Made by a program: the position numbers and the translations under genes | Notes under the pieces: generated by a model | Database searches by the model: none | The model's input: only the letters and a program-made list of their open reading frames with translations | Told to the model about the DNA's origin: nothing | Shown: piece after piece, positions 1 to 32,710 of the stretch | Layout of the letters: every line of letters starts with the position of its first letter | Position numbering within the stretch: position 1 is the first letter of the stretch | Origin: Candidatus Zambryskibacteria bacterium RIFOXYC1_FULL_39_10 | Lineage (GTDB): Bacteria > Patescibacteriota > Minisyncoccia > Phycocordibacterales > WO2-35-19 | DNA: 32,710 nucleotides | Assembly (NCBI GenBank): GCA_001824275.1 | Contig: MHWW01000011.1 | Location: 34,767 to 67,476 of the forward strand | Reading direction: 5' to 3'

Positions 1-123
1 CTAACCTCCTCCCTACCTCCCCCTTACCTTAAGGGGGAGGTGACTACTATCTATTATTCCTTCTATACTCTAGAACTGGTTGGGTGGCTCCCTCCTTAAT
101 GTAAGGAGGGTTGGGGAGGTTAG
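1..123. repeat. REP-like intergenic element: two hairpins inside outer inverted repeat CTAACCTCC...GGAGGTTAG
   Basis: ACCTCCCCCTT(15-25)/AAGGGGGAGGT(31-41); CCCTCCTTA(90-98)/TAAGGAGGG(102-110); outer arms 1-9/115-123. Confidence 0.75.
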
Positions 124-145
124 AATGATAGGGATATGGTGGGGT

Positions 146-1165
146 TTATAATAATTTCTCCTGTTTGTTTTTTGGTATATCTAAACCTAAATGTTCATAA
201 GCAAGTTTGGTTAACACTCTACCACGCGGAGTGCGTTCGATGAAACCCATCTGCAAAAGATAGGGTTCATTAAATTCTTCAATGGTAGCTTCTTCTTCCG
301 AAAGGGAAGCGGCTAAAGTATTGAGGCCAACCGGCCCACCACCAAACTTCTTAGCTATTGTTTCAAGCAGGGTCTTGTCAGAAGCGTTTAGGCCGACATT
401 ATCAATACCCAAAAGTTTAAACGACTCATTTACTACATCTTGATCGATATCTTTTTTATTTATCTGAGCGTAGTCCCTTGCTCTTTTCAATAAGTAATTG
501 GCGGTACGCGGAGTAAACCGACTTCTCTCAGCTATAGTTTGAGCGGCGCTTTTTTCAAGGGAGATGCCTAGGATATCGGCCGAGCGCTTGATGATACTCA
601 TTATTTCGTTTGTATTATAAAATTCAAGCTTAAATACTCCACCAGAAAAACGGCTTCTAAGAGGAGAAGAAATCATAGCCACTCTAGTAGTTGCGCCGAT
701 TAAAGTGAAAGGGGGGAGATCAAGTTGAATAGTCCTTGCGCTTGGTCCTTTACCAATAATAATATCTAAAGAGCGTGACTCCATCGCGGGGTAAAGGACT
801 TCTTCAATGGTTTTATTGAGGCGATGTATTTCATCAATAAAAAGAATATCGCCCGGCGAAAGGTTGGTCAAAATCGAAGCCAGGTCACCCACTTTTTCAA
901 TTGCTGGACCTGAGGTCGAACGCATTTGACTGCTAGTTTCTTTTGCTATAAGATGGGCCAGTGTGGTTTTACCAAGCCCTGGAGGGCCGTAAAATAGTAA
1001 GTGTTCTGGTGGATGCTCGCGTTCTTTAGCGGCATTTAAGAGAATATGGAGGTTTTTCTTTATATTCTCTTGGCCAATATACTCATCCCACTTTGAGGGC
1101 CTCAAGGTTTGATCTAAAAATTCAAGATCTCTGCTCTCTTCTGGTTTTTTGTTGTTCCTTGACAT
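146..1165 (-). CDS. ruvB: Holliday junction branch migration DNA helicase RuvB
   Basis: LRPSKWDEYIGQENIKKNL, Walker A GPPGLGKTTLAHLIA, DEIHRLN, TPRTANYLLKRARDYA. Confidence 0.97.
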   Translation of the reverse strand: MSRNNKKPEESRDLEFLDQTLRPSKWDEYIGQENIKKNLHILLNAAKEREHPPEHLLFYGPPGLGKTTLAHLIAKETSSQMRSTSGPAIEKVGDLASILTNLSPGDILFIDEIHRLNKTIEEVLYPAMESRSLDIIIGKGPSARTIQLDLPPFTLIGATTRVAMISSPLRSRFSGGVFKLEFYNTNEIMSIIKRSADILGISLEKSAAQTIAERSRFTPRTANYLLKRARDYAQINKKDIDQDVVNESFKLLGIDNVGLNASDKTLLETIAKKFGGGPVGLNTLAASLSEEEATIEEFNEPYLLQMGFIERTPRGRVLTKLAYEHLGLDIPKNKQEKLL

Positions 1166-1187
1166 ATTTTATCCAATATGATATACT
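1159..1187 (+). promoter_or_regulatory. Consensus sigma70-type promoter, TTGACA-17-TATACT, divergent from ruvB
   Basis: TTGACA at 1159-1164, 17-nt spacer, TATACT at 1182-1187, reading towards the structured region 1195-1380. Confidence 0.7.
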
Positions 1188-1194
1188 CTAGTTG

Positions 1195-1380
1195 AGTTTG
1201 AAATATCATCAATTGGGGAGATAAATCTCTAAGCGACGTCTTGCTTTGCGGGGTTAGACATTAAATCAAGGAAGTGCCGGTACCATCTTTCGGGAGGGAC
1301 CACTAGCTCTTTCCTCAGAATAATGTTTTGCTTTCGATTTAAATATTGAAAGTGTCGCTTAGAGATTTATATTCCCAATA
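1195..1380 (+). ncRNA. Candidate structured small RNA, 6S-like architecture
   Basis: 17-bp perfect closing stem 1221-1237/1354-1370 extended by ATTGGG/CCCAAT (1212-1217/1374-1379); large internal bubble; apical hairpin CATTA...TAATG (1259-1325); small hairpin CTTTC...GAAAG in the 3' side of the bubble; promoter immediately upstream. Confidence 0.5.
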
Positions 1381-1446
1381 TCTTTTCCTTCTAGTTCTCA
1401 TTATTCACAAAACTTGGTTCCATTCAATTTTTTTTGTGTATAACTT

Positions 1447-3126
1447 TTATTCTTCCAAATCAATAACTCTTGATAGTTCGTCAAAAGAGGTGAGGCCTTG
1501 TAAAATTTTAATTATACCGTCTTGCTTCATATTCAATATGTTTTGGTTTTCTGAAGCTTTGTTTATTTCTCTTTCACTCGGATTTTTAATGACCACGTTT
1601 TCTATAGACTCGTCTGTAAGGATTGCTTCATAAATACCAGTGCGTCCCTTGAAGCCTGTGAAATTGCATTCGGCACAACCAACAGCCTCATATATATGGT
1701 CCATATCCAAACCCTTTAAATACTCTTTGTTTTTGATACTTTCGGTGTTGATTTTTATCAATCGGTTTTCTTTATCTCCCAACACAGCCTTTTTTCTACA
1801 AGCTGGACAAAGTTTCCTTATAAGTCTTTGGGCCATAGCGATATTGATGGCTGAAGTAATAACTTTCGGATTTACTCCGAGCTCAATAAGTCTGGGGAAG
1901 GTGCCGGCAGCGTTGTTGGTGTGTAAGGTGGAAAAAACCAAGTGTCCGGTCAGTGCAGAGTTGACCGCAATCTCAGCAGTTTCTTCATCTCTAATTTCAC
2001 CCACCATTATCACATCTGGATCTTGTCGCAATGCGCTTCGCAAACCTTCTAAAAATGTATAACCCTTTTCTTCCTCAACTTGAGTTTGAACGATACCTTT
2101 AAGGTGATACTCAATAGGGTTTTCAATAGTAATTATTTTAATTTCCGGATTGTGAATTTTTTTGAGGAAAGCATAGAGAGTGGTGGTTTTGCCCGAACCG
2201 GTAGGACCTGTGTTTAGTATCATACCATTTGGTTTTTTGAGCTCTCGCATAATAATTCCAAGCAAATGATTGTTGATACCGAGATCTTCAAGGGGCACAG
2301 AAATAGCATTGGGGTTTAAAACTCTCATCACTACCGACTCGCCATATCCACCAGGCAATAGCGAAGTTCTGATTTCTATCTCTACATCGCCGAGCTTTAT
2401 ACTAAATCGGCCGTCTTGCGCTTTTTCTTTGGTATTAAGTTTCAGATTTGAAATGAGTTTAATACGAGAGACCAGTAAATTAAAAACTGATGTTTCAATC
2501 GTCAAAATATCATTTAACACACCGTCTAGACGGTACCTTAGTCTCACCGATTTTTCTTCAGGCTCAAGATGGATGTCAGAAGCATTTATAGAAATTGCAC
2601 CAGCTAAAATAATTTCAAGTATTCGTGAAATACGATAGTTTTTTTTCTGAGCGATTATTGATTCAATTGATTTTTTTATATCTTCTGCATTCTTAACTGA
2701 TTTGGCTAAATCCTGAATTTCATCACTTGCGATGTCTAATGCACCACCTTTAGTTTCCATAGAATATGAAAGGTCTTTGTATCGACTCCAAACTTTTTCT
2801 AAACTCTGATGGGACACCATAAAAAGAGAGGGGAGATACCCTCGATCCTTCAAGTTTTCAACCAAAGCGACAGTTTTGGAATTATTGGGAGAAATTATAG
2901 CTAAAGAAACTTTTTTGTTTGTGATATTGAAAGGCGCCACTTCTGCTTCTCTGGCCTCTGACTCCTTAATTACTCTAAGGGCATCAATATTTACCGGACT
3001 TACACCTAAATCAATATAAGGAAGTTGGTATTTTTGGGACATAGCCTGTGCCAAACTTTCCTCTTCTTGCTCCCTGAGCTCGCCAAGCTTTTGGCGCTGT
3101 TTATCTTCGTTAAATTTAATGGACAT
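1447..3126 (-). CDS. Type II secretion/type IV pilus assembly ATPase (GspE/PilB family)
   Basis: NTGPTGSGKTTTLYAFL Walker A, ASDIHLEPEE, RSALRQDPDVIMVGEIRDEETAEIA, CPAC...CAEC zinc motif. Start moved to MSIKFNEDK; the longer ORF runs into a palindromic repeat. Confidence 0.93.
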   Translation of the reverse strand: MSIKFNEDKQRQKLGELREQEEESLAQAMSQKYQLPYIDLGVSPVNIDALRVIKESEAREAEVAPFNITNKKVSLAIISPNNSKTVALVENLKDRGYLPSLFMVSHQSLEKVWSRYKDLSYSMETKGGALDIASDEIQDLAKSVKNAEDIKKSIESIIAQKKNYRISRILEIILAGAISINASDIHLEPEEKSVRLRYRLDGVLNDILTIETSVFNLLVSRIKLISNLKLNTKEKAQDGRFSIKLGDVEIEIRTSLLPGGYGESVVMRVLNPNAISVPLEDLGINNHLLGIIMRELKKPNGMILNTGPTGSGKTTTLYAFLKKIHNPEIKIITIENPIEYHLKGIVQTQVEEEKGYTFLEGLRSALRQDPDVIMVGEIRDEETAEIAVNSALTGHLVFSTLHTNNAAGTFPRLIELGVNPKVITSAINIAMAQRLIRKLCPACRKKAVLGDKENRLIKINTESIKNKEYLKGLDMDHIYEAVGCAECNFTGFKGRTGIYEAILTDESIENVVIKNPSEREINKASENQNILNMKQDGIIKILQGLTSFDELSRVIDLEE

Positions 3127-3288
3127 GGGTTTATTATACCTCACCCCCTGCCTCCTTAACAGGAGCTGTCCACTCTTTGGATATTTTAATTTCATAAAAA
3201 TAATCTCAAAGAGTCTTGCAGATGTTCCAAGTATTCACATCCTCACTCTCCTATATTAGGAGAGGGGAAAAAAGAACTAAATTCGTGC

Positions 3289-3317
3289 TTGACAAGAGCA
3301 TTGTAATTTGCTATAAT
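3289..3317 (+). promoter_or_regulatory. Perfect consensus sigma70 promoter TTGACA-17-TATAAT
   Basis: TTGACA 3289-3294, TATAAT 3312-3317, followed by GGAGG (3325-3329) and ATG 3338. Confidence 0.85.
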
Positions 3318-3337
3318 AAAGGCTGGAGGCAGGTACC

Positions 3338-3886
3338 ATGAAAATCAACGCGTTTTCGTCCATTTTTGCGCTTTTGGTGGGGCTTCTTAGCCTCGCCTTA
3401 CCCGCATCATGTCAAAGTCAGGCAGGTTCAGTCGCCATCGCGGCGGCAATCCGGCCAGCGCAGAGCCCTGTTTACACTGAGCTCGAAGGAGAGCAGTCCG
3501 GTTCGGTCATCATATCGGCCAACACCGAACTAGATGAGTACGCTCAGTGTGTTGCCAACATGAAGGCTTCGGGTGCATCCTACAAAGAGGGTGCAAAAGA
3601 CTGCAAGGACTACCGAAAGGTTCTTGCGAAGGAGTCTACCCGCATCGCCAACGAGGCCGCCGACGCAACCAAAGCGTCTCGGCCGATGATTATCAGCGGT
3701 TATGGGAGGGGTTATAGCAGTAGTTATGGCTATAGTTATCCCCGCGAAAGGGTCGTCTATCAGGCATCATCGCCACAGCCAGTGGCTCAAGCACGACCTG
3801 CAGCGGTGGCGCGACCGGCAGCACAGCCTCGGCCAGCGGCAAAACCCAGACCTGCGGCATCACCGCGACCGATTCGAAATCGATAG
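3338..3886 (+). CDS. Secreted/surface protein with signal peptide and basic Pro/Ala-rich C-terminal repeats; function unknown
   Basis: N-terminal hydrophobic signal (FALLVGLLSLALPASC), GYGRGYSSSYGYSY segment, (RPAA)n tail; good SD, own promoter and terminator. Confidence 0.8.
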   Translation: MKINAFSSIFALLVGLLSLALPASCQSQAGSVAIAAAIRPAQSPVYTELEGEQSGSVIISANTELDEYAQCVANMKASGASYKEGAKDCKDYRKVLAKESTRIANEAADATKASRPMIISGYGRGYSSSYGYSYPRERVVYQASSPQPVAQARPAAVARPAAQPRPAAKPRPAASPRPIRNR

Positions 3887-3910
3887 GAGGTACACACCTC
3901 CACAAAACAA

Positions 3911-3949
3911 ATGCTCGGCGACTTACGAGTCGTCGGGCATTTTCTTTTA
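3911..3949 (+). terminator. Rho-independent terminator
   Basis: ATGCTCGGCGACT-TACG-AGTCGTCGGGCAT stem (two G-U pairs) followed by TTTTCTTTT. Confidence 0.85.
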
Positions 3950-3985
3950 TTTCAAAATACGAGGCAAGAGTGATAGAATCAGTCC

Positions 3986-4417
3986 ATGGAATTTATATCT
4001 AAAAGCCTTGGAGAAACAGCCGAAATAGCTTCTAATTTCGCTTCTACATTAGAATCAAAAGAAAACGGGGCGACCACCGTTGGTTTATATGGAGATTTGG
4101 GAAGCGGCAAGACCACTTTTATGAAATATTTAGCTCTTAGCCTCGGCATCACCGAAACTATCCAAAGCCCCACCTTTGTAATAATGAAATCTTTCAATCT
4201 TCAATCTTCAATCTTCAATAAATTAATCCATATAGATGCATACAGAATAGAAAGTGAAACAGAAATGCTAAACCTCGATTGGCAAGAAATAATTTCTGAT
4301 CCAAAAAATCTTATTTGCATAGAATGGCCAGAAAAAATAGCTGGTATTATGCCACCTCATATTGTGATAAAATTCGAACATGTCTCAGAAGCTGAAAGAA
4401 AAATTAGTATTGCTTGA
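3986..4417 (+). CDS. tsaE: tRNA threonylcarbamoyladenosine biosynthesis protein TsaE
   Basis: LYGDLGSGKTTFMKYLA, SPTFVI, HIDAYRIES, ICIEWPEK. Confidence 0.93.
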   Translation: MEFISKSLGETAEIASNFASTLESKENGATTVGLYGDLGSGKTTFMKYLALSLGITETIQSPTFVIMKSFNLQSSIFNKLIHIDAYRIESETEMLNLDWQEIISDPKNLICIEWPEKIAGIMPPHIVIKFEHVSEAERKISIA

Positions 4418-6773
4418 TGCTCACGCTATTATCCATAGGGCTTATCATGCCTTGCCCGACTTTGCGACGAGCAAGGGAGAGCCGACGGGTGCACTTTACG
4501 GTCTGGTTCTCATGATTTTGAAAATCGCGACCGATCTTAGGCCGGACTACATTGTGGCTTGTTATGATTTACCCAAACCAACTTATAGACACGAAGTTTA
4601 TGAAGGCTACAAAGCGGGTAGGGCCAAAACCGATGATAATTTGGCCTTGCAACTTGAGAAATCAAAAGAGGTTTGTGATGCGCTGAGCATCCCCATTTAT
4701 TCCAAAGAAGGTTTTGAGGCAGATGACATGCTTGGCACTATCGTTGAGAAAACTAAAAATGACAAAAATTTAGAAATAATTATAGCCTCAGGTGATATGG
4801 ACACGATGCAGCTTATAGACAAAAGGGTTAAGGTCTATACTCTCAAGAAAGGCATCAAAGACACTATTTTATATGATGAAAAAGCGGTTATAGAGAGATT
4901 CGGGTTTCAACCCAAACTCCTCGTTGATTTTAAAGGATTAAGAGGTGACCCATCCGACAACATAATCGGTATCGCTGGGATAGGAGAAAAGAGTGCAACT
5001 GATTTAATTAAAAATTTTGGAACTATTGAAGAAATTTATAAAGTTCTCAAAAAAAATCCTGAAAAATTAGAAGCTGTTGGTATCAGAAAAGGGATAATAG
5101 AACTTTTGAAGGAGGGGGGGGAAGAAGCGAAATTTAGTAAAATGCTTGCGACCATCAGGAGAGATGCGCCAATTGATTTCAAATTACCAAATCAAAAATG
5201 GAAGGAGGGAGTTGATATAAAAGCTGCCGAGAATTTGTTTGGAGTATTGGAGTTTAGGACGATGGGAGCGAGATTGCGTACAACTCTGGGTGCAACAACC
5301 TCACCTAAAGATAATTCTAGTGTTCCTCTCCCTTCCCCTGCATCTTGGGGAAGGGCTGGGGATGAGGTTAAAGATATAGAAGAAACAAAAGTCGCTCTGT
5401 GGGTGGCTGATTCAAATATCTCTAACCCTGACTTAGAAGATGTCTTAAATTTTGCGGGCACTGATTCTCCGGAAAAAGCTAAGGAAATTATTTTTGAAGA
5501 ATTGAAAAAGAGAGAAGGCGAATTTATTTTTGAAGAAATAGAAAAACCACTTTTGCCAATTATTGAAAAAATGGAAAAGAGAGGAGTACTTATTGATTCA
5601 AAATTTCTAAATGATTTAAATAAAAATTATTCAAAACAACTAAAAGAAATAGAAAAGAAAGTGTGGCAAGAAGCTGGCACTGAATTTAATGTTTCTTCTC
5701 CAAAACAGTTGGGTGAAATCCTTTTTGATAAACTCGGATTAACTGTCAAATATCAAAAGAAGACCAGTACAGGCGCCAAATCAACCAAAGAGTCTGAATT
5801 ACAAAAAATGAAAGATTTGCATCCGATTATCCCCTTAATTTTGGAATACCGAGAACTTTCGAAATTGGTCTCAACTTATATAGAGCCCATTCCTAAAATG
5901 GTTGATGAAAGTGGCCGGCTACATGCCAAATTTATACAATCAGGCACTACGACAGGGCGTATGGCTTCGAGCAATCCCAACTTACAAAATATCCCTATTG
6001 GTTCTGAAAATGGCAAAGTGATTAGGAACGCATTCTTAGCCACTAAAGGATTTGATTTGGTGGCATTTGATTATTCCCAAATTGAATTACGCATCGCCGC
6101 ATTTCTTTCACAGGATTCAAAACTTATTGAAATATTTAAAAGTGGCAAAGATATTCATAGTGCCGTTGCCTCGGAAGTATTTGGGGTTAGAGAGAGTGAA
6201 GTGACCAAAGATATGAGAAGACAAGCTAAAGTTATAAATTTTGGAATTTTATATGGAATGGGTGTAAACGCCTTAACACAAAATTTGGGCTCAGACAGGA
6301 AGACGGCTCAAGAATTTTATAATACTTATTTTGAAAAATTTAATGGTTTGGCAAAATATTTAGACAACACCAAAAGTGAAGCTGAAAAATTGGGTTACAC
6401 CAAAACATTTTTTGGGCGCAGGAGGTATTTTGAAGGATTGAAATCTAAATTACCTTTTATTAAAGCGGCGGCAGAGAGGATGGCAATAAACGCTCCAATC
6501 CAGGGCACCTCAGCTGATATTATTAAAATCGCCATGAAGAAGGTTGACGACTATATTGTTCAAAATAAATTGGAAGACAAAGTATATTTAATTCTTCAAA
6601 TTCATGATGAATTAATTTTTGAAATTGAGAGTGGAAAAATAAATGAGGTGTTGTCAAAAATAAAAGAGATAATGCAAAATATTATTCCTCTGGATAAAAT
6701 TTCTGGAGTGCCGATCATCGTCAATTCAGCCACAGGTCCAAATTGGGGCGAGATGTCTCCAATTGAAAATTGA
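4380..6773 (+). CDS. polA: DNA polymerase I
   Basis: 5'-3' exonuclease domain (EADDMLGTIV, GDMDTMQLI, DNIIGIAGIGEKSA) and family A polymerase motifs (FDYSQIELRIAA, RRQAKVINFGILYGMG, QIHDELIFE). Overlaps tsaE by 38 nt. Confidence 0.97.
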   Translation: MSQKLKEKLVLLDAHAIIHRAYHALPDFATSKGEPTGALYGLVLMILKIATDLRPDYIVACYDLPKPTYRHEVYEGYKAGRAKTDDNLALQLEKSKEVCDALSIPIYSKEGFEADDMLGTIVEKTKNDKNLEIIIASGDMDTMQLIDKRVKVYTLKKGIKDTILYDEKAVIERFGFQPKLLVDFKGLRGDPSDNIIGIAGIGEKSATDLIKNFGTIEEIYKVLKKNPEKLEAVGIRKGIIELLKEGGEEAKFSKMLATIRRDAPIDFKLPNQKWKEGVDIKAAENLFGVLEFRTMGARLRTTLGATTSPKDNSSVPLPSPASWGRAGDEVKDIEETKVALWVADSNISNPDLEDVLNFAGTDSPEKAKEIIFEELKKREGEFIFEEIEKPLLPIIEKMEKRGVLIDSKFLNDLNKNYSKQLKEIEKKVWQEAGTEFNVSSPKQLGEILFDKLGLTVKYQKKTSTGAKSTKESELQKMKDLHPIIPLILEYRELSKLVSTYIEPIPKMVDESGRLHAKFIQSGTTTGRMASSNPNLQNIPIGSENGKVIRNAFLATKGFDLVAFDYSQIELRIAAFLSQDSKLIEIFKSGKDIHSAVASEVFGVRESEVTKDMRRQAKVINFGILYGMGVNALTQNLGSDRKTAQEFYNTYFEKFNGLAKYLDNTKSEAEKLGYTKTFFGRRRYFEGLKSKLPFIKAAAERMAINAPIQGTSADIIKIAMKKVDDYIVQNKLEDKVYLILQIHDELIFEIESGKINEVLSKIKEIMQNIIPLDKISGVPIIVNSATGPNWGEMSPIEN
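5297..5369. repeat. REP-like palindrome read in frame inside polA
   Basis: AACCTCA(5297-5303)/TGAGGTT(5363-5369); core CCCTTCCCC(5330-5338)/GGGGAAGGG(5347-5355). Confidence 0.75.
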
Positions 6774-6797
6774 AAATTAAAAATTGAAAATTTAGAA

Positions 6798-7229
6798 ATG
6801 CAAGACAGTTTATTTAAACAATATAAAGAAATATTTCAAGAAGAAATAGAAATCCAAAATGAAAAAAGTGGCATTTCTAAGTATGCTTACAGCCCCTTTG
6901 CTATACAAGACGCGGTGGGGGAAAGGAGTGTCAAAAAGGTTTGGATTGAATATATAAAATTAAGACTAAGCGGTATTGAAGCTGAGGACTTGATTCATAA
7001 AATAATAAGTAAAGTCAAAGACATGGTAGCCATAAACCAAGGGGCTACCAAAGAGGATTTGGGCATAAAAGATTATCCTTTTTCAAAATCCAAAAAAGAT
7101 CTTAAAAATTGGAAAACAGAAGATTTAAAAAATTTCTACGGGGTGTTGGTAGAAATTTATCATCGCTCTCGGATGGAATCAGGCAATGAATTGGATGTGG
7201 CCCTAGAAAAGTTGTTGCTTAGTATCTAA
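6798..7229 (+). CDS. Hypothetical protein
   Basis: 143-aa ORF directly downstream of polA, same strand, plausible codon usage. Confidence 0.75.
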   Translation: MQDSLFKQYKEIFQEEIEIQNEKSGISKYAYSPFAIQDAVGERSVKKVWIEYIKLRLSGIEAEDLIHKIISKVKDMVAINQGATKEDLGIKDYPFSKSKKDLKNWKTEDLKNFYGVLVEIYHRSRMESGNELDVALEKLLLSI

Positions 7230-7557
7230 ATCTAGCCATAATCCAGTTGGTATTGCGGATATTTTTGCTTATTGATTTTATACCAGCATAAGCTGTCCGC
7301 ACTAAAAATCCGAGGATAAAGGCTTGAATAATCCAGCTAGTGTTTAAAATAGCGCTAGTGAGAAAACTAAATACTGAAAACGTATCATTTTTTATTATAC
7401 TAGTTGTGTTTACAAAAACATCATACAAAGATACAGAAATAAAAGAAAATATAATAAAAACTGCAAGCATAAAATAATCAGGATGTTCTTTTAAAACATT
7501 CTTAGAATACTCCAAGTAAACTCGAAGCATTATTCTTTTTTTAAGACTGTTATTCAT
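7219..7557 (-). CDS. Small membrane protein translationally coupled to the sigma factor
   Basis: Two or three hydrophobic segments; start overlaps the sigma-factor stop by 8 nt (ATGAATAA). Confidence 0.75.
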   Translation of the reverse strand: MNNSLKKRIMLRVYLEYSKNVLKEHPDYFMLAVFIIFSFISVSLYDVFVNTTSIIKNDTFSVFSFLTSAILNTSWIIQAFILGFLVRTAYAGIKSISKNIRNTNWIMARFRY

Positions 7558-8089
7558 AATTATTATATTGTTTGTAAACCTGCATAAATATTTTTTTTGA
7601 GCGATATACTCTGACTCTGGCAGTGCTGTTTTTGATGTTTAATGTTTTGGCAATTTCTTTAAAAGATTTACCGAGCATGTATCGCAAATTTATTATTTCT
7701 GCCGTTACTCCACCTATTTTTTTTAAAACAAATTGAACGTAATTTTTATTACCCTCCATCATCACTTCCTCATTGGTTTGGCTTGGAGTGACTTCCTCCA
7801 TTTCTTCAGTAAAAGAAATAGGAATGTTTTTATACTTACCTATCTGATCAGCCATACAATTTCTGAGTATTGTGTTGGCCCAGGGGATAAATCTCCCGCC
7901 GTTTTCTGGAAACTTTTTGCCGTATTTATAGATTTTAACAAAAGCTTGTTGGACCACGTCCTCAGCATCTTCTTTTGAGCGTAAATTTTGATTGGCCACC
8001 CTCAAAAAACGCTTGTAGTGCCTATCAAATAATTCGCCAAACTTTGAAGGCTTACTGTATGAAAGTTTTAAAATTTCCTCATCACTCAT
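7550..8089 (-). CDS. ECF-type RNA polymerase sigma-70 family factor
   Basis: LFDRHYKRFLRVANQNLRSKEDAEDVVQQAFVKIYKYG (region 2) and EIINLRYMLGKSFKEIAKTLNIKNSTARVRVYRSKKIF (region 4). Start placed at MSDEEILKL, after the hairpin element. Confidence 0.88.
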   Translation of the reverse strand: MSDEEILKLSYSKPSKFGELFDRHYKRFLRVANQNLRSKEDAEDVVQQAFVKIYKYGKKFPENGGRFIPWANTILRNCMADQIGKYKNIPISFTEEMEEVTPSQTNEEVMMEGNKNYVQFVLKKIGGVTAEIINLRYMLGKSFKEIAKTLNIKNSTARVRVYRSKKIFMQVYKQYNNYE

Positions 8090-8158
8090 CCCGTTAGAAA
8101 TTAAACTTATAAACTTATTACCTCCTAACGAGTCTCGTAAATTTCTAACGGGACTCAT
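8084..8158 (-). repeat. Start-codon-associated palindromic element, copy 1 (sigma factor)
   Basis: 13-bp perfect inverted repeat CCCGTTAGAAATT(8090-8102)/AATTTCTAACGGG(8140-8152); ATGAGT duplicated at both edges on the minus strand. Confidence 0.85.
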
Positions 8159-8346
8159 ACATCTTTATGACCGTCGTTATAACCAAAATGTTACATCGTA
8201 ACGTACTTACCCCATTGTAGGTCATAGTTAGTGTAGAAGCAATAAATTAAACAAATATGCCAAACATCAACTTTGTTCCAAGTGTGCGACTAACGAGGGC
8301 CCCGCCCTAGAGGGCGACTAAAGTACAAAAAACAACACAACTTAAT

Positions 8347-8395
8347 ACAAAACTCCGAACCGTTGCGCTCTTGCGCATAACAGGTCCGGAGTTTT
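8347..8395. terminator. Terminator-like hairpin
   Basis: AAAACTCCG...CGGAGTTTTTGTTTT with inner ACC/GGT and GCGC-tctt-GCGC pairing. Confidence 0.6.
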
Positions 8396-8405
8396 TGTTT
8401 TAGGT

Positions 8406-8450
8406 GGTCACGGATAATTTCGTTTTCGTCAAAACGAAATTTCCGCGACC
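8406..8450. repeat. Long near-perfect hairpin (GGTCACGGATAATTTCGTTTT-cgtc-AAAACGAAATTTCCGCGACC)
   Basis: About 19 paired positions around a 4-nt loop. Confidence 0.7.
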
Positions 8451-8507
8451 CCGCCTCGCTTGTTTTTGTTGCTGCAAAAACATAGCTGCGGCTCGCACCT
8501 GTACGAA

Positions 8508-8535
8508 AAAATCCCAAGCAGTTGGGATTTTTTGT
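8508..8535 (-). terminator. Terminator downstream of tRNA-Lys
   Basis: AAAAAATCCCAA-gcag-TTGGGATTTTTT. Confidence 0.8.
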
Positions 8536-8540
8536 CAGGT

Positions 8541-8612
8541 GCGCCCAGTAGGAATCGAACCTACGACCATTTGCTTAAAAGGCAACTGCTCTACCGACTG
8601 AGCTATGGGCGC
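8541..8612 (-). tRNA. tRNA-Lys (anticodon TTT)
   Basis: Minus strand GCGCCCATAGCTCAGTCGGTAGAGCAGTTGCCTTTTAAGCAAATGGTCGTAGGTTCGATTCCTACTGGGCGC folds as a cloverleaf; loop CTTTTAA. Confidence 0.93.
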
Positions 8613-8869
8613 ATAATTATTGATTTTACAAAACTTCTACCTTTAGAACTTTTCAATTCCTTTTCTCTTTTCATCGCTTCTCTTCTTGTTTCGAAGTCTT
8701 CTGAATATACTACATTCCAAAAACCTTTTCCAATATTTTTTGATGTGTATGATTTTTCTTTACTCTTCTTGATTCCATTATGATATTTCAGCCTTTTAGA
8801 GATATCACTAGTCTGCCCTATGTATATTTTACCACTATCTGAATTTTGTATTACATACACCTTAAACAT
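8603..8869 (-). CDS. GIY-YIG nuclease domain protein
   Basis: MFKVYVIQNSDSGKIYIGQTSDISKRLKYHN; stop codon TAG lies inside tRNA-Lys. Confidence 0.88.
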   Translation of the reverse strand: MFKVYVIQNSDSGKIYIGQTSDISKRLKYHNGIKKSKEKSYTSKNIGKGFWNVVYSEDFETRREAMKREKELKSSKGRSFVKSIIMRP

Positions 8870-8919
8870 TTGCTTAAAGCCCGTCAGCTGACGGGTCTAC
8901 CGACTGAGCTATGGGCGCA
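8867..8919 (-). pseudogene. Partial tRNA-Lys 5'-half duplicate with a 16-nt palindrome in the anticodon-stem region
   Basis: 24-nt identity 8896-8919 = 8590-8613 and 12-nt identity 8867-8878 = 8568-8579, separated by CCCGTCAGCTGACGGG (8880-8895). Confidence 0.85.
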
Positions 8920-8971
8920 ATAAAACAATAGTGAATATAACATATAATCTCAGAAAATAAAATTTATGAGA

Positions 8972-9376
8972 TTACAACGGTAAATCGATGGCGAAGGCGC
9001 CGGCGCCGGAGAGGAGGAGAGAGAGGGTGATCGAGAGGAGCAAAATGTAGAAAACAAAATTTCTTTTAAGAATCAAAGGGTCTTTATATTCTACATATGC
9101 CTCAGCGAAAATGAGAAGGCCTAAAACTAAAGCGGCGATCTGAGTATAAAGTCCTAATATAAGCATCACGCCACCAGCTATTTCTATTGCCCCCAAAACT
9201 TTCAAAGCCATTTTAGGATTAGGAATTTTCAAAATAGTAAGTGAAGAGAGCCATCTCTCCTTTTCATTTTTAAAAACCAAGGCTCCTAAATTAACAAATA
9301 TAAAACCGGCGACAACTCGCAATATAAAAGGGGCGAGTAGGCCATATGTGAGCAGGTCTGGAAATGGATTTAACAT
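8972..9376 (-). CDS. DoxX family membrane protein
   Basis: Four hydrophobic helices; FILRVVAGFIFVNLGALVF, GAIEIAGGVMLILGLYTQIAALVLGLLI. Confidence 0.85.
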   Translation of the reverse strand: MLNPFPDLLTYGLLAPFILRVVAGFIFVNLGALVFKNEKERWLSSLTILKIPNPKMALKVLGAIEIAGGVMLILGLYTQIAALVLGLLIFAEAYVEYKDPLILKRNFVFYILLLSITLSLLLSGAGAFAIDLPL

Positions 9377-9394
9377 AAGAGTATTATAGCAATT

Positions 9395-9868
9395 ATGGAA
9401 ATAGTTGTCATTTTAAACAATATAAGAAGTAATGAAAATGTTGGTTCTATATTTAGGACGGCTGATGCGACAGGTGTCTCTAAAATAATTCTGTGTGGTT
9501 ACACCCCTGCGCCAGTTGATAGGTTTGGTAGGGAAAATAGGGGTCTTACCAAAGCATCCTTGGGGGCAGAAAAATCTGTAGAGTGGGAGAAGGTTGAAAA
9601 CCTCAATTCAATAATTGAAAGATTGAAGATTGAAAGATATAAAATTATAGGAATAGAACAAGATAAAGTAGCAATTGATTATAGAAAAATAAAGCAGCAA
9701 GTAGCTAGTAGCAAGCATCTAGCCATAGTCTTTGGCAACGAGGTAGATGGCTTATCAAAACAAGATTTAGAACTTTGTGATGTTGTCGCCGAGCTCCCAA
9801 TGCTCGGCAACAAAGAGTCTCTCAACGTCTCCGTCTGCGCCGGCGTAGTTTTGTATTCGTTAATATGA
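9395..9868 (+). CDS. SpoU/TrmH family RNA 2'-O-ribose methyltransferase
   Basis: NIRSNENVGSIFRTADATGVSKIILCG, LAIVFGNEVDGLS, LPMLGNKESLNVSVCAGVVLY. Confidence 0.93.
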   Translation: MEIVVILNNIRSNENVGSIFRTADATGVSKIILCGYTPAPVDRFGRENRGLTKASLGAEKSVEWEKVENLNSIIERLKIERYKIIGIEQDKVAIDYRKIKQQVASSKHLAIVFGNEVDGLSKQDLELCDVVAELPMLGNKESLNVSVCAGVVLYSLI

Positions 9869-10789
9869 AATTGTATCAACAATCAAACCATTTTCATCGT
9901 GGAGGTTTATGGTGTCGTGAGTGGTGCGCCAGAGGGGCCCGAATTTATTTAAATAAACACGGTATTCTTTGTCAGGAAAGTCAGTATCATCAAAATGATT
10001 AGCCACACAGGTATTATAATTAATTTGGGTGGTGATGTAGGTCTTACAAGATGATGATATTGTATCAGGCAAGTCCCTCACAAATTCATTACCTTTGGTG
10101 GTGCAACGACTGATTCTGTCTATGGTTTTTAAACATTCATCATTTCTGTCCATTACACTTGAAAAAGTTGGCAAATTTTCGTCTTTGGGCAGAGGACATT
10201 TCTTAGAAAGACTGGGTGTAAAAGTCCGATTTTCTTCAAAATAACCAGTGCATTTATTGGTGCGGAAGGAGATGCCGATTGGAGAAAATCCTTTAGTAAT
10301 ATAAACCTTGTCTCCGTTTTGAAGCACGATATTGTTGTCATTTTTTGTAAAAGGGAAGGGGAGCATGGTTGCGCCGCCAATAATGGCATAATATCCCGTC
10401 ACTTCGCTTTTAAAATACCAGCCGGTGATTTTGATTGTCTCATTTTTAGCAAGTCTGGTAGAAATAGAAACATATTCTTTGTTTGGGTCAGTCCTATTAA
10501 GTCCGGAAATTCTAGAAAGGTTTAGTTTGCCATGATAAGGAGATCTTTTGCTTGCCTCTATGGCTTTGTCCAAATCTTTTTCCAATCTTTTTATGGTATC
10601 TTCGGTGCTTTTTATTTCTTTAGCGACCTCTTTATTATTTGAATAACCAATGTTTTCCTTTTTTGCCGCAATAGATGAACTGTTTGTGGTGTTATTTTTA
10701 TCACTTAAGTTGGTTTTTTTAATTGGGCTATACATAAGCCCAAAAAGTACAAATAGTACAAGTAATATTATAAAGGGTTCTTTAGTCAT
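9860..10789 (-). CDS. Hypothetical single-TM extracytoplasmic protein
   Basis: MTKEPFIILLVLFVLFGLMY membrane anchor; start ATGACTAA overlaps the mutM stop. Confidence 0.75.
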   Translation of the reverse strand: MTKEPFIILLVLFVLFGLMYSPIKKTNLSDKNNTTNSSSIAAKKENIGYSNNKEVAKEIKSTEDTIKRLEKDLDKAIEASKRSPYHGKLNLSRISGLNRTDPNKEYVSISTRLAKNETIKITGWYFKSEVTGYYAIIGGATMLPFPFTKNDNNIVLQNGDKVYITKGFSPIGISFRTNKCTGYFEENRTFTPSLSKKCPLPKDENLPTFSSVMDRNDECLKTIDRISRCTTKGNEFVRDLPDTISSSCKTYITTQINYNTCVANHFDDTDFPDKEYRVYLNKFGPLWRTTHDTINLHDENGLIVDTISY

Positions 10790-11645
10790 ATTTGGTTTGA
10801 TGTTTGGGGCAAAAACTGGCGCTTCTTCCATCAACTACAATTTTTTCAATTATACCACCACATCCTCTTTTTTTACATTTCTTCCCTTTGAGGCCATAGG
10901 CATTTTGCATTTCTTGATATTTACCTTTTTTGCCCTGGGCATCACGATAGTCAATATAAGAGCTTCCGCGGGCTTTTATAGCCCTTTTTAGGACCGGCTT
11001 TATCGCTTCATAAATTTTTTTGACCTCTTCTTTTTTTAATTTAGATGCAATTTTAAGAGGGTGTACGGCAGCTACCCACAATACTTCATCTGCATATATA
11101 TTGCCTATACCAGCAACAATACTTTGATCCATCAAAACACTTTTTATTTTTTTATTTTTGTTTTTTATGCTTTCAAAGAATTTTTTTAAATTAAAATTTT
11201 TATCAAAAGGTTCTGGGCCTAATTTTTCAAGTTTTTCTTTTATTGTTTTTTCAGGTAACACTATGACACTTGCAAATTTTCTCATATCACAAAGACCGAG
11301 ATGCCTTCCGTTTGAAAGAAAAAACAAAAGATGAATAAAGCGATTTCCTGGGTCATCACGCATGGGTCCTTCCAAAACACTCCTCCATCCGTCCTTAGTC
11401 TTATCCCATTTGCCATACATGAGGTGGCCTGTCATTTTTTGGTGAACTAAAATAATTTTTTTGCCGGTAATACCAATTAAAATATTTTTTCCTCTCCGCT
11501 CTACACTTATTATTTTTTCACCAACAACATCTTTCTTTATTTTTTTAAACGCCAAAATATCAGTCCAGACATCTTTTATTTTTAGATTTGGAATAAATCT
11601 CTTTAAATCTGTGACTATTGTGTGCACTTCAGGTAGTTCTGGCAT
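10782..11645 (-). CDS. mutM: Formamidopyrimidine-DNA glycosylase (Fpg/MutM)
   Basis: MPELPEVHTIV, QSIVAGIGNIYADEVLW, C-terminal CKKRGCGGIIEKIVVDGRSASFCPKHQ zinc finger. Confidence 0.95.
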   Translation of the reverse strand: MPELPEVHTIVTDLKRFIPNLKIKDVWTDILAFKKIKKDVVGEKIISVERRGKNILIGITGKKIILVHQKMTGHLMYGKWDKTKDGWRSVLEGPMRDDPGNRFIHLLFFLSNGRHLGLCDMRKFASVIVLPEKTIKEKLEKLGPEPFDKNFNLKKFFESIKNKNKKIKSVLMDQSIVAGIGNIYADEVLWVAAVHPLKIASKLKKEEVKKIYEAIKPVLKRAIKARGSSYIDYRDAQGKKGKYQEMQNAYGLKGKKCKKRGCGGIIEKIVVDGRSASFCPKHQTKYD

Positions 11646-11646
11646 T

Positions 11647-12912
11647 TTATTTACCCAAAATTTGATTTAATTCTTCTCTCGCGACAGTAGCGTCGTCCCA
11701 AGGAGTTTTTTTGCCATTAGCTTCCATGATATATGGGTCAGTACCTTTACCAGTAATCAAAACAGCTGTTTTTTGACTTCCTTCGACCGCCCTAGCTTTT
11801 GCTAATGCAGAAGCGATGGCGGTTCTTCTATCTAAAATTATATCAACCGATTTTTTTGAGATACCCGACTTAACATCTTCAATAATCTTCATAGGGTCCT
11901 CATCATACGGGTCTTCATTGGTTAAAATAATTTCGTCACAATATTTATCGGCAATCTTTCCCATCTCTGGCCTTTTCCATGTGTCTCTACCTCCGCCCGT
12001 ATTTCCTAAGACACAAATTGTTTTGTGAGTTTTATAAGTTTCGTATACAGCTTTTAGAGAATCGGGGGTATGAGCGTAATCAACAACCACATCAAAATCT
12101 TGACCGCAATTTATTTTTTCCATCCGGCCCCTGACAAAATCTATATTTTCTAGACCTTTTTTAATTGCTTCTTCTGGAATTCCGGCAAATTTGGCATAAG
12201 CAATGGCGCCAAGCATATTAGAGACATTGAAAATCCCTGGTAGCTTGCTATGGATCATCATTTTTCCTACTTGAAATGAAGAACCCTTCTCGTCAGCCTT
12301 TATACCTATAGCGTCACTTATAGAATAGGGGACTTTGTTCTGTATATTTAATGCCAAAAATTTTTCTCCTTCCTTGTCGTCTGTATTTGCAATGATTATT
12401 CTTTCGCTTCGATTTTCTAACTCCTTAGCAATACAAAGTTTGGCTTGCAAATAATTTTGATAAGAGCCGTGGGATTCAATATGTTCGGGCGCCAAGTTTG
12501 TAAAAATGAGTGCTTCTGGATAAATAAATTTGTGGCGGTATTGCTTGGCGCCCTCACTTGTCATCTCAAGTATTGCGTGAGTACATTCAGCATTTACTGC
12601 GTCTCTCAAAAACTTTTGCATGAAAAACCGCCCTGGCATACTCATTTTGAAAAGGTTTCTTTTTTCTTTGTCTCCTATTTTAAATCGCAAAGTACTTTGC
12701 AGAGCAGTTTTATAGCCATTGGCCTCCAAAATTGCATTTACCAATTCGGCTGTGGTGGTTTTGCCTTTAGTGCCAGTTATGCCGATTATGGTTAGTTTTT
12801 TGGAAGGAAATCCATATCTCACAGCCCCAAAAAGAGCCAAGCCGTAGTGATAAACAGGCTGAAAAAATTTAAATACTGATTTAGGTATTATTTTTTTTAA
12901 AACACTTAGCAT
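11647..12912 (-). CDS. Mur ligase family protein, MurE-like
   Basis: GITGTKGKTTTAELVNAIL, ILEMTSEG, VVDYAHTPDSLKAVYE, CVLGNTGGGRDTWKRPEMGKIA, TNEDPYDEDP. Confidence 0.9.
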   Translation of the reverse strand: MLSVLKKIIPKSVFKFFQPVYHYGLALFGAVRYGFPSKKLTIIGITGTKGKTTTAELVNAILEANGYKTALQSTLRFKIGDKEKRNLFKMSMPGRFFMQKFLRDAVNAECTHAILEMTSEGAKQYRHKFIYPEALIFTNLAPEHIESHGSYQNYLQAKLCIAKELENRSERIIIANTDDKEGEKFLALNIQNKVPYSISDAIGIKADEKGSSFQVGKMMIHSKLPGIFNVSNMLGAIAYAKFAGIPEEAIKKGLENIDFVRGRMEKINCGQDFDVVVDYAHTPDSLKAVYETYKTHKTICVLGNTGGGRDTWKRPEMGKIADKYCDEIILTNEDPYDEDPMKIIEDVKSGISKKSVDIILDRRTAIASALAKARAVEGSQKTAVLITGKGTDPYIMEANGKKTPWDDATVAREELNQILGK

Positions 12913-12913
12913 A

Positions 12914-13480
12914 TTATTGACCCAAATTTTTTAAAATGTATTTTATTTTTTCGTTTGTGCCTTCCAAATCTTTTGGTAATTTTTTGATCGTTTCTTGAAT
13001 ATCTCTTTCACGATAACCAAGCGACTTGAGAGCTTCAAAAACATCAACGTCTTCGCTGGTTCTACTTTCACCCTTTCTGGTTGTCACCAGTTTGCCATTT
13101 AACTCCAAAACAATTTTTTCGGCCGTCTTCCTGCCAATGCCTGAAATTTTAGTAAGTGATGAAGTGTCGCCACTACCAACCGCTTCTTCGATTGATTTTA
13201 CTCCCGCAACCGAAAGTATGGCTAAGCCAGATTTTGGTCCAACTCCTGAAACGGTAATCAAAAGTTCAAAAATTCTGAGTTCCTCTTCGGTTTCAAATCC
13301 GTACAAATCAATGGCAGTTTCCCTGACAGCAGTGTGAGTCCAAAAGCTGGCTTCTTGGTCGGTTTTTAATTTAGCAAGGTAAGAGGGGGTACTGTATACA
13401 ACAAAACCGATACCACCGGCCTTTACAATGGCTTTTGTACCCTTCAGATCAAATATTTTACCTGTGATGTGCCCAAACAT
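12914..13480 (-). CDS. ruvA: Holliday junction branch migration protein RuvA
   Basis: MFGHITGKIFDLKGTKAIVKAGGIGFVVYS, VSGVGPKSGLAILS, ISGIGRKTAEKIVLELNGKL. Confidence 0.95.
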   Translation of the reverse strand: MFGHITGKIFDLKGTKAIVKAGGIGFVVYSTPSYLAKLKTDQEASFWTHTAVRETAIDLYGFETEEELRIFELLITVSGVGPKSGLAILSVAGVKSIEEAVGSGDTSSLTKISGIGRKTAEKIVLELNGKLVTTRKGESRTSEDVDVFEALKSLGYRERDIQETIKKLPKDLEGTNEKIKYILKNLGQ

Positions 13481-13628
13481 AAGTTAGTAGCAAGTAGCAA
13501 GTAGCTAGTAGCTAGATATAATATAACAGAACCAGTATTTTTTTCCTGTTGCAATAAATTAAAGCTTCTGTTATTGTATTTGGGCTGTCATCCTAGATAC
13601 TGGATGCTGGCTACTAACTACTAATAAT

Positions 13629-13892
13629 ATGCCAATAACAAGTTCAGCCAAAAAAGCCCTCAGGTCTTCTAAGAAAAAGAAGGTTTTTAATTTGCGTCGC
13701 AAAAACGAAATGCAGAATGTTATCAAGGAGTACAAGAAATTGGTTGCTGGCAAGAAAACCGAAGAAGCTAAGAAGCTTATTCCTAAACTTCAAAAAGCTA
13801 TTGATAAGGCCGAAAAGGGAGGAATCATAAAGAAGAACAACGCTTCCCGCAAAAAATCTCGTTTACTCAAAACAATCACCATCAAAATTTAA
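13629..13892 (+). CDS. rpsT: 30S ribosomal protein S20
   Basis: MPITSSAKKALRSSKKKKVFNLRRKNEM...GGIIKKNNASRKKSRLLKTI. Confidence 0.92.
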   Translation: MPITSSAKKALRSSKKKKVFNLRRKNEMQNVIKEYKKLVAGKKTEEAKKLIPKLQKAIDKAEKGGIIKKNNASRKKSRLLKTITIKI

Positions 13893-13895
13893 ATA

Positions 13896-13927
13896 AACAA
13901 AAAAACAGCAGATGCTGTTTTTTTGTT
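13896..13927 (+). terminator. Rho-independent terminator after rpsT
   Basis: AAAAAAACAGC-agat-GCTGTTTTTTTG. Confidence 0.85.
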
Positions 13928-14010
13928 TGGTGTTGTGCGCCCTATGGGACGTTATTGGAACCATTTTAATAAAAAATGAGTAAAAAGGAGAATTCACTAA
14001 ATATCTATAC

Positions 14011-14424
14011 CTAAAACATTTTTGGTAATTTAATCTCTCTTGTTTGTAATCTTTCTAGAAATGCTTTTTTTAGTTCTGGAACAAGAGAAAAATCATGAGT
14101 TTCTTTGGGTTCATGGGTAAAGACATCAAAGCCTTGTTCGTTGTATCTAGGTATCAAATGCCAATGCACTTGTTTGGCCTCATCCATATACATCAAATAC
14201 ACCTTCTCTACGTTTAACGTTTTTAAAATCGCATCGCGAGTAATATCTACGATTTCCATTAAATAGTCATATTCGGAATCAGTCAGGTCATGCAAATCTG
14301 GCATATCTTTTTTCCAGACGACAACGGCATGCCCCTTGGTTATGGGGAAAAGAGCCGAGGCTACATATAGCCACTCATTATCATAAATGGTTGATTCAGA
14401 TGATGGTTTTGGAAGTGAAGACAT
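14011..14424 (-). CDS. HIT family protein
   Basis: MSSLPKPSSESTIYDNEWLYV...KGHAVVVWKKDMPDLHDL...QVHWHLIPRY (HxH motif). Confidence 0.85.
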   Translation of the reverse strand: MSSLPKPSSESTIYDNEWLYVASALFPITKGHAVVVWKKDMPDLHDLTDSEYDYLMEIVDITRDAILKTLNVEKVYLMYMDEAKQVHWHLIPRYNEQGFDVFTHEPKETHDFSLVPELKKAFLERLQTREIKLPKMF

Positions 14425-14442
14425 AAAATTATTATATACGAA

Positions 14443-14468
14443 ATGCCGTGTCCTTGCGAACACGGCAT
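14443..14468 (-). terminator. Hairpin terminator of the 14497-14892 gene
   Basis: ATGCCGTGT(14443-14451)/ACACGGCAT(14460-14468), without a long T-tract. Confidence 0.55.
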
Positions 14469-14496
14469 AAATTTGAGGCGAGGGCAGAAACAATGA

Positions 14497-14892
14497 TCAA
14501 GCCGCCACGGCCTCTTTCTTCCGGAACTTGATTTTCCCGTGACCCTCATACTTGGATGGCACGACGACGATGTCGTATTCCCCCATCACATCCTTTACGG
14601 GAACTCCTGTCACTGAGGACACGGTCACTACCGAAAGAATCTTGGCCTCTTTCGGAAAATAATACGCGTCCGTCGCAACCATGAGGCTCGTGGGAGTCGG
14701 CTCCACTGCTGTGAAGCTTGGATCTTCCACATCATGCTCGTAGATGAGCACCTTGTTGTAGTCAAGGCGATCTTCTACGTACAGGTGCGGGTATTTTGAA
14801 TACTCTTGGTTTTGTTTGCGTCTCTTAAAATACAAGATGGCGCCAAAAACCAGAAGCAGAATCAACAACAAACTTCCAAAGAACAAAAACAT
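14497..14892 (-). CDS. Hypothetical membrane-anchored protein
   Basis: N-terminal TM (FGSLLLILLLVFGAILYF), GGAGG SD, consensus-like promoter TTGACA-16-TATACT at 14944-14917 on the minus strand. Confidence 0.8.
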   Translation of the reverse strand: MFLFFGSLLLILLLVFGAILYFKRRKQNQEYSKYPHLYVEDRLDYNKVLIYEHDVEDPSFTAVEPTPTSLMVATDAYYFPKEAKILSVVTVSSVTGVPVKDVMGEYDIVVVPSKYEGHGKIKFRKKEAVAA

Positions 14893-14916
14893 GGTGAAAT
14901 TAACCTCCTGTCTACA

Positions 14917-14944
14917 AGTATATCAAATACACATTATTTGTCAA
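14917..14944 (-). promoter_or_regulatory. sigma70-type promoter TTGACA-16-TATACT
   Basis: Minus strand reading of TGTCAA(14939-14944) and AGTATA(14917-14922). Confidence 0.7.
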
Positions 14945-15044
14945 GCTTTTTATCGTTTTGTAAAGAGTAGCATATAAAATATGCCTTAAAATAAGGTGTT
15001 ATTTACAGAACATTTTAATCTCAAAAATAACTTGCAATCCATTT

Positions 15045-15242
15045 CCATTTATAGACGGCAACGGAGCCACTAAAAAGTATATAGAAGCAAAAGACGAAGA
15101 AAAGAGAAAAATGTTAGAAAAACTACTTTCGAACCTTGTTATTGAAAATCAAAATGTGGCTCAATATAACTTCAAACCAGAGTATCAAGCTCTTGCAAAC
15201 TCACCTAAAAATATAGATTTTCAAACTTTGTGCTCCCAGTAG
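15045..15242 (+). pseudogene. C-terminal remnant of a serine (resolvase/invertase) recombinase
   Basis: Frame reads PFIDGNGATKKYIEAKDEEKRKMLEKLLSNLVIENQNVAQYNFKPEYQALANSPKNIDFQTLCSQ*, resembling the C-terminal tail of large serine recombinases; no start or catalytic domain; stop inside tRNA-Arg. Confidence 0.55.
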
Positions 15243-15302
15243 GAATCGAACCTACATTTTAACTTCCGCAAAGTCATGTCCTATCCATTGAACGATGGGA
15301 GC
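15232..15302 (-). tRNA. tRNA-Arg (anticodon GCG)
   Basis: Minus strand GCTCCCATCGTTCAATGGATAGGACATGACTTTGCGGAAGTTAAAATGTAGGTTCGATTCCTACTGGGAGC; loop TTGCGGA. Confidence 0.88.
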
Positions 15303-15348
15303 CTATAACAGCAACAACATTAACAAAAAAGTGACTATTAAGCCACTT

Positions 15349-15819
15349 TTACCACCTTGCGAGGAGTTTATCAAAATATTTATGAACCAGAGATTCCTGT
15401 AAGAATTCTTCTTCAAGAAATTCAAGTAAAACATCTCGGACATCATTTAAATCAACTTCTTCATTGATTGGAATAATAACTAGGGGCAAATAAGAGCTAA
15501 CGGGGTGAAGCAAGATGCGGGCGCCGTGAGTGTGTTCGTCTTCAATCCAAAACGAGCGATAAGACATCCAAGGATATAAATATTTATCAAAAATAAGCCC
15601 GCGGGCTGACATTTTAACTGGCACCACTTTGGTATCTTTGTAAGAAAGCATGCCGATGGTGAGTCCGGCAATTATGATAAAAATACCAAAAAGGAAATCA
15701 TCAAAATAAAAAGCCAATACGGATGCACCCAAAACTATCACACCAAGTATCCAATACCAATCATTATTTTTTTTATCAAAATGATGTTCGGGCGAGTGCC
15801 ACTCTAGAATAGGTTCCAT
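15349..15819 (-). CDS. Hypothetical membrane protein
   Basis: 156 aa; two hydrophobic helices after MEPILEWHSPEHHFDKKNNDWYW, cytosolic C-terminal domain. Confidence 0.8.
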   Translation of the reverse strand: MEPILEWHSPEHHFDKKNNDWYWILGVIVLGASVLAFYFDDFLFGIFIIIAGLTIGMLSYKDTKVVPVKMSARGLIFDKYLYPWMSYRSFWIEDEHTHGARILLHPVSSYLPLVIIPINEEVDLNDVRDVLLEFLEEEFLQESLVHKYFDKLLARW

Positions 15820-15877
15820 AACACAATTTTATCATATATTGTAAAAAGCAAATCTTATGGGTGTGAGTAATGAATTA

Positions 15878-15996
15878 AATCCGAAATTCTAATATCGAAA
15901 TCCTAAACAATATTTAAATTCCAAAATCCAAAAGTTTAAAACATTAGAATTTGAAAATTTTGAAATTATTTCGAATTTCGTGCTTAGGATTTGTTA
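15878..15996. repeat. Degenerate AT-rich inverted-repeat region
   Basis: AAATCC..GAAATTC motifs on the left resemble the reverse complement of ...GAATTTCGTGCTTAGGATTTG on the right. Confidence 0.45.
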
Positions 15997-16317
15997 TTTA
16001 ACTATGCCCCCAAGGGGGATATTTTCTGAAACTTTAAGTAAGGAAAATATTTCACCGTTTGAAATTGCCATAATCATGGCCTCACTCCTAAGGCCCATTA
16101 TCTCTCGTGGTTCGAGATTGGTGACAAATGTACACATAACCCCAACCAAATCTTCTGGTTTAATAAATTTAGCAATACCAGAAATAACCTGTCTTTTATT
16201 TTCTTCTCCAAAATCTACCGAAAGTTTGAGTAATTTCTCCGAACCTTCTACTGGCTCAGCCGAAACTATTTTTCCAGCTCTCATCTCAACTTTTGCGAAA
16301 TCTTCGATTGTAATCAT
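15994..16317 (-). CDS. Stand-alone tRNA-binding OB-fold protein (CsaA/MetRS C-terminal-like)
   Basis: MITIEDFAKVEMRAGKIVSAEPVEGSEKLLKLSVDFGEE.RQVISGIAKFIKPEDLVGVMCTFVTNLEPREIMGLRSEAMIMA. Confidence 0.9.
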   Translation of the reverse strand: MITIEDFAKVEMRAGKIVSAEPVEGSEKLLKLSVDFGEENKRQVISGIAKFIKPEDLVGVMCTFVTNLEPREIMGLRSEAMIMAISNGEIFSLLKVSENIPLGGIVK

Positions 16318-16382
16318 ACACAAAGTATAATATTTATAATTTCGTTGTCTATAATCGTCTTATGTTGTAATATCATATCCAC

Positions 16383-16472
16383 GGAGGGATGCCTGAGTGG
16401 TTTAAAGGAACAGTCTTGAAAACTGTCGTATCCGAAAGGGTACCGTGAGTTCGAATCTCACTCCCTCCGCCA
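16383..16472 (+). tRNA. tRNA-Ser (anticodon TGA), CCA encoded
   Basis: GGAGGGATGCCTGAGTGGTTTAAAGGAACAGTCTTGAAAACTGTCG...GTGAGTTCGAATCTCACTCCCTCCGCCA with long variable arm; loop CTTGAAA. Confidence 0.93.
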
Positions 16473-16865
16473 ATGAAAAAATATTTAGGAATTGATTTTG
16501 GGAGCAAGCGGGTGGGGATTGCCACCTCTGATGATTTTGGGACAATGGCTTTTCCGTATTCAGTAATTTCAAATGATAAAAATCTATTAGAGGAAATTGA
16601 AAAAATAATAAAGATAGAAAATATAACCGATATTGTGATAGGGGAATCCAAAAACTTTGCCGGTGAACCAAATAAAATAATGGTGGAGATTGAGAAGTTT
16701 AAAAATATTTTAGTGAGAAAAACCGAATTAAATGTTTTCCTTGAGCCTGAATTTATGACTTCAAGTCAAGCTGAGCAAATCCAAGGCAAAAATGATATGC
16801 ATGATGCGTCAGCGGCGACGATTATCCTCCAATCATTTTTGGATAAGAAATCTTCCGTGATATAA
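16473..16865 (+). CDS. ruvX: Putative pre-16S rRNA nuclease RuvX/YqgF
   Basis: MKKYLGIDFGSKRVGIATSDDFGTMAFP, DIVIGESKNFAGEPN, EPEFMTSSQAEQ, MHDASAATIILQSFL. Confidence 0.92.
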   Translation: MKKYLGIDFGSKRVGIATSDDFGTMAFPYSVISNDKNLLEEIEKIIKIENITDIVIGESKNFAGEPNKIMVEIEKFKNILVRKTELNVFLEPEFMTSSQAEQIQGKNDMHDASAATIILQSFLDKKSSVI

Positions 16866-16866
16866 T
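16839..16866 (+). promoter_or_regulatory. Putative promoter of the pilMNO cluster (TTGGAT-16-TATAAT)
   Basis: Overlaps the 3' end of ruvX; predicted start near 16873 at the foot of a hairpin. Confidence 0.5.
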
Positions 16867-16899
16867 TAAAGTCGAACTCTAGTCGACGTATCGTTCGAC

Positions 16900-17880
16900 A
16901 TGATTTCGCAAAATCATATGAAGTTTAGACTTTTATCAAAATACTTTCCTACTGAAAAATATTTAAAACCACCCCATATCGGAATTTCTTTTTCTGACAC
17001 CAATATCAAGGCGATATCTTTTGATAAGACAAGTAAAAATCCAGTACTAAAAAATATAATTTTACCACTTGAAAAAGGATCAATTGTTTCAGGCAGTATT
17101 GTAAATGAAAATGAAGTGGTTAAAAAACTTTCTGAAATCAAAGAAAGTTTAAGTATACCGTTTGTTTTTTTCACTATTCCTGATGAACTAGCTTATGTTT
17201 TTTCTACTTCAATTACAGTCGCTTCAGAAAATGATATGACTGAAGGTGTGGCCTTTATAATGGAAGAAAATGTTCCGCTTTCTTTGATTGATACAGTTTT
17301 TGACTTTGAACCAACAAAGATCGTTCAAACCGAAGGCGGGTACGATGTTTCGGTAGTAGTGGCAGCAAGTGCTAAAAAAGAAATAGAAAAATTTGTTGAG
17401 GTTTTTTATAAAAGTGGATTTGAACCAGTTGGGTGTGTCAATGAATCACAGGCTATAGCAAATGCTCTGGTGCCTAGAAAGTCAGTGGAAACACTGAGCA
17501 TCGTTCATGCCAGGGGAAACAGGGTGGGAATTTATCTGGTGAAAAACAATCTGGTCCGGTTTTCAACATTAAGAAATATTTCCGGAGAAGATTATAAAAA
17601 GCAGTTTCTAGATGAGTATGAAAAATTTTTAGAATATTGTATTAAGTATGATACTGGTGACGAACGAGCAATAAAATCAGTACTGGTCTGTGGAGATTTT
17701 GAATATGCTAAGGGGGTGGTTGAGGTAGTTGCCAAATCAAGTAATCGCGTGAAAGATATAAAATTATCAAATGTGTGGACCAATGTTTTTGAGATAGATA
17801 AAAATTTGCCAACTGTTCCTTATGAAGAATCATTAAGTTTCGCGGGGCCGATTGGGGCAGTACTCTCCGATATTATTTAA
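16900..17880 (+). CDS. pilM: Type IV pilus assembly protein PilM
   Basis: HIGISFSDTNIKAISFDK, actin-like fold pattern, position before PilN/PilO-like proteins. Confidence 0.82.
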   Translation: MISQNHMKFRLLSKYFPTEKYLKPPHIGISFSDTNIKAISFDKTSKNPVLKNIILPLEKGSIVSGSIVNENEVVKKLSEIKESLSIPFVFFTIPDELAYVFSTSITVASENDMTEGVAFIMEENVPLSLIDTVFDFEPTKIVQTEGGYDVSVVVAASAKKEIEKFVEVFYKSGFEPVGCVNESQAIANALVPRKSVETLSIVHARGNRVGIYLVKNNLVRFSTLRNISGEDYKKQFLDEYEKFLEYCIKYDTGDERAIKSVLVCGDFEYAKGVVEVVAKSSNRVKDIKLSNVWTNVFEIDKNLPTVPYEESLSFAGPIGAVLSDII

Positions 17881-17891
17881 AGCTTAAAACC

Positions 17892-17980
17892 ATGAATCCC
17901 GTTAGAAATACCATGAAATATATATTAAATACAAAACAAAATAACAAACCTTTAAAAGCTAAATTTCTAACGGGATGAAT
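17892..17980 (+). repeat. Start-codon-associated palindromic element, copy 2 (pilN)
   Basis: CCCGTTAGAAAT(17898-17909)/ATTTCTAACGGG(17963-17974); ATGAAT at both edges; 88 bp identical to copy 3. Confidence 0.92.
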
Positions 17981-18520
17981 CTTTTGCCAATTATAGAAAA
18001 AGAAGCGGTAAAAAAAGGACTTAAGCGTCGTTTTATAATCATGGCCGCACTTCTTTTGGCGGTATCTTTTGGAGTTGGTGTGATTATGCTTGTTCCTTCC
18101 TATTTTTTAGTAATGGGTAATATTTCTAAAATAGAAATGAATAATAGTTCAATAGGTATTGAGAATAAGGGTGAAGTTGAAGAAATGCTTAATTTACCAA
18201 TAGAAATAAATTCCAAATTAAAATTTATGCAAAATATTGGGGCAAACCAATTAACGATTGAGGTTTTTAGTAAAATAATAAAATTTGTTCCTGAAAAAGT
18301 AATAATTGATTCAATAACTTTTTCTCGCAATGAAGCTTACAAAGAAAAAAATGGGATTTTAGTATTAGTTTCTGGAACATCGGTTGATCGGAATTCTTTG
18401 ATTTCATTTTCTAATTCATTAGAACAATCCAAGGACTTTACCTTTGTGGATGTACCAGTTTCAAGTCTGACTAAAGACAAAAATTTACCATTCTCTATAA
18501 ATATTTTTATTGAAAACTAA
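17975..18520 (+). CDS. pilN: PilN-like type IV pilus assembly protein
   Basis: Short cytosolic N-terminus (MNLLPIIEKEAVKKGLKRR), one TM helix, position after pilM. Confidence 0.7.
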   Translation: MNLLPIIEKEAVKKGLKRRFIIMAALLLAVSFGVGVIMLVPSYFLVMGNISKIEMNNSSIGIENKGEVEEMLNLPIEINSKLKFMQNIGANQLTIEVFSKIIKFVPEKVIIDSITFSRNEAYKEKNGILVLVSGTSVDRNSLISFSNSLEQSKDFTFVDVPVSSLTKDKNLPFSINIFIEN

Positions 18521-18521
18521 A

Positions 18522-18610
18522 ATGAATCCCGTTAGAAATACCATGAAATATATATTAAATACAAAACAAAATAACAAACCTTTAAAAGCTAAATTTCTAA
18601 CGGGATGAAC
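18522..18610 (+). repeat. Start-codon-associated palindromic element, copy 3 (pilO)
   Basis: CCCGTTAGAAAT(18528-18539)/ATTTCTAACGGG(18593-18604); edges ATGAAT/ATGAAC. Confidence 0.92.
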
Positions 18611-19129
18611 AATTGGATACCAAAAAATAAAATTCTAAGATTTGCTGTAGGTTTGGCGGCTTTGGGTTTGGTTCTATATTTAGCGGGGGTCATGATCATT
18701 TCAGTGAAAACAAAAAAAGTGGAAAGGTCATATTCAAACACTGAGTCCGATCTATTCAAGGAGCAAAAATTTTGGGCAATAAAATCTGTTGTCGATACAA
18801 ATGAGGAGTCAATAAAATATCTTAAAGATTTTTTTGTAAAGAGTGGTGACGAAGTATTTTTCATTGAAAAAATAGAGGAAATGGCACGAATATCAAACAC
18901 CAAACTTGAAATTGTGTCTATCGACATCAAACCCAATCAAGCGGATTTATTTGGGGAAGAAGTTCTTGTAAAAATAAAAGTAAGTGGCACCTGGGATAGT
19001 GTAATGTTGTTTGTAGACAAGCTAGAGAGAATGAATTTTGGAGTCGTGATTGACGACGTTAATTTAGATGCAGAGGCACAGGGTAATTGGGTAGGCGCAA
19101 TAGAATTTATATTTATGAAAAATAAATGA
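18605..19129 (+). CDS. pilO: PilO-like type IV pilus assembly protein
   Basis: Single N-terminal TM, coiled/periplasmic domain, position after pilN. Confidence 0.65.
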   Translation: MNNWIPKNKILRFAVGLAALGLVLYLAGVMIISVKTKKVERSYSNTESDLFKEQKFWAIKSVVDTNEESIKYLKDFFVKSGDEVFFIEKIEEMARISNTKLEIVSIDIKPNQADLFGEEVLVKIKVSGTWDSVMLFVDKLERMNFGVVIDDVNLDAEAQGNWVGAIEFIFMKNK

Positions 19130-19428
19130 AACTAAATTTTTTAAAATTAAATAAAGATAAATCGCTTTCATTAAAATCTCTGAGACCACAGTTATTTAAT
19201 ATTAATTTACTTTGGTTTATCTGCTTGGGAGTTATTTTGATAATAATAATAATAATGGCACTCATTGCTTATAAGTTTTTTCATTACCAATATTTTGAGG
19301 ATTATAAAAAAGTTACTCCCTTTGAAGGTTCTAATTTGATAAATGTTGAGAAATTAAAAAATGTTATTGAAAGAAGAAATAACTTTATAAACAAAGAAAT
19401 TTCTTTGCCTCCTGACCCATCATTATAA
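19126..19428 (+). CDS. Small membrane protein of the pilus cluster
   Basis: ATGA overlap with pilO stop; TM LLWFICLGVILIIIIIMALIAYKFF. Confidence 0.7.
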   Translation: MKLNFLKLNKDKSLSLKSLRPQLFNINLLWFICLGVILIIIIIMALIAYKFFHYQYFEDYKKVTPFEGSNLINVEKLKNVIERRNNFINKEISLPPDPSL

Positions 19429-19445
19429 AGTTTTAACGAAGTGGT

Positions 19446-19516
19446 GCCCCTGCTAGGAATCGAACCTAGATTTAGAAATTAGAAGTTTCTTGTTCTATCC
19501 ATTGAACTACAAGGGC
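19446..19516 (-). tRNA. tRNA-Arg (anticodon TCT)
   Basis: Minus strand GCCCTTGTAGTTCAATGGATAGAACAAGAAACTTCTAATTTCTAAATCTAGGTTCGATTCCTAGCAGGGGC; loop CTTCTAA. Confidence 0.92.
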
Positions 19517-19521
19517 AAGGT

Positions 19522-19593
19522 GGGCGATAGAGGACTCGAACCTCTGACCTTCCCGGTGTAAACGGGTTGCTCTACCAACTGAGCTAATCGCCC
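19522..19593 (-). tRNA. tRNA-Val (anticodon TAC)
   Basis: Minus strand GGGCGATTAGCTCAGTTGGTAGAGCAACCCGTTTACACCGGGAAGGTCAGAGGTTCGAGTCCTCTATCGCCC; loop TTTACAC. Confidence 0.92.
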
Positions 19594-19652
19594 TATAAAA
19601 TTTGGAACCTTTGTAATATACCATAAAATTTAATTTATGGCATAGTTAAGGC

Positions 19653-20453
19653 ATGGAAATTAAAATTTTATACGAAGATGAGTATGTTTTAGCGCTAGAT
19701 AAACCTTACGGGCTTTTGGTGCATTCTGATGGTAGGAGTAAAGAAAAGACTCTAGTTGATTGGATAAACGAGCATTACCCAGAACTTAAAGATGTCGGAG
19801 AACCACAAACTCTCCAAAATGGGCAAATTATAAAAAGGCCCGGCATCGTGCATCGTTTGGACAAAGACACCAGCGGAGTAATCTTGGTGGCTAAAACCAA
19901 GGAATCCCATCAATTTCTCAAAGAACAATTTCAAAATAGAAAAGTAGAGAAAATTTATAATGCTGTAGTTTGGGGTAATTTCTTGCCTGAAAAGCTGGAA
20001 GGAGTAATTGACAAACCGATTGGTCGGAGCGCTAGTGATTTTAGGAAATGGTCAGCTGAACATGGCGCCAAAGGGGAACTTAGGGAGGCGATGACGGAAT
20101 ATAAGGTTTTGGCTCAAGGACCTCACCCCTCACTCTCGTGTAGCCCTCTCCTTGTCAAGGAGAGGGTAGGGAGAGGACTTTCTGATTTTGCGTATCTAGA
20201 AATTAGACCAAAAACAGGCAGAACTCATCAGATAAGAGTGCATCTGAAATCAATTAGCCATCCGGTGGTGGGAGATAAACTTTATGGTCCTACTTCGCCA
20301 AAGGCTTCGCGGGGTAAAGAAGATAATCTCGGATTTGATAGATTGGCTTTGCATGCAGTTTCTATAAAATTAGAATTACCCAATCATACTCATATAACAA
20401 TTGAATCTCCGTTACCGGCAGAATTTGAGGAAGCCAAAAAACTTTTACAATAA
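19653..20453 (+). CDS. RluA family pseudouridine synthase
   Basis: IVHRLDKDTSGVILVAKTKESHQFLKEQFQNRKVEKIYNAVVWG, RPKTGRTHQIRVHLKSISHPVVGDKLYG, RLALHA. Confidence 0.95.
   Translation: MEIKILYEDEYVLALDKPYGLLVHSDGRSKEKTLVDWINEHYPELKDVGEPQTLQNGQIIKRPGIVHRLDKDTSGVILVAKTKESHQFLKEQFQNRKVEKIYNAVVWGNFLPEKLEGVIDKPIGRSASDFRKWSAEHGAKGELREAMTEYKVLAQGPHPSLSCSPLLVKERVGRGLSDFAYLEIRPKTGRTHQIRVHLKSISHPVVGDKLYGPTSPKASRGKEDNLGFDRLALHAVSIKLELPNHTHITIESPLPAEFEEAKKLLQ
20121..20176. repeat. REP-like palindrome read in frame inside the rluA-type gene
   Basis: CCCTCTCCTTG(20144-20154)-T-CAAGGAGAGGG(20156-20166), flanked by CCTCACCCC. Confidence 0.75.
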
Positions 20454-20454
20454 C

Positions 20455-20536
20455 TCATCCCTAAATCCCTTCCCTTACAACAAGGGAAGGGACTTTCCGA
20501 AAACCCTCTCTTGTTGTAAGAGAGGGCAGGGTGAGT
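20455..20536. repeat. REP-like double hairpin with complementary loops
   Basis: CCCTTCCCTT-acaac-AAGGGAAGGG (20467-20491) and CCCTCTCTT-gttgt-AAGAGAGGG (20504-20526). Confidence 0.85.
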
Positions 20537-20548
20537 TATTATAGTTTT

Positions 20549-23500
20549 ATGTCGGAAGATAAAAATATCAAATCTAAAATAGCTGAAAGAGAAGAGGAAA
20601 TCCTGAAATTTTGGCAAGAAAACAAAATTTTTGAAAAAAGTTTGGGAAAAGGTGACTCCAAAGACGAATTTGTATTTTACGAAGGCCCACCAACAGCTAA
20701 CGGCAAACCTGGTATTCATCACCTTGAAGCCAGGGCATATAAAGATGTAATACCGCGTTACAAAACTATGAAGGGTTTTCACGTTCGCCGCAAAGGAGGC
20801 TGGGATACTCATGGACTTCCTGTTGAATTACAGGTTGAAAAAGAGCTTGGATTAAAATCAAAAAAAGAAATTGAAAATTATGGTGTTGCTGAGTTTAATA
20901 AAAAATGCAAAGAAAGCGTTTGGTCCTATGTTGATTTATGGGAAAAATTTACTGACCGCATCGGCTATTGGGTTGATCAGAAAGACCCCTACATTACTTA
21001 CGAAAACTATTATATTGAATCCGTTTGGGATGTTATAAAAAAAGCCGACGACAAAAAACTTTTGTATAAAGACTACAAAGTCGTGCCATGGTGTCCGCGT
21101 TGCGGCACTGGTCTCTCAAGTCATGAACTCGCTCAAGGTTATGAAGATGTTAAGGATACCTCGGTGACAATCAAATTTAAAATTCTGAATAAAAAAAACA
21201 CCTATATTTTGGCTTGGACTACCACTCCTTGGACCCTTCCAGGCAACGTGGCATTGGCAGTGGGAGAGAAAATTGATTACATAAAAATAAAAATTGGTGA
21301 GGAGTTTCTGATTTTAGCCAAAGCCAGACTTTCGATAATAAAAGATGAATACAAAATAATTGAAGAAATGAAAGGCAAGGACCTTGTCGGTTTGGAATAT
21401 GAACCACTATTTCCTTATGCAGAAAAATTTGCATCAGAATCGGAAAAAGAAAAATTAAAAAACGCCTTCAAAATTTATCCAGCTGATTTTGTTACAACTG
21501 AAGATGGAACTGGGGTGGTGCATACGGCTGTAATGTATGGTCAGGACGACTTCGTTTTGGGTAACAAAATTGGGCTACCCAAAATCCATACCGTAAGTGA
21601 TGATGGTACATTCAAATCTGGAATGGATTTTCTTTCTGGACGCTTTGTTAAAGAGAAAGATGAAAAAGGTAAACCAACTCTTGATGTCGATATATTTAAT
21701 TATTTGAAAGAGAAAAATTTTTATTTCAGCAACGAACCTTATACTCACTCATATCCTTTCTGTTGGCGATGTCATACACCCCTTATTTATTATGCACGTG
21801 ATTCTTGGTACATCAAGATGTCAGACCTCCGTGACAAGTTGGTTAAGGAAAATGAAAAAATAAATTGGATACCTGCGCACATTAAAGAAGGCCGATTTGG
21901 TGAATGGTTGCGTGAAGTCAAAGATTGGGCGATTTCTCGTGAGAGATATTGGGGCTCACCACTACCTGTTTGGCAAAATGATGAAGGTGGGTTCATTGTG
22001 ATCGGTAATGTTGAGGATCTTAAGAAACACACTAAAAAATCTGGCAATAAATATTTCGTCATGCGACATGGACAAGCCGAGCAAAATTTAAGAGATTTAA
22101 TAAATTCCGATCCTAAAAATGTTTTTCACTTAACCGAAGAAGGCAAGAGGCAAGTAAAAATTGCCGCTGAAGATATTAAAAATACAAAAATCGATTTTAT
22201 AATTTACTCTCCTTTTCAAAGATGCAAAGAGACTGCGGAAATAGTTAGAAGTGCTTTAAATTTGTCAGAGGAAGCAGTTTTAATGGATGAACGGGCATGG
22301 GAAGAAAAGGTGAGCGAAGATTTTGAAGGCAAAACTTGGACTGAGTTTAGATCAAACTTTACTGATAGCAGAGACAGATATGAAAAAAGATTACCTGGAT
22401 CTGAAAATTTCGTTGATGTTAAACGAAGAGTGGGAGACATGCTCTATTCTTTTGAGGAAAAATACAAGGATAAAAATATTTTAATTGTTAGTCATCAGCT
22501 TACAATCAATGCGATGTATTCAGTTGCGATGGGTACAAACATTGATGAAATAGTTGAATTAAAAAAAGAAGGAAAGTTTTTATTTAAAGAGGCTGAATTT
22601 GGTGAAATTGATTTTGTACCTCTCCCTCACAATGAAAATTATGAACTTGATTTGCATAAACCTTTTATTGACGATATCAAACTAGTTGATGAAGATGGGA
22701 ATGAATTTAAAAGAGCCAAAGAGGTTTTGGATGTTTGGTTTGATTCAGGATCCATGCCTTTCTCACAGGATGGGCTTTTAGGTCAGAAAGATATGAAATA
22801 TCCAGCCGATTTTATTTCTGAAGCAATTGACCAGACTCGAGGTTGGTTTTACACATTACATGCAATTGGTGTAATTATGGGAAGGGGTGCGGCCTTTAAA
22901 AATGTTATTTGTTTGGGACATGTTTTGGATACCAAAGGCATAAAAATGTCCAAACACATTGGGAATGTTGTTGACCCGTGGATTATGATAGATAAATATG
23001 GTGCGGATGCTCTCCGAATGTGGATGTATACAGTCAATCAACCGGGAGATTCTAAAAACTTTGATGAAAAGACTGTTGATGAAGTAGTTAAAAAAGTTTT
23101 CAATTTAGTTTCAAATATTTTATCTTTCTATGAAATGTATAAGGATGAAAATATAAAGCCGGGCAAAGAAAGCAACAACATTCTAGATAAATGGATAATT
23201 TCAAAATTGAATGCATTTTTGAAAAATGGAGAAAAGTATTTAGAAGAGTATAGAGTTTTTGAAGCAGCGAGACTTACTCGTGACTTTGTAAATGATTTTT
23301 CCACTTGGTATATTCGTCGATCGCGTGATCGTTTTAAATCGGAAGATATGAAAGATAGAAATAATGCTTTGGCGACAACTCATTATGTTTTGATGGAATT
23401 AGCGAAATATATGGCACCTTTCACCCCTTTCTTTGCTGAATCGTTATATTTGAAATTGAAAACAGAAAGTGATCCGGAGAGTGTGCACCTTTCAAATTGG

Positions 23501-24007
23501 CCTAAAGGTGGGGAAGTAGATGAAGAAATTTTGCAAAATATGGAAGTTGTGCGAAAGATAGTTTCTTTGGCACTTGAAAAAAGAATGACTGCTGATATCA
23601 AGGTCAGACAACCGCTTAGCAAATTGAAAATTAAAGATTTAAAATTGAAAGATAAAGAAGAATACACAGAACTAATCAAAGACGAGCTCAATGTTAAGGA
23701 AGTAATTTTTGATGAAAATTTGGAAACAGAGGTTTGGTTAGATACTGAAATTACAAAAGAGCTGCAAAAAGAGGGGAGTGCTAGGAATTTTATAAGAGCT
23801 ATTCAGGAGCTTCGCAAAAATAAAAATTTGATGCCAAGTGACGCAGTAGAACTATTGGTGGAAACTGATGGACTCGGAAAAGAATTTTTGAATTCAGTTT
23901 TGGAAGAGATTAAAAAACCAACTAACGTTAGTGGGCTTATTTTTGAAGAAAATGATGGAGAAGAATTGAAAATTGAAAATTATAAATTGAAAATTAAAAT
24001 TAAATAA
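20549..24007 (+). CDS. ileS: Isoleucyl-tRNA synthetase with inserted histidine phosphatase domain
   Basis: PPTANGKPGIHHLEARAYKD, GGWDTHGLPVE, AWTTTPWTLPGNVALAVG, SRERYWGSPLPVW, DVWFDSGSMPF, KMSKHIGN. Inserted YFVMRHGQAE...SPFQRCKETAE...ILIVSHQ. Start ATG at 20549 preferred over GTG 20531, which lies in the repeat. Confidence 0.95.
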   Translation: MSEDKNIKSKIAEREEEILKFWQENKIFEKSLGKGDSKDEFVFYEGPPTANGKPGIHHLEARAYKDVIPRYKTMKGFHVRRKGGWDTHGLPVELQVEKELGLKSKKEIENYGVAEFNKKCKESVWSYVDLWEKFTDRIGYWVDQKDPYITYENYYIESVWDVIKKADDKKLLYKDYKVVPWCPRCGTGLSSHELAQGYEDVKDTSVTIKFKILNKKNTYILAWTTTPWTLPGNVALAVGEKIDYIKIKIGEEFLILAKARLSIIKDEYKIIEEMKGKDLVGLEYEPLFPYAEKFASESEKEKLKNAFKIYPADFVTTEDGTGVVHTAVMYGQDDFVLGNKIGLPKIHTVSDDGTFKSGMDFLSGRFVKEKDEKGKPTLDVDIFNYLKEKNFYFSNEPYTHSYPFCWRCHTPLIYYARDSWYIKMSDLRDKLVKENEKINWIPAHIKEGRFGEWLREVKDWAISRERYWGSPLPVWQNDEGGFIVIGNVEDLKKHTKKSGNKYFVMRHGQAEQNLRDLINSDPKNVFHLTEEGKRQVKIAAEDIKNTKIDFIIYSPFQRCKETAEIVRSALNLSEEAVLMDERAWEEKVSEDFEGKTWTEFRSNFTDSRDRYEKRLPGSENFVDVKRRVGDMLYSFEEKYKDKNILIVSHQLTINAMYSVAMGTNIDEIVELKKEGKFLFKEAEFGEIDFVPLPHNENYELDLHKPFIDDIKLVDEDGNEFKRAKEVLDVWFDSGSMPFSQDGLLGQKDMKYPADFISEAIDQTRGWFYTLHAIGVIMGRGAAFKNVICLGHVLDTKGIKMSKHIGNVVDPWIMIDKYGADALRMWMYTVNQPGDSKNFDEKTVDEVVKKVFNLVSNILSFYEMYKDENIKPGKESNNILDKWIISKLNAFLKNGEKYLEEYRVFEAARLTRDFVNDFSTWYIRRSRDRFKSEDMKDRNNALATTHYVLMELAKYMAPFTPFFAESLYLKLKTESDPESVHLSNWPKGGEVDEEILQNMEVVRKIVSLALEKRMTADIKVRQPLSKLKIKDLKLKDKEEYTELIKDELNVKEVIFDENLETEVWLDTEITKELQKEGSARNFIRAIQELRKNKNLMPSDAVELLVETDGLGKEFLNSVLEEIKKPTNVSGLIFEENDGEELKIENYKLKIKIK

Positions 24008-24019
24008 AATTTAATTTTC

Positions 24020-24129
24020 ATGTATCCCGTTAGAGTTTTACATTTTTTATATGTGGTATTAATTTTATTAAACGAACATGAATATATTATTAGTTTTATT
24101 AAGTAATTAAAAACTCTAACGGGATGTAT
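24020..24129 (+). repeat. Start-codon-associated palindromic element, copy 4 (recO)
   Basis: CCCGTTAGAGTTTT(24026-24039)/AAAACTCTAACGGG(24110-24123); ATGTAT at both edges. Confidence 0.92.
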
Positions 24130-24702
24130 CACAAACATCACACTAAAGGCGTTGTCGTGAGTAGTAAGGTTGAGGGTGATAGCAATAGGAGGGTAAACAT
24201 ATTTACCGAAAATTTTGGTTTGATAAATGCCAAAGTTCAAGGAGCAAGAAACATCCAATCTAAACTACGGGGCGGGACACAAGACCTTTCTTTGGCAGAG
24301 TTCTCATTAATCCATGGTAAAACTGGTTGGAAAGTGGTGAGTGCTCGGGCGGATATAAATTTGTTTGAAGAGTTTAGGAACTATCAAACGAAACTTAAGA
24401 TTGTAAATAATATTTTATATTTAATAAATAAATTGGTTAGCGAGGAGGAGGCACATAGCTCAGTTTTTTCAATAATTTCAAATTTTTTTAATTTTTTAAA
24501 AAATGCGGAGGATAAAGACATTGCTTCGGCTGAGTGCTTGACCCTTCTCCGTATACTGCACTCTCTTGGGTTTATGCGGCATGATCCGGAATTTATGATT
24601 CCAATGTCTTCAACTGAAATAGGGGTTGAGGATTTGGAAAAGATTGCTCCCCGTCGCTCAAAAATAATTGAACTTATCAACGAATCTCTCAAAGCGGCTT
24701 GA
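24124..24702 (+). CDS. recO: DNA repair protein RecO-like
   Basis: TKGVVVSSKVEGDSNRRVNIFTENFGLINAKVQGARNIQSKLRGGTQDLSLAEFSLIHGKTGWKVVSA. Confidence 0.85.
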   Translation: MYHKHHTKGVVVSSKVEGDSNRRVNIFTENFGLINAKVQGARNIQSKLRGGTQDLSLAEFSLIHGKTGWKVVSARADINLFEEFRNYQTKLKIVNNILYLINKLVSEEEAHSSVFSIISNFFNFLKNAEDKDIASAECLTLLRILHSLGFMRHDPEFMIPMSSTEIGVEDLEKIAPRRSKIIELINESLKAA

Positions 24703-24727
24703 GCCTTTTATGGTATAATGTGGGTTA

Positions 24728-26692
24728 ATGCAACAATATGGAAATGAAAAAAGGGAAGGATTGAACCGGCTTGAAAAGAAGCTGTATTCTAGGAATGCGC
24801 CCGATATCATTGATACTGGCCGATCTGACCTAAAATCAGGCAATGAAGATGGAGAAGAGGCACTAACTGGGGGAGAAGATAAAAGTTGGCAAAGCTTCAA
24901 AACCGACAAATTTGATGAGTTAGCAGCTAATGTTTCAAGAATGGCTATAAATAAACATAGTTTTGTTAAGAAAGTTTTTGTGTTCTCGGTTTTGTTTTTT
25001 GTTTTGGCCTCTGCGATTGCGGCTTTTGTGTTTTTTGGGGGGATGAATATCGTTTCATCAAAAAATGTAGATATAAAAGTAGTTGGGCCGGTATCAATAG
25101 GCGGAGGACAGGAGGTCTCACTTGATATAAATGTCATTAATAATAACAATACTAATCTTGAATCAGTTTCTCTGCTTATTGAATATCCTGAAGGTACTAG
25201 GAATATTACCGATCTTTCTAAAGAAATAAGCAATGAAAGATTTACACTAGGGCAGATAAAATCAGGCGATGATTATAATCAAAACATTAAAGTTGTATTT
25301 TTTGGTGAAAAAGAAAGTGTAAAAGAGGTTAAGATTTCGCTTGAATATAGAGTTGAAAACTCAAGTGCACTTTTTTATAAAGAAAAAGTTTATGAAGTAT
25401 CTATCAGTTCGGCGCCGGTGGTGGTGACGGCTACTTATCCCAAGGAAGTAAATTCAAATCAGGAAATGACTTTTAATGTTGAGGTGGCTTCAAATTCAAA
25501 AGATGTGATAAATGATTTTTTGGTAAAGGTGGAATATCCATTTGGCTTTGTTTACAAAAGTGTTACACCTGACGCATTTTATGAAAATAATGTTTGGAAA
25601 TTTTCAAACTTAAAACCTGGGGAAAAAAAGAACATTTCAATAAAGGGAAATATAATAGGGCAAGATAATGAAGAAAAGGTGTTTAGGATAAATGTCGGGA
25701 CGGCAAACGAAAACGACGAGAGGGCTATTGCGGTGCCTTTCTCTGAGCTTGTCGAATCAATCTTAGTCAAAAAGTCATTTATAGGTTTAGAAATATTTAT
25801 TGATGGCAGAGAGGGTAATTATGTTGGTCAAGGCGGGTCACCGGTTAATACAAACTTTGTGGTCAGAAACAATTTACCTTCCAGACTTTTCAATATCACA
25901 GTTGAAGCTTCATTAAAAGGGGGTGCGTTTAGTCAGGCTAGTGTTGCTCCCAATAACAATGGCTTTTTTCAATCATTTAACAACACTATTTTGTGGGATA
26001 AGCGCTCTGTCTCAAATCTTTCCGATATGGACCCTGGTGCAAGAGAAGAATTTTCCTTCCGATTAACTCCACTGCAATATTCAAATATTGCTAAAGGGTT
26101 GAAGCCAGAAGTGGAGATGGTAATCAAAGTTTCGGCAGAAAGAATTTTGGAGTCTGGATCGGCCGAACAAGTATCAGCTACCGAGACAAGAAAAATTGTA
26201 TTGGCCTCCAACGTCTCTCTTTCATCAACTGCCGTGAGGTCAATTGGTGATATTGAAAATTCAGGGCCAGTGCCACCGAGGGTCAATGTGCCTACCACCT
26301 ACACTGTGGTTTGGGGTGTTAGTAATTCATTTAATCAAGCAAGCAATGTTGAAGTCAGAGCTACACTGCCGCCATATGTGAAATGGACTAACTTGAAAAG
26401 CCCGCAAAGTGAAATATTTTCTTATAATAGCTCAACCAATGAGGTTATTTGGAATGTTGGTTCGATTTTGCCGGATATAGGATCGGGGTCAACAAAAAAA
26501 ATATATTTTCAGTTAGAATTTTTGCCAAGCTCGAGTCAAATCGGACAAGCACCAATACTTTTGGGAGAAACTTCACTTTCCGGTATCGATAAGGTGACGG
26601 GGCTAAAATTAAACGCTAAAGCGGAAGCGGTGACTACAACTTATTCAAATGACCCAAGTTTTAAGGGTGGAGATGATAGGGTGGTGGAATAG
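24728..26692 (+). CDS. Large membrane-anchored surface protein with DUF11/CARDB-like Ig-type repeats
   Basis: Cytosolic N-terminus, TM VFVFSVLFFVLASAIAAFVFFGG, repeated beta-rich modules (VSLLIEYPEGT, FLVKVEYPFGFVYKSVTPDA, VEVRATLPPYVKWTN). Confidence 0.8.
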   Translation: MQQYGNEKREGLNRLEKKLYSRNAPDIIDTGRSDLKSGNEDGEEALTGGEDKSWQSFKTDKFDELAANVSRMAINKHSFVKKVFVFSVLFFVLASAIAAFVFFGGMNIVSSKNVDIKVVGPVSIGGGQEVSLDINVINNNNTNLESVSLLIEYPEGTRNITDLSKEISNERFTLGQIKSGDDYNQNIKVVFFGEKESVKEVKISLEYRVENSSALFYKEKVYEVSISSAPVVVTATYPKEVNSNQEMTFNVEVASNSKDVINDFLVKVEYPFGFVYKSVTPDAFYENNVWKFSNLKPGEKKNISIKGNIIGQDNEEKVFRINVGTANENDERAIAVPFSELVESILVKKSFIGLEIFIDGREGNYVGQGGSPVNTNFVVRNNLPSRLFNITVEASLKGGAFSQASVAPNNNGFFQSFNNTILWDKRSVSNLSDMDPGAREEFSFRLTPLQYSNIAKGLKPEVEMVIKVSAERILESGSAEQVSATETRKIVLASNVSLSSTAVRSIGDIENSGPVPPRVNVPTTYTVVWGVSNSFNQASNVEVRATLPPYVKWTNLKSPQSEIFSYNSSTNEVIWNVGSILPDIGSGSTKKIYFQLEFLPSSSQIGQAPILLGETSLSGIDKVTGLKLNAKAEAVTTTYSNDPSFKGGDDRVVE

Positions 26693-26722
26693 GGAAGTAT
26701 TATGGTATAAGTATTAAGTATT

Positions 26723-28042
26723 ATGACGGAAAAAACAGAAAACAAAATGGATAAAATAGTTTCCCTTTGTAAAAGGAGAGGTTTTATATTTCAGGGCTCT
26801 GAAATTTATGGTGGCCTTTCGGGTACTTGGGATTATGGTCCTTATGGTTTAGCCTTGAAAAACAATGCTAAGGATTCTTGGTGGAAAAGATTTGTTACTG
26901 ACAGGGAAGATATGTATGGGATGGATGCGGCAATTTTAATGAATCAAAATGTTTGGAAGGCTACTGGTCACGTTGGTGGATTTTCTGATCCACTTGCTGA
27001 GTGTAAAAAATGTAAAAAAAGATTTAGAACTGACCAAATTCCTGACAAGAAAAAATGTCCGGACTGTGGCGGGGAAATGGGAGAAGAGAGGCAGTTTAAT
27101 ATGCTTTTTAAAACTAATGTTGGGGCACTTGAAGATGAAAATTCAATATCATACCTTCGTCCGGAAACAGCTCAAGGAATGTTTGTAAATTATAAAAATA
27201 TAATTGATGCGTTTCATCCTAAACTACCATTTGGTATGGCTCAGGTTGGTAAAGCATTTAGAAACGAAATTGCTCCGAGAGATTTTACTTTTAGATCAAG
27301 AGAATTTGAACAAATGGAAATAGAATATCTCGTTGATTCAAAAAATTGGGAAGAAAGTTTTGAGCACTTTAGAAAAGAAATATCGCTTTGGATAAAAGAA
27401 GTGGGCATTGATGATGATGGTGTTTCAGAACACGAGATAAGTGATGAAGATAGAGCCTTTTATTCAAAGAGAACCATAGATTTTGAATTTGATTTCCCGT
27501 TTGGCAAAAGTGAACTTTATGGTCTGGCCTATAGAACCGACTACGATTTGACGAAACACAGTGATGCTAGTGGGGTTAATCTGATTTATTTGAACGAAGA
27601 GACAAAAGAAAAAATTACTCCACACTGTATTGAACCATCTTTTGGTCTAGACAGGACCGTCTTGGCGATTTTAAGCTCGGCTTATAAAGAAGATGAATTG
27701 GGGGGAGAGAAAAGAGTCTATTTAAAATTTGTGCCTAAAATGGCACCTGTTAAAGTGGCGGTTTTTCCTCTTCTAAAAAACAAACCAGAGCTTGTGGAGA
27801 AAGCGCGAGAAATATATAAAATTATTAAAAAAGAATTTGGAGCAGTTGAATTTGATGACAATGGTAATATAGGTAAGAGATATCGAAGACAAGATGAAAT
27901 CGGGACACCATTTTGCGTGACGGTAGATTTTGATACTTTGGAAAAAGGGGAGGGGGTGACGGTACGCGATCGCGACAGCGGCAAGCAAACCCGAGTTTCC
28001 GAAAATGGCTTGGTGGCATATCTCAAAGAAAAAATTCAATAA
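26723..28042 (+). CDS. glyS: Glycyl-tRNA synthetase (alpha2-type)
   Basis: RRGFIFQGSEIYGGLSGTWDYGPYGLALKNN, RPETAQGMFVNYKN, FRNEIAPRDFTFRSREFEQMEIEYL, HCIEPSFGLDRTVLAIL. Confidence 0.95.
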   Translation: MTEKTENKMDKIVSLCKRRGFIFQGSEIYGGLSGTWDYGPYGLALKNNAKDSWWKRFVTDREDMYGMDAAILMNQNVWKATGHVGGFSDPLAECKKCKKRFRTDQIPDKKKCPDCGGEMGEERQFNMLFKTNVGALEDENSISYLRPETAQGMFVNYKNIIDAFHPKLPFGMAQVGKAFRNEIAPRDFTFRSREFEQMEIEYLVDSKNWEESFEHFRKEISLWIKEVGIDDDGVSEHEISDEDRAFYSKRTIDFEFDFPFGKSELYGLAYRTDYDLTKHSDASGVNLIYLNEETKEKITPHCIEPSFGLDRTVLAILSSAYKEDELGGEKRVYLKFVPKMAPVKVAVFPLLKNKPELVEKAREIYKIIKKEFGAVEFDDNGNIGKRYRRQDEIGTPFCVTVDFDTLEKGEGVTVRDRDSGKQTRVSENGLVAYLKEKIQ

Positions 28043-28095
28043 GTTTTCCCCCAGTTGCTTTCAACTTTGGATTTAATACTTTATACTTATAAAAT

Positions 28096-29181
28096 ATGGC
28101 GACTCGTACAAACGATAAAATAATTCAAATAAGTACTGGCACTATTGTGAAGGCCATACTGGTTGTTTTATTTTTTGTCGCTTTCTATTATTTGCGTGAT
28201 ATTGTATTGGTAGTTTTGTTGGCTATTATTATAGCTTCAGCGATAGAGCCGGGGACCCAGTGGCTACTGCGTCGTCGAATACCTAGGGTTTTGGCGGTTC
28301 TTCTTATTTACTCTACTGCGGTAATGGTTTTGGTTGGTACATTTTATTTCCTGTTCTTGCCACTTTTAAATCAATCAGCTGAATTGCTTTCAAGTTTGCC
28401 TGGATATTTGGGAGAGCTCCAAGTCTGGAATCCGCTTCAAGATAGTAAAATATTGTCTTCCAGTTCAGCAGTTGAAGGTTTTTCTAAAAACTTTTCACTT
28501 GCCCAAATAGTTGAGCAAATTAACACAGCAGTTTCTGGCCTCTCTAACGGATTCTTCTCAACAGCGAGCACAATTTTTGGAGGAATACTCAGCTTTCTCT
28601 TGGTTGTTGTCCTGTCATTTTACTTATCGGTAGAATCTGATGGAGTCTCAAATTTCTTGCGTATTGTTACTCCGGCAAAAAACGAAAAATATGTGCTGGG
28701 ATTATGGAAGAGATCTCAACACAAAATCGGTCTATGGATGCAGGGTCAAATAGTATTGGCAATTATTGTGGCGATGCTGGTATTTTTGGGGCTGACTTTG
28801 CTCAGGGTTGAAAATGCGTTACTACTTGCAGTCCTCGCTGGTATGTTTGAAATTATTCCCATCTTTGGTCCGATATTGGCGGCAATTCCCGCAGTTACTC
28901 TGGCTTTGGTTACTAATGGTATGACGAGCGCCATTATGGTCATTGGTTTGTATGTAATCATTCAACAATTTGAAAATCAGCTTATTTACCCAATGGTGGT
29001 CAGGAAAATTGTTGGCGTGCCACCGCTTATTTCTATCCTAGCTCTTATTATTGGAGGCAAATTGGCAGGTTTTGTAGGTTTACTCATCTCTGTGCCACTA
29101 GCGACTATGCTTATGGAATTTCTAAATGATGTTGAGAAAAACAAAATCGCTGAAGCTGAGCGCTTGAAAATTAAGGATTAA
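28096..29181 (+). CDS. AI-2E family transporter
   Basis: Multi-TM; VENALLLAVLAGMFEIIPIFGPILAAIPAV, QFENQLIYPMVVRKIVGVPPLISILALIIGGKLAGFVGLLISVPLA. Confidence 0.92.
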   Translation: MATRTNDKIIQISTGTIVKAILVVLFFVAFYYLRDIVLVVLLAIIIASAIEPGTQWLLRRRIPRVLAVLLIYSTAVMVLVGTFYFLFLPLLNQSAELLSSLPGYLGELQVWNPLQDSKILSSSSAVEGFSKNFSLAQIVEQINTAVSGLSNGFFSTASTIFGGILSFLLVVVLSFYLSVESDGVSNFLRIVTPAKNEKYVLGLWKRSQHKIGLWMQGQIVLAIIVAMLVFLGLTLLRVENALLLAVLAGMFEIIPIFGPILAAIPAVTLALVTNGMTSAIMVIGLYVIIQQFENQLIYPMVVRKIVGVPPLISILALIIGGKLAGFVGLLISVPLATMLMEFLNDVEKNKIAEAERLKIKD

Positions 29182-29199
29182 AGGTGGTATTCTTTCTTT

Positions 29200-30651
29200 G
29201 TGTCTAAAAACTTTTACATAACAACTACTCTGCCATATGTAAACTCTGATCCTCATATTGGTTTTGCGATGGAAATTGTAAGAGCTGATGTTATTACGCG
29301 TACAAAAAAGCTCCAAGGTTTTGAAGTGTTTTTTAATACTGGTACTGATGAACATGGTCAAAAAATTTATCAAAAAGCTATTGAGACAAATAAGTCTCCA
29401 CAAGAATATGTAGATGAATGGGCCGAAAAATTTCGTGGACTTATAGATTTGCTTCAGATATCAAAAGATGTGCACTTTATTCGAACCACAGATGATTGGC
29501 ATGTAAGGGCAGCTCAAGAATTTTGGAAAACTTGTGACAAGAATGGATTTATTTATAAAAAATCATACCAAATTAAATATTGTGTCGGTTGTGAACTAGA
29601 AAAAACTGATTCCGAATTGGTTGATGGCAAATGCCCAATTCACCCAAATAATGAAATAGAACTTAGAGATGAAGAAAATTATTTTTTTAAATTCTCTTCT
29701 TTTCAAAAGCAGTTGTTGGATTTATATGAAAAGAGACCAGATTTTGTTGTCCCTGATTTTCGTCAGAACGAAATAAAGCTGTTTGTAGAAAGAGGATTAG
29801 AAGATTTTTCAATTTCTCGTCTGAAATCAAAAATGCCATGGGGGATACCAGTGCCGGGCGATCCTGAACAGGTGATGTATGTTTGGTTTGATGCCTTGGT
29901 TAATTACATTTCAACATTAGGTTATCCGCAGGATAAAGACAATTTCCAAAAATTTTGGGTAAGTGGTACACCAACCCAATATTGCGGCAAAGATAATTTA
30001 AGGATGCAGTCAGCAATGTGGCAGGCAATGCTTCTGGCTGCCGGGCTTCCACACTCTCACCAAATAGTAATAAATGGATTTTTTACTGGAGAAGGTGGAC
30101 TTAAAATGTCTAAATCTGTTGGTAATACTGTAGACCCTTATGAAGTTGTAGAAAAATATGGAGCAGAGGCACTGCGCTATTATGTTTGCGGAGAAGTATC
30201 AATGTTTGAAGATAGTCCTGTCTCAATTGATTTAATCAAACAATCTTATAATACAAAACTAGCAAATGGTTTGGGTAATTTGGTTTCGAGAATAATGAAA
30301 ATGTCAGAGAGCAATACCCCAAGATTAAATGAAGAAAAAATTGAAAGATTGGAAGAGGAAGAAATACCAAAAAACTTTTTGGAATATTTAGAAAAATTTG
30401 AAATAAATAAGGCATGTGATTATGTTTGGAACAAAATAGGGGAGATGGATAAATTTATTCAAGAAAACCAACCCTTTAAAGTGGTGAAAACAGATAAAGA
30501 AAAAGGCGACAAAATGATTTCTGATTTGGTGATGAGACTCTATTCTGTTGCCAAAATGCTTAACCCGATTTTACCCGAGACTTCTGAAAAAATAAAAGAG
30601 CTTATTAAACAAAACAAAACTCCAGAGAAACCACTTTTTGAAAGAAAATAA
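29200..30651 (+). CDS. metG: Methionyl-tRNA synthetase (lacks C-terminal tRNA-binding domain)
   Basis: TTTLPYVNSDPHIGFAMEIVRADVI, GTDEHGQKI, VWFDALVNYIST, GGLKMSKSVGNTVDP; GTG start. Confidence 0.95.
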   Translation: MSKNFYITTTLPYVNSDPHIGFAMEIVRADVITRTKKLQGFEVFFNTGTDEHGQKIYQKAIETNKSPQEYVDEWAEKFRGLIDLLQISKDVHFIRTTDDWHVRAAQEFWKTCDKNGFIYKKSYQIKYCVGCELEKTDSELVDGKCPIHPNNEIELRDEENYFFKFSSFQKQLLDLYEKRPDFVVPDFRQNEIKLFVERGLEDFSISRLKSKMPWGIPVPGDPEQVMYVWFDALVNYISTLGYPQDKDNFQKFWVSGTPTQYCGKDNLRMQSAMWQAMLLAAGLPHSHQIVINGFFTGEGGLKMSKSVGNTVDPYEVVEKYGAEALRYYVCGEVSMFEDSPVSIDLIKQSYNTKLANGLGNLVSRIMKMSESNTPRLNEEKIERLEEEEIPKNFLEYLEKFEINKACDYVWNKIGEMDKFIQENQPFKVVKTDKEKGDKMISDLVMRLYSVAKMLNPILPETSEKIKELIKQNKTPEKPLFERK

Positions 30652-30654
30652 CTC

Positions 30655-30723
30655 ACCCCCAACCCCTCTCTTACATTTCCCTTTCTATTTCCCCCTTAAG
30701 GTAAGGGGGATTAAGGGGGTTAT
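30655..30723. repeat. REP-like element between metG and tatD
   Basis: CCCCCTTA(30691-30698)/TAAGGGGG(30702-30709) within CTCACCCCCAACCCCTCTC. Confidence 0.65.
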
Positions 30724-30738
30724 GTTAAGATATGAGGG

Positions 30739-31524
30739 ATGAAATATATAGATATACATTGCCATTTGGATTCAGAAGATTATAACTCTGACAGGAGTGA
30801 GGTTTTGGCACGGCTCAAAAATACGGGAGGGGGAGCAATAACGATAGGCCCAACTCTGGAAGAATCAAAAAAAGCGATTGAAATAGCCGAGGCAAACGAT
30901 AATGTGTGGGCATGCATTGGGGTACACCCCGAGGGTGAGACAGAGTTTAACGAAAATGAATTTGAAGAAATGGTTAAATGCCCCAAAGTAGTTGGCATAG
31001 GAGAGTGTGGGCTTGAATATTTCGTGATGAAAAAGGAAGAAACTGAAAAATTTCAGAAAGAGCTTTTTATTAAACAAATTAAGTTTGCAATAAAGTACGA
31101 CAAACCACTGATGCTCCACATAAGACCAAGCAAAAAATCTCAGGATGCATATCTCGAAGCGTTGGATATTTTGATAAGCTACAAAAAAGAAGTCGGGGAA
31201 AAATTGAGAGGGAATGTACATTTTTTTGCAGGAGATGTCTCTATCGCTCAAAAGTTTTTGGATTTGGGTTTTACTCTGTCTTTCACTGGAGTGATTACTT
31301 TTACTCATGATTATGATGAAGTAATAAAATATATTCCCCAAGATTCATTAATGTCTGAAACTGATGCACCTTGGGTAGCGCCAGTGCCTTGGAGAGGCAA
31401 AAGAAATGAGCCGACTTATGTTATAGAAGTTATTAAAAAAATGGCAGAAATAAGGGGCGAAGATTTTGAAACTCTAAATAACGCAATAATTCAAAATTTT
31501 AAAAGGGTTTTCTTGCTTTCCTGA
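30739..31524 (+). CDS. tatD: TatD family hydrolase
   Basis: YIDIHCHLDSEDY, IGVHPE, IGECGLEYF, PLMLHIRPS, SETDAPWVAP. Confidence 0.92.
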   Translation: MKYIDIHCHLDSEDYNSDRSEVLARLKNTGGGAITIGPTLEESKKAIEIAEANDNVWACIGVHPEGETEFNENEFEEMVKCPKVVGIGECGLEYFVMKKEETEKFQKELFIKQIKFAIKYDKPLMLHIRPSKKSQDAYLEALDILISYKKEVGEKLRGNVHFFAGDVSIAQKFLDLGFTLSFTGVITFTHDYDEVIKYIPQDSLMSETDAPWVAPVPWRGKRNEPTYVIEVIKKMAEIRGEDFETLNNAIIQNFKRVFLLS

Positions 31525-31547
31525 GCCTCATGTGTTAAATTACAACT

Positions 31548-31619
31548 CTCAGGTCCGAGATGACCATTATTATAAAACATCTCTGCCTCGCTTCGCGGGG
31601 AGCCATCTGAGGACAAAAT
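31548..31619 (+). promoter_or_regulatory. Candidate structured 5' leader upstream of 31620 ORF
   Basis: CTCAG/CTGAG, GAGATG(31557-31562)/CATCTC(31578-31583), CCTCGC-ttc-GCGGGG(31586-31600); alternative AGATG/CATCT(31604-31608) pairing. Confidence 0.4.
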
Positions 31620-32129
31620 ATGAATGAAAATATAGATGATGTTGAGGTTTTAGTTTATGAAGTTGGCTATCACTTAATGCCAACCATTGAAGAGTCAGAC
31701 GTACTGGTCCATGTTGCCAAAATTAAATCACTAATTGATGAAAGAGAGGGAATCGTCATCTCAGAAGAGATGCCCAAGCTTGTTGCTCTCGCTTACGATA
31801 TTTCTAAAACTATAAATACTAAGAAGCAAAAATTTAGTAAAGCATATTTTGGTTGGGCAAAATTTGAAATGGACCCAGCTAAAATATTGGATTTAAAAAA
31901 TAAAATAGAAAGTTTGCCAGAAGTTTTGAGACTTTTGGTTATTAAAACTGTTAAGGAAAATACAATCCACACTCCAAAAATCCCTATGTTCAAAAGAGAA
32001 AACAAAGAAGAGGGCATGGTTACTTCAAAAAATTTCCCTACTCCAGTCGAAGAAGTAGAAAAAACAGAGGCCTCTGAAGAGGAAATTGATAAAAGTATCG
32101 ACGAACTTGTTGATAAGCAAACTTTATAA
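31620..32129 (+). CDS. Hypothetical protein
   Basis: 169-aa ORF with acidic C-terminal tail between tatD and ssb. Confidence 0.75.
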   Translation: MNENIDDVEVLVYEVGYHLMPTIEESDVLVHVAKIKSLIDEREGIVISEEMPKLVALAYDISKTINTKKQKFSKAYFGWAKFEMDPAKILDLKNKIESLPEVLRLLVIKTVKENTIHTPKIPMFKRENKEEGMVTSKNFPTPVEEVEKTEASEEEIDKSIDELVDKQTL

Positions 32130-32145
32130 TTAATCTCCTAAATTT

Positions 32146-32604
32146 ATGTATATAAACAAAGCTCTACTTTATGGAAACTTGACTCGAGACCCAGAATTGA
32201 AGTCGCTACCATCAGGGTCTCAAGTGTGCGAATTTAGTATTGCTACTAATAGAGTTTGGAAAGATAAAAATGGAGCCAAACAAGAATCCGCTGATTACCA
32301 CAACATCGTTGTCTTCGGTCGTCAGGCAGAACTTATCAAACAATATCTTTATAAGGGTAGTGGAGTATTTCTAGAAGGAAGAATCCAGACAAGAAGTTGG
32401 GACGCGCAAGATGGTACCAAAAGATATCGAACTGAAATAGTCGCTGATAGAATCCAGTTTGGACCAAAGAGTGGTGGGGCTGCCGGTGGGGCTCAGTCAG
32501 CAGACTACAGCAAAGCATCACCTGATAAGCCAGCTAGCAAGGAAGAGGTACCTGCCATAGAGTATCCTGAAGAAGAAATTAATTCTGAAGATATTCCGTT
32601 CTAA
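32146..32604 (+). CDS. ssb: Single-stranded DNA-binding protein
   Basis: MYINKALLYGNLTRDPELKSLPSGSQVCEFSIATNRVWKD...YHNIVVFGRQAELIKQYLYKGSGVFLEGRIQTRSW; acidic EEEINSEDIPF tail. Confidence 0.97.
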   Translation: MYINKALLYGNLTRDPELKSLPSGSQVCEFSIATNRVWKDKNGAKQESADYHNIVVFGRQAELIKQYLYKGSGVFLEGRIQTRSWDAQDGTKRYRTEIVADRIQFGPKSGGAAGGAQSADYSKASPDKPASKEEVPAIEYPEEEINSEDIPF

Positions 32605-32643
32605 ATTATTCTAATTTCTAATTAACCTAATTATTCTAAAATT

Positions 32644-32710
32644 ATGACAAACAAACAAACCTGCTACTTCAAACAAAACGGCATCAAACATGTTGATTAC
32701 AAGGACACTG
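32644..32710 (+). CDS. rpsR: 30S ribosomal protein S18, 5' part (runs off window)
   Basis: MTNKQTCYFKQNGIKHVDYKDT; ssb-rpsR order is common. Confidence 0.85.
   Translation, partial: MTNKQTCYFKQNGIKHVDYKDT

Follow-up and report, generated by a model that had tools for sequence, protein, structure and literature searches.

Palindromic elements in start codons of a Patescibacterial genome and their putative mobilisation by a GIY-YIG nuclease

What places an identical palindrome at the start codons of two neighbouring genes, pilN and pilO? In the window (the whole 32,710-nt stretch of Candidatus Zambryskibacteria DNA analysed here), the first-pass annotation had described identical 88-bp palindromes with perfect 12-bp arms, the right arm abutting the ATG of each gene, and with the copies at a sigma-factor gene and recO had counted four, all at start codons. 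It had proposed a small mobile element targeting translation starts, a start-codon-gating RNA hairpin, or both. The description was borne out by the sequence and by Pfam, which identified pilN, pilO, recO and the sigma gene, and the sigma-factor and recO copies proved to be of the same kind.

Anatomy of the repeats in the window

The elements and their host genes are located as follows.

17898..17974, + strand: 77-bp palindromic element, family F1, in the pilN start codon; arms CCCGTTAGAAAT/ATTTCTAACGGG
17893..17896, + strand: left TGAA of the 4-bp duplication, inside the original ATGAAT; outer T at 17897; empty sites ATGAATCTTTT in G005 and G003
17975..17979, + strand: outer A and right TGAA (17976-17979); the regenerated pilN ATG is 17975-17977
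17892..17978, + strand: leader ORF MNPVRNTMKYILNTKQNNKPLKAKFLTG; its stop codon TGA (17976-17978) overlaps the pilN ATG
18528..18604, + strand: identical 77-bp element in the pilO start codon; duplication TGAA 18523-18526/18606-18609; pilO ATG 18605-18607
24026..24123, + strand: 98-bp element, family F2, in the recO start codon; duplication TGTA 24021-24024/24125-24128; recO ATG 24124-24126
8090..8152, - strand: 63-bp element in the start codon of a sigma-70 family gene; duplication TGAG
17975..18520, + strand: pilN host gene, PF05137
18605..19129, + strand: pilO host gene, PF04350
24124..24702, + strand: recO host gene, PF11967
7550..8158, - strand: sigma-70 family host gene, ORF drawn from the left ATG, PF04542/PF08281

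Comparison within the window shows that 17892-17979 and 18522-18609 are identical over 88/88 bp. Each repeat is composed of the 77-bp palindromic element, an outer T·A pair and a duplication of host bases, in the layout A[TGAA]-T-CCCGTTAGA…TCTAACGGG-A[TGAA]. The 12-bp arms are perfect in the pilN and pilO copies and are lengthened by the outer T/A pair. The flanking bases track the target (TGAA at pilN and pilO, TGTA at recO, TGAG at the sigma gene) and therefore represent a target-site duplication. Upstream of the element, the left ATG and the native leader are retained. In the sigma-70 copy the left and right ATG lie 69 nt apart and in frame, which gives a 23-aa extension, MSPVRN...ISNG. Such sequences explain the 'MNPVRN' N-termini mentioned in the first-pass annotation, as ATG-NN-T-CCC-GTT-AGA reads M-x-P-V-R.

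Start codons as insertion sites in the genome and the genus

The 744-kb genome contains 29 occurrences of the 9-bp arm, 28 of which pair into 14 exact hairpins of 62-102 bp. No copy with 1-2 mismatches per arm was found in this genome, and a reversed-pattern control for the hairpin gave 0 matches in it. Exact arm pairing and the zero control counts rule out chance repeats. Thirteen of the 14 copies lie exactly in ATG start codons, so that the enrichment at translation starts suggested by the four copies of the window holds genome-wide; the remaining copy is intergenic, with a TTTT duplication. Besides pilN, pilO and recO, the host genes include those which, from their protein sequences, we take to be rpsB, rpsH, rpmJ, pyrG and ftsX. 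A rough gene model built from simple ORFs comprises 701 genes (85% coding), leaving 109 kb of non-coding DNA with 2,933 intergenic ATGs, none of which carries an element. Weighing the 701 gene starts against these ATGs, 19% of insertions would be expected at starts, and the probability of 13/13 is ~5e-10, assuming that insertions in coding sequence are always purged and that survival is equal at gene starts and intergenic ATGs. Element length modulo 3 is mixed among the copies, which rules out frame-preserving insertion as a rule.

Exact elements are present in 5/8 genomes of the genus, and their presence differs between congeners. Orthologues of pilN and pilO without the element, i.e. empty sites, are found in G003, G005 and G006 (for pilO, ATGAATAATTGG in G005 and ATGAATAGTTGG in G006), so that the comparison proposed by the first-pass annotation gave clean results. 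In the sister species G006, recO begins GTGTATCAC, with the element absent, and most of the 13 host-gene orthologues start at the same codon, element-free. These clean orthologous starts establish that the copies are insertions. An informative exception is rpmJ of G006, where a degraded copy, CTAACAGG, remains. Elsewhere, decay has left a right arm alone: at pilN in G002, and at rplI and rplM in G007.

Across the genus, in 27 of the 38 T/A-ended elements the restored site places a start codon at offset -1 relative to the target-site duplication, and almost none fall at other offsets; the other T/A elements include starts of short genes, e.g. rpmJ. Listed by gene, 36 copies carry a right-hand ATG, among them those at rpmJ, rpsB, rpsH, rplW, pyrG, uvrB and ftsX. 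The duplications at start codons are 3 bp (TGA), 4 bp (TGAA, TGGA, TGAG, TGTA) or 5 bp (TGGAA, TGCAA) and, whatever their length, begin at the TG of the start codon. Within internal families the orientation relative to the gene is constant, despite the palindromic ends. The ftsX start holds family F2 in G000 (L215) and family F5 in G003 (L205) and G004 (L214), i.e. independent hits or replacement at one start codon.

How the host genes are translated bears on this placement. The right arm does abut the ATG, as the first-pass annotation had noted in concluding that there is no room for a Shine-Dalgarno motif; however, the left ATG and its leader remain, and the genome hardly uses such motifs, so that the lack of room weighs little. 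In G000 their frequency is 11.5% vs 9.1% in shuffles (5-mers, 6.7% vs 1.8%), and the base profile before the ATG is enriched in A(-11) and T(-7), resembling a -10 box. Given this scarcity and the -10-like signal, many genes may be leaderless. In a leaderless gene, the start codon is among the few positions at which an insertion would leave promoter and coding sequence alike intact, and this could account for some of the bias.

In every F1 copy of the genus the 28-aa leader frame is open. Its retention is not significant, and we claim no protein-coding selection on it, since all copies are also open in 180/2000 column shuffles and differences fall about evenly across codon positions. Copies lacking the left start codon exist (ATA and CYTGT flanks) and keep the right ATG; for these, reading from the host ATG cannot apply. 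Several of the host genes are normally essential; together with these copies, this means that ribosomes must be able to initiate or re-initiate at the right ATG. The TGA/ATG overlap in F1 and autonomous copies suggests translational coupling. The element stem folds (MFE z -2.7 to -4.5). A known structured RNA family was also considered and discarded: in an Rfam search of the window only tRNAs reached the gathering threshold, with no match for the element.

Nuclease-coding relatives and wider distribution

A 278-bp element with the same ends is present at ruvX in G003 and G004, and a 274-bp one is found in G002. The interior of this long element encodes a ~95-aa GIY-YIG protein (PF01541, E = 6e-17 and 2.5e-14) whose closest solved relative is the UPF0213 protein BH0048 (E = 1e-8). 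Among the loci read, 25 full-length copies (274-283 bp; 3 from the genus) have these arms. Their right end is ATG in 20/25 and GTG in 2/25, and the nuclease frame is open in 14/25. The nuclease is their sole gene, and many unrelated genes lie downstream. Where an intact copy has a left ATG, the frame M-[N/D/S]-P-V-R…L-T-G (MNPVR…LSLTG, then stop) is read from the ATG of the host gene, and its TGA stop overlaps the regenerated start, at +1 of the right start. Values of pN/pS between intact nuclease copies are mostly 0.2-0.4 (~0.25); the nuclease has thus been kept functional while preceding unrelated genes.

Homologues of the nuclease occur in 125 of the 147 genomes of a class-level sample. Short elements are found in 22 of 24 genomes with close nuclease copies vs 39 of 123 others (Fisher P = 3.7e-8), with means of 8.5 and 1.4 short copies respectively. 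The TTTCCT/TTCT-arm 3' end of the nuclease element is also found in families F3-F5. Short copies are non-autonomous. Four GIY-YIG homologues are encoded in the window's own genome, where no full-length nuclease copy bounded by these arms was seen. A scan for long pairs of these ends, filtered for target-site duplications, recovered spans that encode the nuclease and others that are nested or composite; none was recognised as carrying a transposase, the longer spans being partly annotated. The nuclease, like the duplicated left ATG and the lineage dependence described below, had no part in the first-pass annotation.

Two loci show further arrangements. In G074 (L401, C1:183028-183419) a short element lies in the start codon of an apparent nuclease-coding element. 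The GIY-YIG copy at L382, inserted before an ATG, has arms that covary (CCCGATAGTGTT/AACACTATCGGG), which suggests further arm subfamilies.

Elements were found across Patescibacteria and in other phyla. In a set of 145 elements drawn from a public collection and from viral contigs, about half show an exact duplication of 4 bp adjoining the outer pair; duplications of any other length are rare. Elsewhere in the class, a count over 366 short elements gave 64 ends flanked by ATG. Of 33 right-end ATGs read, own genome included, 20 head an ORF of at least 60 codons and 13 have no long ORF. Copies with C/G ends are located exactly at stop codons (offset 0, 11/79), between genes, and at start codons that are then GTG. 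The start-codon bias is lineage-specific, not universal. A subset (e.g. L079, L112, L141, L174) has CYTG(T/C) on the left flank and (A/G)TGAA on the right, without a 4-bp duplication. Phages were set aside as carriers: a search gave one weak protein match in a phage collection and 19 stretches among 2.9 million viral contigs.

Proposed mobilisation, alternatives and known systems

We consider it probable that the repeats are non-autonomous copies of a very small mobile-element family, mobilised most likely by the GIY-YIG nuclease. The target would be opened by a staggered cut, with one side fixed between the A and the TG of the start codon and the other 3-5 nt further in. The TG and the bases that follow would be duplicated and the terminal A of the element would restore an ATG on the right, a step that can be read from the insertion sites themselves, while the upstream ATG would keep the native leader and promoter. 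Translation of the host gene would then yield an in-frame extension (the sigma-factor copy is an example) or begin at the regenerated ATG, through initiation or re-initiation there. The autonomous form would be the 274-283-bp element with the same ends and the single ~95-aa GIY-YIG gene. Lodged in an ATG, as its architecture indicates, it would be read from the host ATG and hand the ribosome back through the TGA/ATG overlap; the start signals of the host gene would presumably drive the nuclease, which is the likeliest enzyme to open the target and mobilise both forms. Against this model stand the window's own genome, in which no full-length nuclease copy with these arms was seen, the lineage-bound start-codon bias, right-end ATGs outside the genus that head no long ORF, copies with no left ATG and the non-significant retention of the F1 leader frame. 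More tentatively, we propose a minimal transposon of a new class in which this one small nuclease replaces a transposase, selects start codons (stop codons in other subfamilies), is expressed through the start that it has invaded and returns a working start to its host.

The placement of the copies could also reflect survival: many T-rich sites would be hit, and only insertions that spare promoter and coding sequence would persist. An insertion in the start codon does spare both and duplicates the ATG, and in an SD-poor genome with a -10-like signal directly before the ATG, insertions just upstream would break promoters. C/G-type copies at stop codons (offset 0, 11/79) and in intergenic DNA fit this account as well. 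However, it leaves the 2,933 empty non-coding ATGs to be explained, the probability being ~5e-10 even with coding insertions purged, and the identical, hence recent, pilN and pilO copies likewise lie at starts; we hold survival without targeting to be possible but unlikely. As to the enzyme, terminal inverted repeats and a 4-bp duplication are typical of DDE elements, and no GIY-YIG enzyme is known to transpose DNA by itself. The repeats might thus be conventional MITEs moved by a DDE transposase from elsewhere in the community, with the GIY-YIG gene as a passenger. Yet in the long-pair scan, with its longer spans partly annotated, no pair was recognised as bearing a transposase. The supposed passenger is the only gene that the 25 full-length copies contain, it evolves under purifying selection, and its occurrence follows that of the short copies, which makes this account improbable.

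A cis-acting RNA hairpin gating the start codons of a regulon, mobile only in the distant past, would account for arms that are perfect in 14/14 copies, none having 1-2 mismatches per arm, for the constant orientation within families and for compensatory changes in stem 2 of F4/F5. It appears distinctly improbable, as presence varies among the eight congeneric genomes, the host genes form no obvious regulon, and the pilN, rplI, rplM and rpmJ starts still hold damaged copies (CTAACAGG, or with the left arm lost). Insertions in essential ribosomal-protein genes and decayed copies at working starts suggest tolerance rather than a switch. Of the two roles offered by the first-pass annotation, that of a mobile, start-targeting element is therefore strongly supported, by the duplications, the clean empty sites, the 13/14 copies in starts and the longer nuclease-coding relatives; for gating, the stem does fold, but tolerance is what the copies suggest. 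Finally, matching codons that flank a hairpin insertion of variable length and frame recall translational bypass, in which ribosomes would leave the message at the left ATG and resume at the right one, as happens in T4 gene 60 and the yeast mitochondrial byps. Take-off and landing codons do not match in all copies, since several have no left start codon, and those whose left codon is no longer a start keep the right ATG. Direct initiation or re-initiation is simpler, and we find bypass scarcely credible.

Among known systems, the free-standing GIY-YIG homing genes segA-segG of T4 resemble the nuclease-coding elements in that a small GIY-YIG nuclease gene is the sole cargo and lies at gene boundaries, and the phage homing gene mobE has a start/stop overlap, UAAUGA, suggestive of translational coupling (PMC2988022). 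However, a homing gene spreads by copying into the equivalent site of the orthologous locus, whereas the present elements, of which only full-length copies have a nuclease ORF, occupy many unrelated genes and no single cognate site, and also differ in their inverted-repeat ends, 4-bp duplications and abundant non-autonomous copies. Bacterial MITEs such as MITEAba12 and the Correia elements are likewise short and multi-copy, with terminal inverted repeats and target duplication (PMC6382973, PMC2229807). The present elements share these features, but no transposase element with ends in common was recognised in the loci analysed: their coding relative has a GIY-YIG nuclease instead, they insert in start codons, and one end regenerates the ATG. 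Rickettsia palindromic elements are 105-146-bp palindromes tolerated in protein genes (PMC2229807); they lie in frame within coding sequence, whereas here the start codon is occupied, families do not keep a common frame, and there is what appears to be an autonomous partner.

Short multi-copy palindromes are also characteristic of REP/RAYT systems, and RAYT genes occur in this genus. The RAYT loci examined (8 of 33 matches) are flanked by other palindromes, e.g. GAAGAAGGGTTCCCCTTCTTC, which at L254-L257 constitute a separate REP family. These other palindromes, and the presence of RAYTs in congeners with few or no elements, argue against mobilisation by RAYTs. Where REPs have a fixed adjacent tetranucleotide and no duplication, the present elements have duplications of varied sequence, the CYTG-flanked minority apart. 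Integron attC sites were dismissed as well: the arms hold GTTAGA/TCTAAC, but with opposite polarity. GIY-YIG inserts that do not behave like homing introns have been reported in CPR rRNA genes (PMC11270868) and may be related to the present elements; they sit in rRNA genes, and the terms 'inverted repeat' and 'palindrom' are absent from the text searched. A literature search excluding preprints and most subscription papers found no account of start-codon insertion or of GIY-YIG transposons. As a defining feature of each known family was looked for and found missing, we file the elements under none of them and regard them as a new kind of element, with a mechanism that is still a proposal and a nuclease arrangement described nowhere in the literature searched.

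If this interpretation is correct, there is a type of mobile element whose movement involves no known transposase and which, at ~280 bp, ranks among the smallest autonomous DNA transposons. The 'MNPVRN…' N-termini that the first-pass annotation mentioned for Patescibacterial protein predictions would then be element sequence. Singling out genuine start codons from the thousands of ATGs available would mean that initiation sites are recognised. The elements would serve as a natural tag for how start sites are chosen at the DNA level and possibly as a tool for start-codon-precise insertion. They also make translation initiation testable in SD-poor uncultured bacteria, where ribosomal-protein genes appear to tolerate a strong hairpin directly before the ATG.

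The window holds one more GIY-YIG ORF (8603-8869, - strand; PF01541, E = 4.5e-17), within the region 8538-8919. It is flanked on one side by an intact tRNA-Lys (8538-8612) and on the other by a duplicated 5' half of a tRNA, which carries the 16-bp palindrome CCCGTCAGCTGACGGG (8880-8895). The region 8538-8919 is probably a related insertion in a tRNA gene.
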